Of a stretch of DNA of 64,000 nt, positions 1 to 64,000 are shown piece after piece. The notes below the pieces were generated by a model that saw nothing but the letters and a program-made list of their open reading frames with translations, was not told the DNA's origin and did not search any database. The DNA is taken from the NCBI RefSeq assembly GCF_902832885.1, contig NZ_CADFDK010000003.1, positions 682,001 to 746,000 of the forward strand, given 5' to 3'. The stretch comes from Burkholderia seminalis DSM 23518 (GTDB lineage Bacteria > Pseudomonadota > Gammaproteobacteria > Burkholderiales > Burkholderiaceae). A program made the translations under genes and the position numbers. Position 1 is the first letter of the stretch. The number at the start of each line of letters is the position of its first letter.

Positions 1-859
1 GCAGCGCTGCTTCCGCAACCTGCTGCGCTGCAGCGGCGTACCGTCGATCGGGCTGTCGATCGGCGCGCGGCTGCACGTGTCGACGCTCGGTCTCGCCGGC
101 TACGCGATGCTGATCAGCGGCTCCGTGACGCAGGCGTTCCGCTGCATGGGCCAGTTCCCGCTGTTCATGGGGCTGTATTTCGACGTGCGCGTCGACGCGC
201 ACGCCGGCGGCATGAGCGTGACCATCAGCCGCTACAACGGCGAACCCGATCTCGAGGTATTCCAGGTCGACATGTGCCTGTCGAGCCTGCGGCTGATCGT
301 GTCCGATCTCGTCGGCAAGCCGGTATGGCCGGAACAGTTGCAGCTCGCGCGCCGCACGCCGCGCAATGCAGCCGACTACGCACGCCACTTCGGCTGCCCG
401 GTCGCGTTCAATGCGGCCGACAACCGTCTCGTGTTCACGTCGGTGAACGGCACGGAAACGCCGCGTCTCGCGAACGAAGTCAGCTTCAATGCGCTGCACG
501 GCCAGTGCGAGGTGCTCGAACGGCAGTGGGCCGCGTCGGTCGGCACGCGCTTCGCCGATCGGGCGAAGGAGCTGATGGCGCGCGACCTCGTGCGTTTCAA
601 GTCGATGACGGCGCTCGCGAATGCGCTGCACCTGACGGAGCGCACGCTGCGCCGGCGGCTCGACAAGGACGGCATCACGTTCCAGTCGCTGCTCGATGAA
701 GTCCGTCACGACGAAGCCGTGCGGATGCTCGACGACCACACGCTGACGGTCGCGGAGATCGCCGAACGGCTCGGCTACAGCGAGCCGCGCAGCTTCCGAC
801 ACGCGTACCGGCGCTGGACCGGCAAGACGCCGCGCGCGGACGCCGGTATCGACATGTAA
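1..859 (+). CDS. AraC-family transcriptional regulator (5' end outside window)
   Basis: The reading frame is open from base 2, so the gene begins before the window; a GTG at 77 is only an internal codon. The upstream residues (FRNLLRCSG...LGLAGYAML) match the N-terminal arabinose-binding-like domain of the longer AraC regulators (PF12625 type). The C-terminal ~100 residues hold the two helix-turn-helices of AraC/XylS (TERTLRRRL and VAEIAERLGYSEPRSFRHAYRRWTG). It is a cytoplasmic DNA-binding regulator, and its ligand is unknown. It points towards the downstream transporter operon but 549 bp separate them, so a regulatory link is only possible. Confidence 0.9.
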   Translation, partial: QRCFRNLLRCSGVPSIGLSIGARLHVSTLGLAGYAMLISGSVTQAFRCMGQFPLFMGLYFDVRVDAHAGGMSVTISRYNGEPDLEVFQVDMCLSSLRLIVSDLVGKPVWPEQLQLARRTPRNAADYARHFGCPVAFNAADNRLVFTSVNGTETPRLANEVSFNALHGQCEVLERQWAASVGTRFADRAKELMARDLVRFKSMTALANALHLTERTLRRRLDKDGITFQSLLDEVRHDEAVRMLDDHTLTVAEIAERLGYSEPRSFRHAYRRWTGKTPRADAGIDM

Positions 860-1408
860 CGTCGATCGCGCATGCCGATTCCGAACGGCGCCCCCGCCTG
901 TTGGTTTGGAATTCGAATCATTTCCACGAAAGCCGCCGGCGGCGTCCGTCTCGACGCCGCCGCACGACCGCGTGCCGTGCCCAAGCTGGACGCGCTCATT
1001 CGATTGCTCTATACTCGCTCCAACTTCATCACAAAACGCATGATCTCGTGCGCAACGTGATGTCATTTCGCACTTTGTTGCGCATGCATCCGTTTCGCCA
1101 CGTCAAAGGGGCCACCGGCCCCAGCGGTCGGCGCCAAGCCGCCCGCATCCATGCCGTCTTCGCAGGACGGTGCCCTGCTCGAACGCGCCTTGCCGTTACG
1201 GCGCCGCCGGGCTGAACCTGACAATCAGACGAACGCAACATCGCGTTCACCCGACCGCCAGCCGCACTTCGGTGCAGCCGGCAGCACTGTTTCCGTCAGT
1301 TCAATCGCGGCCATGCCGGGATCACGAACTTCCATCGCGACGCCATCCGGCGTCATCGCGGCGCGTGCCTGCGCGCGTGCCGCATCGGGATCGAGGAGGG
1401 GTATCTTC
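860..1408 (+). other. Intergenic region before the betaine transporter operon
   Basis: I see no convincing gene in these 549 bases. A weak sigma70-like element, TATACT at 1010-1015 with a poor -35 about 17-18 bases upstream, could drive the operon, which would leave a leader of nearly 400 bases. In-frame codons run back from the first transporter gene to 1151, but they encode low-complexity Arg/Ala/Ser sequence and lack a ribosome binding site. Confidence 0.4.
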
Positions 1409-2125
1409 ATGACTCGACGCACTGTCCAGCTGGTGGGCAGCCTGGTAGCCATCATCGCGGTCGGATGGGCGCTGGCGCGCGGCATCGGCGCCGACACGTT
1501 CCGCCAGCGCGCGGACGATCTCGCGTACTACGCGGGCCAGCACATGCTGCTGGTCGTCTACTCGATGACGCTCGCGATCGTCGTCGGCGTACCGGCCGGC
1601 GTGCTGCTGAGCCGGCCGCGGTTTCAGCACCGGGCCGAGCGCTTCATGCAGGTCTTCAACATCGGCAACACGGTCCCGTCGCTCGCGGTGCTGGCCATCG
1701 CGCTCGGCATCTTCGGCATCGGCGACGTACCTGCGATCATCGCGCTATTCCTCGCATCGCTGCTGCCCATCACGCGCAATGCCTATGAAGGCATGAAGAA
1801 CGTGCCGGCCGCGCTGCGCGAAGCGGCCAAGGGCATCGGCATGACGGGCTGGCAATCGCTCGCCCGCGTCGAACTGCCCCATGCGGTGCCGATCATCGTC
1901 GGCGGCGTGCGCACCGCGCTCGCGATCAACGTCGGCACGGCGCCGCTCGCGTACCTGATCGGCGCGGACAGCCTCGGCTCGTTGATCTTCCCCGGCATCT
2001 ATCTCGACAACCAGCCGCTGCTGCTGCTCGGCGCGTCGCTCACCGCGATCCTCGCGCTCGTGCTGGACGGCATCGTCGCAACCGGCAGCCGCCGCTGGCT
2101 CGCGCGCCACGGAGGTGCCGCATGA
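1409..2125 (+). CDS. Glycine betaine/choline-type ABC transporter permease (first)
   Basis: A 238-residue inner-membrane permease of the BPD_transp_1 family with about six hydrophobic segments. The EAA-like loop (EAAKGIGMTGWQSLARVELP) contacts the ATPase. It belongs to the osmoprotectant (OpuB/OsmU/Yeh) type with two short permeases and a separate binding protein. The start at 1409 was chosen because GAGGAGGGG lies just upstream and the hydrophobic part begins soon after; longer in-frame starts add unstructured sequence. Its stop overlaps the next start (ATGA). Substrate (betaine, choline, carnitine or a related quaternary amine) is inferred from the family. Confidence 0.9.
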   Translation: MTRRTVQLVGSLVAIIAVGWALARGIGADTFRQRADDLAYYAGQHMLLVVYSMTLAIVVGVPAGVLLSRPRFQHRAERFMQVFNIGNTVPSLAVLAIALGIFGIGDVPAIIALFLASLLPITRNAYEGMKNVPAALREAAKGIGMTGWQSLARVELPHAVPIIVGGVRTALAINVGTAPLAYLIGADSLGSLIFPGIYLDNQPLLLLGASLTAILALVLDGIVATGSRRWLARHGGAA

Positions 2126-3027
2126 TGCGCCCGCTTCGATCGATCGCCCGCCTGTGCGCCGCCCTGGCCGTGTGCATGGCAGCCGGCACACCGGCATTCG
2201 CCGCCAGGCTCGTGCTCGGCGCGAAGAACTTCACCGAGCAATACGTCCTCGCGGAAATCACGTCGCAATACCTGCGCTCGCGCGGCTACGACGTGGACGT
2301 CCGCGCGGGGCTCGGCAGCACGCTCACGCGCAGCGCGCTGGAAAACGGCCAGTTCGACCTGATGTGGGATTACACGGGCACCGCCGCGCTCGTCTACAAC
2401 AAGATCCAGGACAAGCTCTCGCCCGAGGAGATGTACCGGCGGGTCAAGGCGCTCGACGTACCGCGCGGGCTCGTGTGGCTCGACGCGTCGCCGCTCAACG
2501 ACACCTACGCGATCGGCCTGCCGAGCCAGCTCGCGCAGGCCACCGGCATCCGCACCGTGTCGCAGCTCGCCGAGCACCTGAAGACCGATCCGGCCGCGAA
2601 GCACTACGTGTTCGGCATGGATGCGGAATTCGCGAACCGTCCGGACGGCCTGAAGCCGCTGCTCGCCGCGTACGGCATGCAGTTCAGCCGCGCGCAGTTG
2701 AAGCAGATGGATCCGGGGCTCGTCTACACGGCGCTGCACAACAACCAGCTGAAGATCGGCCTCGTCTACACGACCGACGGCCGCGTGAAGGGCTTCGGCA
2801 TCGTGCCGCTCGAGGACGACAGGCATTTCTTCCCGCCGTACAACGCGACGCCCGTGGTGCGCAAGGACACGCTCGAGCGCAATCCGGGACTCGCGACGCA
2901 GCTCAACGCGCTGTCCGCCGCGCTCGACAACGACGCGATGCAGGCCATGGCCAAGGCCGTCGACCTCGACGGCAAATCGCCGCGTGACGTCGCCGACGCG
3001 TTCCTGCGCACGCATCCGCTACCTTGA
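2122..3027 (+). CDS. Periplasmic quaternary-amine (glycine betaine type) binding protein
   Basis: A 301-residue OpuAC-family (PF04069) substrate-binding protein. Residues 1-27 form a Sec signal peptide ending at AFA-AR. The mature part starts with the family hallmark LVLGAKNFTEQYVLAEI and contains the FDLMWDYTGTA segment typical of the YehZ/OsmX/OpuBC group. It delivers substrate to the two permeases encoded on either side. The start overlaps the stop of the first permease (ATGATG), indicating translational coupling. In this group the ligand can be betaine, choline or carnitine; the sequence alone does not decide. Confidence 0.9.
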   Translation: MMRPLRSIARLCAALAVCMAAGTPAFAARLVLGAKNFTEQYVLAEITSQYLRSRGYDVDVRAGLGSTLTRSALENGQFDLMWDYTGTAALVYNKIQDKLSPEEMYRRVKALDVPRGLVWLDASPLNDTYAIGLPSQLAQATGIRTVSQLAEHLKTDPAAKHYVFGMDAEFANRPDGLKPLLAAYGMQFSRAQLKQMDPGLVYTALHNNQLKIGLVYTTDGRVKGFGIVPLEDDRHFFPPYNATPVVRKDTLERNPGLATQLNALSAALDNDAMQAMAKAVDLDGKSPRDVADAFLRTHPLP

Positions 3028-3037
3028 AGGAGACCCG

Positions 3038-3691
3038 ATGAGCGTATTCGACTATCTCGCTTCGAGCTGGCCCGAGCTGTTGCAGCTCACGCTGCAACAC
3101 ATGTGGCTCGTCGCGATCGCCGTGGGCTGCGCGATCGTCGCGGGCGTACCGCTCGGCATCCTCATCAATCGCCACGAATGGCTCGCCGGGCCGCTGCTCG
3201 GCATCGCCACGATCGTGCTCACGCTGCCGTCCATCGCGCTATTCGGCCTGATGATCCCGTTCTTCTCGCGCTTCGGCCAGGGCATCGGCGCCGCGCCCGC
3301 GATCACGGCCGTGTTCCTGTATTCGCTGCTGCCGATCATGCGCAACACCTACCTCGCGCTGCGCAACGTGGATGCGGGCATCAAGGAAGCCGGCACCGGC
3401 ATCGGCATGACCGCGTGGCAGCGCCTGCGTCTCGTCGAGCTGCCGCTGGCGGTGCCCGTGATTCTCGCGGGCGTGCGCACCGCGGTCGTGATGAACATCG
3501 GCGTGATGACGATCGCCGCCGTGGTGGGCGCGGGCGGGCTCGGCACGCTGATCCTGCGCGCCATCGGACAGAGCAGCATGATGAAACTACTGGTGGGCGC
3601 GGTGCTCGTGAGCCTGCTCGCGATCGTCGCCGACCGGCTGCTGCAGAGGCTGCAGCGGGCATTGACACCGAAGGGAGTGCAGAAGACATGA
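3038..3691 (+). CDS. Glycine betaine/choline-type ABC transporter permease (second)
   Basis: A 217-residue membrane permease homologous to the first one in the operon, with the same BPD_transp_1 fold and an EAA-like loop (EAGTGIGMTAWQRLRLVELP). GAAGGAG sits just ahead of the ATG at 3038, which supports this start over an upstream in-frame one. It forms the heterodimeric channel with the other permease. The stop overlaps the ATPase start (ATGA). Confidence 0.9.
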   Translation: MSVFDYLASSWPELLQLTLQHMWLVAIAVGCAIVAGVPLGILINRHEWLAGPLLGIATIVLTLPSIALFGLMIPFFSRFGQGIGAAPAITAVFLYSLLPIMRNTYLALRNVDAGIKEAGTGIGMTAWQRLRLVELPLAVPVILAGVRTAVVMNIGVMTIAAVVGAGGLGTLILRAIGQSSMMKLLVGAVLVSLLAIVADRLLQRLQRALTPKGVQKT

Positions 3692-4863
3692 TCGAACTCG
3701 ACCAACTGACCAAGACCTTCACGCGCAAGGACGGCCAGACCGTACGCGCGGTCGACTCCGTGAGCCTGTCGGTGCCCGAGGGGGAAATCTGCGTGTTCCT
3801 CGGCCCGTCGGGCTGCGGCAAGACGACCACGCTCAAGATGATCAACCGGCTGATCGCCGCGACATCGGGTCGCGTGCTCATCAACGGTGAAGATACGGCG
3901 CGGCTCGACGAAGTCGACCTGCGGCGCCACATCGGCTACGTGATCCAGCAGATTGGGCTGTTCCCGAACATGACGATCGAAGAGAACATCACCGTCGTGC
4001 CGCGCCTGCTCGGCTGGGACAAGAAGCGCTGCGCCGAACGCGCACGCGAGCTGATGTCGATGGTCGCGCTCGATCCGAAGCTGTACCTGAAACGCTATCC
4101 GCGCGAGCTGTCGGGCGGGCAGCAGCAGCGTATCGGCGTGATTCGCGCGCTGGCCGCCGATCCGCCCGTGCTGCTGATGGACGAACCGTTCGGCGCGGTC
4201 GATCCGATCAATCGCGAGTCGATCCAGAACGAGTTCTTCCAGATGCAGCGGCAACTGAACAAGACCGTGATCATGGTGAGCCACGATATCGACGAAGCGA
4301 TCAAGCTGGGTGACCGCATCGCGGTGTTCCGGCGCGGCCAGCTCGTTCAGTACGATCACCCCGACACGCTGCTCGCACGCCCGCGCGACGAATTCGTCGC
4401 GCAGTTCGTCGGCCAGGACAGCACGCTCAAGCGCCTGCTGCTCGTGAAGGCCGGCGACGCGGCCACGCAACCCGACACCGCGCGCGTCGATACGCCGCTC
4501 GCGCACGCACTCGCGGTGATGGACGAAGCCGACTGCCGCTACCTGACCGTGCTCGACGACGCGGGCCGCGCGCTCGGCTACGTGACGCGCCGCGCGGCGC
4601 GCGGCGACGGCGGCACATGCGGCGAACGCGTGACGCCGTTCCCGGCCGGTGTCTCGGCCGACGACAACCTGCGCATCGTGCTGTCGAAGATGTACCAGTA
4701 CAGCGTGTCGTGGATGCCCGTGCTCGACCCGGACGGCGTGTGGCTCGGCGAGGTCACGCAGGACTCGATCGCCGCGTACCTGAGTTCGGGCCGATCGCGC
4801 CGGCAAACGGGGCAGCCGCCGGGCAGCCCGGTCGATCGGGTTGAGGCGGCCGCGCCGCATTGA
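3688..4863 (+). CDS. Glycine betaine/choline-type ABC transporter ATP-binding protein
   Basis: A 391-residue ATPase. Walker A is GPSGCGKTT (39-47), the signature is LSGGQQQR (141-148) and Walker B is VLLMDEPFG. The C-terminal third, from about residue 255, looks like a CBS-domain pair (MDEADCRYLTVLDD..., SVSWMPVLDPDG), as in OpuAA/ProV-type importers where CBS domains sense ionic strength. It is the last gene of the operon and is followed by a strong hairpin. The C-terminal tail (RSRRQTGQPPGS) is low complexity. Confidence 0.92.
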   Translation: MIELDQLTKTFTRKDGQTVRAVDSVSLSVPEGEICVFLGPSGCGKTTTLKMINRLIAATSGRVLINGEDTARLDEVDLRRHIGYVIQQIGLFPNMTIEENITVVPRLLGWDKKRCAERARELMSMVALDPKLYLKRYPRELSGGQQQRIGVIRALAADPPVLLMDEPFGAVDPINRESIQNEFFQMQRQLNKTVIMVSHDIDEAIKLGDRIAVFRRGQLVQYDHPDTLLARPRDEFVAQFVGQDSTLKRLLLVKAGDAATQPDTARVDTPLAHALAVMDEADCRYLTVLDDAGRALGYVTRRAARGDGGTCGERVTPFPAGVSADDNLRIVLSKMYQYSVSWMPVLDPDGVWLGEVTQDSIAAYLSSGRSRRQTGQPPGSPVDRVEAAAPH

Positions 4864-4874
4864 TGCATCGTCCT

Positions 4875-4903
4875 CGTCACGCCGGTGCGCGATCGGCGTG
4901 ACG
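4875..4903 (+). terminator. Hairpin ending the ABC transporter operon
   Basis: Perfect 10-bp inverted repeat CGTCACGCCG / CGGCGTGACG with a 9-base loop, 11 bases after the ATPase stop codon, followed by CCGTTCTT. There is no clean T-run, so it may be a weak intrinsic terminator or an mRNA 3'-end stabiliser. Confidence 0.6.
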
Positions 4904-5254
4904 CCGTTCTTGACCAACACACCGTGGGCGACGAGCGCAATCGATCCCGCCGCACCCCGGCTTCCTGTCACTGTCTTCCGTTGAATCCTGCCTGGCGGAT
5001 TCCAGTGGCTTGATCCTGCGTTCCGCGCTCGCGCGACAAACGCGCAGCGAAAAATCCGGCCCCGGCAATCAAGCGCGAATCGCACGGAATCGACTCGCGT
5101 AAAATGCCCGCAACCATCCATCCGAGCGGGCTGCCCTTCCATTCCACTCGCATCGGCATAACACCCATACCAACGAGAGCCGTGGCATCCGCCGACGTCG
5201 CCGCCCCGATCGGGTCGACCGCGACCGCGACGATCGTCGACCGGCGAAGCATCG
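4904..5254 (+). other. Intergenic region before the fusion enzyme gene
   Basis: About 350 bases without a convincing gene. A short inverted repeat (GAATCC, 8-base gap, GGATTC) lies near 4983-5002. No clear sigma70 promoter was recognised. Confidence 0.4.
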
Positions 5255-7690
5255 ATGAGCAAACCGATCCTGTACCTTCTCGCCGGCAACGGCAGCGCGG
5301 CCGACTGGTGGGACGATGCGCTGCCCCACTTCCGGCGCTACCGGCCGGTGCCGCTGGAACTGCCGGGCTTCGGCGATCATCCCGCGCCGCCGTGCGAGGA
5401 TCTCGCCGCGTACGCGCAGGCGCTGCTGGACGCCACCGAACCGGGCCACGCGATCATGGCGGTCGGCGTGAACGCGCTGCTGGTGCTGCACGCGTTGCAA
5501 CGGCGCCCCGGCCACTTCGGCCGCAGCGTGCTGCTCGCGCCCGTCGGCGCATTCCTGTGGGAACGTCGGCTGCCGAAACTGATGGCGCCGAAACCGCTGC
5601 GCAAGACGATCCACTGGCTGCTCGCGCACCATCCGACGCTGTTCGCCCGCCAGTTCTCGAACCAGACCTGGACGCCCGCGCAATATCGCCGCATGGGCGC
5701 CGGCTACGCGCGCTGCCGCGCGTTCCTGCCGCACTGGGATCTCGTGCGCGCCGATACCGCGCTGCCGCTGCTCGAGTGGGTCACCGACCGCATCGAGCTC
5801 GTATGGGGCGACCAGGATGCCGTGCTCGGCGTGCGCCAGGCCGCCGCGTGGTCGGCGATCCTCGCGCGCGCCGACCTCACCGTCACGCTGCAGCGCGGCT
5901 GGGGACACTATCCGTGGATCGATGCGCCGGCCGCGTTCGCGCAGTGGCTCGAAGCCGGCGACACGGGTTTCGTCGCGCACACGAAGGGCGGACGTCTGGC
6001 ACTCGCCGTGATGGCCGGCCTGCCGGTGCCGCCCGCCTTGTCGCTGACCCGCGCCGACGATCCGCGCCTGCCCGCCTTTCTCGCGAGCCAGCCCGGCGCC
6101 GAGTGGGCGGTCCGCTCGTCGAGCCACGGCGAGGACCAGGCCGACGCAGCCAACGCCGGCCTGCACACGACGTTCCTGCGCGTGCCGGCATCGGATGCCG
6201 CCGCACGCGTGGCTGAACTGCTCGACGGCGGCCTCGAGGAAGCGGTCGTGCAGCGCTTCGTCGCGCCCGTGCTGTCCGGCATCGCGTTCGTGCGCCATCT
6301 GTCGGTGGAAGTCGAATGGGTGGAAGGCCACCTCGAATCGCTCGCCGACGGACAGGCAAGCCCGCGGCGCGCGATCCTGTCGCGGCTCGGCGAGCCGTGG
6401 CGGCGCGGCACGTTCGCGGCCGCGCACGGCCTGACTTCGCAACGGCTGTGGGCGTTCCTGCAACGCGTGCTGCGCGCGTTCCACTACGTACCCGGCGATG
6501 TCGAATGGGCATGGGACGGCACGCAGCTGTGGCTCCTGCAATATCGCCCGATCAGCAGCTACGGCTGGCACCGGCACCTGACCTCGGCCAACATCGCCGA
6601 GATCCTGCCGCCGCAGCCGAGCCGGCTCGTCGAATATGCGCAACGGCGCGCGGCCGGCAGCATCCCGGCCATCATGGCGCGCTGGGATGCGCGCGTGCTG
6701 CGCGACAACGAGCCGTTCACCGCGCTGTACGGCGGCGCGTCGTACATCAACAACGACCTGTTCCTCGCGCGTCTCGCGGACTGGGGCGTGTCCGCCGCGA
6801 ACTACAGCGGCGAGATCGGCGGCGCGACGCCGCCGCTGCGCTGGCGTCCGCTGCGCCTGCTGCGCGCACTGCCGGTGTTCTGGCGCATGCTGCGCGTCGC
6901 GCGCGGGCACCTGCCGACGCTCGCGCGCGGCTTGCAGCGCTTCGACCGGGAACTCGCGACGCTCGTCGAACGGCGCGCGGACGGCCAGCAACTGGCCGAC
7001 TGGTTCACGCGCTTCTACGTATTCGTCGTGCAGGGCAACCTGTGCATCGCGTCATCGCTCGCCAGCAGCGGCGGCACACTGTGGGGACGTCCGCCGACCG
7101 CCTATGGCCAGCTCGACGACAGCCCGCACCGCTTGCCGTGGGAAACCGATCCGGGCACCGCGCGGCCCGCGGCCGCCGACCTGCCGCTGCAGCCCTTCCC
7201 CGCCTGGCCGCTGCCGGTCCGCGTGCTGCACGCGCTCGGCGCGCCCGGCATGCGCGGCTGGTATCTGCAGGTACGCGAGTGGTATCGCGACAACCTGATG
7301 CGCGTGTTCTTCCGCCTGCATCACGCGATGCCGGCCGCCGACCGCGACACCTGGTTCGCGCCGCATCCCGAACGCCGCGACCGCAACGGCAGCTTCTGGC
7401 AGGACGGCGGCGAAGGCACCGACGAGGCAGCCGGCTTCATGATCTATCCGGGACACGCGCAGGGCGTGCTCGGTCGAGACATCCTGCTCGAAGACGCGCT
7501 CGACCCGGGCCGGCACGCGCAGTACCAGGCCGCCCGCGCGGTGATCGCGCGCATGGGCGGCCGGCTGTCGCACGGCGCAACGCTGCTGCGCGAACTGCGC
7601 AAGCCGTCGGCCGTGCTGCCGCGCGTCGATGCGGCGTGGATCGGACGCGAAGTGCGGCTCAGCGACGGCCGGCTGACGCTGGCCGACTGA
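5255..7690 (+). CDS. Fusion of alpha/beta-hydrolase-like and PEP-synthase-like (ATP-grasp + swivelling His) domains
   Basis: An 811-residue cytoplasmic protein. Residues 1-240 follow an alpha/beta-hydrolase fold, with acid WGDQD (D188) and histidine GWGH (H218), but the nucleophile elbow reads GVNAL, with Asn73 where Ser is expected. Residues 243-433 match a compact PEP-synthase/PPDK ATP-grasp domain (KGGRLALAVMAGLPVPP, WAVRSSSHGEDQADAANAG, LWLLQYRP). Residues 768-789 match the PEP-utilising swivelling domain GG-x-x-SH with His773 as phospho-carrier. The middle ~330 residues are unassigned. The layout recalls rifampin phosphotransferase and PEP synthases, which use ATP to phosphorylate a substrate through a His intermediate. 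Substrate unknown. Confidence 0.75.
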   Translation: MSKPILYLLAGNGSAADWWDDALPHFRRYRPVPLELPGFGDHPAPPCEDLAAYAQALLDATEPGHAIMAVGVNALLVLHALQRRPGHFGRSVLLAPVGAFLWERRLPKLMAPKPLRKTIHWLLAHHPTLFARQFSNQTWTPAQYRRMGAGYARCRAFLPHWDLVRADTALPLLEWVTDRIELVWGDQDAVLGVRQAAAWSAILARADLTVTLQRGWGHYPWIDAPAAFAQWLEAGDTGFVAHTKGGRLALAVMAGLPVPPALSLTRADDPRLPAFLASQPGAEWAVRSSSHGEDQADAANAGLHTTFLRVPASDAAARVAELLDGGLEEAVVQRFVAPVLSGIAFVRHLSVEVEWVEGHLESLADGQASPRRAILSRLGEPWRRGTFAAAHGLTSQRLWAFLQRVLRAFHYVPGDVEWAWDGTQLWLLQYRPISSYGWHRHLTSANIAEILPPQPSRLVEYAQRRAAGSIPAIMARWDARVLRDNEPFTALYGGASYINNDLFLARLADWGVSAANYSGEIGGATPPLRWRPLRLLRALPVFWRMLRVARGHLPTLARGLQRFDRELATLVERRADGQQLADWFTRFYVFVVQGNLCIASSLASSGGTLWGRPPTAYGQLDDSPHRLPWETDPGTARPAAADLPLQPFPAWPLPVRVLHALGAPGMRGWYLQVREWYRDNLMRVFFRLHHAMPAADRDTWFAPHPERRDRNGSFWQDGGEGTDEAAGFMIYPGHAQGVLGRDILLEDALDPGRHAQYQAARAVIARMGGRLSHGATLLRELRKPSAVLPRVDAAWIGREVRLSDGRLTLAD

Positions 7691-7705
7691 GCGGCCGGCG
7701 GCGTG

Positions 7706-7734
7706 TTGAAGGGGGTACCCCGGATCGCTACACT
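7706..7734 (+). promoter_or_regulatory. Sigma70-like promoter for the DUF169 gene
   Basis: TTGAAG (7706-7711), 17-base spacer, TACACT (7729-7734), 27 bases before the ATG at 7761. The palindrome GGGGTACCCC (7712-7721) lies directly after the -35 box and could be a protein site. Confidence 0.55.
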
Positions 7735-7760
7735 GGTCCGGCGAATCCCGGAGACCTCAC

Positions 7761-8528
7761 ATGAAAGAAACGCTTGCCGGACTGTCGGCGGACCTCGAGC
7801 GGCTGCTCAAGCTGCGCAGCATCCCGTTCGGGATGAAGCTGTTCGAACGGCGCGAGGACATGGAAGCCGTCCCGCGCATTCGCCGCCCGAAGGCGATTCA
7901 CTCGCTGGACCAGATCGTCGGGCAGACGGCGCGGCTCGGCTTCACGGTCGGCATCACGGCCGACGACCTCGTCGGCGCGCAGTGCCGGTCGGTCGTCGGG
8001 CTCGGTCACGCGAAGGACGCGGAGTGGGCATCCGGCCAGCAGATGGCCGGCGTCTGGTACGCGACGCAGGAAGATTCGCGCGCGCACCAGGCCGCGATGC
8101 ACTGCGTGGCCGACGGCCAGTACGAAGCGCTCGTCGTGTCGCCGCTCGCGGCCGGCCGCATCGTGCCCGACATCGCGCTGTTCTACGCGACGCCGGGCGC
8201 GATGATGTACTTCATCAACGGGCTGCAATGGTCCGGATACAAGCGCTTCGACTGGAGCGTGGTCGGCGAATCGGCATGCGCGGATTCGTGGGGCCGCGCG
8301 CTGTCGACCGGGCAGCCGAGCCTGTCGATTCCGTGCTACGCGGAACGCCGCTACGGCGGCGTGCTCGACGACGAGATGCTGATGGCGCTGGCGCCCGACG
8401 CGCTGGAACAGGCCGTTGCCGGAATGGAGGCGCTGTCGCGCAACGGGCTGCGCTATCCGTTCGCGCAGTACGGCATCCAGCAGGACGTGCGCGCGGGCAT
8501 GGAAGTCAGTTACCCGAAAGCGACGTGA
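7761..8528 (+). CDS. DUF169 family protein
   Basis: A 255-residue cytoplasmic protein with the features of DUF169 (PF02596, COG2043): the early LRSIPFGMKLFERREDM segment, GADLVGAQC-like FTVGITADDLVGAQCRSVVG, and the central YATPGAMMYFINGLQWSGYKRFDWSVVGESACADSW. Family members have no settled biochemical role. The gene has its own promoter-like sequence and appears monocistronic. The many conserved Cys and aromatic residues could bind a cofactor, but I cannot show it. Confidence 0.8.
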   Translation: MKETLAGLSADLERLLKLRSIPFGMKLFERREDMEAVPRIRRPKAIHSLDQIVGQTARLGFTVGITADDLVGAQCRSVVGLGHAKDAEWASGQQMAGVWYATQEDSRAHQAAMHCVADGQYEALVVSPLAAGRIVPDIALFYATPGAMMYFINGLQWSGYKRFDWSVVGESACADSWGRALSTGQPSLSIPCYAERRYGGVLDDEMLMALAPDALEQAVAGMEALSRNGLRYPFAQYGIQQDVRAGMEVSYPKAT

Positions 8529-8566
8529 CTTGACGCGTCGCCGCTGCGGCGCGCTGGAAGCAGCAC

Positions 8567-8941
8567 TCAGCGCAGCGGCGTACGGACCTTGCCGTCGACC
8601 TTCAACGTGCGCCTGTCGCGCGCGGCCTCGTATTCGACCGTCTGCGCGGGCGTGACGGCGCCGTACGACCGTCCGTTCACATAGACGATGCCGTCGCGCA
8701 GTTCGATCCGGTCGCCGTTGACCGTCGCGGTGGCGCGGTCGCCCTGCAGCACCGCGCCCGAACACCCGGCGGTGGAGAAGCCGCGGACCGACGCGCCCGG
8801 CATCGCCGCGTTCCCGCCCGGGTCCGCCGCATGCGCGGCACTGCACGGCGGCGCATCCATGCCGCCGGCGGCATGGAGCGGCCCGGTACTGATGCCGCAT
8901 CCGGCAAGCAACCCGATCGTCATCGGCAACAGCTTGTTCAT
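8567..8941 (-). CDS. Small putative lipoprotein
   Basis: A 124-residue protein with an N-terminal hydrophobic stretch ending in a lipobox-like LLAGC (Cys15), so it is probably lipidated and held in the outer or inner membrane. The remainder is an acidic/polar domain (GDRATATVNGDRIELRDGIVYVNGRSYGAV) that resembles a small beta-rich domain. It is convergent with the DUF169 gene. Function unknown; possible over-prediction, but the codon pattern and lipobox support it. Confidence 0.6.
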   Translation of the reverse strand: MNKLLPMTIGLLAGCGISTGPLHAAGGMDAPPCSAAHAADPGGNAAMPGASVRGFSTAGCSGAVLQGDRATATVNGDRIELRDGIVYVNGRSYGAVTPAQTVEYEAARDRRTLKVDGKVRTPLR

Positions 8942-9078
8942 GGTGGCCTCCGTGGTCCGCGAACCTGGATCGATGCCCGGGCACGCGCTCGCCCGTCGCC
9001 CGATACGCGCAGTATGCGTCCACGTGCCGGCACACCGCCATCCGCGCCAATACCACTTCTACTCGCCACACATTCGCC

Positions 9079-9106
9079 TTGACAAGTTGCGATCCGCAAC
9101 TATTAT
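9079..9106 (+). promoter_or_regulatory. Promoter of the marR-gnat gene
   Basis: Consensus -35 TTGACA (9079-9084), 16-base spacer, -10 TATTAT (9101-9106). The start codon is at 9139. The spacer is almost wholly occupied by a perfect palindrome (see next entries). Confidence 0.8.
9085..9101. promoter_or_regulatory. MarR-type operator 1
   Basis: Perfect palindrome AGTTGCG-ATC-CGCAACT, lying between the -35 and -10 boxes. Its core TTGCGNNNCGCAA is the classic size and shape of MarR-family sites. Autorepression by the adjacent MarR domain is inferred. Confidence 0.75.
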
Positions 9107-9109
9107 CGA

Positions 9110-9122
9110 TTGCGATACGCAA
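9110..9122. promoter_or_regulatory. MarR-type operator 2
   Basis: TTGCG-ATA-CGCAA, same core as operator 1, covering the expected transcription start. Centres of the two sites are 23 bp apart, about two helical turns, so two dimers could bind the same face. Confidence 0.75.
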
Positions 9123-9138
9123 CCATTTGGGGCAAACC

Positions 9139-10119
9139 ATGGACCTCATCGACGCGCCCGCGAAGCCTCGCGACGCGACCATCCTCGAATTGCGCGACTT
9201 CTCCCGCAAGCTGGTGCGCGAGCTCGGCTTCATGCGCGCGACGCTCGCCGACAGCGACTGGGCGCCGTCGGCCGTTCACGCGATCCTCGAGATCGGGATG
9301 GCGCCCGGCATCAACGCGAAGGATCTCGGCAACATCCTGCGGCTCGACAAATCGAACACGAGCCGGCAACTCGCGCGGCTCGAGGCGGCCGGTGTCGTGG
9401 AGCGCCGCGTATCGAGCGAGGATGCGCGGGCGATCGAGCTGTACCTGACCGCCGAGGGGAAAAAGCTGCAGAAACGAATCGACACGTTCGCGACCGACCA
9501 GGTGTCGAATGCGTTGCGTCGCATGATTCCCGCCGACCAGCAGGCGTTGCTGCGCGCCCTCGCGCTGTATGCCGATGCCCTCGCGCAAGACAACGCCGCC
9601 AGGGCGCCCGCGACGACCCTCGATGCGCCGCCGATCCGCGAAGGCTACCAACCGGGTTGTATCGGCGACATCGCGAGCCTGCATGCACGCTTCTATGCGG
9701 AGCACTGGGGGTTCGGCGTCTTTTTCGAAAAGCGGGTGGCGACCGAGCTGGCCGAGTTCGCGGGCACGTTGCCGGCCGACGGCAAGGCGCTGTGGCTCTG
9801 CCAGGAAGACGGGCGGACGCTCGCGTCGCTCGCGATCGACGGCGATCCGGCGACCGGCGTCGCGCACCTGCGCTGGTTCATCGTGAACGACGCGCTGCGC
9901 GGGTCCGGCATCGGGCGCCAGATGATGACGCTGGCGATGCGCTTCGTCGACGAGCACCGGTTTCGCGAGACCTACCTGTGGACCTTCAAGGGACTGGATT
10001 CGGCACGCCACCTGTACGACGCGTTCGGCTTCACGCTGACCCACGAGTCCGCGGGCACGCACTGGGGCACCGAGGTCGTCGAGCAGCGGTTCAGCCGGCC
10101 GGGGCCCGCCGCCAGCTGA
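9139..10119 (+). CDS. MarR-GNAT bifunctional regulator/acetyltransferase
   Basis: A 326-residue protein. Residues ~20-145 form a MarR winged helix (GINAKDLGNILRLDKSNTSRQLARLEAAGVVERR, wing SSEDARAIELYLT). Residues ~170-320 form a GNAT acetyltransferase (acetyl-CoA loop LRGSGIGRQMM; YLWTFKGLDSARHLYDAFGF). Such fusions are known and are taken to couple DNA binding to acetylation of a small molecule. The start at 9139 places the promoter and both operators upstream and avoids starting inside the -35 box as the longer frame would. Confidence 0.9.
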   Translation: MDLIDAPAKPRDATILELRDFSRKLVRELGFMRATLADSDWAPSAVHAILEIGMAPGINAKDLGNILRLDKSNTSRQLARLEAAGVVERRVSSEDARAIELYLTAEGKKLQKRIDTFATDQVSNALRRMIPADQQALLRALALYADALAQDNAARAPATTLDAPPIREGYQPGCIGDIASLHARFYAEHWGFGVFFEKRVATELAEFAGTLPADGKALWLCQEDGRTLASLAIDGDPATGVAHLRWFIVNDALRGSGIGRQMMTLAMRFVDEHRFRETYLWTFKGLDSARHLYDAFGFTLTHESAGTHWGTEVVEQRFSRPGPAAS

Positions 10120-10184
10120 CGTTCGACGCACCCGATTCACACTGAAGGGCGTCATCACGCTCACCACGACAAAGGACGCTGCCC

Positions 10185-11030
10185 ATGCTCGAACGTCTCG
10201 CGGCCCTCGCGCTTTGCGCGGTCGTCACCGCGCCTGCCGCCGTTGCCGCGCAACCCGACGCCGCGACCGGCATCGATCCGATCGACCGGACGATGACGCA
10301 GTGCCTGAACGATCCCGAACATGCGTCGACGGCAGGCCAGGACGAATGCGTCGTCGACGCGGGTCGCGCATGGGACGCACGGCTCAACGCGAGCTATCGC
10401 GCGCTGCAGGCATCGCTGCCGGCGGCGGACCGGCCCGCGCTGCTGCGCGCCCAACGCGCGTGGCTCGCGCGCCGGGATGCCGACCTGAAGCTGATCGGCG
10501 CCGTCTACGCGACGACACGCGGCACGATCTACGCGCCGATGAATGCAAACGACGTGATGGAACTGACACGGCAGCGCGCGCTGTCGCTGCAACGGTTCGA
10601 AGCGGATCGCGCGGCGCACGGCTTCAGCCTGGCCACACGCCTGCCGCCCGCGACGGACGACCGTCCCGAACGCGTCGACGCCGTACCGCGACGCGGCGCA
10701 CGCTTCGAACGGGCGCACTGCGCGGCGCTCGCCGATCTCGACGCAAAGGGCCGCTGCGCGGCGCAGGCCGCGCCGCTGTACCTGCAGGATATCGACGACG
10801 TGACGGCCGCGATCGAACGCCGCCTGCCGCGTGCATCGCGCGAAGCGATGCGCGCGTCGTCGCAGAAATGGCGCGCGTTCATCGCCGCCCAGCCGCCGCT
10901 GATCGGCGCGCTTTACGCGCCAGCGGATGTTTCCGGCGTGCCGCCGCAGGTTTCGATCGAGATGCGCGATGAAGCCGCCGCGCGCCTGCAGCAACTCGTG
11001 TACGCCGAAGACAAGATCGGCGCCGATTGA
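10185..11030 (+). CDS. Secreted LprI-like (DUF1311) protein
   Basis: A 281-residue protein with a signal peptide (residues 1-22, cleavage after AVAAQ-type site). The first domain carries the DUF1311/LprI pattern (CLNDPEHASTAGQDECVVDAGRAWDARLNASYRAL, LRAQRAWLARRDADL); a related C-rich repeat follows (CAALADLDAKGRCAAQAAPLYLQDIDDVTAAIE). LprI-type proteins are periplasmic and one is a lysozyme inhibitor; here only the fold can be claimed. It lies 65 bp behind the marR-gnat gene and could be cotranscribed. A second LprI-like protein is encoded at 43052-44122. Confidence 0.75.
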   Translation: MLERLAALALCAVVTAPAAVAAQPDAATGIDPIDRTMTQCLNDPEHASTAGQDECVVDAGRAWDARLNASYRALQASLPAADRPALLRAQRAWLARRDADLKLIGAVYATTRGTIYAPMNANDVMELTRQRALSLQRFEADRAAHGFSLATRLPPATDDRPERVDAVPRRGARFERAHCAALADLDAKGRCAAQAAPLYLQDIDDVTAAIERRLPRASREAMRASSQKWRAFIAAQPPLIGALYAPADVSGVPPQVSIEMRDEAAARLQQLVYAEDKIGAD

Positions 11031-11049
11031 GGCGGCGGTGCACGGCCGC

Positions 11050-11184
11050 CGCGTTCTTCAGCGCCAGCGTCGCGGCATGGAGGGCTTCGGCCGTCATCGG
11101 GTCGCTGCCGAATTGCTCGGGCAGTTCAGCGGGAATGGCCGGTAGCTCAACCGGCGGGGTCTTCGGTTGACGAGGCTTATTCAA
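11050..11184 (-). pseudogene. IS256-family transposase remnant (N-terminus)
   Basis: Reading from a TTG at 11184, about 44 codons (NKPRQPKTPPVELPAIPAEL..., FGSDPMTAEALHAATLALK) match the start of IS256-type transposases. The similarity then ends abruptly near 11053 and runs into the end of the DUF1311 gene on the other strand. No catalytic DDE part and no terminal repeats remain. It marks an old insertion or deletion at the left edge of the accessory block. Confidence 0.7.
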
Positions 11185-11185
11185 T

Positions 11186-11222
11186 GAGCGCCACCGATAC
11201 CGGGATCACCCCGGTGGCGCTC
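11186..11222. repeat. 11-bp inverted repeat (hairpin) upstream of the transposase remnant
   Basis: GAGCGCCACCG (11186-11196) pairs exactly with CGGTGGCGCTC (11212-11222), loop 15 bases. It sits just before the transposase reading frame, where IS elements often carry a structure limiting read-through. No T-run follows, so a terminator role is uncertain. Confidence 0.5.
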
Positions 11223-11369
11223 GTTCATCGCGATCGGCCCCGAAAAGTCAGCACCGCGTCCCTACCGCTCCCCCAACCCGCTCCACCAACTTCACGAAAT
11301 CACTCGCCCCCACCGGCAGCGTTGTGCCGACGGCCAGACCTCCTGCGTCGAGAAACACCCTCTTCACGC

Positions 11370-12143
11370 TCACAGCTCACGCGCTGGCGATGCCTGGGGC
11401 GCTGACGTCACAGCGGGCGGCAAGGGACGATTCGCAATCTCCATCGCTTCAGTTCGCGGCACACCGAGCGTCTGCAAAAGGGATGACGCTGCGCGCTCGG
11501 CAAAGCCGTTCTGACTGTACCCGATCATGTTCAACATGTCGGTGACGGGCTTCTCGTCTGCATCGAATCGTAATTCGATTGCAATGGCGGTCAGTACCGC
11601 GCCGCCGACCGTGACAACGCTCATCAGCGGGTCATTTGCCGAGAATCTCCCGGCGAGGATCCCTTTCTGGATATCCCTCAACAACCGAGGTCCGAGGCCG
11701 CGGCTGAGTGCTCGCATCGACAGCCCTTCGCGGAGGAGAAATTGTCCCCAAACCGGTTCACCTCTGGCTCGCAGCAAAGTATGACGCAACGACACCGAAA
11801 TGATCTCGGCAGGGTCGGTGAGGTTGGCGGCGATGCGGTCCAGGGTATCCGCGAACTCCTCGAACACGATTTCCAGAACCGCGGCATGAATCGCTTCTTT
11901 CGATTCGAAGTGGTTATAGAACGAGCCGAACCCCACGTCCGCGGCTTCAGTAATTTCATTGATCGCGACGCCTTCCATCCCCTTTTGCGCCATGAGTACG
12001 AAGGCGGCATCCAGCAGGCGCGCCCGCGTCTCGCGCTTTCGACGCGCGCCTCGAGGCTCGCGAACCTCGGGGCCTGACGGCGCTTGCCCGTTCGAGACGG
12101 CCGGCGACGGTGTTCTGGTGCGACGGGAAGAAGTGCTGGGCAT
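11370..12143 (-). CDS. TetR/AcrR-family regulator of the aromatic cluster
   Basis: A 257-residue regulator. The N-terminal ~35 residues are a Ser/Thr/Arg-rich tail; the TetR helix-turn-helix follows (RLLDAAFVLMAQKGMEGVAINEITEAADVGFGSFYNHFESKEAI). The C-terminal ligand domain resembles TetR proteins controlling aromatic or fatty-acid catabolism. The longer frame back to 12284 would translate through the promoter region, so the ATG at 12143 is preferred. It is divergent from the hydroxylase gene, and palindromic sequences lie between them. Confidence 0.85.
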   Translation of the reverse strand: MPSTSSRRTRTPSPAVSNGQAPSGPEVREPRGARRKRETRARLLDAAFVLMAQKGMEGVAINEITEAADVGFGSFYNHFESKEAIHAAVLEIVFEEFADTLDRIAANLTDPAEIISVSLRHTLLRARGEPVWGQFLLREGLSMRALSRGLGPRLLRDIQKGILAGRFSANDPLMSVVTVGGAVLTAIAIELRFDADEKPVTDMLNMIGYSQNGFAERAASSLLQTLGVPRTEAMEIANRPLPPAVTSAPQASPAREL

Positions 12144-12161
12144 CGGCGTGCGCGTAGGTTC

Positions 12162-12188
12162 GATGTTTCGAGTATACGTTCGAACATC
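12162..12188. promoter_or_regulatory. Candidate TetR operator in the divergent intergenic region
   Basis: Outer arms GATGTT / AACATC and inner arms TTCGA (12167-12171) / TCGAA (12180-12184) around the GTATAC centre form an imperfect 27-bp dyad. It lies directly upstream of the hydroxylase promoter and 19 bp from the tetR start codon, well placed to control both. Confidence 0.6.
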
Positions 12189-12192
12189 AAAA

Positions 12193-12221
12193 TTGACAAA
12201 ATAATCAGTTATGATTTTAAT
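12193..12221 (+). promoter_or_regulatory. Promoter of the catabolic operon
   Basis: TTGACA (12193-12198), 17-base spacer, TTTAAT (12216-12221). AT-rich flanks. It starts five bases after the operator-like dyad. Confidence 0.6.
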
Positions 12222-12256
12222 GTCATCAAAGCAGTCTGCAGCGGCCTGCCTGAAGA

Positions 12257-13969
12257 ATGGGAGACAGAACGGTGGCGGAGACAAAACTGACGTGCGAGTC
12301 GGGCGTCCATGAAGGCAACGACACCGCGAGCCGTGCCGGCGGGCGCGACTTGCCGTCGGACGTCGACGTGCTGGTCGTGGGCTGCGGTCCCGTCGGCGCG
12401 ACGATCGGCGCGTTGCTTGGCCGGGACGACGTGCGCGTGCTTGTCGTCGACAGGGCGGCGGAGATCTTCATGGCGCCGCGTGCGATCGCGCTCGACAACG
12501 ATGCGCTTCGCATCCTGCAGTACGTCGGGGTGAACGAAGCCGACCTCGATACGGTGGCGATTCCGTACGTCCGGATGCGCTCGCCGTGGTTCGGCGAGTT
12601 CGGGCGCATCAATACGCTCGGGAGCATCGATGGCCATCCGAAGCTTGTGACGTTCTATCAACCGGACCTCGAGCGATGCTTGCGTGCCCGACTGACCGCA
12701 CACCGCACCGCCCGAATGGCGCTCGGTGTGACGCTCGTCTCGCTCGACGAGAACGCCGATCACGTCGCCGCCACGCTCGACAGCGCGCAGGGCGTGCGGC
12801 ACGTCGTGCGCGCCCGCTACGTCGTCGGTGCCGACGGTGCCAGCTCGATCGTGCGCCAGTTGATCGGACAGGAGTTCAAGGGCAAGACGTTCGCGGAAGA
12901 CTGGTTGATCGTCGACGCGCGAAACGTGCGCCGACCGATCGACCATGTCGAGTTCCTCTGCGACCACCGGCGGCCGACGCCACATATGACCGCTCCCGGC
13001 GGGCGCGAGCGTTGGGAGTTCATGCTCCATCCCGACGAGACGCGAGAGGAGATGGAATCCGACGAACGCATCCGCGAACTGCTCGCACCGTGGGGCGGCA
13101 TCCAGGACATGGTGATCGAACGCAAGGCCGTGTACCGTTTTCATGCCCGAACCGTCAGGACCTTCAGCAAAGGACGCGTTTTCCTAGCGGGCGACGCCGC
13201 CCACATCACTCCGCCGTTCGTCGGCCAGGGGCTCGTCGCCGGCCTGCGCGATGCCGCGAATCTCGGCTGGAAACTGGCGTGGGTCGTCAAAGGCCACGCA
13301 ACCCCTAAAATTCTGGACTCCTATGATCAGGAACGCCGACCTCACGCCAAGGCAATGATCGGCGTCGCGAAATTCATGGGGAAGCTCGTGATGCCGCGAA
13401 ATGCCGGGATCGCGTTGTTCACGCACGGTCTGATGCGATTGACGCGGCTCGTTCCGCCGCTACGGAATCACTTCGACGAGCTCGGGATCAAGCCGAAGAA
13501 TGCGTTCCGCAGAGGCCTGTTCGTCCCCGGCTGCTCGACCACGCGGCTCGTGCGCGGCGCCGTGCTTCCGCAGGGATGGCTGCGCAAGCACGATGGGGCG
13601 ATCCGCCTGAGCGACGACGTGTTCGGCAGCGGTCTTGCGTTGATCGGATTCGGGCGGGATCCAGACGTCGAACTCGACGCCGGCGCGCGAGCCGCGTTGA
13701 TTGCGGCGGGTGGTGTCGTGGTGCAAGTCGTGCACCGCGGGCAGCGCCTTCATCGCATCGAGAACGACGGCTGGGAGGACCTGGACGGTACGTTCATGCC
13801 GGGTGTCGTGCGGTTTGGCTGGGCGGCCGTGATTCGGCCGGACAAAACGGTCCTGCACGAAGGCCCGGTGGCCAACTCGACCCGCCTCGTTCTCGAATCC
13901 CTGCAATTGCTGGGTGCGCGCACCTCCTTGTCGTCGCTATCCGGTCACATTGCCCAGCCGACTTCCTGA
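12257..13969 (+). CDS. FAD-dependent aromatic hydroxylase (MhpA-like)
   Basis: A 570-residue group A flavoprotein monooxygenase: dinucleotide motif VVGCGPVG (about 40-47), DG motif YVVGADGASSIVR, and GD motif FLAGDAAHITPPFVGQG with Asp313. The closest family by pattern is MhpA, the 3-(3-hydroxyphenyl)propionate 2-hydroxylase, which uses NAD(P)H and O2 to make a catechol. The true ring substrate is not evident. A GTG at 12272 with GGGAGA upstream is an alternative start. It is the first gene of a run of four catabolic genes on the same strand. Confidence 0.85.
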   Translation: MGDRTVAETKLTCESGVHEGNDTASRAGGRDLPSDVDVLVVGCGPVGATIGALLGRDDVRVLVVDRAAEIFMAPRAIALDNDALRILQYVGVNEADLDTVAIPYVRMRSPWFGEFGRINTLGSIDGHPKLVTFYQPDLERCLRARLTAHRTARMALGVTLVSLDENADHVAATLDSAQGVRHVVRARYVVGADGASSIVRQLIGQEFKGKTFAEDWLIVDARNVRRPIDHVEFLCDHRRPTPHMTAPGGRERWEFMLHPDETREEMESDERIRELLAPWGGIQDMVIERKAVYRFHARTVRTFSKGRVFLAGDAAHITPPFVGQGLVAGLRDAANLGWKLAWVVKGHATPKILDSYDQERRPHAKAMIGVAKFMGKLVMPRNAGIALFTHGLMRLTRLVPPLRNHFDELGIKPKNAFRRGLFVPGCSTTRLVRGAVLPQGWLRKHDGAIRLSDDVFGSGLALIGFGRDPDVELDAGARAALIAAGGVVVQVVHRGQRLHRIENDGWEDLDGTFMPGVVRFGWAAVIRPDKTVLHEGPVANSTRLVLESLQLLGARTSLSSLSGHIAQPTS

Positions 13970-13976
13970 GGCCCCC

Positions 13977-15047
13977 ATGAAGCTCACGACTGCACAACCC
14001 GCACGGAACCCCCGACCAACGACGAAGGCTCGGGCACTGTCCTATTTGATGTTCGAGCGTCCCGATCTCGAACGGGCCGAACGATTTCTCAACGATTTCG
14101 GCCTGCGGACCGTATCCCGTGACGGCGAATATCTGTTCCTCCGGGGCACCGCCGCCACGCCGTTCTGCTACGTCGTCCGGCGCACTGAAAAAAACCGTTT
14201 CGTCGGCTTCGGGCTTGAAGTTGACGACATCGACGCACTGCGAAAGCTTGCCCACGTGCCGGGCGCATCGGACGTGGAGCCGTCACCGTGGCCCGGCGGC
14301 GGGCATCGAGTCACGCTCGTCGATCCATCGGGTTTTCGTGTTGACGCAGTCGCGGGACAAGCGCGGGCCGGCGCCCTGCCGCACCGGTCGGCGTTACCGT
14401 TCAACTCACCCGATTCCATCGTTCGTGTGAACGATACCCAGCGTCCGCCGCCGGAGGTGCCGGAAGTGATTCGCCTCGGTCATGTCGTGCTCGAACTCGC
14501 CGACTTCCAGGCGACCTGTGCGTGGTACACGTCTCACTTCGGCTTCATCCCGAGCGACGTTCAGGTGTTGCCTGATGGATCGCCCGCCGTCGCGTTCCTG
14601 CGACTCGATCGCGGGGCGATACCCGCGGATCACCATACCCTCGCGTTGGCACAGGGATTCGCAGCGCTCTACAGCCACTCGGCATTCGAGCTGGTTGACG
14701 CGGACGCGGTGGGGATCGGGCAGCGTCTGCTGAGCGAAAAAGGATGGACGCACGCATGGGGGATGGGGCGCCACATTCTCGGTAGCCAGGTCTTCGACTA
14801 TTGGCAGGATCCTTGGGGCGACAAGCACGAACACTATTGCGATGGGGACATGTTCACGGCGGACGTGGCCACGGGCATCCACGAAGTCAGCCGCGAAGCG
14901 ATGTCGCAGTGGGGCCCCCGGATGCCGCGCAGCTTCACCAAACCGAAGATCACTGCCGCAAGCATCGCATCGCTCATCCGAAACCTCCGGACCAGTCCGG
15001 ACGTCACCTTCGCGAAGCTGCGCACGCTCGCGAAACTGTTTGCGTGA
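13977..15047 (+). CDS. VOC-family extradiol ring-cleavage dioxygenase
   Basis: A 356-residue type I extradiol dioxygenase with two vicinal-oxygen-chelate modules. The C-terminal module carries a likely Fe(II) triad: His169 (RLGHVVLEL), His234 (YSHSAFEL) and Glu285 (KHEHYCDGD). It would open the catechol made by the preceding hydroxylase in the meta position. It starts 7 bp after the hydroxylase stop, so the two are cotranscribed. The C-terminal ~50-residue basic tail (RSFTKPKITAASIASLIRNL) is longer than in many relatives. Confidence 0.85.
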   Translation: MKLTTAQPARNPRPTTKARALSYLMFERPDLERAERFLNDFGLRTVSRDGEYLFLRGTAATPFCYVVRRTEKNRFVGFGLEVDDIDALRKLAHVPGASDVEPSPWPGGGHRVTLVDPSGFRVDAVAGQARAGALPHRSALPFNSPDSIVRVNDTQRPPPEVPEVIRLGHVVLELADFQATCAWYTSHFGFIPSDVQVLPDGSPAVAFLRLDRGAIPADHHTLALAQGFAALYSHSAFELVDADAVGIGQRLLSEKGWTHAWGMGRHILGSQVFDYWQDPWGDKHEHYCDGDMFTADVATGIHEVSREAMSQWGPRMPRSFTKPKITAASIASLIRNLRTSPDVTFAKLRTLAKLFA

Positions 15048-15083
15048 CTTTCATCTTCACTCAGACCTGTTCGAGGCATCTTC

Positions 15084-16040
15084 ATGGCATTGCACGTCTT
15101 GCACTATCGGCATCAGGGGCGCGCCCAATGGGGCGTGGTGAGGAATCACCGGATCACACCGATACCGGGCGACTACCCGACGACCGGCGAATTCGTGCGG
15201 GCACATCGGATCGATGAACTCGCCGCGCTCGGCGGAGAAACGATTCCCGAGTCGGACGTGGAGTGGCTGTCGCCGGTCACGCACAATCAACAGTTCGTTT
15301 GTCAGGGCGCCAACTATCGCCAGCACATGATCGAGTCCGGCATGAATCCGGACGCGAAGTCATTCAACATGATCTTCACGAAGGCGACCAACTGCATCGT
15401 CGCCGCCGATTCCGACGTCATCCGGCCGCAACATGTGCAGTTTCTGGATTACGAGATCGAACTGGGGCTCGTGCTTCGCCGCGATATCACGTCCCGGCAA
15501 GCCATCACGGAACAGAACCTGCACGAGTACGTGGCCGGCCTCGTGATCGTCAACGACTATTCCGCACGCGATATCCAGATTCCCCAGATGCAGTTTTACA
15601 AAGGGAAAAGCTATCGAACGTTCGGGCCGGTGGGGCCGTATCTGTGCCTGCTGGAGGCAAGCGATATCGCACGGCTGCGCACGCTGACGCTGACACTGAC
15701 CGTGAACGGGGAAGTCCGGCAGAGCGATTCGACCGGGAACCTCGTATACGGTCCAGCCGAAACACTCACCGAGCTTTCGGGTGTTCAGGATCTGAACGCC
15801 GGTGACTTGCTTGCAACGGGCACGCCTTCCGGATGCGCGCTCAGCATTCCGTCGCCGGCGAAGCAACGAATTGCCGCGTTGCTGCCCGAGCACGTGAAGT
15901 GGCGGATTTTCACGAAGGTTCAGGCCGCGCGTCCGCAGTATCTGAAGGCCGGGGATCTGGTCGAATCACGGATCCGGAGCAGGGACGGGGCGATTGACCT
16001 CGGTGTGCAACGCAACCGAATCGTGGACCAGCTCGCATGA
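15084..16040 (+). CDS. Fumarylacetoacetate hydrolase family protein
   Basis: A 318-residue FAH-superfamily (PF01557) enzyme. Metal-binding motif FLDYEIELGLV supplies the paired Glu residues, with VNDYSARDIQ and KGKSYRTFGPVGPYL following as in homologues. The family hydrolyses or decarboxylates 2-oxo/enol acids. In this operon it most likely cleaves, or processes, the meta-ring-fission product in place of an MhpC-type hydrolase, which is absent. It overlaps the next gene by four bases (ATGA). Confidence 0.85.
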   Translation: MALHVLHYRHQGRAQWGVVRNHRITPIPGDYPTTGEFVRAHRIDELAALGGETIPESDVEWLSPVTHNQQFVCQGANYRQHMIESGMNPDAKSFNMIFTKATNCIVAADSDVIRPQHVQFLDYEIELGLVLRRDITSRQAITEQNLHEYVAGLVIVNDYSARDIQIPQMQFYKGKSYRTFGPVGPYLCLLEASDIARLRTLTLTLTVNGEVRQSDSTGNLVYGPAETLTELSGVQDLNAGDLLATGTPSGCALSIPSPAKQRIAALLPEHVKWRIFTKVQAARPQYLKAGDLVESRIRSRDGAIDLGVQRNRIVDQLA

Positions 16041-17998
16041 ACGCCATCGCAACCGAAGCGGACGTGCTGCGGATCGAAAACCAGGGGCCGCCCGCCGACC
16101 TCCCGGCCAGCACCTACGAGATGATCGGCCGTGGTGCGACGATCGACCCGACCGCGCCGGCCTTGTCGTTTTTCCTGCGCGCCGACGATCATCGCAAGCC
16201 ATCGCGCTGGACTTATTCGGAGCTTATGCGGGATATCACCCGGACCGCGAACATGTTTTCGCGCCTGGGCATCGATCGCCACTCGGTGGTTGCCTACGTG
16301 CTGCCGAACTTGCCGCAGACGCATTTCGTCATCTGGGGAGGCGAAGCGGCCGGGATCGTATGCGCCATCAATCCGTTGCTGGAGGGGCCGGCAATCGCAT
16401 CGCTGCTCAAGGCCGCACACGCAAAAGTGCTGGTGACGCTGACGCCCTTTCCGGGAACGGATATCTGGTCGAAGATCCAGCCCATCCTGAGCCAGGTGCC
16501 GTCGCTGCAAAGCCTCGTCCTGATCGATCTGGCCGAGCGCGTGCAGGGTTGGCGCCGAATGGCGGCGCGCGTGATGGGGCGCCGCGAATGCAAACGGCTG
16601 CACGGGCGCGCGGGTCTGCGCGGCGCCGTTCCGCGCCACATCGCGATCCACGATTTCGACGCTGCGATGGCGCGCGAATCCGGTGATGCGCTGCTGGCCT
16701 CACGGCGTTTCGAAGCCGACGACATATCGTCCTACTTCTGCACGGGCGGCACGACGGGATTGCCGAAAATCGCGATTCGCCGGCACGGCAACGAGGTGGC
16801 CAATGCCTGGAGCGTCGGGCAGGTCGTCGGTGCCGGGATGGGCCCGGGGAAGACCGTTTTCTGCGGACTACCGCTGTTCCATGTCAATGCCGTGCTGGCA
16901 ACCGGCCTGGTGCCGTTCTCGCGCGGCGCACATGTGGTGCTCGGTACGCCACAGGGCTATCGCGGCGACGGAGTCGTCAAACGATTCTGGGAAATCGTCG
17001 AGCAACACCGGATCAATTTCTTCAGCGCGGTACCGACCTTGTATTCGGCATTGCTCGACGTGCCCGTCGACGGCTGGAATATCGACTCGCTCGAGTATGG
17101 GCTCTGCGGTGCCGCGCCGATGCCCGTGGAAGTATTCCGCACGTTCCAGGATCGCACCGGGGTCCGGATCCTCGAAGGTTACGGGCTCACCGAGGGCGCA
17201 TGCGTAAGCAGCGTCAATCCGCCAGGCGGCGAACGGCGTCTCGGTTCGATCGGTTTGCGCATCCCCGGCCAGATGATGAAGGCGGTGATACTCGACGACG
17301 CCGGCCGCTACATGCGCGATTGCGTCGAGAACGAAGTCGGTGTGCTGACGATTTCCGGGCCGAACGTTTTCGCGGGCTATCTTCAGGAAGATCAGAACAA
17401 GAGCTTGTGGCTCGATCTCGACGACGGCCGGCAGTGGCTCAACACCGGGGATCTCGCGCGGCGCGATGCGCAGGGCTACTTCTGGCTCACGGGCCGCCGC
17501 AAGGAACTCATCATCCGGGGCGGTCACAACATCGATCCGGCGACGATCGAAGAGCCGCTGCACCGCCACCCGGCAGTGCAAATCGCTGCGGCAATCGGAC
17601 GTCCCGACGTGCATGCAGGCGAGCTGCCCGTCGCGTACGTGCAGTTGAAAGCCGGCGCAACCGCAACCGAGACGGAGCTGGACACATTCATACGCGGCTT
17701 GATCGGCGAGCGTGCCGCGCTACCGAAGCGGATTCATATCGTCGAGGCAATGCCGCTCACGGCGGTCGGCAAGATCTTCAAGCCCGAACTCAAACGACGG
17801 GAGACGCTCGACGCGCTGATCGCCGCGCTGAACGATGCCGGCATCGAGGGTGCCCGAGTGAGCATGGCGGACGACCCGTCGTGCGGGCTCGCCTTGCATG
17901 TGGCGCTGAGCGATCGCGCGCAGATAGCGAAGACCCATACGGTGATGGGTCGCTTCCCGTTTGCCTTTTCGACGTCGGTCGAACCCGAACATCAGTGA
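16037..17998 (+). CDS. AMP-forming acyl-CoA ligase
   Basis: A 653-residue ANL-superfamily enzyme: P-loop-like FCTGGTTGLPK near residue 240, GYGLTEG, TGDLARRDAQGYFWLTGRRKELI and the catalytic lysine in TAVGKIFKP. It activates a carboxylic acid with ATP and CoA. Position in the operon suggests either activation of the aromatic side-chain acid before ring attack or of the acid released afterwards. It is longer than usual: about 60 extra C-terminal residues (after PELKRRETL) are of unknown role. Confidence 0.88.
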   Translation: MNAIATEADVLRIENQGPPADLPASTYEMIGRGATIDPTAPALSFFLRADDHRKPSRWTYSELMRDITRTANMFSRLGIDRHSVVAYVLPNLPQTHFVIWGGEAAGIVCAINPLLEGPAIASLLKAAHAKVLVTLTPFPGTDIWSKIQPILSQVPSLQSLVLIDLAERVQGWRRMAARVMGRRECKRLHGRAGLRGAVPRHIAIHDFDAAMARESGDALLASRRFEADDISSYFCTGGTTGLPKIAIRRHGNEVANAWSVGQVVGAGMGPGKTVFCGLPLFHVNAVLATGLVPFSRGAHVVLGTPQGYRGDGVVKRFWEIVEQHRINFFSAVPTLYSALLDVPVDGWNIDSLEYGLCGAAPMPVEVFRTFQDRTGVRILEGYGLTEGACVSSVNPPGGERRLGSIGLRIPGQMMKAVILDDAGRYMRDCVENEVGVLTISGPNVFAGYLQEDQNKSLWLDLDDGRQWLNTGDLARRDAQGYFWLTGRRKELIIRGGHNIDPATIEEPLHRHPAVQIAAAIGRPDVHAGELPVAYVQLKAGATATETELDTFIRGLIGERAALPKRIHIVEAMPLTAVGKIFKPELKRRETLDALIAALNDAGIEGARVSMADDPSCGLALHVALSDRAQIAKTHTVMGRFPFAFSTSVEPEHQ

Positions 17999-18041
17999 CT
18001 GTCGATTCTCGGAATGCTTGACGTTGGATTAAACAAATATG

Positions 18042-18054
18042 TTCGGAATCCGAA
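18042..18054. repeat. Short palindrome upstream of ompW
   Basis: TTCGG-AAT-CCGAA in an AT-rich stretch between the ligase and ompW genes. Its arms resemble the TTCGA/TCGAA arms near the TetR gene only loosely. A regulatory role is possible, not shown. Confidence 0.3.
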
Positions 18055-18210
18055 ATTACTGAAAGATCTTTTGATTACCGAAGAAGAACCCGATGCCCTT
18101 GGCGTCGCGCTTCATCCGCGCAGGACCCGCCCGCGCGTCACGTCTGGCGCACGGGGATGAAGACAGGTTTCACGATTCCTGAACACAAACACCAAAATCT
18201 GGAGACAATC

Positions 18211-18936
18211 ATGAAACGAATGAGCGCAGGAACCGTCGTACTGCTCGCGGCCATCTCTGGCGCGCACGCGCAATCAGCCGGCCAGTGGGTAGTCAATGCC
18301 GGCTGGTCGCACTTTGCCCCGCAGGGGTCGGCTGATCCGCTGACCGTCAATGCGCTCGGCCGGTCACAAGTGATGACCGGCAGCGGTGGGGAGATCGCAA
18401 GCGGCGATACGTTCGGGCTGACCGCAACGTACTTCTTGACCGACCATATCGCGGCGACGATGGTCATGGGCGTTCCGCCGACATGGCGCCTGAACGGTGC
18501 GGGCACGCTCAGCGGTATCGGGGAACTGGGCACTGCACGCGCGTGGAGTCCCGCGATCCTCTTCAACTACTATTTCGGCCAGCCGAATGCGCGGTTCAGG
18601 CCGTATCTGGGCGCCGGCGTCACCTATACGTGGTTCAGCAACATCAAGCTGAGCAATCCTGTCTCCACCGGGCAGATCTATTTTTCGCCGACCGCTGGGA
18701 CAGCGCTCGAGGGGCCGACGTCCGTGTCGCTCAGCAAGTCCTTTGCGCCCGTCGTCAGCGGCGGCCTGACCTACAACATCGACTCTCGCTGGTCGATCAA
18801 CGCGTCGGTGGCGTATTCGTGGGTATCGACACGCGCCACGCTGACGACCCGGTCGTCCGTCGGCACGGTCACGAGCACCAGCAAATTCCGGGTCAATCCG
18901 ATCGTGACGTTCCTTTCGGTCGGATACCGCTTCTGA
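18211..18936 (+). CDS. OmpW-family outer membrane protein
   Basis: A 241-residue protein with signal peptide (1-20, cut after AHA) and an eight-stranded OmpW barrel pattern: GDTFGLTATYFLTDHIAATMVMG, YLGAGVTYTWF and a C-terminal Phe (SVGYRF). OmpW-type barrels let hydrophobic molecules cross the outer membrane, fitting uptake of the pathway's aromatic substrate. The ATG at 18211 has GGAGA in front; the in-frame ATG at 18157 would bury the signal peptide. It ends the catabolic cluster. Confidence 0.85.
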   Translation: MKRMSAGTVVLLAAISGAHAQSAGQWVVNAGWSHFAPQGSADPLTVNALGRSQVMTGSGGEIASGDTFGLTATYFLTDHIAATMVMGVPPTWRLNGAGTLSGIGELGTARAWSPAILFNYYFGQPNARFRPYLGAGVTYTWFSNIKLSNPVSTGQIYFSPTAGTALEGPTSVSLSKSFAPVVSGGLTYNIDSRWSINASVAYSWVSTRATLTTRSSVGTVTSTSKFRVNPIVTFLSVGYRF

Positions 18937-18971
18937 TCGCGGGCGACGTCGGCGGCCGAACGCGTGCTCCG

Positions 18972-19229
18972 GTCGGTACCGGCCTTACCCGACTTCACAT
19001 TGCGGAACACGGCGGCCTTGTCGCTGTGGAACGCCCCAGATTTGCCGTGCCATTCGATGTACGCTCGTGTCGCTTCGAAGTAGCCGAAGGTCGATTCGGT
19101 TTGCGTAAAGTGCAACATCGTCAGCCGGCTCGTCGCGTCGTCGACGTACACCAGCAGCGTGCAGGCCGGCGCCCGTTCCTCGCACCATCGATGATCGCAG
19201 CCGTCGATCTGGATCAACGCCCCCAGGCA
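18972..19229 (-). pseudogene. ISNCY-type transposase remnant (integrase core fragment)
   Basis: About 86 codons encode a piece of a DDE transposase: LIQIDGCDHRWCEERAPACTL, VYVDDATSRLTMLHF, TESTFGYFEATRAYIEWHG, FHSDKAAVFR. This is the first half of the rve core (first and second acidic residues in IDG and SDK) of ISNCY-like elements. It is cut at its 3' side within 40 bp of the ompW stop and lacks the N-terminus. It marks the right edge of the aromatic cluster. The flanking ~150 bases up to 19384 hold no other recognisable gene. Confidence 0.75.
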
Positions 19230-19384
19230 CCCGCCGATAGCCGCTCGGGATTGGACACTTTCTCCCCTCGCACTGGACTCGGCGACTGCATATTGAGCCG
19301 CCCCATCATCATCTTGCCAGGCAAGGTCGAGCTCTTTAGGACGTCGCCTCACGCGCAAGCAAGTCCTGCCGCGCCGCGCGCCAG

Positions 19385-19957
19385 TCAGAGCAGCTGCGGC
19401 GTGCCGGCCCAGACCAGCACGGCTTCGTCGTCGCGCGTGTTGGTCCAGAGATGCGGAATTGTCGATTCATAGTGCGCGCTGTCGCCTGCGCCGAGCACGA
19501 ACGATTTGCCTTCGAGCGTGATCGTCACTTCACCACTGAGCACATGCACGAATTCCTCGCATGCGTGCGTGGTCACTTTGCTTGGTCGCTCGCCGGGCGG
19601 CATGCGCACGAGAATCGCTTCGAGTTGGCGGCCGCCCGACTGATTCGACAGGCGCGCGAGCAGATCGGCTGAACCGGCGAAGGCGAAGTACTGCAAATCC
19701 TTATGGCGGCGCACACGGCCTTCCTCGGTCGGCGTATCGACGAAATAGCTGACGGACACGCCCAGCGCTTTCGCGATGCTCGCGAGCGAAGTGATCGACG
19801 GGCTGGCGTGATCTCGCTCGACCTGAGAAAGAAAGGATTTCGAAAGATGTGAGACGATCGCGATGTCATCCAGCGTGCGGCCCTGGCGCTGGCGCAGCGA
19901 TCGGATCTTGCTTCCGACGGAGACGACGCTCCGAGTTTCGACGGGTTTCGATGCCAT
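19385..19957 (-). CDS. XRE-family regulator with cupin sensor domain
   Basis: A 190-residue regulator. Residues ~14-70 form an XRE helix-turn-helix (IRSLRQRQGRTLDDIA, LSKSFLSQVERDHASPSITSLASIAKALGVSVSYF). Residues ~115-185 form a cupin_2 barrel (HACEEFVHVLSGEVTITLEGKSFVLGAGDSAHYES, PHLWTN). This PuuR/SutR-like layout usually represses amine, amino-acid or sulfur-compound genes. The ATG at 19957 is preceded by GAGG at a good distance. No obvious target lies beside it. Confidence 0.85.
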   Translation of the reverse strand: MASKPVETRSVVSVGSKIRSLRQRQGRTLDDIAIVSHLSKSFLSQVERDHASPSITSLASIAKALGVSVSYFVDTPTEEGRVRRHKDLQYFAFAGSADLLARLSNQSGGRQLEAILVRMPPGERPSKVTTHACEEFVHVLSGEVTITLEGKSFVLGAGDSAHYESTIPHLWTNTRDDEAVLVWAGTPQLL

Positions 19958-20040
19958 GACCAGCCTCATTTCTTCGGTGACCGTATCGCCGCTTAACGCG
20001 TTGCCGTCCACCGATACCGACCGCCCTCAGTTAGTCGGGC

Positions 20041-20451
20041 CTAGTGCGACCATGCATCCGTTTGCTCGCCCAGCAACAACCTCCGCGCCAGGGCCAGCGC
20101 CTCGTCTTTCGTCGCAACCGTGAGCATGGGATAGCCCCAAAATTTTTCGTAGACCAGAGCGAACGCCTTGGCCGCCAGTCGCTTGGCGGTATTCGGTTCG
20201 ATGTAGATCCCTGCCTTGACGAAGGTTCGCAATTCGCTCTTGTGGCGTTTCATCCAAAGCGAGGTTTGCTTCCTTTCTTCCGGCGAATGTTCGTGTTCGC
20301 CTTGATCAAGCCCCTCGTCGTTGAGTAAAACGAAAACTTCCTTCCGTGCGAGCAATCCCTCGAACTCGGCAAAAGGCGAGGCTGCGGGGTCGGTGCCTGG
20401 CGCGTTCAGCCGCATCCAGACCAAGGGGAACTTCGAGGCGTCAATCAACAT
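20041..20451 (-). CDS. Conserved hypothetical cytoplasmic protein
   Basis: A 136-residue protein starting at an ATG with AAGGAG eight bases upstream. No signal peptide or membrane segment. Regions such as SFAEFEGLLARKEVFVLL-like (PFAEFEGLLARKEVFVLLND), WMKRHKSELRTFVKAGIYIE and RLAAKAFALVYEKFWGYPM suggest a compact alpha/beta protein, perhaps of the STAS/SpoIIAA-like type. I do not recognise a function. It runs in the same direction as the XRE-cupin gene, 84 bp upstream of it, and could share its transcript. Confidence 0.65.
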   Translation of the reverse strand: MLIDASKFPLVWMRLNAPGTDPAASPFAEFEGLLARKEVFVLLNDEGLDQGEHEHSPEERKQTSLWMKRHKSELRTFVKAGIYIEPNTAKRLAAKAFALVYEKFWGYPMLTVATKDEALALARRLLLGEQTDAWSH

Positions 20452-20677
20452 GCCAATACTCCTTCGGCGCTTCACGGGAAATAGCTGGCGGCCCTACCTC
20501 GTCAAGAAAATGGGATACCCCTCCGGACCGGAAGCGCAATAGCCCTGGCGAGCAGAACGACCAGCATGGTCAATCACACGATACCGACGGAATGGCTGGA
20601 CGTCATTGCACAAGTTGGCCATAATGTTTTTCAATTAGGCCAGCGCCTCATCTTGGATCCGAAGCCCGATACGCATC

Positions 20678-21517
20678 ATGTCAAGCATTGCCATCACCGA
20701 TCCGACCGTGGCCAAGGACGTGGACAACCTGCCCCGTCCCGTTGTCGCCCTGAGTGCCATGTCGGTAGCCAAGGGCTGGGAACATGCGAGGCATCGGCAC
20801 CGCAGGGCGCAACTGCTTTACTCCGTCCGTGGCATCCTCAACTGCGAAATCGAAAACGGTGTCTGGATCGTGCCGCCGCAATGCGCGGTATGGATACCGG
20901 GAGACTTGCCCCACTCGGCACGGGGATCCGGTGAAACCGAATGTCATTGCCTGTTCGTGGAGCCTGATGCCGCACCGGATCTTCCGAAAACCTGCTGCAC
21001 GATCTCCGTCTCGCCATTGTTGCGCGAGTTGCTTCTGAAGGTGGCCGGCTTCCCCGCGTCATACCCGTCGGGCGGCCGGGAGGACCGACTGATTGCCGCG
21101 TTGCTAGATGAGTTGGCGGCGGCGCCGGTAGAAGACCTGCATTTGCCGATGCCGCGTGATCCGCGATTGCGCCGACTCGCGGAAATGCTGTTGGCCGATC
21201 CTACCGACAAAACCTCAAAGGGCGATTGGGCTACCCGCATTGGCATGAGCGAACGAAGCATGAGCCGGCTTCTGCTGCACGAAATCGGCATGAGCTTCGG
21301 ACGCTGGCGCCGGCAATTGCATGTGATCCTTGCGCTTCAACGCCTGACCATCGGCGAAAGCGTGCAAACGGTGGCGCTGGAACTGGGCTACGAAAATGCC
21401 AGCGGATTCATCACCATGTTCCGCAAGGCGGTAGGCAAGCCGCCAGCACGATACCTTTCCGATCGAACGACAACCGCGCAGTCTGCCGCCGTACGCGGCA
21501 TCATGCTTCCCGATTAA
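20678..21517 (+). CDS. AraC-family regulator with N-terminal cupin
   Basis: A 279-residue regulator. Residues ~20-100 form a cupin-like sensor (WEHARHRHRRAQLLYSVRGIL, WIVPPQCAVWIPGDLPHSAR). Residues ~165-260 hold the two AraC helix-turn-helices (WATRIGMSERSMSRLLLHEIGMSFGRWRRQLHV, VQTVALELGYENASGFITMFRKAVGKPPARY). The layout matches NimR-type regulators, which control efflux genes. It is convergent with the Fur-family gene, close to the RND operon; control of that operon is a guess. Confidence 0.85.
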   Translation: MSSIAITDPTVAKDVDNLPRPVVALSAMSVAKGWEHARHRHRRAQLLYSVRGILNCEIENGVWIVPPQCAVWIPGDLPHSARGSGETECHCLFVEPDAAPDLPKTCCTISVSPLLRELLLKVAGFPASYPSGGREDRLIAALLDELAAAPVEDLHLPMPRDPRLRRLAEMLLADPTDKTSKGDWATRIGMSERSMSRLLLHEIGMSFGRWRRQLHVILALQRLTIGESVQTVALELGYENASGFITMFRKAVGKPPARYLSDRTTTAQSAAVRGIMLPD

Positions 21518-21620
21518 GTCTCACCTTGACGGGAGCGTGCCGTCGTCCACCGAGCATGGACGCTTGGCAGCAAAAAGCGGCGAGCCGCCGTCAGATCGGG
21601 CGACCTCGGTTTAAAGTCGC

Positions 21621-22193
21621 CTACTCTCTTCTCCTGCGGAACGACCGACATTCCGCACACGTCACGGTGATGGTAAAAGCTGGCTCCTTGTCGAGATCGA
21701 AGCCTTCCTTGGTCGCCAGCGATCGAAGATGCTCGTGCAAAGCCCGGTCCTCGATAAAAACCAACCGCGCGCCACAGTGGCAGCGCACGGTGTCGTTCTG
21801 AAGGTTCTTCCTGTCCGGCTTGAGCGCGTAGAGTGCGCGGCCTTGTGCGCCCTCCGTACGGACCAGCAAGCCGGAGGTCCATAAATCATTCAGCGCACGG
21901 TAGATCGAGGCCGGTTTGAGGCTGTCGAGTTGCGTGCAGAGGATGCGATACATTTGACTGGCATCGAGACAGCGCGGCGCCGCCTGTTCCAGTACGGACA
22001 GGACACGGGTACGAGCGATCGTCGGTCGCAGTCGGCTGGCCGCCAATCGTTGTTCCTGAGACGACATCGGCGGTGTGGTCGCCGGACAGGCTGCTGTGGT
22101 GTGCTTCATCGTGTGTTTGCCAGACGGCGGGCTCTTGCCGCCGAATGATGTAATCAGGTCAATGATCCGAGGCGGGTCGTCGTGCGGGTCCAT
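21621..22193 (-). CDS. Fur-family metal-dependent regulator
   Basis: A 190-residue protein of the Fur/Zur superfamily. A 42-residue unusual N-terminal extension is followed by the winged helix (RLRPTIARTRVLSVLEQAA, CLDASQMYRILCTQLDSLKPASIYRALNDLWTSGLLVRT) and the dimerisation part with Cys pairs VRCHCG and TCAEC that can hold structural zinc. The ATG at 22193 is used because GGAAGACGGAT precedes it; internal Met codons lack a binding site. It lies beside an efflux operon and a TonB receptor preceded by a Fur-box-like site, so metal-responsive control is plausible. Confidence 0.8.
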   Translation of the reverse strand: MDPHDDPPRIIDLITSFGGKSPPSGKHTMKHTTAACPATTPPMSSQEQRLAASRLRPTIARTRVLSVLEQAAPRCLDASQMYRILCTQLDSLKPASIYRALNDLWTSGLLVRTEGAQGRALYALKPDRKNLQNDTVRCHCGARLVFIEDRALHEHLRSLATKEGFDLDKEPAFTITVTCAECRSFRRRRE

Positions 22194-22317
22194 ATCCGTC
22201 TTCCTTCGCTATGCCGGACCTCCGGTCGTTCGCGACAACGCGGAGCCGCGTGGCTAATGGTTGGCATCAGACATCGGCGCGACGGTGAGATCGCCCACGC
22301 GCCGATGCCCTCGAGCA

Positions 22318-23787
22318 TTACTGCGTACTGGCCTGTTCCCAGCCACCGCCGAGCGCCTTGAATACGCTGACTCGCGCAGAACCGACTCGCTGGTCAGCAG
22401 CGGCCACCTGGGCTTTCGCGTCGATCAGACCGGTCTGTGCCACGATCACGTCGAGGTAGCTGATGGAGCCGGCGCGGTAACGCTGGTCGGCCAGCCGGAA
22501 GGCATTCTCGGCACGGTCACGCGCCTCTGCCAGCGCATCGCGCTGCTGCATCGCCGCGCCATAGGCGCTCAACGATTGCTCCGACTCTTTCAGTGCATTC
22601 AGCACGGCACCGTCGAAGCTGGCCAGCGACGCCGCGCTTTGTGCCTTCGCCTGCGCAATGCGACTGCGAGCCACCATCATGTTGGGGAACGTCCACGAGA
22701 TGAGCGGCCCGAAAGAGAAGGACAAGGTGCGATTGCCTTTCAGGTAGTCGTTGCGCAGGTAGTTACCCGAGGTGCCCAGCGTGACACGTGGATAGAGATC
22801 CGCCACGGCCACGCCGATGCGGGCGGTATCCGCCGCCAGTTGGCGCTCGGCCTGCCGCACGTCGGGACGACGGCGCAGCAGCGCCGTGCCATCGCCGACC
22901 GGCAACGCACCGGAAATCTCGGGAGCCTTGGTGCAGGCACGCGCCGGTTCCGGCACTTGCGAGGGCGTGCGCCCCGTCAACGCGGCCAGCTCGAACAGTG
23001 CGGCTTCGCGCTGGCCTTGCAAGGGCGGCAAGGCGGCCCGGGCCTGGGCCAGCGTGACACCCGCCCGTTCGACATCCAGATACGACGCCGAGCCCGCGCG
23101 CGCCTGGCTGTCGATGAGATCCAGGCTGCGCTGTGCCAGTTCGACGGACGAGCGCGCCACGCCGATGGACTCACCGTAGCTGCAGGCGTCCACATAGGCC
23201 CGCGTCGTCTCCGCAACAACAACTACCCTGGCGGCATCGTAGGCGGCGGCGATTGCATCGGTGTCGTCGCGAGCAGCCTCGATGTCGCGCCTGACCCGAC
23301 CGAACAGATCGAGTTCATAGGAGACGTCGAGGCCGGCGCTGTAGCTCCATTGCGCGGGGGCCTGGCCGGTGCCGGACCACGCGGTCTGATCGCGCCCGTA
23401 TCCCACGCCTCCTGACATACGGGTCGAAGGGAATTGCCCGCTGCGCGCTTCCGTGTAGATGGCCCGCGCGCGATCGAGGTTGGCCATCGCCACGCGCAGG
23501 TTGGGATTGGCCGACAAGGCCTCCTGCACCAGCTTGTCGAGCGCGGGGTCGTCATACAGCTTCCACCAGTTCGCGGGCAGTGCTTCGGCAACATCCGTAT
23601 TGGACGGGTGACTGACGAACGGGCCTGCTGCGGTTTCCGGTAAGGCCGGCGCGTGGTAATCGGGGCCGCTGGCGCAACCTGCGGTGATAAAGGCAACGGC
23701 CATCGCCATGAAGGCTGCGCGTGGAGAGAGAAGCGTCGCCGGACGCGACACAACAGGCATCGCGGGAACCGGTTTAAAGAGCGACAT
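22318..23787 (-). CDS. RND efflux outer membrane lipoprotein (NodT/OprM type)
   Basis: A 489-residue TolC-like outer membrane channel. The signal sequence ends in a lipobox (FITAGC), so Cys is lipidated. Two repeats of the OEP domain (PF02321) follow, with WWKLYDDPALDKLVQEAL, SYELDLFGRVRRDIEAA and LISWTFPNMMVARSRIAQA. The start at 23787 has GGAGG and overlaps the end of the permease gene by 14 bases. It is the third gene of a tripartite efflux operon. Confidence 0.92.
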   Translation of the reverse strand: MSLFKPVPAMPVVSRPATLLSPRAAFMAMAVAFITAGCASGPDYHAPALPETAAGPFVSHPSNTDVAEALPANWWKLYDDPALDKLVQEALSANPNLRVAMANLDRARAIYTEARSGQFPSTRMSGGVGYGRDQTAWSGTGQAPAQWSYSAGLDVSYELDLFGRVRRDIEAARDDTDAIAAAYDAARVVVVAETTRAYVDACSYGESIGVARSSVELAQRSLDLIDSQARAGSASYLDVERAGVTLAQARAALPPLQGQREAALFELAALTGRTPSQVPEPARACTKAPEISGALPVGDGTALLRRRPDVRQAERQLAADTARIGVAVADLYPRVTLGTSGNYLRNDYLKGNRTLSFSFGPLISWTFPNMMVARSRIAQAKAQSAASLASFDGAVLNALKESEQSLSAYGAAMQQRDALAEARDRAENAFRLADQRYRAGSISYLDVIVAQTGLIDAKAQVAAADQRVGSARVSVFKALGGGWEQASTQ

Positions 23788-26700
23788 CGGGAGCCTCCGC
23801 AGTAGCGAGTTCACGGGCGCGAGAACTTTCCGCTGTTCCCCGGTGATCCTTGGCGATGAAACTGTAGATGGTGGGGAGTACGAACAGCGTGAAGAAGGTG
23901 CCGACCATCATGCCCATCACCACCACGATGCCGATGGAGAACCGGCTGGCCGAGCCTGCGCCGTCTGCAAACAACAGCGGCACAAGGCCGGCGACCATTG
24001 CCGCGGTGGTCATCAACACGGGACGCATCCGCACCGCCGCCGCCTTCTCGATCGCCTCGATGCGGCTCAGGTTTTCGTGGTGCTGGATATGGTTGGCGAA
24101 AGTGACCATCAGGATGCCGTGCTTCGAGATCAGGCCGATCAAGGTGACCAATCCGATCTGCGTGTAGATATTGAGCGTGGCAAAACCCAGCCACAGCGGC
24201 ACCAGCGCGCCGCAGACCGCCAGCGGCACCGTCACCAGGATCACCAGCGGATCGCGCAGGCTCTCGAATTGCGCGGCCAGCACCAGGAAGATCACCACCA
24301 ATGCGAAGCAGAAGGAGACCAGCAGGCGGTTGCCTTCCTGCACGAACTGGCGGCTGTCGCTGAGCCAGTCCACACTGGTGCCGGGCGGCAGCGGCTGCGA
24401 TTGCAGGAACTTCACAGCCTCGCCCATGCTCACGCCCGGCGCCGGCAGCATTTCGAGCGTGGTCGAATTCATCTGGCCGAACTGGGTGAGCTGGTTCGCT
24501 TGCGGGCGCATCTCGACATGCGTCACGGTCGACAATGGCACCAGTGCGCCGGAGGTCGTTTTGACATAGAAGCGCCCGAGGTCTTCCGGTGTCATACGCT
24601 CGGCGCCGCGCACTTGCGGGATCACGTCGTAGGAGCGGTCGTGGAAGTTGAAGCGATTGACGTAGTTTTCGCCGACCAGCACGGCAAGGGTATCGGCGAC
24701 AGACTGCATGGTCACCCCCATTTCGCTGGCCTTCGCATTGTCGATCGTGATGTGTGCCTGCGGGCTGTCGTAGGACAGGTCGTTCTGCACGTAGAGGAAC
24801 AGACCGCTGGCATAGGCCGCTGCCTTGATCTTCTCGCCGGTCTCGTACAGCGTCTTGAAGTCGTCAGGCGAGCGCAGCACCATCTGCACCGGCAGGCCGC
24901 CGCTGGAACCCGGTAGCGGGGGCAACTGCACGGCGGTCAACGTCTCGCCGTCGATGGCGCCGCCGGCGGCTTGAATCTGCCCCTGGATCTCGGTGGCCGA
25001 CCGCTTGCGCTTCGACCAGTCCTTGAGGATCGCGCCACCGAGCATCATGTTCTGGCCACCGGCGGAGTCGCCGATGTTCATGAAGCTGCTGTCGAACTCG
25101 GGAATCTGCTCGAACAGCTTTTCGATCTGCTGAGCATAGCGGGCGGTGTAGCCGACGCCGGCATATTGCGGGGCCTTGGTGACGACGATGACGGCGCCCT
25201 GGTCCTCGGTCGGCGCCAGTTCGCGGCGGGTGCCGGTGAACAGCACCGCGATGGCGGCCAGCACGGCCACACCAACCAGCAGCACCGCACCGCGAGCGGC
25301 GAGCGTGCGGGCCAGCAGGCGCCCGTAGAACGCCGTCAGCCCTTCCATGTAGTGTTCGACCCGCTTCGCCAGCCGCCCCTCTCCCTGCCTGGAACTGAGC
25401 AGCATCGAGCTCATCACCGGCGAGAGCGTCAGCGCGACCACGCCGGAGACGATGACCGAGCCGGCCAATGTGAAGGCGAACTCCTTGAACAGCGCGCCGG
25501 TCAGTCCACCCATCATGCCGATTGGCGCATAGACCGCCGCCAACGTGATAGTCATGGCGATCACCGGCCCGACGATTTCGCGTGCGCCGAGCAGGGCCGC
25601 GCGCACCGGCGTCAGCCCCTCCTCAATGTGTCGATGGATGTTCTCCACCACGACGATGGCATCGTCCACCACCAGACCGATCGCCAGCACCATCGCCAGC
25701 AGGGTCAACAGGTTGATCGAAAAACCGCAGACCAGCATCAACGCAGCGGTGCCGACCAGCGACAACGGAATGGTGACGACCGGAATGATCACCGCGCGGA
25801 ACGTGCCGAGGAACAGGAAGATCACCGCGATCACGATCACGATGGCTTCCACCAGCGTGTGTTTCACTTCCTCGATCGAAGCATTGACGAAGCGCGCTAC
25901 GTTGTAGTTCGGCGCTACCGTCAGTCCCGGGGGCGCCATTGCACGAATCCTGGTCAGCAGTTCGTTGGCCTGCTTGACGATCTCCAGCGGGTTCCCGGCC
26001 GGCGTGGGCTGGATGGCGACGAAGATCGCGGGTATGCCGGTAGCGAACGAGAGGCTATTGTAGTTTTGGCCGCCTATTTCCACGGTGGCGACATCCGACA
26101 ACCGCACGACGCCACCGCCGGGGCTCGACTTCACGACCATCTGGCGGAAGTCCTCGACGCCGCGCAAATCGGTGGCGGCGCTGATGTTGGTGACGGTCAG
26201 CGCGCTCTTGAGCTGGCCCGGCGCGGCCTGCACGTTGTTGGCGCGCAGCGCGGCCGATATCTCGCCGGCCGACAGCCCGCGCGCGGCCAACCTCACCGGG
26301 TCGATCCAGATGCGCATGGCCAACGTCTGGCCGCCATAGACGTCCGCCGAGGCCACCCCCGGAATGCTGGTGAGCAGAGGCTGCGCAACCCGCGATGCGA
26401 AATCCGTCACTTGCGGGATCGACAGCGTCTTGCTGTAGAAGGCGATGTACTGCACCGCTGTACCGCCCTCGGTGGACTTGCTGATGACCGGATCGGTAAT
26501 GCCCGCCGGCAACTGGTACTTGACCTGCTGCACCTTGGCAAGGATTTCGGTCATCGCGCGATCGGCGTTGGCGTTGAGCACCAATCGCGCCTTGATCTCG
26601 CTCTTGCCTTGCGTGGTGGTCGAACTCAGGTATTCAATACCGCTGGCCGTGGCGATGGACCGCGCGATCGGCGTGGTCACGAAACCCTGCATCACGTCCT

Positions 26701-26866
26701 GGGTTGCCCCGGGCAGCGTGGTACTGACCGTGATGGTGGCGTTTTCGAGATAGGGGTATTGCCGCACCGGCAACAGGAAAATCGACGTGGCACCCATCAG
26801 CAGAATGAGCAGGCTGACGACCAGTGCCAGGATGGGTCGACGGATGAAGATGTCTGTAAAGCGCAT
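23774..26866 (-). CDS. RND multidrug efflux permease (HAE1 family)
   Basis: A 1030-residue inner membrane proton antiporter. It opens with MRFTDIFIRRPILALVVSLL, and TM4 carries the paired aspartates of proton relay (LAIGLVVDDAIVVVENIHRH). Two large periplasmic loops and 12 membrane segments are as expected for AcrB/MexB relatives. Start at 26866: the longer frame begins inside the adaptor gene. Substrate range cannot be read from sequence. Resemblance is to the shorter MexB-like pumps of Burkholderia that sit with their own OprM. Confidence 0.93.
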   Translation of the reverse strand: MRFTDIFIRRPILALVVSLLILLMGATSIFLLPVRQYPYLENATITVSTTLPGATQDVMQGFVTTPIARSIATASGIEYLSSTTTQGKSEIKARLVLNANADRAMTEILAKVQQVKYQLPAGITDPVISKSTEGGTAVQYIAFYSKTLSIPQVTDFASRVAQPLLTSIPGVASADVYGGQTLAMRIWIDPVRLAARGLSAGEISAALRANNVQAAPGQLKSALTVTNISAATDLRGVEDFRQMVVKSSPGGGVVRLSDVATVEIGGQNYNSLSFATGIPAIFVAIQPTPAGNPLEIVKQANELLTRIRAMAPPGLTVAPNYNVARFVNASIEEVKHTLVEAIVIVIAVIFLFLGTFRAVIIPVVTIPLSLVGTAALMLVCGFSINLLTLLAMVLAIGLVVDDAIVVVENIHRHIEEGLTPVRAALLGAREIVGPVIAMTITLAAVYAPIGMMGGLTGALFKEFAFTLAGSVIVSGVVALTLSPVMSSMLLSSRQGEGRLAKRVEHYMEGLTAFYGRLLARTLAARGAVLLVGVAVLAAIAVLFTGTRRELAPTEDQGAVIVVTKAPQYAGVGYTARYAQQIEKLFEQIPEFDSSFMNIGDSAGGQNMMLGGAILKDWSKRKRSATEIQGQIQAAGGAIDGETLTAVQLPPLPGSSGGLPVQMVLRSPDDFKTLYETGEKIKAAAYASGLFLYVQNDLSYDSPQAHITIDNAKASEMGVTMQSVADTLAVLVGENYVNRFNFHDRSYDVIPQVRGAERMTPEDLGRFYVKTTSGALVPLSTVTHVEMRPQANQLTQFGQMNSTTLEMLPAPGVSMGEAVKFLQSQPLPPGTSVDWLSDSRQFVQEGNRLLVSFCFALVVIFLVLAAQFESLRDPLVILVTVPLAVCGALVPLWLGFATLNIYTQIGLVTLIGLISKHGILMVTFANHIQHHENLSRIEAIEKAAAVRMRPVLMTTAAMVAGLVPLLFADGAGSASRFSIGIVVVMGMMVGTFFTLFVLPTIYSFIAKDHRGTAESSRARELATAEAPDVAL

Positions 26867-26879
26867 GGCGTGGTTTCCT

Positions 26880-28028
26880 TTACCGCGCGCTGGCGCTGGA
26901 GGACACAACGGCCGGGGCGTCAGGTGTCGCCGTTGCCGAAGGGGGCGTGCCGTTGATTTTTACGGTCGCACCGGGCGGAAGACGGTTCTGGCCAGCCATC
27001 ACCACGATGTCGCCAGGCTTGACGCCTTGGGATACGAGAACCTCCTCCCCGAGCCGGCGGCCGGTGACGACCGGCACGGCAACCGCCTTGCCGACTCCCT
27101 GCGCGTCGGCCCCTTTCACGACCACCACGCTGTCACCAGAGGCCGAAGTCTGGATCGCCGTCAGCGGCAATACGATATTGTCGGTCGTGGCAGGCAATAC
27201 CAGCCGCGCCGTCACGTACATGCCGGGTTTCAGCACCCGGTCGGCATTGGGCAACAGCGCCTGAACGGCCACATTGCGGGTTTCTCCATCGATACGCGGT
27301 TCGATGGCGCTGATCCTGGCGGTGAACACCCTCCCCGGCACAGCATCCACCGTGACCTGAACCGGTGCGCCCGACGTCAGCCTGGGCATGTCCTGCTGCG
27401 GCAACGTGAAGTTGACATAGAGCGGGTCGAGCTGGGTCAGCGTGGCGATCGCGTCACCGGCATTGAGATACTGACCCAGGTTGATCCGTCGGATACCTAA
27501 CTGACCGGAGAACGGCGCGCGAATCGCCTTTTGCCGAATGCGTGCGTCCAGTTGCCGGACTGCCGCGGCAGTCTGGGCAGCGTCCGCCTTATGTTGTTCG
27601 AGCAATTCGCGCGGTTCCGCGCCGGTAGGTGCCAACGCTTGCGAACGCCTGAGTTGCAACTGGGCGAAATCGGCTTTGGCCACGGCGGCGGCACGATCCG
27701 CTTGTTCGGGGGCATCGTAGAGCTGAATCAGCACCGCCCCTTCCTTCACGGACTGGCCTGCGTTGAAATTGACGGCGGTCACCCGCCCCGAGGTATCGGG
27801 AGCCAGCAGCACTTCATGCACGGCTTGCAGGCTGCCAACGGCCTGCCACTCGTCGGCCACACTGCGTGGCGCTGCGCGGATCGTCGAGACAGGCATCGGC
27901 GGCATGGCCTGTTGTTCCGCGCCGCCGCTTCGAACAGCGCGCCAGGCATACAGCAGGCCGAAGACCACGGCCAGCCCAACAACGCTTATGACAATGGGTT
28001 TGGTACGGGAGAGAGCGGCGGTGCTCAT
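26880..28028 (-). CDS. RND periplasmic adaptor (membrane fusion protein)
   Basis: A 382-residue HlyD/AcrA-type adaptor with an N-terminal membrane anchor (PIVISVVGLAVVFGLLYAW). The split lipoyl half-motif VHEVLLAPDTSGRVTAVNFNAGQSVKEGAVL and KAIRAPFSGQLGIRRINLGQYL bracket a short coiled coil. It links the permease to the outer membrane channel. First gene of the efflux operon; 13 bp separate its stop from the permease start. Confidence 0.93.
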   Translation of the reverse strand: MSTAALSRTKPIVISVVGLAVVFGLLYAWRAVRSGGAEQQAMPPMPVSTIRAAPRSVADEWQAVGSLQAVHEVLLAPDTSGRVTAVNFNAGQSVKEGAVLIQLYDAPEQADRAAAVAKADFAQLQLRRSQALAPTGAEPRELLEQHKADAAQTAAAVRQLDARIRQKAIRAPFSGQLGIRRINLGQYLNAGDAIATLTQLDPLYVNFTLPQQDMPRLTSGAPVQVTVDAVPGRVFTARISAIEPRIDGETRNVAVQALLPNADRVLKPGMYVTARLVLPATTDNIVLPLTAIQTSASGDSVVVVKGADAQGVGKAVAVPVVTGRRLGEEVLVSQGVKPGDIVVMAGQNRLPPGATVKINGTPPSATATPDAPAVVSSSASAR

Positions 28029-28208
28029 GCGCGCCCCGCTTGAGCAAAGGGGCTCGAGATGGCGCTTGAACGGCCGCGCATGGCCGATCTACCGATGATA
28101 TGTGAGTGCACGGGTATTCCTCGGGAAGGACGAAGTACTCGGCCGGCCAGAGAACAGGCATGGCAGGCCACGATGAGGCGCAGCCTACCCGTGCAGCCAC
28201 ACTTCTAC

Positions 28209-28239
28209 ATTGCGAAATCTAGTCAATTTATTTCGCAAT
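28209..28239. promoter_or_regulatory. Perfect 10-bp inverted repeat upstream of the efflux operon
   Basis: ATTGCGAAAT (28209-28218), 11-base gap, ATTTCGCAAT (28230-28239). It lies about 180 bp before the adaptor start and 220 bp before the TonB receptor start, in an AT-rich island. The length and spacing suit a dimeric regulator. Which of the nearby regulators binds is unknown. Confidence 0.6.
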
Positions 28240-28342
28240 ACGGCCATCTCGATGGAAAGACATCCACTTGGCCTGATTGAACAAGGAATTGGCCAAATCT
28301 CGCTACGGAGGTGTGTCGGCGAATCGGTAAATTGACGGTCCC

Positions 28343-28361
28343 GATAATGCAAATGAGTCTC
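28343..28361 (+). promoter_or_regulatory. Fur-box-like site before the TonB receptor
   Basis: Matches 14 of 19 positions of the classical Fur consensus, starting with a perfect GATAATG. GATAAT at 28343-28348 could also be a -10 hexamer. Iron or zinc repression of the receptor gene is inferred. Confidence 0.5.
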
Positions 28362-28459
28362 GTTTAATGTCTAGCACGCCTCATATTGAAGGGCAATGCG
28401 CGGTACGTCGCTCTCCCTTTCATCAATCCCTTGGCAGAAGTTCAGGCTCGATCGACGCG

Positions 28460-30643
28460 ATGCGCGAAAGGCTCCCGGCGTGTGGCTTGCGTACCGTCCG
28501 ACATACATTGCTCAACGCAACGATTGCCGCAGCCGTCGCCGTCGCTGCTCCGGACGTGTTCGCTACCGAGGGAAAGCAAGCGCAATCAACCACTGAGTCG
28601 CCGGATGGCGGCACGTCGGCATCGAGCGCAGAGAGCACCGTCCTTGAGCCCGTCACGGTCACCGCCCGGAAAACGACCGAACGCCTTCAGGATGTGCCTG
28701 AAAGCATCACGGTTCTGCAAGCGAAGACCTTGAAGGAATCGCCCTTCGATCCAGGTGTGGCTATCGCCGGCCATTCGCCCAATGTGCAATGGGTCAGCCG
28801 CGCCACAGGCTCCCAGTGGTTCTCGATTCGCGGTGTCAGTTCACTTGGGACGCCTGCCAACTACGCCGATGGCACGATCGCATTCAATGTCGATGGTGTG
28901 CCGAACAGCATGATGAGCGCGTCGAACATGTTGCTCGACGTCGACCATATCGAAGTGCTGCGCGGTCCCCAAGGCACGCTATGGGGAACCAATGCGCTGG
29001 GTGGCGCCATCAACGTTGTCACGAAGCAGCCTGACGGAACTCGGGATGTTCACGTGACAACCGAGGTCGGCGAACACGGCTATCGCATGGGCGAGGCAGT
29101 TCTTGGCGGCAATATCGTGCCCGGACAACTTGACGGACGGATGGCGATCCGTTACGGCCACGAGAATGGCGATATACGCAGCCTATACACCGACAAGCTG
29201 GGCAAGCGCGACATCGGTGCATTCCGTGGAGGACTACGCTTCACGGGGCTGGACGACACGCTCATCACAGTGACGGGCAACTATCTGCATGATCAGGCCA
29301 ACTCCCCGCTCTATATCCTGCGTAGCGCCAGTCAGTTTCCGACCAGTGGCATCCTGACCGAGCCGGACTTGAAGACAACGCAAGCGGGCGCCACCGTGAC
29401 GGTCGAGCATTTTTTCAAGAATTTCCAGCTCACGTCCATCAGTTCCTACCAGCACAACAAGCTGGAAAGCGAACTCGATCTCGTGGACAAACTTGTCTAT
29501 GACGCGATCGGGTTTCCCGCATCCAGTAACGTGGGCCACTCGACGGATCAGGAGAACATCTTCAGCCAGGAGATTCGGCTGAATTCAATCGAGGGTGCCC
29601 CGGTTCGCTGGGTCGTCGGTGCCAGTGCCATGCGAACCAACGGCATACGCTGGTGCAGCAGTACGCAGTGCGCGCCGCCTCCGTATTCCGGCTCAGTCGC
29701 GATGAAAAGCAATCTCGACACGACCAATCTAGGACTGTTCGGGGACGTTTCGATCCCCTTTGCGAACCGCTGGGAGTTCTCGATCGGCGGTCGGGTAAGC
29801 CATGACAATATCGAGATGAAGCAGGACAACTCCCTGGGCTTCGCTTCGCTGACCGGCTCCAACTCCACGTCGCAAACCTATCCGACAGGTCGGGTAGCCC
29901 TGTCCTTCAAGTGGACGAACGACATTCAAAGCTACGTGTCGGTGGCTCGTGGTCACGCGTCAAGGGTGTACCCGCTCTTTAGCTATCCGGTCGACGGCAT
30001 CGTGGGCAACCCCTATCCGGCCGCTTTGGGGTGGACTTACGAAGCGGGCGTCAAGGCCGATCTTCTTGACCATCGTCTTCAGATCGATGCCAGCGTCTAT
30101 CACAACGACATCAAGAACGGTGTCATGTCCTATCTCGATCCTTCGCTTGGCGCCTTTCGGACGACATACCAGGACTACAAGACCAGTGGTTTCGAGTTGC
30201 AGGCGCGCGCGCTCGTCGCTGAAGGCTTGAGCTTCTCCGGGGGCGTCGGCTACATCCATAGCGAACTCGGCGCCAACGGCGCCGCGGTCAATACGGTCAC
30301 CGGCAATCCCGTTCCGAACACACCGAATTGGACGGCGACGGCCGGGCTGCAATACGAAACCTCAGCCAAGGCAATTCATTTGCCGGGCACGCTCTCCGCC
30401 GACCTTCAATACCAATATACAGGCAAGCGCACCGCAGATATCGACAAATCTTATTACCTTGACGCCTATAGCCTGGTGAATGCCCGGATTGGATGGAAGA
30501 ACAAGGATCTCGAAGTCTATCTGTTCGGCCGCAATCTTTTCGACAAACGCTATGAAACCTTCGGCAACCTGTTCAACGGCATGCAACTGGTTTCGGTCGG
30601 TCGCGGCCGCACCTTGGGGGCAGGCCTGACAAAAAACTTTTGA
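28460..30643 (+). CDS. TonB-dependent outer membrane receptor
   Basis: About 727 residues from the ATG at 28460; an ATG at 28367 would add 31 residues in front of the signal peptide. The mature N-terminus has the TonB box (VLEPVTVTA), then the plug domain (WFSIRGVSS, IEVLRGPQGTLWGTNALGGAINVVTK) and a 22-strand barrel ending in Phe (GAGLTKNF). It imports a large ligand by TonB energy; siderophore, haem, metal complex or sugar cannot be told apart here. It is divergent from an efflux operon and preceded by a Fur-like box, so metallophore traffic is possible. GC is lower than in flanking core genes. Confidence 0.88.
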   Translation: MRERLPACGLRTVRHTLLNATIAAAVAVAAPDVFATEGKQAQSTTESPDGGTSASSAESTVLEPVTVTARKTTERLQDVPESITVLQAKTLKESPFDPGVAIAGHSPNVQWVSRATGSQWFSIRGVSSLGTPANYADGTIAFNVDGVPNSMMSASNMLLDVDHIEVLRGPQGTLWGTNALGGAINVVTKQPDGTRDVHVTTEVGEHGYRMGEAVLGGNIVPGQLDGRMAIRYGHENGDIRSLYTDKLGKRDIGAFRGGLRFTGLDDTLITVTGNYLHDQANSPLYILRSASQFPTSGILTEPDLKTTQAGATVTVEHFFKNFQLTSISSYQHNKLESELDLVDKLVYDAIGFPASSNVGHSTDQENIFSQEIRLNSIEGAPVRWVVGASAMRTNGIRWCSSTQCAPPPYSGSVAMKSNLDTTNLGLFGDVSIPFANRWEFSIGGRVSHDNIEMKQDNSLGFASLTGSNSTSQTYPTGRVALSFKWTNDIQSYVSVARGHASRVYPLFSYPVDGIVGNPYPAALGWTYEAGVKADLLDHRLQIDASVYHNDIKNGVMSYLDPSLGAFRTTYQDYKTSGFELQARALVAEGLSFSGGVGYIHSELGANGAAVNTVTGNPVPNTPNWTATAGLQYETSAKAIHLPGTLSADLQYQYTGKRTADIDKSYYLDAYSLVNARIGWKNKDLEVYLFGRNLFDKRYETFGNLFNGMQLVSVGRGRTLGAGLTKNF

Positions 30644-30834
30644 TTGCCGCCAGGATGGGCATCTCGTCATCTAGCCGCCGCAGCTCATCATCTGAGTACG
30701 TTACTGACCTGATCTTGAAACGCTCACCTCGGATTGGAACCATTCCGAATCTTTCCATGGCATATCTCGCCGATTTGTTGATTCCTTCTCGCGACCGGAC
30801 CCGTTCAATCAGGTCTCTCGTTGTTGATGCCCAA
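30644..30834. other. Lower-GC junction segment between TonB receptor and potF remnant
   Basis: GC drops to near 50 percent. On the minus strand an open frame (30573-30914) contains a protein-like stretch RDLIERVRSREGINKSARYA, then IRSVTYSDDELRRLDDEM, which may be a fragment of a real gene. It has no start signal I can defend and overlaps both neighbours. Confidence 0.35.
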
Positions 30835-30837
30835 GCA

Positions 30838-31095
30838 GAACTGATCCACCTCGACGCGGCGCTGAAATGGATCAACTTACGGCAGGATCCGAAGGTCAAC
30901 GCGGGCATCCCCAACGCGGCGTTCTACGCGACCGCGAACAAGGCTGCCCGCCAGTACGTCAAGCCGGCCGTCGCGCGCGATCCGTTGGTGTATCCGGCCG
31001 ACGAGGTGCCGGGCAGGATGACGCGGCTCAAGCCGATGCCGCACGAGATTCGCCGGCTGCGGAACCGGCTGTGGGCGCGGTTGAAAACGGGACGT
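30838..31095 (+). pseudogene. Truncated polyamine-binding protein (potF-like C-terminus)
   Basis: About 86 codons match the C-terminal end of PotF-type putrescine/spermidine-binding proteins: LIHLDAALKWINLRQDPKVN, NAAFYATANKAARQYVKPAV, DPLVYPADEV and MPHEIRRLRNRLWARLKTGR. The N-terminal ~280 residues are missing, and the normal stop after KTGR is also lost. It marks the right boundary where the accessory block joins core-like sequence. Confidence 0.8.
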
Positions 31096-31187
31096 GGACG
31101 GCACCGAACCGTGCCTGCGGCCGCATGCGCCGCAGGCACGCCCGCATCGAAAGCGCAACCCGCCGCCGTCGAAGCCGCTCGCGCGAG

Positions 31188-31745
31188 CTATCTCGTCGCC
31201 CGCGCGCGCTCCGCCGCAAACGCCGCCTCCACGAACCGGATCACGTCGTCGAGCGACGACGTGCATACGGCATCGACCGCGAGCGCCTGAAACGCGCCGT
31301 CCGGCCCGAAGCAGACGAGCGGCTTGCGCCAGTGTTGCGCCAGCGAGATTTCCTGCGCCGTGCCGGGCCCACCCGGCAACGCGACGATCAGGTCGCTGCT
31401 CAACACGTTCACGTGGTTGCGGTTGATCGTGTGCGGATCGGCATCGGGTTCGCGGCGCGGCAGCGGCGTGAGGATCGGGATGTCGACGAATGGATGCGGA
31501 TAGCCGTCGAGCGGCACGAAACCCGCGACCGGATCGGCCTGCGTCGGCAGGATGCCGATCGACCGGCCGGCCCGCCCCGGCACGCCGGCGAACGCGCGCG
31601 CGACGGCCAGCATCACGCCCTGCCCGCCGCCCGTCAGCAGATTGAAGCCGGCCTGTGCGAGCCATGCGCCGAGCGGCTCCGAAAACGCCAGCCACGGCTC
31701 CTTGCCCGAGCCCATCACGCCGATCGTCCTGTTCTTCTGTTGCAT
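31188..31745 (-). CDS. LOG-family protein (TIGR00725 type)
   Basis: A 185-residue Rossmann-like protein of the SLOG/LOG group: TIGVMGSGKE, LLTGGGQGVMLAVARAF and the hallmark PGGPGTAQE. LOG enzymes release cytokinin-type bases from nucleotide monophosphates; bacterial members of this subgroup are mostly uncharacterised and were long misnamed lysine decarboxylases. An ATG at 31793, overlapping the stop of the upstream MFS gene, is an alternative start adding 16 residues. Probably cotranscribed with the MFS gene. Confidence 0.8.
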   Translation of the reverse strand: MQQKNRTIGVMGSGKEPWLAFSEPLGAWLAQAGFNLLTGGGQGVMLAVARAFAGVPGRAGRSIGILPTQADPVAGFVPLDGYPHPFVDIPILTPLPRREPDADPHTINRNHVNVLSSDLIVALPGGPGTAQEISLAQHWRKPLVCFGPDGAFQALAVDAVCTSSLDDVIRFVEAAFAAERARATR

Positions 31746-31789
31746 CGTGGTTTCCGGTGAAATCGTCGCGGTGCGCGCGAGCGCCACGC

Positions 31790-33037
31790 TCATTCGAGTT
31801 CGACGCCCTTGAGCTCGGGAATCAGGAACAACGTCGCGACCATGTCGAGCACGTAGAGCCCGGCGAGCAGCGCGATGGCCGTCTGGAACGAGTAGTGCGC
31901 GGCGAGCGCGCCGACCGCGACCGGGCCGAAGCCGCCGACCGCGCGGCCGATATTCCACAGCACGTTCTGCGCGGTGGCGCGCGCGGCCGTCGGATAACCT
32001 TCCGACATCAGCGTCCCGTAGCCGCCGACCATCCCGTTGACGAACAGGCCCATCAGCGCGCCGGCCCACAGCATCGCCGTCGGGTCCGTCAGCCGCGCAT
32101 ACGCGATGACCGTGACGACTGAACCGAGCTGGTACAGCAGGAACGTCGGCTTGCGCCCGATGCGGTCGGCCAGCTGCCCGAACACCCACACGCCGATCAT
32201 CATCCCGACGACCGTCGCCGCCGTCCACAGCCCCGACTTCGTCAGCGAGAAGCCCATCTGCTTCGACAGGAAGGTCGGCAGCCAGATCATGATTCCGTAG
32301 TAGCCGAAGTTCTGGACCGAACAGAGGATCACGATGCCGAGACTCGTGCGCGCGGTGCGGCCGTCGGCGACGAGCATGCGGAACGCATTGGACGTCGGCT
32401 GCGTCGCGCGCTGCACGAACGCTGCCGGCTCGTGCAGCTTGTTGCGCATCGCCCACGCGAGCAGCGCGGGCAGCACGCCGACCAGGAACATGCCGCGCCA
32501 GCCGAGGTGGAGCAGCAGGAGTGGCGTCAGCAGCGCGGCCAGCAGCACGCCGGCCTGCCAGCCGAGCGCGACGTAGCACGACACGCGGGCGCGCTTGCTC
32601 GCCGGCCACGCTTCCGCCGCGAGCGCCATGCCGATCCCGAACTCGCCGCCCAGCCCGATGCCCGCGATGGTGCGGTAGGCCAGCAGATCCCAGAAGCCGC
32701 GCGCGAACGCGCACAGGCCGGTGAAGATCGCGAACAGCAGGATCGTCCAGGTCAGCACGCGCACGCGCCCGTAGCGGTCGCTCAGCGCGCCGAACAGGAT
32801 GCCGCCCGCGACCGCGCCGATCAGCGTCCACGTGACGAGCGCGCCGCCCTGCCCGGGCGTCAGTTGCAGCGCCGCCGTGATCGCCGGCAGCATGAAGCCG
32901 AGGATCAGCAGGTCGAAGCCGTCCATCGCATAACCGATCGCCGACCCGGCCAGCGCTTTCCACGCGTACGACCCGACCTGCTCCACGCGCGGGGCCGACG
33001 GGCCGTCGAGCGTCGAAGATTTCATGTTTGCTGCCAT
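31790..33037 (-). CDS. MFS transporter (aromatic acid:H+ symporter type)
   Basis: A 415-residue 12-TM major facilitator. The signature GYAMDGFDLLILGFMLPAI in TM1 and GALSDRYGRVRVL, GQLADRIGRKPTF loops fit the AAHS/sialate-like group of carboxylate symporters. AGGA lies eight bases before the ATG at 33037. It heads a two-gene unit with the LOG-family protein. Substrate unknown; aromatic or small organic acids are typical. Confidence 0.85.
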   Translation of the reverse strand: MAANMKSSTLDGPSAPRVEQVGSYAWKALAGSAIGYAMDGFDLLILGFMLPAITAALQLTPGQGGALVTWTLIGAVAGGILFGALSDRYGRVRVLTWTILLFAIFTGLCAFARGFWDLLAYRTIAGIGLGGEFGIGMALAAEAWPASKRARVSCYVALGWQAGVLLAALLTPLLLLHLGWRGMFLVGVLPALLAWAMRNKLHEPAAFVQRATQPTSNAFRMLVADGRTARTSLGIVILCSVQNFGYYGIMIWLPTFLSKQMGFSLTKSGLWTAATVVGMMIGVWVFGQLADRIGRKPTFLLYQLGSVVTVIAYARLTDPTAMLWAGALMGLFVNGMVGGYGTLMSEGYPTAARATAQNVLWNIGRAVGGFGPVAVGALAAHYSFQTAIALLAGLYVLDMVATLFLIPELKGVELE

Positions 33038-33309
33038 GGTGTCCTGCCACGAATGTCCGGCGACATTCTAAGGCCTGTGTGCGCCGACGACGGGCGCGGG
33101 CGCGCATCGGCGCCGCTGCCGCAACGGCAAGCGGGACATGGCAGGCAAGGCGGGAAAACGGAGGAAACGTCGATCCGGTGTCGGCGGCGAGGCCGGCGAT
33201 GTCGCGGCCAGGCCGGACACCGGATGAAAAAGATTGACGGACGGGGGTTACCGGCGGGCCTGCCGGCCCGAGCCGGACGGCGCCGCGCCGCCGGGCGGCT
33301 CGACCGGCT

Positions 33310-33639
33310 TCAGCCCTGGTCGTCGCCGGGCCACCAGGCCTTGGCCTCGCGGTCGACGGCGAGCGATTCGAGATCCTTGCCTTCGAGCCATTTCGGCCGC
33401 GGGCCGCGCCCCGACCACGAGCGGCCGGTCGTCGGATCGTAGTACTTGGCAGGCGCCTTGCGTTTTCGCTGGACGATGTAGCCGAGCGCGCTCAACACTT
33501 CCTGCTGCGAAATGCCCAACAGCTCGACTTGCTCCTTGAATGCCGCGAGCGCGGCCTGCTTCTCCTTCTGCTTCGCATCCGACAGCTTGATGTTCAGGTC
33601 CCGAAGTTGTGCTTCGAGTTCCTGCAGGGCCTGGGTCAT
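33310..33639 (-). CDS. H-NS family nucleoid protein
   Basis: A 109-residue H-NS-like protein: N-terminal coiled coil (LQELEAQLRDLNIKLSDAKQKEKQ) for oligomerisation and the C-terminal DNA-binding motif YYDPTTGRSWSGRGPRPKWL. GAGG lies eight bases ahead of the ATG at 33639. H-NS proteins silence AT-rich foreign DNA. It lies directly downstream of the retron reverse transcriptase on the same strand, separated by 313 bp. Confidence 0.92.
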   Translation of the reverse strand: MTQALQELEAQLRDLNIKLSDAKQKEKQAALAAFKEQVELLGISQQEVLSALGYIVQRKRKAPAKYYDPTTGRSWSGRGPRPKWLEGKDLESLAVDREAKAWWPGDDQG

Positions 33640-33952
33640 GTATTCATCCTCTTTGGGCATGTTTTTGCAAAAAACTCCGATGGTCGAACCTATCACGAAG
33701 TTCCGCCGATCGGTGCTGTCAAATATGTGAATCGTCCGCCCGAGCCGGCATGCTTTGCGCGATGCGCACTAAACGACGTCGCGCGTCATTGACAGGCAGG
33801 ACCGGGCCGGCGTCGCGCACGAACAGGCACGGCGAACGGCTGCGGCAAGTCAGGCGCCGCCCCTGGCACGGGTGCGGCATGGCGCGAATGATAGCAGTGC
33901 GCGACATCGTATTGCAGAAGTCGCGTAACGGAATCGATGCGCAGCGAGCGGC
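33640..33952 (-). other. Leader region of the hns gene
   Basis: 313 bases without a credible gene. On the minus strand TTGACA (33722-33717) could be a -35 box, without a convincing -10. TTTTTGCAAAAA (33662-33673) is a 12-bp AT-rich palindrome just before the start, a possible autoregulation site. Confidence 0.35.
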
Positions 33953-35302
33953 TTACCGCCCGGCGTCGTGCGCATCCCAGGCGATCCGGTCGAACAGCGC
34001 GCGCAGCTTCGCGCCGCGTGCCGCATTCAGCGCGGCGGCATGCGCGACGCGCCCGGCGAGATGCGCGCGGAAATCCGGATGCGCGTCCCGATTCTGCGAG
34101 GCCGGGCCGTGCCGGATGCAGTTGGTCAGGATGGCCTTCAGCCGATCGAACTCGTCGCGCGCCAGATTCGGATGACGATTGACGACCACGCCGGCCAGTT
34201 GCTGTCGCGCCCCGCGCCGCATCACGCGCGTCTTGCGCAGTTGCAGCGCGAAGCCCTCCTCGAGCGCGATCGCGGCAACCCTGATTTGCAGCCGCTCGAT
34301 GTCGCGCGCAAGCGCGCCGCCGCCCGAGAACGCGAGATCGTCCGCATAGCGCGTGTAGGTCGCGTCGAGCGAACGCGCGAGCGCGGCGAGCCGCATGTCG
34401 AACCGGAACGCGCTCAGGTTCGCGAGCGCCGGCGACGTCGGCGCGCCCTGCGGGAGATGCCGTTCGCGATAGCGCTGGCGGCCGATCCAGTCGAACCGGT
34501 CGCGCAGGTCCGGCGCGAGCAGCCGCGCGGAGGGCACGCGATTCGTGCACAACCCGGTGAGCGTGCGCGCGACTTCGACCGGATACCCGAGCGTGGCGAA
34601 CAGCGCATGGACGCGTGCGGCGCGTACCGACACGAAGAAATCCGCGAGATCGAAGCGGACGACGACATCGCGGCCGGCATGCGGCGCCGCGAACGACACG
34701 ATCCCGTGCCCCTTGCGAAAACCGTGCACCGCGCCGTGCGGCGCGATGCGATCGAGCAACCCGTGCAGGATGCGGCGCTGTGCCTCGCGCAACCTTCCCT
34801 TCGGGATCTCGACCAGCCGGCACCCGCCGCTGCGCTTGTCGACCGCGACGTACGTGTAGTGATGCAGCGGCGTGGCGCCGCTGCGCGCGTCGACGCGCCA
34901 GTGATCGGACAGCCAGTCGAGCGCCGGCACGCTCACGCCGAGCCAGTCGGCGAGATCGCCGGGCGTCGCCCATGGCGGTACCTCGCAGCCGGCGAGCGGC
35001 GCCGGCAACGGCCGCTGGACTGGCGGCCGCCGCACGACGCGAATCACGGCCGGCCGAGGGTCGCCATACCACGCGCGCACGAATCCGGGCGCCTCGGCCA
35101 CGACGGCCGCAAGTGCATCGATGGCGGTGTCGGCCCAATGCGCGCCGAAGCGCGCGAGCGATGCATCCGCGACTTCATCTGCCCAGACCGGCGCGCCGCC
35201 GAGCACGGCCGCCACCCGCGCGACGACGCCGTCGCGTTCGGGCGAACCGGCGAGCATCGCCTCGGCAATCGTGCGGGTCGTGTCGCGCAGGGATGCATGC
35301 AT
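33953..35302 (-). CDS. Retron reverse transcriptase
   Basis: A 449-residue RT. Residues 1-110 are an N-terminal extension; 111-180 hold the retron-type lead-in (GDLADWLGVSVPALDWLSDH, LHHYTYVAVDKRSGGCRLVE). Then come AVHGFRKGHGIVSFAAPHAG (191-210), FDLADFF (217-223), LPQGAPTSP (283-291), the catalytic YADD (319-322) and QLAGVVVN (368-375). Group II intron maturase/endonuclease parts are absent. The long N-terminal extension recalls myxobacterial Mx162-type retron RTs. It would copy the adjacent structured RNA into msDNA. Start at 35302 follows the RNA; longer frames would translate the RNA region. No separate effector gene lies directly downstream. Confidence 0.9.
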   Translation of the reverse strand: MHASLRDTTRTIAEAMLAGSPERDGVVARVAAVLGGAPVWADEVADASLARFGAHWADTAIDALAAVVAEAPGFVRAWYGDPRPAVIRVVRRPPVQRPLPAPLAGCEVPPWATPGDLADWLGVSVPALDWLSDHWRVDARSGATPLHHYTYVAVDKRSGGCRLVEIPKGRLREAQRRILHGLLDRIAPHGAVHGFRKGHGIVSFAAPHAGRDVVVRFDLADFFVSVRAARVHALFATLGYPVEVARTLTGLCTNRVPSARLLAPDLRDRFDWIGRQRYRERHLPQGAPTSPALANLSAFRFDMRLAALARSLDATYTRYADDLAFSGGGALARDIERLQIRVAAIALEEGFALQLRKTRVMRRGARQQLAGVVVNRHPNLARDEFDRLKAILTNCIRHGPASQNRDAHPDFRAHLAGRVAHAAALNAARGAKLRALFDRIAWDAHDAGR

Positions 35303-35330
35303 GGCCGGGAATGGGCGAGAATGGGCGGGA

Positions 35331-35490
35331 CGATGAGTCAACGTGGCTGGTGCTGCGAGGGGAGGCGTTGCGCCGCGCGCAACCGGGCCCCTTGCGACGC
35401 ATCGGTGTGTCGATCCGATCCACGGGGTAGCCCCGTGGTCCTGGAACATCGGCTGCCTGTTCCGGGTGTGTGCTTGACCCACCGGCCCGC
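35331..35490 (-). ncRNA. Retron msr-msd non-coding RNA (predicted)
   Basis: Read on the minus strand. a1 (35484-35474, CGGTGGGTCAA) and a2 (35341-35331, TTGACTCATCG) form an 11-bp duplex with two G-U pairs. Directly inside a1 is AGC, the usual context of the branching guanosine (G at 35473). Then come msr-like hairpins: GGAACA/TGTTCC (35463-35443), CCACGGGG-CTA-CCCCGTGG (35438-35420, 8 bp with 3-base loop) and ATCGG/CCGAT (35419-35401). Next is a long imperfect msd-like stem (GCGTCGCAAGGGG with CCCCTCGCAGC) capped by GTTGCGC-GCG-GCGCAAC (35383-35367). a2 ends 28 bp before the RT start. Boundaries are estimates. Confidence 0.75.
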
Positions 35491-35497
35491 GTCGCGA

Positions 35498-35526
35498 CTG
35501 TAATGGGCGCACGCGCCGGGTGTCAA
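35498..35526 (-). promoter_or_regulatory. Promoter of the retron RNA
   Basis: On the minus strand: TTGACA (35526-35521), 17-base spacer, TTACAG (35503-35498). Transcription would start near 35491, about seven bases before the a1 repeat, as in known retrons. Confidence 0.7.
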
Positions 35527-35600
35527 ATCAGGGGGACGACGCGCGATAGGCGGCGGGCCGAGCACGTCGCCGGCCCGCGTGCCTCACTCCGTTGCCGCGC

Positions 35601-36173
35601 TTACACGCCCCGCGCGAACAGCGCGCTGTATGCGATCGGCGCCACGCCGATACCGGCCATGCCGTTCAGCATCGTCGCCCAGGTCGCGTCGGCCACGCTC
35701 ACCGGAAACGACCGCACGTGATTGGCGAGCAGCCAGAAGGTCCGCGTCATGCCGTCGCTCATCGCGACTTCGTACCCGCTTCCCGCGGGCCAGTAGCCGA
35801 CCGGCGGCAGCGCCACCGGCGCCTCTCGGCCGCCCCTGAACCCGGCGGCAGCCATTGCGAACTTGCCGTCGAGCGGCATGGCCCGGCGCGGTACGCAGTC
35901 CTGCGAATCCTGTTTCGGGAACGCGGGGCTCGTTTCGAGCCAGCGGCGATAGAACGCGTCGGCGTCGAGATGGACGACGAAACGCTCCACCCCGGCCGGC
36001 TCGGCCGCCAGATAGCAGTCGGCCTGACCGGGCACGGGAACGCGCCAGATCGCGCGTTTCGCGCTCAGGTCGACCAGTTCGCACGCCGTCGGCCGGTGCG
36101 CAAGGGTTGAAGCGGGTCCGGATCCGCGCAAGTCGCGCGCGCGGTCGAGTCCGTTACGAAGACGTGTCAGCAT
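35601..36173 (-). CDS. Conserved hypothetical protein upstream of the retron
   Basis: A 190-residue protein without a signal peptide or membrane segment. Recognisable blocks: AIWRVPVPGQADCYLAAEPAGVE, RFVVHLDADAFYRRWLE, GYWPAGSGYEV, RTFWLLANHVRSFPVSV and a C-terminal MAGIGVAPIAYSALFA. From memory these resemble Burkholderia proteins labelled plasmid fertility inhibition factor family, but I am not sure. It ends about 75 bp before the retron promoter on the same strand. The ribosome-binding region is a GA-repeat tract. Confidence 0.7.
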   Translation of the reverse strand: MLTRLRNGLDRARDLRGSGPASTLAHRPTACELVDLSAKRAIWRVPVPGQADCYLAAEPAGVERFVVHLDADAFYRRWLETSPAFPKQDSQDCVPRRAMPLDGKFAMAAAGFRGGREAPVALPPVGYWPAGSGYEVAMSDGMTRTFWLLANHVRSFPVSVADATWATMLNGMAGIGVAPIAYSALFARGV

Positions 36174-36178
36174 GGGCC

Positions 36179-36197
36179 CTCTCTTTCTCTCTCTCTC
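36179..36197 (-). repeat. GA dinucleotide tract in the ribosome-binding region
   Basis: CT-rich on the plus strand, so the mRNA of the hypothetical gene reads GA repeats ending in GAGAGGGCCC just before AUG (36173). It supplies the purine-rich binding site. Repeat-number change could alter translation. Confidence 0.6.
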
Positions 36198-36440
36198 GAT
36201 TTGTTCGAATGAGTCAGGGAATGTGGCGCGATCCGCGCCATCGCTGCCGGTTTGCCCGGTGCCCCGACGCTCCCGGCTGGGTCGGGAACCCGCGCAGTGT
36301 ATCGCCTTTCGATGACGGCACGACAGCGCATGCCGCCCTCTGCCGGTGGGTGCGGAACCCGCCCCGTCGAACGAAAACCCGCTTCGTCCCGGGCTTTCCG
36401 CGCCGGTGGCACGGCCCGCCGCAGCACATCGTCGACGGCC

Positions 36441-37406
36441 TTACGGAATCGGCGGCGCGCCGCGCAGGACCGTGCGCAAGGCCACGTCGAACGGCGTCGC
36501 GTGGTCGATGCCGAGCGCGCGCAGGCTCGACGCGTCCAGATGGCAATCGTATGGGCGCGGCGTCGCGTCGGTCGGCTGCTCGATCGGCGTGAGCGACGCG
36601 GCGACGCCGAGCGCGGCGGCGATCCGTTGCGCGATCTCGTATTTCGTCATCGGCTCGTCGCCGGACCAGTGACGGATGCCCGTGACGGTCCGGCCCGACA
36701 GGTGACGCAGCGTCAGGTCGCGGATCACGTCCGCCACGTCCGGCGTGTAGGTCGGATAGCGGATCGCCCAGGCGTCCATGCCGACCGCTTGCGCGCCCGT
36801 GCGCGCCGACGCCGCGGTCGCCGGAACCAGGCTCGTGACCGCCGATTCGCTCCAGTCGGCGATCGGGCCGTAGAGCAATGGCAGGCGCAGCACGCAGGAC
36901 AGCGACGACGCGGCGAGCAGCGCCGCCTCGCCTTCGAGCTTGGTGCGGCCGTAGATGTTCAGCGGGTTCGGTGCCGCGTCTTCACGGTACGGGGCGGCCT
37001 TGCCGTCGAACACGTAGTCCGTGGAAATGCCGAGCGTCCATGCGCCGTATCGGGCAGCCAGCGCGCCGACGCGGGCCGGCGCGTCGACGTTGATCGCGCG
37101 GGCGGCGGCCGGGTCGCGTTCGCAGATGTCGGGCCGGCGCTCGGCCGCGCAGAGGATGACGGCGGCCGGCCGATGGGTCGCGAACGCCTGCTCGAGGGCC
37201 GGCTGGTCGAGGACGTCGAGCAGCGCGAGGTTTTCCGGCGGCAGCGCGAGCAGTCTTGCGCCAGCGGTGTGCGGGTTACGGCGGGTCGCGATCAGGTTCA
37301 GCGACGGTTCGCGGGAGAGGGAGGCGGCGACGGCTCGGCCGAGCAGGCCGGAGGCGCCGATGAGGAGGATGGTGGGGAGTTCGGTCGGTGACGTCGTGCT
37401 TGGCAT
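36441..37406 (-). CDS. RmlD-like NAD(P)-dependent sugar-nucleotide reductase family protein
   Basis: A 321-residue extended SDR. Nucleotide-binding motif LLIGASGLLGRAV (14-26), then AINVDAPARVGALA, ISTDYVFDG and the catalytic YGRTK (Y-x-x-x-K), matching RmlD/MAT2B-type proteins. dTDP-4-dehydrorhamnose reductase is the best-known member, but no other rhamnose genes are nearby, so the substrate is open. Monocistronic by appearance. Confidence 0.8.
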   Translation of the reverse strand: MPSTTSPTELPTILLIGASGLLGRAVAASLSREPSLNLIATRRNPHTAGARLLALPPENLALLDVLDQPALEQAFATHRPAAVILCAAERRPDICERDPAAARAINVDAPARVGALAARYGAWTLGISTDYVFDGKAAPYREDAAPNPLNIYGRTKLEGEAALLAASSLSCVLRLPLLYGPIADWSESAVTSLVPATAASARTGAQAVGMDAWAIRYPTYTPDVADVIRDLTLRHLSGRTVTGIRHWSGDEPMTKYEIAQRIAAALGVAASLTPIEQPTDATPRPYDCHLDASSLRALGIDHATPFDVALRTVLRGAPPIP

Positions 37407-37558
37407 CGGATACGAATGGCTTGGAGGTTTGGAAGCATGAGGTTACAACGAGTACCCGGATGCCATTCTCGAAAATTCGGATGCCTGCGCTGCCGGCCCG
37501 CGGTTTCGTGCAATGCCTGCGGCCGCGAACGGGGGCCGCAAAAGTCCGCAACAAACAA

Positions 37559-37586
37559 GGCCCGGCGCACCTCGGTGCACCGGGCC
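37559..37586 (-). terminator. Terminator after doxX
   Basis: GGCCCGG-c-GCACC / GGTGC-a-CCGGGCC hairpin with one internal mismatch; on the minus strand it is followed by TTGTTTGTTG. It lies 30 bp past the doxX stop. Confidence 0.65.
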
Positions 37587-37615
37587 CATGAGACCGGGCA
37601 AAACTTCGCCCTGCG

Positions 37616-38029
37616 TTACTTCCGGTCCACCGAGTACCGCCCCGGCCCGGTCAGCGCGAGCAACAGCAACCCGCCGATGATGCTCACGTTCTTGTAGAAG
37701 TTGATCATCGCCATGTACTGCTCCATCCCCTGCAGCGCCCAGTAGCGATGGCCGATCAGCGCGGTCGCGAGCGTATAGGCGGCGAACACCAGCGCGAGCG
37801 GACGCGTGTAGAAGCCGATCGCGATCAGCACGCCGCCGGCCAGTTCGACCGCCACCGCGATCGCGGCCGCCAGTTCGGGCGCCGGGTTCCCCGTCGACGC
37901 CATGTACGCGACCGTGCCCGAGAAGCCGGTCAGCTTCTGCCAGCCGAACAGCACGAACAGGATCATCATCAACACGCGAGCCGCCAGCAGCAGCTCGTCC
38001 TTCTTCGACTCCAGCGAAACGTAACGCAT
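37616..38029 (-). CDS. DoxX family membrane protein
   Basis: A 137-residue protein with four hydrophobic segments (LLLAARVLMMILFVLFGWQKL, LAAAIAVAVELAGGVLIAIGF, LALVFAAYTLATALIGH, NVSIIGGLLLLALTG), the DoxX/SURF4-like pattern of PF07681. The ATG at 38029 begins just before the first membrane helix; the longer frame adds Arg-rich non-family sequence. DoxX proteins are linked to quinone or oxidative-stress functions but the role here is undefined. Confidence 0.85.
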   Translation of the reverse strand: MRYVSLESKKDELLLAARVLMMILFVLFGWQKLTGFSGTVAYMASTGNPAPELAAAIAVAVELAGGVLIAIGFYTRPLALVFAAYTLATALIGHRYWALQGMEQYMAMINFYKNVSIIGGLLLLALTGPGRYSVDRK

Positions 38030-38404
38030 AACAATCACCCTTGAATTGACGGTTTGATGCGGCCGCCGCCGATGCACGCCGAAGCGGCGCGCGTGGCCGG
38101 CAACGGACCACGCCTCGCCCGACCGGATCGCCGGCCGATACCGTGGCCGGTTGCCGAAGAATCCGTCCGGTCGCGCCGTTCGCGGCGCGCTGCGAACCGG
38201 TTCTGGCGAAGCACGGGTGCAGTCTACTGTCTCGCCGCAAATCATCAATCTGTCAAAATATGATTCGCTGTCTCGATTTAGTGGACAATTGAGTCAAACA
38301 AGGGCTTGTTAAGCATCAAGGTGCGTGCAAAACGGCACGGCAAGCGGTGACGCCGGGCCGCACATGCGGCCCGAATGCATCGTCCGACCCGCCACCCCGG
38401 GCGC
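38030..38404. other. Intergenic region between doxX and the DapA-like gene
   Basis: 375 bases with no credible gene. A TTGACA on the minus strand (38256-38251) could be the -35 of doxX, with no good -10. Around 38240-38330 the DNA is AT-rich. Confidence 0.35.
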
Positions 38405-39349
38405 CTACGCCGCGATCCGCCGGCGGAAATGCTCGGTTCCCGCGACGATCTTGTCGAGCACCGCGTCGAGCGCCCAGAATCGCTCGCGCACGTCGTAGTC
38501 GATCGCACGGCACTTGATCGACCCGAACGTGCCGATCCGCTGATGGTAGAGCTTCGCGAGTGCCGGGTAGCCGAGCGCCTCCGACACCGCCGACACGACC
38601 AGGAACGTCGACAGTTCGTCGGCCAGCGCCGGATTCGTGTCGCCTTGCGTGCGCAACCACCGGTAGAGGTCCGGGTGGAAATTGGTGAACACGCCATTGA
38701 AGCCGGCGGACCCGGCCTTCATCGCGTCCCACGCAATCGCGGCGTTGGCGTTCAGGATCTTCAGCGGCGATCCCGCAGCGATCCCGACACGCCGCTTCAC
38801 CGTCTCGAGATCGCAGCTCACGTCCTTGAGCATCACGAACCGGCCCGTGTCGATGCACGCACGCAGTTCGTCATCCGAGAGGAGCCGCCGGTAAGGCGCC
38901 GGACATTCATACAGGCCGAGCGGAAGATCCGACGGCAGTCGCGCGAGCAGCCGGTGCAGATGATCGAGCAACGCGGCGCTGCCCTTGCGCTGCGGATCGA
39001 GGCGGTTGGTCACGAGCACGACGCCCTGCGCGCCCGATTCGGCCGCCGCGCACAATTCGGCGACCTGCGCATCGAGATCGTCGCTGATGTGCCCGGACGC
39101 GACGACGGGCACCCGGCCGGCCACCCGATCGACCACGAAACGCGCGAGTTCCGCGCGTTCGGCCGGGCTCAGGAACTGCATCTCGCTCGATTGCGCGACC
39201 GCGAACAACGCATCCGAGCCGTGTGCCAGATACCATTCGATGAGCCGTTCGAGCCCGGCGTAGTCGATCGCGCCGGCGTCGTCGAACGGCGTCAGCATCA
39301 CCGGCACGATCCCCTCGATGGTCACGTTCGATTGCTGCGGGTGTTGCAT
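38405..39349 (-). CDS. Dihydrodipicolinate synthase/N-acetylneuraminate lyase family protein
   Basis: A 314-residue class I aldolase of the DapA/NanA family: IEGIVPVMLTPFDDAGAIDY at the N-terminus, GLYECPAPYRRLL with the Tyr, and the Schiff-base lysine in FVMLKDVSC. The usual GTTGE motif is AQSSEMQ here, so it is not a true DapA. AAGGAG precedes the ATG. Third gene of the ribokinase/MFS operon, so it probably splits or condenses a sugar-acid intermediate of that pathway. Confidence 0.85.
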   Translation of the reverse strand: MQHPQQSNVTIEGIVPVMLTPFDDAGAIDYAGLERLIEWYLAHGSDALFAVAQSSEMQFLSPAERAELARFVVDRVAGRVPVVASGHISDDLDAQVAELCAAAESGAQGVVLVTNRLDPQRKGSAALLDHLHRLLARLPSDLPLGLYECPAPYRRLLSDDELRACIDTGRFVMLKDVSCDLETVKRRVGIAAGSPLKILNANAAIAWDAMKAGSAGFNGVFTNFHPDLYRWLRTQGDTNPALADELSTFLVVSAVSEALGYPALAKLYHQRIGTFGSIKCRAIDYDVRERFWALDAVLDKIVAGTEHFRRRIAA

Positions 39350-39392
39350 CTGTTTCTCCTTGCTTCAGTGAATGCGGGGGGCAGGCCGCGGG

Positions 39393-40712
39393 TCATGCCG
39401 GCAACGGTCCGGGCGCGGCGTTCGCGGCCTGCTCGGGAATCGGCTTGCGCACCAGCAGCAGGTACGCCATCGCACCGGCGAACGCAATCGCCGCGGCCGT
39501 CAGCAGCGCCGGCACGAACGACCACTTCTGCGCAATGATGCCCGTCAGGATCGGCGCAAGCGCGCCGCCGATGAAACCGCCGAAATTCTGGATCGCGCCG
39601 AGCGACGCGATGCGGCTCGGCGGCGCGGCCGCCGTCGCGAGCGCCCACGAGCTGGCCGACGCGGCGTTCGCGAGAAAGATCACGACCGATATGCATGCGA
39701 GCGCAACCGTATTGCTCTGCACGAGCGCGGCCGGGATCGTGAACGCGACCATCCCGAGCATCGCGACCACCACCGCGTTGCGTCGGCTCACGACCGGCGA
39801 ACGGCTGCGGCGCGTGACCAGGTCCGACAGCCAGCCGGCGACCAGCGAACCGACGAACCCGCACAGAAACGGCACCGACGCGGCGAAGCCGGTGCGGATC
39901 AGGCTCATGTGCCGCTCCATCGTCAGGTAGCCCGGCAGCCAGGTCAGGTAGACCCAGTTCAGGTACACGGATCCGAAGAAGCCGATCAGCATCCCCCAGG
40001 TCGTGCCGTGCGAGAACAGGCTGCGCCAATCGGCGAAGGTCAGTTTCGGCGCCGCGGCCACGTTTTGCGCGTCGGCATCGAGATAGCCGCGCTCGGCGGC
40101 GGACAGTTGCGCACGCACCGGATCGCGATACAGCGCGAACCAGACGACCGCGACGACGAGACCGAGCGCACCGGTCACGATGAACGCCCAGCGCCAGTTG
40201 AACGATGCCACGAGAATCGACAGCAGCAACGGCGCCAGCGCGGTGCCGAGCGGCGACGCGGCGTTGAAAATGCCGGTCGGCGTGCCGCGCGCACGCAGCG
40301 GAAACCAGTTGCTCACCACGCGCGCGGCCGACGGAAACTGCGGCGCCTCGCCGATACCGAGCACGATGCGCGCGACGATGAACCAGCCGAAGGTCGACAC
40401 GATGCCGCCCGCCGCCTGCGCGAACGACCAGACGATCAGCCCGATGCCGAGCAGCCGGCGCGGGCCGATCCGGTCGACGAGGCCGCCCACCGGAAACTGG
40501 CACAGCGCATAGCTCCACGAGAACGCGGACAGCAACAGCCCCATCTGCGCGAGCGACAGGCCGAGATCGCCGCGGATCGCCGAACTCGCGACGGCCAGCG
40601 TGCCGCGATCGAGGTAGTTGACGATCCCGCTCGCCATCAACAGCGCGAGCGCGATGCGTTGTCCGCGCCGGATGCGTGGCGGTGCGGGCGGAACAGGTTG
40701 GTTTTCGTTCAT
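39393..40712 (-). CDS. MFS transporter (ACS family, sugar-acid type)
   Basis: A 439-residue 12-TM transporter. The TM1 region SGIVNYLDRGTLAVASSAI and GLVDRIGPRRLLGIG fit the anion:cation symporter group that includes GudP/ExuT-type hexuronate carriers. GGAG sits well ahead of the ATG at 40712, preferred over 40727. It lies between ribokinase and the DapA-like aldolase genes, so it should import their substrate. Confidence 0.85.
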   Translation of the reverse strand: MNENQPVPPAPPRIRRGQRIALALLMASGIVNYLDRGTLAVASSAIRGDLGLSLAQMGLLLSAFSWSYALCQFPVGGLVDRIGPRRLLGIGLIVWSFAQAAGGIVSTFGWFIVARIVLGIGEAPQFPSAARVVSNWFPLRARGTPTGIFNAASPLGTALAPLLLSILVASFNWRWAFIVTGALGLVVAVVWFALYRDPVRAQLSAAERGYLDADAQNVAAAPKLTFADWRSLFSHGTTWGMLIGFFGSVYLNWVYLTWLPGYLTMERHMSLIRTGFAASVPFLCGFVGSLVAGWLSDLVTRRSRSPVVSRRNAVVVAMLGMVAFTIPAALVQSNTVALACISVVIFLANAASASSWALATAAAPPSRIASLGAIQNFGGFIGGALAPILTGIIAQKWSFVPALLTAAAIAFAGAMAYLLLVRKPIPEQAANAAPGPLPA

Positions 40713-40772
40713 GTCGGTTGTCTCCATGTCACTGGTGTCGGCCGGTGATGGCCGTTCCGTCGTGTGCGGAAT

Positions 40773-41699
40773 TCAGGTATCCCCGCGCATGACTTCGTCA
40801 CGCGTCGGGATCGAGGTTTGCGCGCCGTGGCGCGTGACGCTGATGGCCGCCGCGCGCTGGCCGAAGCCGATCGCATCGTCCATCGATGCGCCGCCGGCGC
40901 GGGCGGCCGCGAACCCGCCGACGAACGTGTCGCCGGCCGCGGTCGTATCGACGGCCACCACCGTCATCGCCCGATGCCGGCCGTTCCCCGCGCTGCCGCG
41001 CCAGCAGACGCCGCGCGCGCCGAGCGTGACCAGCACGTTGCCGACGCCCTTCGCGCACAACGCATCGGCGGCGCGCACGGCCGACGCGTCGTCGCCGACG
41101 GCGATGCCGGTCAGCGACTCGGCCTCGGTTTCGTTGACGACGAGATAGTCGACCCGTGCCAGCAACGCGTCGGACAGCGGCTGCGCGGGCGCCGGATTGA
41201 GCAGCACCGGTGTGTGGTGCTCAGTGGCACAGGCAATCGCGCACGCGACGGCGGCAACCGGCACTTCGAGCTGACACACGAGGAGTGCCGCCTCCGCGAT
41301 CGCGTCGCGCGCCGCGTCGATCCGGCCGGCATCGAGACACGCATTCGCACCGGGCACGACGACGATGCTGTTCGCACCGCCGTCGTCGACGGTGATCGCC
41401 GCCACACCGGTCGCCGCCCCGCCGATCCGATGCAGGTGCGTCACGTCGATGCGCTCCGCCGCGAGCGCGCCATGCAGGCGCGCGCCGAACGCGTCGTCGC
41501 CGACGCAGCCGATCATCACGACCGATGCGCCCAGGCGCGCGGCCGCGACCGCCTGGTTCGCCCCCTTGCCGCCGTGAACGGTCTGGAATGCCGTGCCGAG
41601 CAACGTTTCGCCCGGCACCGGCAGGCGCGGCGTGCGTGTGACGAGGTCGATGTTGACGCTGCCGACGACAGCGATACGCGACGAGGCGATGTCGTTCAT
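40773..41699 (-). CDS. rbsK: Ribokinase (PfkB family)
   Basis: A 308-residue PfkB sugar kinase: opening VVGSVNIDLVTRTPRLPVPGE, GGKGANQA (43-50), LNPAPA, and the catalytic DTTAAGDTFVGG with Asp as base. These match ribokinase closely, though related kinases of other sugars cannot be excluded since no ribose ABC transporter is present. First gene of the three-gene operon; a LacI-type palindrome lies five bases upstream of its start codon. Confidence 0.85.
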   Translation of the reverse strand: MNDIASSRIAVVGSVNIDLVTRTPRLPVPGETLLGTAFQTVHGGKGANQAVAAARLGASVVMIGCVGDDAFGARLHGALAAERIDVTHLHRIGGAATGVAAITVDDGGANSIVVVPGANACLDAGRIDAARDAIAEAALLVCQLEVPVAAVACAIACATEHHTPVLLNPAPAQPLSDALLARVDYLVVNETEAESLTGIAVGDDASAVRAADALCAKGVGNVLVTLGARGVCWRGSAGNGRHRAMTVVAVDTTAAGDTFVGGFAAARAGGASMDDAIGFGQRAAAISVTRHGAQTSIPTRDEVMRGDT

Positions 41700-41704
41700 G
41701 CTCG

Positions 41705-41722
41705 AATGTAATCGCTTACATT
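41705..41722. promoter_or_regulatory. LacI-type operator 1
   Basis: AATGTAA-TCGC-TTACATT, a dyad with the central CG typical of LacI/PurR sites, five bases upstream of the ribokinase ATG. Confidence 0.8.
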
Positions 41723-41810
41723 TGAGATCGACATAATGGCCGAACAGGCCGTCGTCTCTGAAAATTTCGCGATGCGGGTGAAATCCATGTCTGACATAAT
41801 ACGAAGCAGC

Positions 41811-41830
41811 AATAAGATAGCGCTTACATT
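41811..41830. promoter_or_regulatory. LacI-type operator 2 (imperfect)
   Basis: The right half CGCTTACATT is identical to operator 1; the left half (AATAAGATAG) is degenerate. On the minus strand it covers the -35 region of a promoter whose -10 is TATTAT (41801-41796). Centres of the two operators are 107 bp apart. Confidence 0.6.
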
Positions 41831-41940
41831 CTCACAGGATCGGATGAGGATGCAAGCGGGACCACCATGAATCGAGGGTAAACAATGACGCGACTGGCAA
41901 CGCATGCCGCAGGCAGGCCCCGCCCGCCGGGAGACGGCCG

Positions 41941-43026
41941 ATGAGCACGCCCCCGTCCCGCGGCGGCGCGTCGCGCACGCGCCGCGGCAGCGGCCGCTCG
42001 GTGCTCGGCGACGTCGCGAAGCTGGCCGGCGTGTCGACCGCGACCGTCTCGCGCGTGTACAACGATCCCGGCAAGGTGTCGGCCGACGTGCAGCAGCGCG
42101 TGCGCGACGCGGCGCGCACGCTGAACTGGATTCCGAATGCGGCCGGCCGCGCGCTCGCGTCCACGCGTACCCACATCACCGGCGCGATCATTCCGACGCT
42201 CGACGACCAGGTGTTCGCGTCGCAGGTCGCGGGCATGCAGGCGGTCATGGCCGAACACGGCATCACGCTGTTCCTCGGCTGCTCGAACTACGATCCCGCG
42301 CAGGCGCTGGCGCAGGTGCGCGCGATGCTGTCGCGCGGCGTGGAAGCCGTGTCGCTGGTCGGCGAAGCGTATCCGCCGGAACTGTTCGAACTCCTCGCGA
42401 TGCATCGCGTGCCCTACGTGGTCACCTACGCGTATCGCGACGACAGTCCGCACTGCTGCATCGGCTTCGACAACCGCGCGGCGTTCGCGCGGCTCACCAC
42501 CCACCTGCTCGACCTCGGTCACCGCGATTTCGCGATCATCATGCAGCCGTCGGCGGACAACGACCGCGTACAGGCGCGCCTGCGCGGCATTCACGACACG
42601 CTGGCCGCGCACGGCCTCGCCGTGCGCCCCGTGCATCAGCATGAAGGCGCGGCCACGATCGCGTTCGGGCGCGCGAGCCTGCGCGCGATCGCCGGCAGCG
42701 ACGCGGCGACGCGGCCGACCGCCGTGATCTGCGGCAACGACGCACTCGCGCTCGGTGCGCTCCTCGAGGCGCAGGCGCTCGGCATCGACGTGCCCGCGCA
42801 ACTGTCGATCACCGGGTTCGACGACATCGCGCTCGCGCGCGAGATCCAGCCGCCGCTGACGACGATGTGGGTCGATACCGACGCAATCGGGCGCCAGGCC
42901 GCGCATGCACTGCTCGACGCGCTCGAGAACGGCGCCACGGGGCCCGGCCGGGCCGTGCTGCCCGAGTTGCGCACGCGGGAATCGGTCGCGCCGCCGGCGC
43001 CCGTGCGCGCGGCGCGCCGGAAGTGA
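41941..43026 (+). CDS. LacI-family repressor of the ribokinase operon
   Basis: A 361-residue LacI/GalR protein. The N-terminal HTH is SVLGDVAKLAGVSTATVSRVYNDPGKVS (about 20-47) with hinge NAAGRALAS. The sugar-binding core follows (ITGAIIPTLDDQVFASQVAGMQ, VICGNDALALGALLEAQALGIDVP, ITGFDDIALAREIQPPLTTMWVD). Divergent from rbsK with two operator-like dyads between. The inducer is unknown. Confidence 0.9.
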   Translation: MSTPPSRGGASRTRRGSGRSVLGDVAKLAGVSTATVSRVYNDPGKVSADVQQRVRDAARTLNWIPNAAGRALASTRTHITGAIIPTLDDQVFASQVAGMQAVMAEHGITLFLGCSNYDPAQALAQVRAMLSRGVEAVSLVGEAYPPELFELLAMHRVPYVVTYAYRDDSPHCCIGFDNRAAFARLTTHLLDLGHRDFAIIMQPSADNDRVQARLRGIHDTLAAHGLAVRPVHQHEGAATIAFGRASLRAIAGSDAATRPTAVICGNDALALGALLEAQALGIDVPAQLSITGFDDIALAREIQPPLTTMWVDTDAIGRQAAHALLDALENGATGPGRAVLPELRTRESVAPPAPVRAARRK

Positions 43027-43051
43027 AGACGTGCCGCGCGGCGGCGCCCGC

Positions 43052-44122
43052 TCACGGCATCACGTCGATCGGCAGCGCCTTGTCGAGATTGTCGTGCCAG
43101 GCCTTGATCGTCTTCGGCACGGTTTTCTTCCACGCCGGCACGTTCGTGTAGTAGCGCATCCGGACGGTGTTCTTCGCATCGAACACGAGCAGCCCGATCC
43201 ACAGATCGGCGCCGCGGCGCATCACGATCGCCGCGTTGGTCGTCGCGATGCCGCGCACCCAGTAGGATTTCACACGCGCATCGAGCCCGTCGAGATCCTT
43301 CTCGTCGGCGCTGTAGTTGACCATGTCGACGAGCGTCTGATAATCGCCGCCGAGCAGTTTGTGCGCGGCCGCATTCTGCGTCGCGTCGGTCACGACCTTG
43401 AGGGTCAGCAGGTCGGCCGGCGGTTTGGCCTGGAACTGCGACGCCGTCACGTAGTCGCCCGCGTAGACGACACCCGCGCCGGCACCGCAATCGAAATCCG
43501 CGCCCTGCTGCGTGACGCGGATGCGCCCGCCCTTGCGGTCGAAATCGAGCCGGCATGCGTCCCGGCGATAGGTGCCGCTATCGCCGTGCAGCACGATGTC
43601 GCCGTCGAGGCCGCCGTCATTCGCGCCGTTGTTGCCGCTCAGTTCGAAATGCAGGCGCGGCGCCGTGCCGGTGAACGTCAGCACACCACCGAACGACGGG
43701 TTGTCGCTCGTCAGGTACCACGTCTGCTGCCAGCGGTCGGCGGCGAGCGGCGTGCCGTTCAGGCTCGCGAGCCGTTCGCGGTAGCGGTCGCCGAGGCAGG
43801 GTGCATCGCTGCCGCACTGGTCGCGCTGCTTCAGCCACTTCAATTGCGCGGCCTTCAGCGCGGCCGTATCGCCGCCTTTTGCGAGCGCCCGCTTCCACGC
43901 GGCCGACAGGTCGCCGTCCAGCTTCGACAGGGCGGTATCCGCACAGATCGTCTTCTCGGCCGGCGAGGCGGCCTTCGCGCAGTCGAAGCCGGCCGCCTGC
44001 GCGGCAATCGGCAGCAGCGTCAGCAGCGCGGCCGCCGCGACGAATGGCAGAGGCGTGCGTCGCACGCTGGATGCGGAAATCGCGGCGTGTTCGCGCGGAT
44101 TCGATCGGTTCTGGATAGTCAT
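43052..44122 (-). CDS. Secreted protein with LprI/DUF1311 domain
   Basis: A 356-residue protein. Signal peptide around residues 20-43 (LPFVAAAALLTLLPIAAQA). The DUF1311/LprI domain follows: GFDCAKAASPAEKTICADTALSKLDGDLSAAWKRAL, CGSDAPCLGDRYRERLASL. The C-terminal ~220 residues (LTFTGTAPRLHFELSGNNG, CRLDFDRKGGRIRVTQQGADFDCG) are of unknown type, with Cys pairs suggesting disulphides in the periplasm. The N-terminus may start a few codons later. Confidence 0.75.
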   Translation of the reverse strand: MTIQNRSNPREHAAISASSVRRTPLPFVAAAALLTLLPIAAQAAGFDCAKAASPAEKTICADTALSKLDGDLSAAWKRALAKGGDTAALKAAQLKWLKQRDQCGSDAPCLGDRYRERLASLNGTPLAADRWQQTWYLTSDNPSFGGVLTFTGTAPRLHFELSGNNGANDGGLDGDIVLHGDSGTYRRDACRLDFDRKGGRIRVTQQGADFDCGAGAGVVYAGDYVTASQFQAKPPADLLTLKVVTDATQNAAAHKLLGGDYQTLVDMVNYSADEKDLDGLDARVKSYWVRGIATTNAAIVMRRGADLWIGLLVFDAKNTVRMRYYTNVPAWKKTVPKTIKAWHDNLDKALPIDVMP

Positions 44123-44744
44123 CGGCTTGATCGTCGCTGGGTCGCGCGCCCGTAGAAGCTACCTGCACGCGACATTCGAGGTAAAAACGCCCGGCCCGGC
44201 ATGCGGCGCATGCCGCCGCCCGCCGAAGCGTAACCCGGATGCGCGACGCCGATCAATCGACGTTCGATGTCATTGCAACCGTTCCGGCAGCCACGCTGCG
44301 TTGCACGATGCCGTCGCGCAATACGGCTTGCGTCGCGCGATGGAAGATTCCGATGAACACCATCGCGCCCGCCGCTTCGCGCGGCGACTGCCCCCCCCGC
44401 GCACGATCCAGCGCGCAAAAGGCATCGTGCGCGGCGACGCCTTCAGCCACGCGCGCAGCCGGACCTTGTCGAGCACGCCCGGCGCGGCGACGGTGATGCT
44501 TGCGAACGCCGGCAATCAGGAACAGGATCGATGCGCACGCAACGACCTGTTCGAGCGCGCGGCTACAACAGTGGCCCTTGAACAGGTCGGGTCGCGTGAT
44601 CGCGTTGTGGCGCTTGCCGGCCTCCCGGATCCTCGGTCCGACGAAATAGCCGATCGGATTGGCCCGCGGGATGAGCCGAGAAACCACACGCCATAAGTCG
44701 GCCTTTTCGCGTAGATGCCGTGCCGTCGAGCGCGCGAACGGGTA
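44123..44744. other. Gene-poor 620-bp region with a possible broken reading frame
   Basis: No intact gene. On the minus strand, LPAFASITVAAPGVLDKVRL and WLKASPRTMPFARWIVRGG (frame from 44515) would continue as GQSPREAAGAMVFIGIFHRA only after a frame change at a run of eight C (44391-44398), ending at 44253. This may be a decayed short gene or coincidence. Confidence 0.3.
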
Positions 44745-45866
44745 TCAGCCGTCGAACGGCGCCAGCTCGTAACTCGTGCTCCGGCCGCCGGACGACGAAC
44801 GGCGCAGCACGCCGCGCTCGACGAGTTCCGCGATGTCGCGCAGCGCGGTGTCCTGCGAGCACTTCGCGAGGGCCGCCCACTTGGTCGTCGTCAGCTTCCC
44901 CTCGAAACCGTCGAGCAGGCGATTCATCACCTTGGCCTGGCGCGCGTTCATCGCGAAGCCCGCACAGCGCTGCCAGAAGCGCGCCTTCACCAGCACCGCG
45001 TCGAGCGTCGTGTGTGCGTGATCGATCGCCCTGCCGAGGGTATCCAGGAACCACGCGAGCCATTCCGTGACGTCGAGCGAACCGCGCTGCGTGCGCTCCA
45101 GCACGTCGTAGTACGCATTGCGCTCGCGCTGGATCTGCGCCGACAGGCTGTAGAAACGCTGCGGACTCCGGTCGGCGCGCGCCAGGACCAGATCGCCGAG
45201 CGCACGCGCGATACGGCCGTTGCCGTCGTCGAACGGGTGGAGCGTGACGAACCACAGATGGGCCAGGCCGGCCTGGATCAGCAACGGCTCGGCCGGTTCG
45301 GCATTGAGCCACGCGAGAAAGCGCGCGATCTCGTGCGTCAGGCGCGCGGCCGGCGGCGCCTCGAAATGCACGCGCTGCCGGCCGATCGGGCCGGACACCA
45401 CCTGCATCGGCCCGCTCGCATCCGTGCGCCATCCGCCGACCGTGATTCGCGACAATCCCGAATAGCCGGTCGGGAACAGCGCCGCATGCCACCCGAACAG
45501 GCGCGCCTCGGTCACCGGCGCCGCCGCATGGATCGTCGCGTCCAGCACCATGTCGACGACGCCCTCGACGTGGCGGTCGACCGGCGCCAGCGCACCGATG
45601 TCGACCCCGAGCCGGCGCGCGATCGACGAGCGGACCGATGCGACGTTCAGGGTTTCGCCCTCGATCGCGCTGGTCTTGACGACGTCCTCCGTCAACGCGG
45701 CCAGGCTCGCCTCGTCGCGCAGCGCGAGGCCGATGTCCGCCAGCCGCCCGGCCAGCATGCCTTGCGCGCGGCTGACGTCGGCCAGCGGCGTGGCGAGTGC
45801 CGGAAGGTCGAAGCGCCACGCCGGCCAATCGGCCGATTCCCAGATGAAAGTGTAATCTCCGCTCAT
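44745..45866 (-). CDS. Fic-family AMPylase with DNA-binding C-terminus
   Basis: A 373-residue Fic protein. The DUF4172-type N-terminus (YTFIWESADWPAW) contains a class II inhibitory motif TSAIEG (65-70) that blocks the ATP site. The catalytic motif HPFDDGNGR (210-218) is intact. Residues ~308-373 form a winged helix (RQAKVMNRLLDGFEGKLTTTKWAALAKCSQDTALRDIAELVERGVL). It should transfer AMP to Ser/Thr/Tyr of an unknown target. The ATG at 45866 lies inside a 27-bp palindrome; the longer frame to 45917 would cross both palindromes. The HTH suggests autorepression. Confidence 0.92.
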   Translation of the reverse strand: MSGDYTFIWESADWPAWRFDLPALATPLADVSRAQGMLAGRLADIGLALRDEASLAALTEDVVKTSAIEGETLNVASVRSSIARRLGVDIGALAPVDRHVEGVVDMVLDATIHAAAPVTEARLFGWHAALFPTGYSGLSRITVGGWRTDASGPMQVVSGPIGRQRVHFEAPPAARLTHEIARFLAWLNAEPAEPLLIQAGLAHLWFVTLHPFDDGNGRIARALGDLVLARADRSPQRFYSLSAQIQRERNAYYDVLERTQRGSLDVTEWLAWFLDTLGRAIDHAHTTLDAVLVKARFWQRCAGFAMNARQAKVMNRLLDGFEGKLTTTKWAALAKCSQDTALRDIAELVERGVLRRSSSGGRSTSYELAPFDG

Positions 45867-45879
45867 GATGCGGAGATTA
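45853..45879. promoter_or_regulatory. Fic operator 1 (27-bp palindrome)
   Basis: TAATCTCCGC, 7 bases, GCGGAGATTA: perfect 10-bp arms. It contains the Fic start codon and overlaps a -10-like GATAAT on the minus strand (45881-45876). Confidence 0.8.
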
Positions 45880-45905
45880 TCCCACCGATTCGCCGCATGG
45901 CTCAG

Positions 45906-45932
45906 TATTCTCCGCATATTTTGCGGAGAATA
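45906..45932. promoter_or_regulatory. Fic operator 2 (27-bp palindrome)
   Basis: TATTCTCCGCA, 5 bases, TGCGGAGAATA: perfect 11-bp arms sharing the CTCCGC/GCGGAG core with operator 1. Centres are 53 bp apart, close to five helical turns. Confidence 0.8.
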
Positions 45933-45960
45933 TGCGCGCTATTCACCGCACGGTGGCCTG

Positions 45961-46878
45961 CTATCGCGTCCGGCCCGCGTCGCGCTTCCCGGGCGGCGGC
46001 GCGTCGCCGAGCCGCTCGGCAAGAAATCCGATGAACGTGCGCAGCGTGACGAACCCTTCCCGATGCTGCGGGAACACCGCATTGAGCGTGATCGGCGGCG
46101 GCACGTACGCGTCGAGCACCGGCACGAGCGCGCCGCTGTCGAGCGCCGCGCCGACGATGAAGTGCGGCAGCAGCGCGATGCCGAGCCCCGCGATCGCCGC
46201 GTCGCGCACCACTTCGCCGTTGTTCGCGACGAGCGGCCCCTGCACGTCGAACGTGCGTGACGCGCCGTCGATGCGGAATTCCCAGCCGACGCGCCGCTCG
46301 CGCCCGTACAGCAGGCAAGTGTGACCGGCGAGATCGGCCGGTGTCTGCGGCATGCCCTGCCGCTTCAGGTACGCGGGGCTCGCGCACGCGATCATCCGCC
46401 ATGCGCCCAGCGGGCGCGCGATCAGCGTCGAATCCTCGAGCGAGCCGATACGCAGCACGAGGTCGAACCCTTCGCCGATCAGGTCGACGCGCCGGTCGGT
46501 CAGGTCGAGGTTCAGCCGCACGGCCGGGTGCGCGGACAGGAATTCGGCGATCAGCGGCGACACGTGGGTGATCCCGAACGACAGCGGCGCGCTGATCTTC
46601 AGCGAGCCGTGCAGCTCGGTGCTGCGCACCGACATCGCCTGCTCGGCGTCGGCGATCTCCGCCAGGATGCGCTGCGCGCGCGCATAAAACTCCTGCCCCG
46701 ATTCGGTCACCGCGAGATTGCGCGTATTGCGGTGCAGGAGCCGCACGCCGAGCGACGCCTCCAGCGCCATCGTGCGCCGGCTGACGAACTGCTTGGACAG
46801 CATCAGCTGGTCGGCCGCCGCCGTGAAGCTGCCCGCATCGACGGTCGCGACGAAGATCCTCAGGTCGTTGAGTTCCAT
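45961..46878 (-). CDS. LysR-family regulator
   Basis: A 305-residue LysR protein. N-terminal HTH (LRIFVATVDAGSFTAAADQLMLSKQFVSRRTMALEASLGVRLLHR) and a periplasmic-binding-like effector domain (GSLKISAPLSFGITHVSPLIAEFL, GIALLPHFIV). ATG at 46878 is preceded by GGAG; the ATG at 46887 is less well placed. It is divergent from the pirin gene, whose promoter it may control. Confidence 0.88.
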   Translation of the reverse strand: MELNDLRIFVATVDAGSFTAAADQLMLSKQFVSRRTMALEASLGVRLLHRNTRNLAVTESGQEFYARAQRILAEIADAEQAMSVRSTELHGSLKISAPLSFGITHVSPLIAEFLSAHPAVRLNLDLTDRRVDLIGEGFDLVLRIGSLEDSTLIARPLGAWRMIACASPAYLKRQGMPQTPADLAGHTCLLYGRERRVGWEFRIDGASRTFDVQGPLVANNGEVVRDAAIAGLGIALLPHFIVGAALDSGALVPVLDAYVPPPITLNAVFPQHREGFVTLRTFIGFLAERLGDAPPPGKRDAGRTR

Positions 46879-46902
46879 ATTGTCCACTCCATAGCGACAG
46901 TC

Positions 46903-46930
46903 ATTATCTCTACAGCCATTTATTTGTCAA
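46903..46930 (-). promoter_or_regulatory. lysR promoter
   Basis: Minus strand TTGACA (46930-46925), 16-base spacer, GATAAT (46908-46903), giving a leader of about 18 bases before the ATG at 46878. Confidence 0.7.
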
Positions 46931-47005
46931 ATCGATTGACCTAAGATTCATCTCAACGAACGGCCGGGCCCACTTCCGAGGTCCGGCGACTTCAAGGAAA
47001 AAATC

Positions 47006-47731
<726 letters not shown>

Positions 47732-47749
47732 CGCCCGTTCGGGAAACCG

Positions 47750-47775
47750 GGCCCCGCTGAATGCGGGGCCTTTTT
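47750..47775 (+). terminator. Intrinsic terminator/attenuator between pirin and wrbA
   Basis: GGCCCCGC-TGAAT-GCGGGGCC followed by TTTTT. It ends 18 bp before the wrbA ATG, directly ahead of its GGAG binding site. Confidence 0.85.
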
Positions 47776-47792
47776 AATCGGAGATTCGCAAC

Positions 47793-48395
47793 ATGGCCAA
47801 GGTTCTGGTTCTTTACTACTCGTCCTACGGGCACGTCGAAACGATGGCGCAGCACATCGCCGAGGGCGCGAAATCGGTGCCCGGCGTCGAGGTCACGCTC
47901 AAGCGCGTGCCGGAAACGATCCCCGTCGACCAGGCCCGCGCGATCGGCGTGAAGGTCGACCAGGCCGCGCCGGTCGCCACGGTGGACGAACTCGCCGACT
48001 ACGACGCCATCATCTTCGGCACGCCGACCCGCTTCGGCAACATGGCCGGCCAGATGCGCACGTTCCTCGACCAGACGGGCGGCCTGTGGATGAAGGGCGC
48101 GCTCGTCGGCAAGATCGGCAGCGTGTTCGCATCGACCGGCACGCAGCACGGCGGCCAGGAAACGACGATCACGTCGTTCCACACGACGCTGCTGCACCAC
48201 GGGATGGTGATCGTGGGCGTGCCGTATGCGTGCAGCGGGCTCGTCAACATGAACGAAATCACCGGCGGCACGCCGTACGGCGCGACGACGCTCGCGGGCG
48301 CGGACGGCAGCCGCCAGCCGAGCGCGAACGAACTCGACATCGCGCGCTACCAGGGCAAGCACGTCGCGGAAATCGCCAGCAAGCTCGCGTCGTAA
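47793..48395 (+). CDS. wrbA: NAD(P)H:quinone oxidoreductase WrbA
   Basis: A 200-residue flavodoxin-like protein with the WrbA/type IV NQO pattern: FMN loop [14 protein letters not shown] (6-19), [24 protein letters not shown] and [16 protein letters not shown]. It reduces quinones by two electrons as a tetramer, protecting against semiquinone radicals. Length is standard. Expression may depend on read-through of the upstream terminator or on a promoter I did not identify. Confidence 0.93.
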
Positions 48396-48431
48396 CGCGG
48401 CGGCCTCGCGCCGCTGCCGTTGCGCGCACGA

Positions 48432-48464
48432 ACGAACGGCGCCGGTTCGACCGGCGCCGTTCGT
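48432..48464. terminator. Bidirectional hairpin between wrbA and the small secreted protein gene
   Basis: ACGAACGGCGCCGG (48432-48445), TTCGA loop, CCGGCGCCGTTCGT: a perfect 14-bp stem between convergent genes. It lacks a T-run. Confidence 0.65.
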
Positions 48465-48485
48465 CCTGTGCAGGGCTGGCGGGCG

Positions 48486-48791
48486 TTACTGGCCCGAAGC
48501 CGGCGCGGCCGGCGCCGCCTTCGTCGCGGGCGCCTTCTGCACGGCGTTCTGCGGATAGTTGCTCTGGTCGTTGGTCAGCCGGTAACCGCTGCCGGTGCCG
48601 ATCGCCTTCAGGTCCGACGCGTGCCGCGCACGGGCCGCCTTGCGCGCCGCCTTCTTCTGCGCCTTGTCGAGCTGCTTCTGCGTCGGCGCGGACGCCGGAT
48701 CCTGCGCGTATGCCGCCGGCACGGCGGTCAACAACAGACCGCACGACGCCGCTACTGCTGCTGCCACCGAAACCACGCGAGACTGCTTCAT
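48486..48791 (-). CDS. Small secreted protein of unknown function
   Basis: A 101-residue protein with a clear signal peptide (VVSVAAAVAASCGLLLTAVPAAYA, cut near residue 29). The mature part is a short Lys/Ala-rich helix (QLDKAQKKAARKAARARHASDLKAI) and an Ala/Pro tail. Such short periplasmic proteins are common in Burkholderia and often labelled DUF4148-like; function unknown. Confidence 0.7.
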   Translation of the reverse strand: MKQSRVVSVAAAVAASCGLLLTAVPAAYAQDPASAPTQKQLDKAQKKAARKAARARHASDLKAIGTGSGYRLTNDQSNYPQNAVQKAPATKAAPAAPASGQ

Positions 48792-49024
48792 GGCCGGATC
48801 TCCTTGTCGAGTGTTGATTGTGGATTATCGGACACCGGCGCGCACGCGACGGCTTGCGACAACGGCGCCGATGCAACGTTAGCCGATCGCCGCGCAAATG
48901 TCCGTGTGCGTTCCTGAATTCTCCTGATAACGACAACGATACGTGCAAGCGGCACGGGCCGTCCTTTCGGCCTGCCATCCGCGCCATCAGGGAAACCGAT
49001 AGCCCGCGGCCGACCGGCGCGCGT

Positions 49025-49759
49025 TCAGATCCAGCGCGACAACACCGGCAGCAGGATCGGGACGACGAAGGCCGTCAGCACGCCGTTCAGCCCCATCCCG
49101 AGCCCGGCGAACGCGCCGGCCTCCTCGCTGACCTGGAACGCGCGCGCGGTGCCGATCCCGTGCGACGCGACGCCGAGCGCGAAGCCGCGCACGGCCGGCT
49201 CGTCGACCCGCAGCAGATTGAGGATGCCACGCGCGCACACCGCGCCAAAAATCCCGGTCGAAATCACGAGCACGGCGGTGAGCGACGGAATGCCGCCGAT
49301 CTCGGCGGCGACCGCCATCGCGATCGGCGTCGTCGCCGATTTCGGCGCGAGCGACGCGATCGTCTGGCCCGACGCGCCAAACAGCGCGGCGATGCCGACC
49401 GCCGACACGATCGCGGTCAGCGAGCCCGCGAGCAGGCCGACGAGCAGCGGCAGCGCGGTGCGCCGCAGCTTCGACCACTGGCGGTACAGCGGCAGCGCGA
49501 GCGCGACGGTCGCGGGGCCGAGCAGGAAGTGGACGAACTGCGCGCCTTCGAAATACGTCGGATACGGCGTATGCGTGATCGTCAGCAGCACGACGATCAG
49601 CGCGACCGCGATCAGCACCGGGTTCGCGAGCGGGTTGAAGCGCGCCCGCGCATAGACGGCCTGCGCGAACAGATACGCGACCAGCGTGATGGTCAGGCCG
49701 AGCAGCGGGGTCGCGGCGAGATAGACCCAGATCGCGCCGAGTTTCGGGAAGGCCGTCAT
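49025..49759 (-). CDS. lrgB: LrgB family protein
   Basis: A 244-residue multi-pass membrane protein of the LrgB/CidB/YohK family: PYPTYFEGAQFVHFLLGPATVALALPLY, SVTTPIAMAVAAEIGG-type segment (KSATTPIAMAVAAEIGGIPSL) and GVASHGIGTARAF. With LrgA it is thought to act as an antiholin-like or pyruvate/metabolite channel. The start overlaps the lrgA stop (ATGA). Confidence 0.9.
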   Translation of the reverse strand: MTAFPKLGAIWVYLAATPLLGLTITLVAYLFAQAVYARARFNPLANPVLIAVALIVVLLTITHTPYPTYFEGAQFVHFLLGPATVALALPLYRQWSKLRRTALPLLVGLLAGSLTAIVSAVGIAALFGASGQTIASLAPKSATTPIAMAVAAEIGGIPSLTAVLVISTGIFGAVCARGILNLLRVDEPAVRGFALGVASHGIGTARAFQVSEEAGAFAGLGMGLNGVLTAFVVPILLPVLSRWI

Positions 49760-50127
49760 TGCACGCCCTCCGCGTTGCCGCCCGCGCGGCGCTGGCGCCG
49801 CAGCAGCGCACGCGTGACGAGCGCCGTCACCGCGATCGCCAGCGTGGTGCTGACGGCCAGCGCGACGACGACCGCGACCGCATCGCCGCGCACGCGATCG
49901 GCCGACACCATGATGCCGACGCCGGCCGGCACGAACAGCAGCGACAGGTGGCGCAGCAGCTCGAGCGCGGTCGGCTCGATCGCATCGGCCACCTGCGGGC
50001 GCAGCATCACGAAGCCGAACAGCAGCAGCATGCCGATCACGGGGCCCGGCACCGGCAGGCCGAACAGATAGGACACGCCTTCGCCGAGACACTGGAAAAT
50101 CAGCAAGACCGCGAACGCCTGCAACAT
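49756..50127 (-). CDS. lrgA: CidA/LrgA family protein
   Basis: A 123-residue holin-like membrane protein with four TM segments: AVLLIFQCLGEGVSYLFGLPVPGPVIGMLLLF, LLRHLSLLFVPAGVGIM, VVALAVSTTLAIAVTALVTR. ATG at 50127 starts at the family's usual N-terminus. It pairs with lrgB in a two-gene operon. Confidence 0.9.
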   Translation of the reverse strand: MLQAFAVLLIFQCLGEGVSYLFGLPVPGPVIGMLLLFGFVMLRPQVADAIEPTALELLRHLSLLFVPAGVGIMVSADRVRGDAVAVVVALAVSTTLAIAVTALVTRALLRRQRRAGGNAEGVQ

Positions 50128-50315
50128 GAACCGCTTCTCCCGAATGGTTGCGCCGGGCCGGCGGCTTGCCGCGCCGGCATGGACGATACGCGCGATCGTA
50201 CCAACATTGCCGGCCGCCAGTCGCGACTGGCGCAATCGCCCGATCCCGGCTCGACCGTGTCACCCCTGCGGACACCGTCGTGCTTCACCGCCCCAACCGC
50301 GCGCCGGTCGCATGC

Positions 50316-50341
50316 AAAAAAGGCGGGCATACGCCCGCCTT
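50316..50341 (-). terminator. Terminator after the esterase gene
   Basis: Minus strand: AAGGCGGGC-GTAT-GCCCGCCTT followed by TTTT before GCATG. It lies 56 bp past the esterase stop codon at 50397. Confidence 0.85.
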
Positions 50342-50396
50342 CGTTCCGTTCGCACACGCACCGCGACGCTTGCGGCGCGCGTACGCGCCCGCCGCG

Positions 50397-51431
50397 TTAC
50401 TTCAACCGCGTCGCGATTTCGTTGGCCATCGCCTTCGTCGCGGCCTTCGTCGGTGCATCGTCGGCCAGCGCGTTCAGCAAACCGAAATCGTGGATCGTGC
50501 CGTCGTAGCGCGTGGTCGTCGCATCCACGCCGGCCGCGTCGAGCTTGCGGCCATACGCTTCGCCTTCGTCGCGCAGCACGTCGAACTGCGCCACCTGGAT
50601 CAGCGCGGGCGGCAGGCCCTTCAACTGCGCGGTGCTCGCGCGCAGCGGCGACGCGTAGATCTCGTTGCGTTGCGCTTCGTTCTTCGTGTAGGCGTCCCAG
50701 AACCACTTCATCATCGGCCGCGTCAGGAAGTGGCCCTGCTGGTACGCGTTGTACGAGCCCGTATTGAAGTTGTGGTCCGTGACCGGCCACATCAGCCCCT
50801 GGAAGCGGATCGCGGGGCCGCCCTTGTCCTTCGCCATCAGCGCCACGACGGCCGCCATGTTCCCGCCGACGCTGTTGCCGACCACCGCGAGGCGGCTGCC
50901 GTCGACACCGATCTCGGCGCCATGCGCGGCCACCCACTTCGTCGCCGCATAGGCCTGGTTGATCGCGACCGGGTAATGCGCTTCCGGCGACGGCGTGTAG
51001 TTCACGAACACCGCGACGGCGCCCGACTGCACGACGAGATCGCGCACGAGGCGCTCGTGCGTCGGGAAGTCGCCGAGCACCCAGCCGCCGCCGTGGATGA
51101 ACACGAAGACCGGCAGCGTGCCCGTCGCGCCTTGCGGGCGCACGATCGTGACGGGTACCGACAGGCCGTCCTGCTCGATCGTGCGGTTCGACACGTCGAT
51201 GCCGGACAGGTCCACCTTTACGCCGTTCTGCGCATCGACCAGCACCTGACGCGCCTTCGCGGGGCTCAGCGTTTCGAGGCCCGGGCCCTTCTGGCCGTTC
51301 AGCACGGCGAGGAACGCACTCGTCTTCGTATCGGGACGGATGGTATCGGCGCCGGCCGCGAATGCGGCGGGGGCGGTGGACAGCGCGGCCGCAACGGCGG
51401 CGGCGATCAGCAGCGGCTTGACGATCTTCAT
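50397..51431 (-). CDS. Secreted alpha/beta hydrolase (hormone-sensitive-lipase type)
   Basis: A 344-residue esterase/lipase. Signal peptide 1-25 (PLLIAAAVAAALSTAPAAFA). Oxyanion motif HGGGW, nucleophile elbow GNSVGG, and the acid and His in the C-terminal third (FDVLRDEGEAY, GTIHDFG) place it in family IV (HSL). ATG at 51431 is the family start; the longer frame is Ser/Arg-rich. Likely periplasmic and active on short-chain esters. Its neighbour is ohr; the two may share a transcript. Confidence 0.88.
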   Translation of the reverse strand: MKIVKPLLIAAAVAAALSTAPAAFAAGADTIRPDTKTSAFLAVLNGQKGPGLETLSPAKARQVLVDAQNGVKVDLSGIDVSNRTIEQDGLSVPVTIVRPQGATGTLPVFVFIHGGGWVLGDFPTHERLVRDLVVQSGAVAVFVNYTPSPEAHYPVAINQAYAATKWVAAHGAEIGVDGSRLAVVGNSVGGNMAAVVALMAKDKGGPAIRFQGLMWPVTDHNFNTGSYNAYQQGHFLTRPMMKWFWDAYTKNEAQRNEIYASPLRASTAQLKGLPPALIQVAQFDVLRDEGEAYGRKLDAAGVDATTTRYDGTIHDFGLLNALADDAPTKAATKAMANEIATRLK

Positions 51432-51489
51432 GATGGTGTTCCTTGGCGTTCGCGGTTGAATGACGACAAATGATTCGTAGTGCGACTGA

Positions 51490-51915
51490 TTAGAGAAGCG
51501 TGAGCGTGACGTCGATGTTGCCGCGCGTCGCGTTCGAGTACGGGCAGACGACGTGCGCACGGTCGATCAGCGTTTGCGCGACGTCGCGATCGAGGCCCGG
51601 CAGCGAGATCTTCAGTTCGACTTCGATGCCGAAACCGTTCGGGATCGCGCCGATGCCGACGCTGCCTTCGATGGCGGCGTCCGCGGGCATCGCGATCTTG
51701 TCGCGGGCCGCGACGAACTTCATCGCGCCGATGAAGCACGCGCTGTAGCCGGCGGCGAACAGCTGCTCGGGGTTCGCGCCTGCGCCGCCCGCGCCGCCGA
51801 GTTCGCGCGGCGTGGTCAGCTTCAGGTCGAGACCGCTTTCGGGCACCGTCGCACGACCGTCACGGCCGCCGGTGGCTTTTGCATGGGCGCGGTACATCAC
51901 TTTTTCGATCGACAT
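51490..51915 (-). CDS. ohr: Organic hydroperoxide resistance protein (Ohr/OsmC family)
   Basis: A 141-residue thiol peroxidase with both catalytic cysteines: Cys60 ([12 protein letters not shown]) and Cys124 ([13 protein letters not shown]). It reduces organic peroxides using lipoylated proteins. The usual regulator is a MarR-type OhrR; none is adjacent here. Instead a TetR gene with an identical operator-like sequence lies upstream on the same strand. Confidence 0.92.
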
Positions 51916-52001
51916 GACAGACTCCTTTGCAGTAAATGAACGAAACAACCTTCGAACCGGGGATCGCGTGCCGTCGGCTTTTTCCGCCGGTCCCGCGCTT
52001 G

Positions 52002-52023
52002 TTTATCTACTCATAGATAGACA
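52002..52023. promoter_or_regulatory. TetR-type operator upstream of ohr (copy 1)
   Basis: TATCTA-CTCA-TAGATA dyad embedded in a 22-base sequence identical to the one before the TetR gene (52717-52738). About 87 bp before the ohr start. Confidence 0.75.
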
Positions 52024-52065
52024 AGCATCCCCAAAAAAATACAGAAGCATTACCCTCTGCGCCGA

Positions 52066-52091
52066 TTGTCTATCTATCACTAAATAGACAA
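52066..52091. promoter_or_regulatory. Second dyad upstream of ohr
   Basis: TTGTCTAT, 10 bases, ATAGACAA; its arms extend the GTCTAT/ATAGAC words seen in the other two sites. Likely an additional or stronger site for the same regulator. Confidence 0.65.
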
Positions 52092-52140
52092 CAAGAACCA
52101 ATAAAACGGCGGCGAACCGCCCTGCTACCCGCGCGGTCCG

Positions 52141-52707
52141 TCAGGACCGCGCCTTCCAGACGGCCTCGACATCCTCGAGGCGCGCCCGCGTATGAAACAG
52201 CCGGCTGGCCAGCACGCTACCCTGAAACGCCGCGTACAACGTGCGCGCGGCCGTATCGGGTTCGCCGCTGAACTGCAGCGTACCTTCCTTCGCGCCCTGC
52301 GCCAGCAATGCCGCCAGCCAGCTTTCGTTGGCCTTGAAGAACGCCTGCACGGCCTGCCGCACGTTCTCCGGCAGCGTTTCGATATCGGCCGCGAGCATCC
52401 CGCACAGGCAGATCAGGTTGCCGTCGCCGAGCGTGCGGCCGAACATCTTCGTGTACAGGCTCAGCTTCACGTCGGCCGGCAATGCCGGATCGATCGTCCG
52501 CATGGCCGCGAGGACTTCGTCGCTGTACACCGCCACCGCTTCCAGCACCAGATCGTCCTTCGACGGGAAGTAGTAGTGGATGCTCGACGTCTTCACGCCC
52601 ACCAGGTCGGACAGGTCTCGATAGCTGAAGCCGTTGTAACCGCGCAGCATCATCAGCGTGATCGCGTGATCGAGAATCTGTTCGCGGACGGTCGGTTTCG
52701 TTTCCAT
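52141..52707 (-). CDS. TetR-family regulator next to ohr
   Basis: A 188-residue TetR protein: HTH ILDHAITLMMLRGYNGFSYRDLSDLVGVKTSSIHYYFPSKDDL at the N-terminus and a ligand domain with LGDGNLICLCGMLAADIETLPENVRQAV. The paired Cys in LICLCGM could be redox-reactive. The C-terminal pattern resembles NemR/AcuR-type regulators of electrophile response. It is probably autoregulated and controls ohr. Confidence 0.88.
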   Translation of the reverse strand: METKPTVREQILDHAITLMMLRGYNGFSYRDLSDLVGVKTSSIHYYFPSKDDLVLEAVAVYSDEVLAAMRTIDPALPADVKLSLYTKMFGRTLGDGNLICLCGMLAADIETLPENVRQAVQAFFKANESWLAALLAQGAKEGTLQFSGEPDTAARTLYAAFQGSVLASRLFHTRARLEDVEAVWKARS

Positions 52708-52716
52708 GGATCGAAC

Positions 52717-52738
52717 TTTATCTACTCATAGATAGACA
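52717..52738. promoter_or_regulatory. TetR operator at its own promoter (copy 2)
   Basis: Identical 22-base sequence to 52002-52023 with the TATCTA/TAGATA dyad, ten bases upstream of the tetR start codon. Confidence 0.75.
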
Positions 52739-52824
52739 GTCAAGGACTTTTTTCGGGGCACCATGAAAAATCTGAAAATCTGGCACCCCGGCGAGCGCAC
52801 CGGCCGGCTCGTCGCCGCCGGCCC

Positions 52825-54777
52825 TCAGCCCGGGACGGGTTCGGCCAGCGTCTCGCGGTTCGCGCTTTCCGCCGCGTCGCCCGCCCCGGCCACCGGCAAG
52901 CTCAGCACTACCGTCGTGCCCTGCCAGGCCGCGCTGTCCACGCGAATCTCGCCGCGATGCCGATCGACGACCGCCTTGGCGAACGCCATTCCGAGCCCGA
53001 CGCCCTTCGTGTAGGGCTGCCCTTGCAGGCGAAAGCGCCGATAACGCTCGAACAGATGCGCCTGCTCGCTGGCGGCGATCCCGTAACCGTGGTCGCGGAT
53101 GATGCAGCGCACCGACGCGCGATCGTCGGTCAGTTCGACCGTGCACTCGATACGAGTATCGGGTGCGCTGTACTCGACGGCGTTACCGAGCAGGTTGGCC
53201 AGCGCGCGCGACAGCAGTGCCGGGTCGCCGTACACGAGCGCTTCGTCGCAACGCGGCACGTCCTCGACGGCAATCCGCTTTTCCTGCGCGCGCGGCCAGA
53301 TTTCATCCCGTGCCTGATTCATCAGGTCAGCGACGTTGACGAGCTCCGACACGCACTCGCCCGCCTCCGCCCTCGAAACCTGCGCGAAACCGTCGGCCAT
53401 CGCCAGCGTATGGCACGCCAGCCTGCCGATTTCATGCAGGCGCTCGCGCAGGGTGCAGCCGGACGGGCATTCGGCAGGCGCATTCACCAGCACGACGACC
53501 GACGTGAGCGGCGCGCGCATGTCATGCGAGAACAGCGTCAGCATGTCGCTGCGCTGCCGCTCGAGCACCGAACGGCGAACGTAGGCGCCGCGCAGCATGT
53601 CCAGTGCGTCGTTCACCCGCCCGATCTCCGGGCTCGCGCCCGGCACTCGGGCGATCGGCGACACATCGCCCTGGCTCAGCGCGACGATGCGCCGGCTCAG
53701 CTCGGCGAGCGGCTTCGACAGCGTCCGCTGCGTGCCGCGCACGAGCAGGAACAGGATCAACGTGCACAGCGCCGCTTGGGCGACGGATAGCGCCATCCTG
53801 ACGCGGGCGGCATCGCGCAACTCGACGGTGCGCGCGCTCGTCATTTCGATCACGCGGTCGCGCAGTTGCTCCGACGCCCCGAGATCGCGCATGATCCGCC
53901 GCGCGAAGTCCTCGACGCTCATCGCATACGCACCCGTCCGGCTCGCGCGGATCGTCGCCGCGACCAGCGGCAGGAAGCTGCCGTCCAGCGTGTCGTTCAG
54001 TCGTGCGAAGTCGTTTGCGAGCGTCGTGTCGGCGAGCAGCGGCGCGATCGCGCCGGCGATCAACGCGCGCAGCTGCATGATGCGTCCGCGCATCTGGATG
54101 ATGCTCGCGAGCCGCTCCTCGCCGATCGGCTCGCGCTTGATCAGCGACGCGACGAACAGCGAGCCGAGCCGGCCGGTATATTCGCGCAGGTCGCCAAGCA
54201 GGTGCGCGAGCATCAACAAACCCGACGTCGCCGGATTGCGCATTGCCGTGCCGGCCATGACGTCGTCGGCCAGTGACGCGAGATCGTCGGCGACCGCGAA
54301 CATCCGGTCTTGCGCCGCCTGAACCTGCCACACCGTGCGCGCCGTCAGCGGCTGCGCCGCGAGCGCGTCGACTTCGCCACGGGCGCCGTCCAGTTCCGCG
54401 CGGATCGACTCGAGCGCACGCAACGCGATCCGCCGCTCGGGTGCCTCGAGGGTCGCCGCCTGCGCGATGTCCGTTCGAAGCGCGTCGAGTGCCAGGTTCG
54501 AGCGCATCCGCGCATCGCTTACGGCCTCCACGTCCGCCGCCGGGTCGCGCGGCTGCAACGCAAGCAGCGTGTTGGCCGGCCAGCGTTCGGCCGAAATCAG
54601 GTTCGCCGCGACCATCGCGCGCTCGACCCGCCCGAAATCGCGCAAATCGAGGCTCCCCTGCCGGTATTGCCGGTAGCTTTCCAGGACGATCGTTCCACAC
54701 GCCACGATCGTCAGCATCACGACGAGCACGAAGCCGATGCCCATCCGCTGTTGGATCGAGAGGCCATCGAAGCTCAT
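52825..54777 (-). CDS. Membrane sensor histidine kinase
   Basis: A 650-residue kinase. TM1 ~13-33 and TM2 ~328-346 flank a ~290-residue periplasmic sensor of helical type. HAMP-like linker ~350-400; H box FSHDMRAPLTSV with His418; N box NLLGNAVEYSAP; G boxes DHGYGIAAS and GVGLGMAFAK. It lacks a receiver domain. The NarL-type regulator transcribed divergently at 55307 is the nearest partner candidate. Confidence 0.9.
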   Translation of the reverse strand: MSFDGLSIQQRMGIGFVLVVMLTIVACGTIVLESYRQYRQGSLDLRDFGRVERAMVAANLISAERWPANTLLALQPRDPAADVEAVSDARMRSNLALDALRTDIAQAATLEAPERRIALRALESIRAELDGARGEVDALAAQPLTARTVWQVQAAQDRMFAVADDLASLADDVMAGTAMRNPATSGLLMLAHLLGDLREYTGRLGSLFVASLIKREPIGEERLASIIQMRGRIMQLRALIAGAIAPLLADTTLANDFARLNDTLDGSFLPLVAATIRASRTGAYAMSVEDFARRIMRDLGASEQLRDRVIEMTSARTVELRDAARVRMALSVAQAALCTLILFLLVRGTQRTLSKPLAELSRRIVALSQGDVSPIARVPGASPEIGRVNDALDMLRGAYVRRSVLERQRSDMLTLFSHDMRAPLTSVVVLVNAPAECPSGCTLRERLHEIGRLACHTLAMADGFAQVSRAEAGECVSELVNVADLMNQARDEIWPRAQEKRIAVEDVPRCDEALVYGDPALLSRALANLLGNAVEYSAPDTRIECTVELTDDRASVRCIIRDHGYGIAASEQAHLFERYRRFRLQGQPYTKGVGLGMAFAKAVVDRHRGEIRVDSAAWQGTTVVLSLPVAGAGDAAESANRETLAEPVPG

Positions 54778-55306
54778 GGCGCCCGTCCGCTTCGGCTACG
54801 GAGCACACCCGATTCGGCATCGCCGGTGGGACATGGATACGTCACGTTCGATTCCTGAATTACGTCATTTCCGTTGACAACACTCATCGCCGGCATCAAT
54901 TGACGCACAATCGAAATCAATGGCCTCGCCATCGAATGACACATGGAAAAAAATACGCCGTTTCATCATGCTTATTTCATCGTGAAATATCCGATTCAAC
55001 GGCTCCCGTGCGGCGAATTTCGACGGCCTTCCGCCGCACGCTTGCTTCGCACTGCGATACACCTGGGTTTCAGTCGGCATTCAGCGGCAGACGTACGCCG
55101 ACGATCGCAGCACGGCGCCGCCTGAATCGCCGGCCATTAGCCACTGCCGCGATGGAGTCTCGACCTTTTCAAACGGAATGTAAACGCGACATTCGACGCA
55201 GGGGAAATACCGGATAAGCAGGACGTTAGTATTACGACTTTCGTCTTGTACAATCCTGTTCTTTCCTATCGGATAGGCGTCGGCTTTCCCACAGCCCATC
55301 GCGCCC
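54778..55306. other. AT-richer intergenic region between kinase and response regulator
   Basis: 529 bases without a credible gene. It contains a weak promoter towards the regulator (TTAGTA 55226-55231, 17 bases, TACAAT 55249-55254) and a 13-base palindrome CCTATC-G-GATAGG (55265-55277) in the leader. Small frames inside are not protein-like. Confidence 0.45.
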
Positions 55307-55945
55307 ATGAAAATACTGATCGTCGACGATCACGCGCTCCTGCGTGACGGCGTGGAGATGCTGCTGCGTCGGGAAGACGCCGACATGATCGTCGTTCAGG
55401 CGAGCAGCGCCGATGACGCGCTGCACCTGCTCAACCTGCACGCAGACCTCGACGCCATCGTGCTCGACTTGAAGCTGCGAGGCATGGACGGGATCGACGC
55501 GCTCGCCGAGTTCGCGAAGATGCGCCCGGGGCTGCCCGTCATCGTGCTGTCGTCGTCGGAAGATCCGGGCGCCGTGCGCGCCGCATTCACGCAAGGCGCG
55601 ATGGGCTACGTGCCGAAATCGGCCAGCCCGCATACGCTGCTGTCTGCCATCCGGATCGCGCTCAGCGGCGAGCGTTACGTGCCACCGCTCGTACTCGACG
55701 AACACGCGACACAGCAGCCGGACAGCGCCGGGGCGACGACGCTTTCGCGCGACGAGTTGCTGACGCACCGCCAGATCGAAGTGCTGCGCTATCTTGCGGA
55801 AGGCATGCCGAACAAAGTCATCGCCCGCAAGCTCGGCCTGTCGGAAAAAACCGTCAAGGCGCACATCACTGCGATCTTCAAGGCGTTGAACGTAATCAAT
55901 CGCACGCAGGCGGCTGCCGTCGGCAGGAAGGCCGGACTCATCTGA
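55307..55945 (+). CDS. NarL/LuxR-family response regulator
   Basis: A 212-residue regulator. The receiver domain has acidic pair Asp7/Asp8, phosphorylation site Asp54 (IVLDLKL) and Lys104. The C-terminal LuxR HTH (LTHRQIEVLRYLAEGMPNKVIARKLGLSEKTVKAHITAIFKALNV) is standard. It can receive phosphate from the divergent kinase at 52825 or the hybrid kinase at 56256. Confidence 0.92.
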   Translation: MKILIVDDHALLRDGVEMLLRREDADMIVVQASSADDALHLLNLHADLDAIVLDLKLRGMDGIDALAEFAKMRPGLPVIVLSSSEDPGAVRAAFTQGAMGYVPKSASPHTLLSAIRIALSGERYVPPLVLDEHATQQPDSAGATTLSRDELLTHRQIEVLRYLAEGMPNKVIARKLGLSEKTVKAHITAIFKALNVINRTQAAAVGRKAGLI

Positions 55946-56255
55946 CCGGAAGCGCGAATTGCGTTGCCGGCGGGGATCGCCTAAATTTTTTCTGCATCCT
56001 CAACGCAAACGGGGGCGTTGATGACAACCCCGCCCCGAGACACGAAGCGTGGCGCGATCCTCCGACTCCCCGATGCACCCGCGTGCGACGCGCGCGATTG
56101 CAATTCGCCTCACACGCAATGAACGACACTTGGCGGACATTCATGTGCATTCACGTGGCAATGAACGGGCGCGGCACCGACGCCGACCGCCGGGCCCGGT
56201 CGCGATACCGCATGCGGGCTCCGGGTCCGGGGCGTGATACCCGAGGAGCCTGCGC
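55946..56255 (+). other. Intergenic region between response regulator and hybrid kinase
   Basis: 310 bases without a gene. A short stem (GGCG/CGCC, 55968-55980 region) followed by TAAATTTTTT may be a weak terminator for the regulator gene. Confidence 0.35.
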
Positions 56256-57968
56256 ATGACGCGCGCCGACGAATCACCCGAAGCCCCGCCGCCGATCGTT
56301 TCGGCAGCCTCGGACGTCCCGTTCGACCTGGCCGCCGACGTGATCGCGCGCTGGCAGCGTCTCGTCGACCTGATGGCGGAAATCGTCGGCGTGCCGGCCG
56401 CGCTGATCATGCGCAACGTCGGAAAAGACATCCGCGTGCTGGTGGCGAGCCGATCCGAAGGCAATCCGTTCTATCCGGGCGAATCGGCCGAGCTGCACGG
56501 ATCGGGGCTTTATTGCGAAGCGGTGATCGAGAGCGGCCGCTCGTTGGTCGTGCCGAACGCGCGACGATCGGAACGCTGGCGAAACAATCCTGATCTGCGC
56601 GTGAATATGGTTTCGTATCTCGGCCTGCCGATCCGCTGGCCGGACATGACGACGTTCGGCACGATCTGCCTGCTCGACTGCAAGGAAAACGCCTATTCGG
56701 AGCGGTACATCCGGCTGGTCGAAGAGCTGCGCAACCAGATCGAGATGCAGTTGCAGCTCATCCATGCGCAACGGACCGCCGAACACGCGCGCCAGCAGGC
56801 CGCTCAACTGGCCGAAAACTTCCGGCAGCAGAAGGATCTCGCCGCGGAAGCCGTGCGCGTCAAATCGAGCTTTCTCGCGGCGGCAAGCCATGACCTCCGC
56901 CAGCCCGTCCATGCATTGAGCCTGTTCGTCGGCGCATTGCGGCACGTGCCGATGCCCGTCGATGGCGCGCTGCTCGTCGAACGCATCGACCAATCCGTCA
57001 ATGCGATGGACGAGCTGTTCACCGCGATCCTGGACATCTCGCGGCTCGATGCCGGTGTCGTGCCCGTGCATCGCAGGCCGTTCGCGATCGATTCGGTGCT
57101 GGAGCGGGTGTGCCGGGACGTAGCCGTCGACGCGCGCGCGAAGGGGCTGCACCTGTCGTACGTGCCGAGCACCGTGGTGGTCGACTCCGATCCGGTGCTG
57201 ATCGAGCGGATCGCGCGCAACCTGCTGTCCAACGCGGTGCGCTATACCGACGCGGGACGGATCGTGGTGGGCTGCCGGCGCACACACACGCATGTCCGCC
57301 TGCAAGTGATCGATACCGGGCGCGGCATTCCCGCCGATCAGCAAAGCCGCGTGTTCGACGACTACTACCAGTTGCCCCATCGCGACCGCGGCCACGAACA
57401 GGGCGTGGGCCTCGGCCTGGCGATCGTGCGGCGCCTGGCGGAGCTGCTCGAGTGCCCGCTGGCACTGCGCTCGGCGCCCGGGCAGGGCTCGTGCTTCGAA
57501 CTGCGCCTGGTACGAGTGGACGCGGTCGTGAAACCGCCCGCGACCGCCGTCGACGAGTTCGCCTTCGACGAGGCCGCCGCGGCCGCGGCGCACCTCGTCG
57601 TGGTGATCGACGACGAAGCGGCCATCCGCGCGGGCATGTCGATCCTGCTCACCCGCTGGGGATACCGCGTCGTCGTGGCGCCGTCGGTCGACGACGCGAT
57701 CGCGCTTCTGGCGACCGGCGACGTACCCCCGACGTTGTTGATCTGCGATTTGCATCTGCGCGGCGACGAGAACGGAATCGGCGTGATCGCACGGATTCGC
57801 GAAGAATTCAACGCGGCCATTCCCGCGATGCTGATCACCGGCGACACCACCGCGCGCCGGCCCGGCCGATCACAGCACGGCGGCTTCATGCTGCTGCACA
57901 AGCCGGTGCCGAGCGACAAGCCGCGCTCGGCAATCATGCGCTGCCTGGGTGCGCCGAAGGGCAGATGA
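56256..57968 (+). CDS. GAF-containing hybrid histidine kinase
   Basis: A 570-residue soluble kinase. GAF domain ~35-175 (IARWQRLVDLMAEIVGVPAALIM, YLGLPIRWPDMTTFGTICLLD); coiled coil ~180-205; HisKA with His212 (AAASHDLRQPVHALSLF); HATPase with NLLSNAVRYTDAG, DTGRGIPADQ and GVGLGLAIV; then a receiver domain with Asp498 (LICDLHLRG) and LLHKPVP. No TM segment, so it senses a cytoplasmic signal. Same direction as the response regulator; a phosphorelay between them is likely. Confidence 0.9.
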   Translation: MTRADESPEAPPPIVSAASDVPFDLAADVIARWQRLVDLMAEIVGVPAALIMRNVGKDIRVLVASRSEGNPFYPGESAELHGSGLYCEAVIESGRSLVVPNARRSERWRNNPDLRVNMVSYLGLPIRWPDMTTFGTICLLDCKENAYSERYIRLVEELRNQIEMQLQLIHAQRTAEHARQQAAQLAENFRQQKDLAAEAVRVKSSFLAAASHDLRQPVHALSLFVGALRHVPMPVDGALLVERIDQSVNAMDELFTAILDISRLDAGVVPVHRRPFAIDSVLERVCRDVAVDARAKGLHLSYVPSTVVVDSDPVLIERIARNLLSNAVRYTDAGRIVVGCRRTHTHVRLQVIDTGRGIPADQQSRVFDDYYQLPHRDRGHEQGVGLGLAIVRRLAELLECPLALRSAPGQGSCFELRLVRVDAVVKPPATAVDEFAFDEAAAAAAHLVVVIDDEAAIRAGMSILLTRWGYRVVVAPSVDDAIALLATGDVPPTLLICDLHLRGDENGIGVIARIREEFNAAIPAMLITGDTTARRPGRSQHGGFMLLHKPVPSDKPRSAIMRCLGAPKGR

Positions 57969-58025
57969 GACCAGGACCGAAACGCGCGACGACGAGGGTG
58001 CCGCGCGGTATCGGGACAGCGATCG

Positions 58026-58622
58026 TCACTGCGGCCGCAGCATCCGCCGGATGATCGTCCGCAGCATCGCGCGATGCGCGCGCGGCTTGAATCCCGGCTC
58101 GAATACGACCCGCCCGACCGCGCCTTCCGTGAGCGCGAGCAACCACGTCGCGACGAGATCCGGCTTCAGGTTCCCGTCGATCGTCCCTTGCGCCACACCG
58201 CGCTTGATCAGCGCGACCATCCGCCCTTTCACCTGCGCCTCGTTCGCCGCGAACAATGCCGCGACCTCCGGATTGCGCGTCGCCTCGGCCGCGGTCTCGA
58301 TGCTGATGCGCGCATAGACGGGATCGCTCGACAGTTCCATCAGCGCCAGCGCGATCTCCTCGATCGCGGTCAGCGCATCGTCGGCGTTCGCATGCCGCGC
58401 GAACAGCTCGGCCATCTCGCGCTGGTCTTCCTTTGCGACGGCCTCGACGATCGCCGCCTTGGTCGGGAAATAGTGAAACAGGTTGCCGGGGCTCATCCCG
58501 GCCGCCTTGCAGATCGAGGCCGTGGACGTCGCATGAAAGCCGTCGCGCGCAAAACAGTCGATGGCGGCATCCAGAATCTGGCGCCGCTTCGCTTCCACTC
58601 TTTCAGGATCGATCTTTCTCAC
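58026..58622 (-). CDS. TetR-family regulator
   Basis: A 198-residue TetR protein: HTH AKRRQILDAAIDCFARDGFHATSTASICKAAGMSPGNLFHYFPTKAAI, then a TetR_C ligand domain (LALMELSSDPVYARISIETAAEATRNPEVAALF). A palindrome 40 bp upstream suggests autoregulation and perhaps control of the ABC exporter gene on the other strand. Confidence 0.9.
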   Translation of the reverse strand: MRKIDPERVEAKRRQILDAAIDCFARDGFHATSTASICKAAGMSPGNLFHYFPTKAAIVEAVAKEDQREMAELFARHANADDALTAIEEIALALMELSSDPVYARISIETAAEATRNPEVAALFAANEAQVKGRMVALIKRGVAQGTIDGNLKPDLVATWLLALTEGAVGRVVFEPGFKPRAHRAMLRTIIRRMLRPQ

Positions 58623-58661
58623 CGGGAACTCCGTGCATGACGATCGCTCTAATATTTATTA

Positions 58662-58673
58662 GACTGATCAGTC
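58662..58673. promoter_or_regulatory. TetR-type operator (palindrome)
   Basis: GACTGATCAGTC, a perfect 12-bp palindrome in AT-rich sequence; ACTGATCAGT-like cores are common TetR sites. Located between the tetR start and the decayed hydrolase. Confidence 0.7.
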
Positions 58674-58689
58674 GATCTATTATCATGGC

Positions 58690-59021
58690 GATGGGCTGCG
58701 GGCGTCAAGGCGGCCTGCAATCGGACCGGATCGATGCGACACTGGCCGCCGAGCGCGGCTATCTGGAAGATGCATCGCAGGCGCTCGCGACGAGGCAGGG
58801 GCCCGTGCTGGCCGGGTGGGGCGCGCTGGATAGCCACGTCGATCCGGCGCTTCGTCGTGGTGCCGGGCGCGACGCACGGGCTGCCGCGCGCCGGCTGGTT
58901 CGATTACCCGCTCGAGTCGGACTGGCCGCGGTGGAAGATCGGTCCGTACACGGCGCTCGGGCGCCATGTGTATGCGCCCGGCACGCTCGGCCCGATCGAA
59001 GCATGGATCCGGTCGCAGTGA
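58690..59021 (+). pseudogene. Decayed alpha/beta-hydrolase C-terminus
   Basis: Two frames join to a hydrolase-like tail. The first (from about 58690) reads GWGALDSHVDPAL near its end; the second, one base out of phase, reads FVVVPGATHGLPRAGWFDYP then WPRWKIGPYTALGRHVYAPGTL, ending at 59021. WGALDSHVDP and PGATHG match the acid and His regions of alpha/beta hydrolases. The N-terminal part with the nucleophile is missing and a frameshift separates the halves. Confidence 0.6.
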
Positions 59022-59126
59022 ACACATGTGCAACACGGCAGCGCCGCCAAAGGCGCGCTAGATGAAACGGGCATCAGGCAATATCGGTCGCACCGCCCCG
59101 CGCGGCCGCTACAAGGAGGAGTTTCA

Positions 59127-60980
59127 ATGTATTCGTGGTTCGAACGTCGCCTGCCGACTTTCCCGCTCGAAGATCCCGTCACGCCGCCGAAGGGATTCTT
59201 CTCGTTCGTCTGGGCGTGCACGAAAGGCGCGCGCGGCTGGATCCTGCTGATCGCGCTGACGTCGGCCGCGCTCGCCGCATACGAAGCCGCGCTGTTCGCG
59301 ATGATGGGGCACGTGGTCGACTGGCTGTCGACGTCGACACCGGCGGAATTCGGCGGCCGCCACTTCGGCGCGCTCGCCGGCTTCGCGGCGATCCTCGCCG
59401 GCAGCACGCTGCTGATCGCGCTGCACACGATGGTCAAGCACCAGGTGCTGGCGATCAACTTCCCGATGCGGCTGCGCTGGCTGTTTCACCGGCTGATGCT
59501 CGACCAGAGCCTGTCGTTCTACGCCAATGAATTCGCGGGCCGCGTGACGACCAAGATCATGCAGACCGCGCTCGCGGTGCGCGACGCGCTGTTCATGTCG
59601 GTCGACGTCGTGATCGGCGTGACCGCATACCTGATCGGTATCCTCGTGCTGGCGGCCAGCTTCGACTGGCGGCTGATGATTCCGCTCGTGCTGTGGGCGC
59701 TCGGCTACGGCGCCGCGTGCGCGTATTTCGTGCCGCGCCTGGGCGCCGTCGGCAGCCGGCAGGCCGACGCGCGCGCGCTGATGACAGGCCGCATCACCGA
59801 TGCGTATTCGAACATCACCACCGTGAAGCTGTTCTCGCACACGCGGCGGGAAGCCGACCATGCCCGGCGCGCGATGGAGGCGTTCAAGGCGACCGGCGAC
59901 GCGCAGATGCGGCTCGTCAGCGCGTTCGAGATCGTCAATCACCTGCTGTCGACGCTGCTGCTGGTGGGCTCGGCCGGGCTCGCGCTCGCTCTGTGGATGC
60001 ACGGCGAGGCGAGCGCGGGCGTCGTCGCGGCCGTGATCGCGATGGCACTGCGACTGTCGAGCTATTCGCACTGGATCATGTGGGAAATGACCGAGCTGTT
60101 CGAGAACGTCGGCACGATCCAGGATGGCATCAACACGCTGACGAAGGTGCGCAGCGTGGTCGACGCGCCCGATGCGCGGCCGCTCGCGGTGCAACGCGGC
60201 GAAATCGTATTCGACAACGTGCAGTTCGCGCACGAGGACAACGACCGCACGGTGTTCGACGGGCTAAACCTGACGATCAGGCCGGGCGAACGGATCGGCC
60301 TGATCGGCCGCTCGGGCGCCGGCAAGTCGACGCTCGTGAACCTGCTGCTGCGCTTCTACGACGTCGGCGGCGGCACGATCCGGATCGACGGCCAGGACAT
60401 CGCGCATGTGACGCAGGATAGCCTGCGCAGCGCGATCGGGATGGTCACGCAGGATACGTCGCTGCTGCACCGGACGATGCGCGAGAACCTGCTGTACGGG
60501 CGGCCCGACGCGACCGAGCGCGAGATGCAGGAGGCCGCCGTGCGGGCGGAAGCGTCCGAGTTCATCGACCGGCTGCGCGACCGCCACGGGCGCAGCGGCT
60601 ACGACGTCGAGGTCGGCGAGCGCGGCGTGAAGCTGTCGGGCGGCCAGCGGCAGCGCGTCGCGATCGCGCGCGTGATGCTCAAGGATGCGCCGATCCTCGT
60701 GCTCGACGAGGCGACCAGCGCACTCGATTCCGAGGTCGAAGTCGCGATCCAGCGCAGCCTCGACACGCTGATGAGCGGCAAGACGGTGATCGCGATCGCG
60801 CACCGGCTGTCGACGATCGCGGCCATGGACCGGCTGATCGTGCTCGACGAAGGGCGCATCGTCGAGGAAGGCACGCACCAGCAGCTGCTGAACGCGGGCG
60901 GTATCTATGCGGCGCTGTGGGCGCACCAGAGCGGCGGGTTCCTCGGCGAAACGGCGGAAGCGGAAGGCGCGGAGCGGTAG
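59127..60980 (+). CDS. ABC exporter (fused membrane and ATPase domains)
   Basis: A 617-residue half-transporter. Six TM segments in the first ~350 residues (ABC_membrane), then the ATPase: Walker A GRSGAGKST, signature LSGGQRQR, Walker B ILVLDEATSALD, H-loop AIAHRL. AAGGAGGA precedes the ATG at 59127; the longer frame lacks a binding site. It works as a dimer and exports lipids or drugs; the substrate is not evident. The upstream TetR may regulate it. Confidence 0.9.
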   Translation: MYSWFERRLPTFPLEDPVTPPKGFFSFVWACTKGARGWILLIALTSAALAAYEAALFAMMGHVVDWLSTSTPAEFGGRHFGALAGFAAILAGSTLLIALHTMVKHQVLAINFPMRLRWLFHRLMLDQSLSFYANEFAGRVTTKIMQTALAVRDALFMSVDVVIGVTAYLIGILVLAASFDWRLMIPLVLWALGYGAACAYFVPRLGAVGSRQADARALMTGRITDAYSNITTVKLFSHTRREADHARRAMEAFKATGDAQMRLVSAFEIVNHLLSTLLLVGSAGLALALWMHGEASAGVVAAVIAMALRLSSYSHWIMWEMTELFENVGTIQDGINTLTKVRSVVDAPDARPLAVQRGEIVFDNVQFAHEDNDRTVFDGLNLTIRPGERIGLIGRSGAGKSTLVNLLLRFYDVGGGTIRIDGQDIAHVTQDSLRSAIGMVTQDTSLLHRTMRENLLYGRPDATEREMQEAAVRAEASEFIDRLRDRHGRSGYDVEVGERGVKLSGGQRQRVAIARVMLKDAPILVLDEATSALDSEVEVAIQRSLDTLMSGKTVIAIAHRLSTIAAMDRLIVLDEGRIVEEGTHQQLLNAGGIYAALWAHQSGGFLGETAEAEGAER

Positions 60981-60999
60981 GCGGGGATGCCGCGGCAAC

Positions 61000-61160
61000 G
61001 TGGCGGCACGGATGGTTTTGCACGGAAGTGCTCGCCGAAGGCGACGAACCGGGTTTCTCGTTCACGACCGGGTTGTGGGTCGACCACGGTTTCCCGGAAA
61101 TCATCGTGTTCTCGTTGCCGGTGCGCATCGCCCACGATGTACCGGGAGACGCATACCGGA
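61000..61160 (+). pseudogene. DUF4262 gene fragment
   Basis: One frame gives HGWFCTEVLAEGDEPGFSFT, then TTGLWVDHGFPEIIVFSLPV and AHDVPGDAYR, matching the N-terminal part of DUF4262 proteins. It runs without a start codon out of the ABC exporter's end and then loses similarity before the porin gene. Probably a remnant left by deletion. Confidence 0.6.
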
Positions 61161-61252
61161 TGGCCGCTTGCCAAACGCCGTCTCCCCTGCACCTCGTGCG
61201 TCACGACAACGGCCACGAGCGTGCCACTGTCATGACGCGCGCCGCTTGCGTG

Positions 61253-62374
61253 TCAGAAACGGTGGCGAATCCCGACGATCGCAAGCTCCTGGGTGGCCTT
61301 GCCGCCATCGACATACGCATCCGCAATCACCGCCTGCGCCGGGCCCGCGCCGTTGCTGCCCGACGCGTGCCCGTAGCTCATCGTTGCATAGAGATCGGTA
61401 CGCTTGCTGATCGCGTAGTCGGCCGCGAGCGTGACCTGCTGGTAGGTGGCCGACGAATCGCCGTGCGATTTCAGATAGTTGTAACCCGTCTCGAACAACA
61501 GTGCCGGCGAAGCCTGCCATGCGACGAACACCGAGCCGTTGTTGTAGCGCTCGGCCGCCCCGAACGTCGAATGCCCGTCGCGCAGGTATTCGGCATAGCT
61601 ATAGTGGCCGCCCAGCGTGAAGGCACCGAGCACGTAGCTCACGCCGGCCCGCGCGATATTCACCGCACTCGCCGTCGCGTATGCATTGTTGACCGGCGAC
61701 AGGAAGATCGTATCGGCGCTGCTTGCGCCACGCGTCGACAGCACCGCGTTACCGTTGTCCAGATGCGCATAGCCGGCCGCGACGGTCACCGGCCCGGCCG
61801 TGTACGACATCGCGGCGTTGTACGCCTGCCCGGAGCCGACCGAGCCCGCCACGCCGCCGAACCCGTACATCGCGGCCACCTGCAGGCCACCCCACGACGG
61901 GCTCACCCATTTGACCGCATTGCTGTTGCGGACCGAGCCGTCTGCATTGTCGACGTCGCCGGGCGCCGTGAAGTACTCGAGGAAATTGTTCCCCTGCACC
62001 GGCAACACCAGGTCCTGCAACGTATCCTGCTGGCGGCCGGCCGTCACCGTACCGAATCCGCCCGACAGCCCGACGAACGCCTTGCGTCCGAACAGCAGGC
62101 CGCCGCTCATCTTGCCGCTGTTCACGTTGAAACCGTTCTGCAGGTTGAACAGCGCGCTCAGGCCGCCGCCCAGATCCTCCGTGCCTTTCAGCCCCCACTG
62201 GCTGACCGACATCTGTCCCGATTGCAGCTTGACCTGGTTGCTGGCGCCGCCGGTGTTGTGCGTGTACTGAATCGATTCGTCGATGACGCCGTACAGCGTG
62301 ACCGAGCTTTGCGCAAATGCACTGCCGCACATACCGGCCGCGCATGCAAGTGTGGTCGATGCGATCCATTTCAT
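61253..62374 (-). CDS. Gram-negative porin (Porin_4/OmpC-like)
   Basis: A 373-residue outer membrane porin. Signal peptide 1-21 (ending GSAFA-QSSVTLYGVID, the classical Burkholderiales porin start). The 16-strand barrel pattern follows: SRWGLKG-type VSQWGLKGTEDLGGGLSALFNLQ, LFGRKAFVGLSGGFGTVTAGRQ, and a C-terminal Phe (VGIRHRF). It forms a trimeric passive channel. ATG at 62374. It follows the agmatinase gene on the same strand. Confidence 0.92.
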   Translation of the reverse strand: MKWIASTTLACAAGMCGSAFAQSSVTLYGVIDESIQYTHNTGGASNQVKLQSGQMSVSQWGLKGTEDLGGGLSALFNLQNGFNVNSGKMSGGLLFGRKAFVGLSGGFGTVTAGRQQDTLQDLVLPVQGNNFLEYFTAPGDVDNADGSVRNSNAVKWVSPSWGGLQVAAMYGFGGVAGSVGSGQAYNAAMSYTAGPVTVAAGYAHLDNGNAVLSTRGASSADTIFLSPVNNAYATASAVNIARAGVSYVLGAFTLGGHYSYAEYLRDGHSTFGAAERYNNGSVFVAWQASPALLFETGYNYLKSHGDSSATYQQVTLAADYAISKRTDLYATMSYGHASGSNGAGPAQAVIADAYVDGGKATQELAIVGIRHRF

Positions 62375-62528
62375 TGCCGTGCTCTCCTGTCGTTGCGTGG
62401 TTGATCCATCTATTGACATGTTTTTGGCTTCATTCGTCATTCAATTCGGACACCGAATTGATACGAGCGAAATCGATGCCGTTTTCCCGGGCCGCACCGG
62501 CGACGCGAATCGCCGGCGCGCCCAGGCC

Positions 62529-63497
62529 CTACCGCGCCGCGCGAGCGCGGTGCCTGAACAGGCAGACCAGCTCGCTCGCCACGTGCGCGGCGGCCAGCGC
62601 GGTAATGTCAGCGTGATCGTAGGCGGGCGCGACCTCGACCACGTCCGCGCCGACCAGGTCGACCGACGTGAGCCCGCGGATGATCGACAGCGCCTGCGCG
62701 CTCGACAGGCCGCCCGGCACGGGCGTACCCGTGCCGGGCGCGAACGCCGGATCGAGCCCGTCGACGTCGAAGGTGAAATAGGTCGGCCGCGCGCCGACGA
62801 TCTCGACGATTCGGGCAATGGTCGCGTTCACGCCGTGCTCATGCACCCACGCCGCGTCGAGCACCGACACGCCCATGAAATCGTCGTTCCACGTCCGGAT
62901 ACCGATCTGCACCGAGTGGGCAGGATCGATCAGGCCGTCCTTGATCGCCTTGTAGAACATCGACCCGTGATTGAGGCTGTCCGGCCGATCGTCCGGCCAG
63001 GTATCGCAGTGCGCATCGAAATGGATCAGCGAAAGCGGCCGGCCGTATTTTTCCGCATGAGCGACGAGCAGCGGATAACTGATGTAGTGATCGCCGCCGA
63101 GCGTCAGCATCCGTGCACCGGCGTCGAGTATCGTGCGCGCATGCGCGACGATCGTCTCCTTGACGGTCGACGGATTGTGTACGTCGAGCCAGCAGTCGCC
63201 GTAGTCGATTACCGCATAGTCGTCGAACGGATTGATCCCCCACGGATACGGCAGCAGCACGCCGAGCTGGCTGCTCGCCGCGCGGATCGCGCGCGGGCCG
63301 AGCCGCGCGCCCGGACGGTTGGTCGTCGCGATATCGAGCGGCACGCCCGTCACGGCGAGATCGACGCCGGCCAGTTCCTTCGTATACAGACGCCGCATGA
63401 ACGACACCACGCCCGCATAGGTATTCTCCTTCGACGAACCGTATGGCGACTCGCGGCGGATCGCGCCGTCTCCACGTACGACCGACTGCTTCTGCAT
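62529..63497 (-). CDS. speB: Agmatinase/ureohydrolase
   Basis: A 322-residue arginase-family enzyme with the di-manganese ligands: GGDHYISYP, HFDAHCDT and FDVDGLDPAFAPGTGTP. It would hydrolyse agmatine or a related guanidino compound to urea and an amine. Subgroup substrate (agmatine, guanidinobutyrate, guanidinopropionate) cannot be fixed by eye. It lies between a gamma-glutamyltransferase and a porin gene. Confidence 0.88.
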   Translation of the reverse strand: MQKQSVVRGDGAIRRESPYGSSKENTYAGVVSFMRRLYTKELAGVDLAVTGVPLDIATTNRPGARLGPRAIRAASSQLGVLLPYPWGINPFDDYAVIDYGDCWLDVHNPSTVKETIVAHARTILDAGARMLTLGGDHYISYPLLVAHAEKYGRPLSLIHFDAHCDTWPDDRPDSLNHGSMFYKAIKDGLIDPAHSVQIGIRTWNDDFMGVSVLDAAWVHEHGVNATIARIVEIVGARPTYFTFDVDGLDPAFAPGTGTPVPGGLSSAQALSIIRGLTSVDLVGADVVEVAPAYDHADITALAAAHVASELVCLFRHRARAAR

Positions 63498-63540
63498 GAT
63501 GTCATCCTTGTTTCGTGTGCCGACAATGCGGACGCCCGGG

Positions 63541-64000
63541 TCAGATGCCCAGCGCGCAGCCGTCCTTGCGATGGTCGGACGCGCCGATCAGCGTGCCGGC
63601 CTCCCAGTCGATCCGGATCGCCTGCGCGCCGCCGATCGCCCAGTTCGGCGCGACGAGGTTGAAGCCGCGTCGCGTGAGCGCTTCGCGCACCGCCGCGGGC
63701 ATCGTGCATTCGACCTCCACTTGATCGGTACCCGGCCGCGGAAAGATGCGCGGCAGGTCGATCGCCGTCTGCAGGTCCAGATCGTAGTCGAGCACCTTCG
63801 ACAGGAAGTGCGCATGTCCCATCGCCTGGTAGTGGCCACCCATCACGCCGAACGTGATCTGCACCTTGCCGTCGCGGGTCACCATGCCGGGGATGATCGT
63901 ATGCATCGGCCTCGCGTGCGGCGCGATCGCGTTCGGGTGGCCCGCTTCGAGCGTGAAGCTCTGGCCGCGGTTGTGCAGCATCACGCCCGTTTGCGCGGAC
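63541..64000 (-). CDS. Gamma-glutamyltransferase family protein (C-terminal part; 5' end outside window)
   Basis: The frame is open to the window edge; the visible ~153 residues are the C-terminal end of the small GGT subunit: TGVMLHNRGQSFTL, HTIIPGMVTRDGKVQITFGVMGGHYQ and GASDHRKDGCALG. GGT enzymes cleave or transfer gamma-glutamyl groups (glutathione, gamma-glutamyl amines). The catalytic Thr is outside the window. It precedes speB by 43 bp on the same strand, so the two may form an operon for guanidino or polyamine-related compounds. Confidence 0.88.
   Translation of the reverse strand, partial: SAQTGVMLHNRGQSFTLEAGHPNAIAPHARPMHTIIPGMVTRDGKVQITFGVMGGHYQAMGHAHFLSKVLDYDLDLQTAIDLPRIFPRPGTDQVEVECTMPAAVREALTRRGFNLVAPNWAIGGAQAIRIDWEAGTLIGASDHRKDGCALGI

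Follow-up and report, generated by a model that had tools for sequence, protein, structure and literature searches.

Can a retron consist of an RNA and a reverse transcriptase (RT) alone, and if so, what is its DNA for? Retrons that act in defence usually pair the RT and its RNA with a toxic effector, according to the accessible part of PMC12548924. The question is raised by a cassette on the minus strand of a 64,000-nucleotide stretch of Burkholderia seminalis DSM 23518 (the window), in which a promoter, an msr-msd RNA and an RT occupy positions 33953-35526. The initial annotation, made from the letters of the DNA, had called this arrangement a complete retron. That claim is supported by an RNA that covaries among homologous loci and tracks the RT in presence and in absence, and the cassette is very probably a two-part retron that makes msDNA. 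It looks like one without a local effector, because no shared neighbour gene was found in the loci examined.

The reverse transcriptase and the RNA upstream of it

The RT (33953-35302, minus strand; 449 amino acids from an ATG at 35302-35300) is of retron type by its PADLOC, Pfam and structural matches. Its YADD motif stands at residues 319-322, as first reported, and is invariant in all 40 aligned rows. Among the best 25 of 43 matching PADLOC models, RT_other (486 bits) and RT_outgroup (460 bits) lead, followed by RT_XIII (306 bits) and then by types III-A, XII and XI; the RT_other match covers residues 66-516 of the 519-codon frame that was scanned and positions 59-474 of the 481 in the profile. 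From their names we take RT_other and RT_outgroup to denote retron RTs without an assigned effector type, and these models carry no RNA part. Type XIII retrons come third with a lower score, and no accessory gene was found at the Burkholderia retron. Pfam finds RVT_1 and nothing else in the protein. The nearest solved structures are retron RTs, with that of Retron-Eco1 (Ec86) first; it aligns with the Burkholderia RT in two stretches (2.4e-24), but its chain of 320 residues is without the N-terminal extension seen here. Eco1 also has an effector gene. Because its RT is recognized by existing PADLOC retron models, the Burkholderia retron belongs to a known kind of element.

Two retron motifs are altered in the window RT, a reservation about the retron reading. 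Region X (NAXXH) reads FAAPH; N occupies its first position in 3 of 40 members and F, H or Y in 37, and the final H is present in all 40. VTG, at the start of region Y, reads LAG, with VTG itself in 12 of 40 and its G in every one. The N of region X is substituted in Ec48 and Mx65 too, and VTG in Vc81 and Ec48, according to PMC6868368.

A promoter with a TTGACA-N17-TTACAG layout had been proposed ahead of the RT on the same strand, and its coordinates hold: TTGACA at 35526-35521, a 17-nt spacer and TTACAG at 35503-35498 (35498-35526 overall, minus strand). TTGACA recurs in 25 of 25 Burkholderia loci examined, the distance from the -10 hexamer to CAAG being 21 nt in 24 of them and 20 nt in one. 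In the three Paraburkholderia-like loci TTGACA is followed after 17 nt by TATTGT or TATCTT. Of the 21 Oxalobacteraceae loci, many have TTGACC or TTGACG together with TACTGT or TACTCT at a spacing of 17-20 nt; the remaining 24 loci often match a promoter poorly.

Fold, covariation and a covariance model (R1) place the msr-msd RNA, 168 nt long, at 35323-35490 on the minus strand. The repeat that closes it had been described as 11 bp long. The repeat is present, but that length is too short: the helix extends over 16 bp interrupted by a single mismatch, and G-U pairs account for two of the 11 first counted. On its 5' side a1 (35474-35490) consists of GCGGG (35490-35486), one mismatched position and CGGTGGGTCAA (35484-35474); a2 (35325-35341), placed by fold, alignment and a coordinate check, consists of TTGACTCATCG (35341-35331), one mismatched position and CCCGC (35329-35325). 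In the alignment 13 of the 16 pairs of this helix are changed on both sides. The ATG of the RT comes 28 nt after a2 as originally drawn. Just inside a1, where an AGC branch context had been noted, lies CAAGC (35472-35476, minus strand) with the presumed branch guanosine at 35473. CAAGC is found in 43 of 51 aligned RNAs, a motif that also helped to place their 5' ends; seven others have CAAGA, CAAGT, CGAGC, CGAGT or GAAGA, and one row is misaligned. PMC6868368 lists TAGC, CAGA, CAGC, GAGC and ACGC as branch contexts; the myxobacterial retrons share AGC with the Burkholderia retron, the full contexts being CAGC in Mxa1 and Sau1 and GAGC in Mxa2 as against AAGC here.

Three small hairpins had been annotated between the repeats, and they fare unequally in the family. 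Hairpin II (35420-35438, minus strand), the one with an 8-bp stem and a 3-nt loop, is well conserved, with 98.5% of its cells paired; hairpin I (35440-35466) and hairpin III (35398-35417), both seen in the window fold on the same strand, have 62.1% and only 39.0% of their cells paired. Hairpin II reads CCACGGGG-CTA-CCCCGTGG around a core GGGG-NUA-CCCC, which is GGGGNTACCCC in 50 of 51 rows and GGGGTACCCCC in one; this core was the search string by which rows were chosen, so that its invariant G and C columns are partly so by construction. Independently of row choice, the motif occurs within 600 nt upstream in 75 of 80 loci. RT binding in Eco1 depends on an msr stem of 8 bp capped by a 3-base loop, and in Eco3 on a stem of 9 bp, likewise with a 3-base loop (PMC6868368). 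Hairpin II would be the counterpart of these stems and is presumed, by analogy, to be the element that the RT recognizes.

The long msd-like hairpin of the initial annotation could be located at 35355-35395 (minus strand). Its lower stem (35395-35388/35362-35355) and tip stem (35383-35377/35373-35367, loop 35376-35374) are both conserved with compensatory changes, at 96.4% and 95.5% of cells paired. Between them lies a 4x4 mismatched bubble, CCCG (35387-35384) opposite GCCT (35366-35363), which with the tip hairpin that it encloses spans 35363-35387. From the position of a2 and the priming rules of retrons, the msDNA is predicted to be a plus-strand product of about 55-65 nt at 35342-35400, its 3' end being approximate; the msd of Mxa1, by comparison, is 162 nt. 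The minimum free energy of the window RNA, -83.1 kcal/mol (z -3.35), is reached by a single one of 200 shuffles; the predicted msDNA folded as DNA is no more stable than its shuffles (z -0.08). The canonical order of all these parts is no chance arrangement, since homologues have the same parts in the same order.

Covariation of the RNA and its linkage to the RT

A genome-contig scan confirmed 129 relatives, and the best 80 of these were analysed. Their titles name Burkholderia, Paraburkholderia, genera of Oxalobacteraceae, other Proteobacteria, Acidobacteriota, Planctomycetota and Verrucomicrobiota; many of the loci in the last three phyla come from metagenome bins, in which contigs can be misplaced. 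The RNA alignment holds 51 sequences, the window and 50 of 74 distinct RNAs. In the 22 aligned loci of the genus, window included, the promoter, a1, msr hairpin and a2 align readily and the msd stem is variable. RNAalifold, run on all 51, gives 28 pairs, 19 of them with compensatory changes. When the window's own minimum-energy fold is imposed on the alignment, it scores 0.319, as against 0.128 +- 0.006 for shuffled and 0.079-0.107 for slid versions; 79.7% of cells are paired under it (67.3% when shuffled), 83.3% in the a1/a2 helix, and 345 cells show changes on both sides (134.8 when shuffled). A covariance check on homologous loci had been named beforehand, and its outcome is that the RT is conserved and the upstream RNA covaries.

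R1 finds a match just upstream of the RT in 76 of the 80 related loci. Twenty-six of these matches lie outside the set from which the model was built; most of the 26 are near copies of its members, and one of them (L100) is without the search motif. The four misses are three loci with 24, 199 and 274 bases available up to the RT match (L051, L075 and L102) and L056. The RT of L056 has no match to the N-terminal 108-113 residues, and the locus is without retron RNA. Seven further matches of R1, all weak, are antisense and fall on the msd, which is nearly palindromic.

RNA and RT occur together in wider sets as well, searched genome-wide with stricter filters that can lose weak matches. In a comparison of 36 other genomes of the genus, an RT match at 1e-216 or better was found in 22, every one of which carries the RNA, and the RNA is missing from the other 14. 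Among these 14 are G009, where the RT shows no match to query residues 1-108, and G008, where a decayed copy has left RT fragments: its matches are confined to RT residues 1-44 and 348-442, with no RNA found alongside. Across the 65 genus genomes exactly one RNA is present in 43 and two in none. Of the 369 class genomes, 10 have an RT that matches at 1e-30 or better, four at 534-678 bits (one of these RTs carries an in-frame TAG) and six at 261-300 bits, and the RNA is present in exactly the four with the close RT; four loci were examined in the six genomes with the weaker RT and held no RNA. Judged by sequence, a single RNA family, described by one covariance model, goes with a single RT clade across four phyla.

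Could the RT be of another sort, of group II intron, DRT or DGR type, with an inverted repeat lying upstream by chance? High G+C makes such repeats common, and the substitutions in region X and VTG would suit a non-retron enzyme. The scores point elsewhere: the group II model reaches 33 bits against a cut-off of 300 and the DRT2 model 35 against 390, while PADLOC retron models reach 486, and the RT is without maturase parts, as had been noted at the outset. A chance repeat would also have to covary and to accompany its RT from genome to genome. This alternative is hardly credible. Rfam yielded no match in the window at gathering scores; matches to mir-4900 and radC that appeared below threshold, under a permissive setting, were taken as chance.

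G-U pairs and the bubble of the msd hairpin

Where the template has a G-U pair, the cDNA copied from it has a C-A mismatch. An msd that matters as DNA would for this reason be expected to hold few G-U pairs, and few are found. Among standard pairs, G-U accounts for 75 of 665 in a1/a2 (11.3%), 49 of 402 in the msr hairpin (12.2%) and 10 of 642 in the msd stems (1.6%); Fisher tests of the msd against a1/a2 and against the msr hairpin give p of about 1e-13 and 7e-13. These tests, like the shuffles below, treat related sequences as independent, a weakness only softened by thinning the alignment to 28 rows, with Burkholderia and the Paraburkholderia-like loci represented once each, Oxalobacteraceae twice and all other rows kept. 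In this reduced set the counts are 38 of 364, 24 of 218 and 6 of 341, with p of about 1e-6 and 3e-6. The contrast is weaker by columns: 47 of the 49 G-U pairs of the msr hairpin fall in a single column, and columns with any G-U number 7 of 14 in the msd, 13 of 16 in a1/a2 and 2 of 8 in the msr hairpin.

The internal loop between the msd stems is 4x4 in 41 of 51 rows, six of which have a G-C pair at a fifth loop position that was counted as stem; the 10 rows with loops of other sizes were left out. Across these 41 bubbles, defined on the same alignment as was used for the test, Watson-Crick pairs number 16 of 164 as against 36.8 +- 4.5 in shuffles, none of 2000 being as low, and 26 of the 41 rows have no Watson-Crick pair in the bubble at all. 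(Before the G-C closing pair was trimmed the count had been 22 of 170 as against 43.6, which the trimmed count supersedes.) G-U pairs are not depleted in the bubble (20, with 15.0 expected). The reduced set, with 22 rows and 6 left out, gives 8 Watson-Crick pairs of 88 as against 19.1, a count that no more than 2 of 2000 shuffles reach. The letters of the loop vary, yet as DNA it seems to be maintained without pairing. Together, the depletion of G-U pairs in the stems and the mismatched bubble suggest selection on the hairpin as DNA.

The letters of the tip stem, TGCGC/GCGCA (35377-35383 and 35367-35373), are conserved beyond what pairing needs, with C in 49 of 51 rows at one column and G in 47 of 51 at another; such conservation hints at sequence-specific recognition.

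The mismatches that MutS is known to prefer are smaller than a 4x4 bubble. Msd stems generally hold mismatched or wobble pairs, and in E. coli overexpressed msDNAs with mismatched stems sequester MutS, according to PMC6868368. The predicted Burkholderia msDNA shares the mismatched stem with these MutS-titrating msDNAs; its family differs from them in a bubble that is conserved in position and size in 41 of 51 rows and depleted of Watson-Crick pairs.

The N-terminal extension, the neighbours and a possible partner

If the retron has an effector, could it be built into the RT? The protein begins with an N-terminal extension, roughly residues 1-100 (35003-35302, minus strand), which might be toxic or signalling and restrained by the msDNA, on the model of the TIR, protease and Toprim fusions. 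Its presence in all 40 aligned family members, at 82-127 residues, fits such a role, as does its faster evolution (median dN/dS of 0.445 as against 0.196 for the RT part, from 12 sequences in 66 pairs). No other gene was found travelling with the cassette, and in G009 neither the extension nor the RNA has a match. The extension itself, however, reads little like an enzyme. None of the 40 members matches a Pfam family above cut-off there, and within the first 100 residues only A12, A17, W39 and P97 reach 80% identity, none of them of a polar catalytic type. Its net charge ranges from -19 to +13, and its mean pairwise identity is 25%, compared with 57% for the RT part. A built-in effector is improbable on this evidence, and we infer that the extension is rather a fast-evolving contact surface. 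An extended RT N-terminus is also described for Mxa1 (Mx162), Mxa2 (Mx65), Sau1 (Sa163) and Nex2 (Ne144) in the accessible text of PMC6868368, a likeness by description only.

A separate effector would be sought among the neighbours. In the window these encode an H-NS-like protein, a PFIN-domain protein, an RmlD-like protein, DoxX, a DHDPS-family protein, MFS transporters, an HlyD-type protein and a TonB receptor. PADLOC, run on nine of them (seven plus the flanking H-NS-like and PFIN genes), gave no match and no defence gene. The retron is flanked by the PFIN (plasmid fertility inhibition) domain gene upstream (35601-36173) and by the H-NS-like gene after the RT (33310-33696), both on the minus strand, and either could be thought the third member of a tripartite retron, since they match in 14 and 23 of 80 loci. 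All those matches lie in Burkholderia, where synteny extends to MFS (22 loci) and RmlD (17) genes; outside Burkholderia no locus has an H-NS or PFIN gene within the available flanks at 1e-10, and the neighbours differ from locus to locus. Moreover, in seven of the 22 RNA-less genus genomes (L126-L132) the MFS, H-NS and RmlD genes stand in order with neither RT nor RNA, and one of the seven (L127) keeps a PFIN remnant. Both genes were rejected as effectors on these grounds, and a tripartite retron of this kind is very unlikely.

The segment gained or lost between the H-NS-like and RmlD-like genes in those seven genomes spans the retron and the PFIN gene. A short block at 33853-33903, upstream of the H-NS-like gene, also matches at the retron-less sites and marks one boundary of the variable segment, some 50 bp from the stop codon of the RT. 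In one Paraburkholderia locus (L058), MazG-like and integrase-like genes seem, by eye from translations, to come after the RT.

A search of neighbours all against all brought up ORFs shared by as many as nine loci from five groups. They lie at varying distances and on either side, and were taken for common protein families. No neighbour recurred by eye in 20 chosen loci, in 19 of which the RT was located, and no gene common to the cassettes was found in the loci examined; both statements rest on crude gene calls from G+C by position. Neither these calls nor Pfam, applied to the extension, revealed an effector gene or a recognized effector domain in the cassette.

The distribution bears on what the retron is for. 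In a tree of 72 RTs the grouping is largely by phylum and family. Taken together, the four phylum labels can be accounted for by 3 changes, the minimum; Planctomycetota alone do not form one clade (3 changes), and the placement of some long branches is uncertain. The RT is present at 88-91% identity on three Burkholderia records of 0.88-1.26 Mb from a plasmid collection, and the titles of two related loci name chromosome 3; the retron therefore sits on a third replicon in at least some species. Among phage records 12 have a match, none covering 80% of the RT. Vertical inheritance within the host group is also described for Mxa1 and Sau1 in the text consulted of PMC6868368, again a likeness by description only; the one genome-contig scan brought up no myxobacterial sequence among the best 80 of 129 relatives.

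A retron so largely inherited could serve in housekeeping or regulation and not in phage defence, its mismatched hairpin binding, for instance, a DNA-repair or other DNA-binding protein; the retron core would be the same as in the main explanation. The tree, the single copy of the RNA per genome, the ordinary neighbours and the titration of MutS in E. coli all lend themselves to this idea. It sits less well with the patchy spread (43 of 65 genus genomes, 4 of 369 in the class), with the retron-less sites and decayed copy, which mean repeated loss or gain, or with the division of Planctomycetota in the tree, and the bubble exceeds the mismatches preferred by MutS. A housekeeping role is conceivable, and on balance unlikely.

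The preferred reading remains an RT-msDNA complex that acts with a partner in trans. Its steps would be as follows. The promoter would give an RNA starting about where a1 starts; the a1/a2 helix would close this RNA and present the guanosine of CAAGC; and the RT would bind it, most likely through the conserved hairpin with the 8-bp stem and 3-nt loop. Priming from the 2'-OH of that guanosine, the RT would begin copying just upstream of a2 and would turn the msd hairpin into about 55-65 nt of DNA, stopping just past the stem. The product would be a DNA hairpin joined to RNA, with TGCGC/GCGCA at its tip and the conserved 4x4 bubble of mismatches in its stem. Branching, the ends of the cDNA and recognition of the hairpin are drawn by analogy with known retrons. 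With a host protein encoded elsewhere, the RT-msDNA complex might then sense, or serve as a decoy for, phage or stress enzymes that encounter the hairpin. The partner in trans is proposed because no gene was found travelling with the cassette, and it is a real possibility that falls short of probable; the sensing role is speculative.

What would this make of the family? The initial annotation had held such Burkholderia retrons to be poorly described, and among the matches listed in a literature search no title or abstract start describes this one, nor was there a description of its RNA, its bubble or the depletion of G-U pairs, the main retron classification lying outside the coverage of that search. 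A bolder reading of the whole, conceivable though less likely than not, is of an old, largely vertical retron lineage without a local effector, under selection on its DNA hairpin, in which mismatched DNA may be the ligand for a protein in trans and not part of a local toxin-antitoxin unit. With no partner gene found, the locus is well suited to asking what an msDNA does by itself. The depletion of G-U pairs is a purely computational sign that a segment of RNA is selected as DNA, and should known retrons show it too, it could serve to locate msd regions at other uncharacterised RT loci. The conserved bubble, for its part, is a testable candidate for what recognizes the msDNA.
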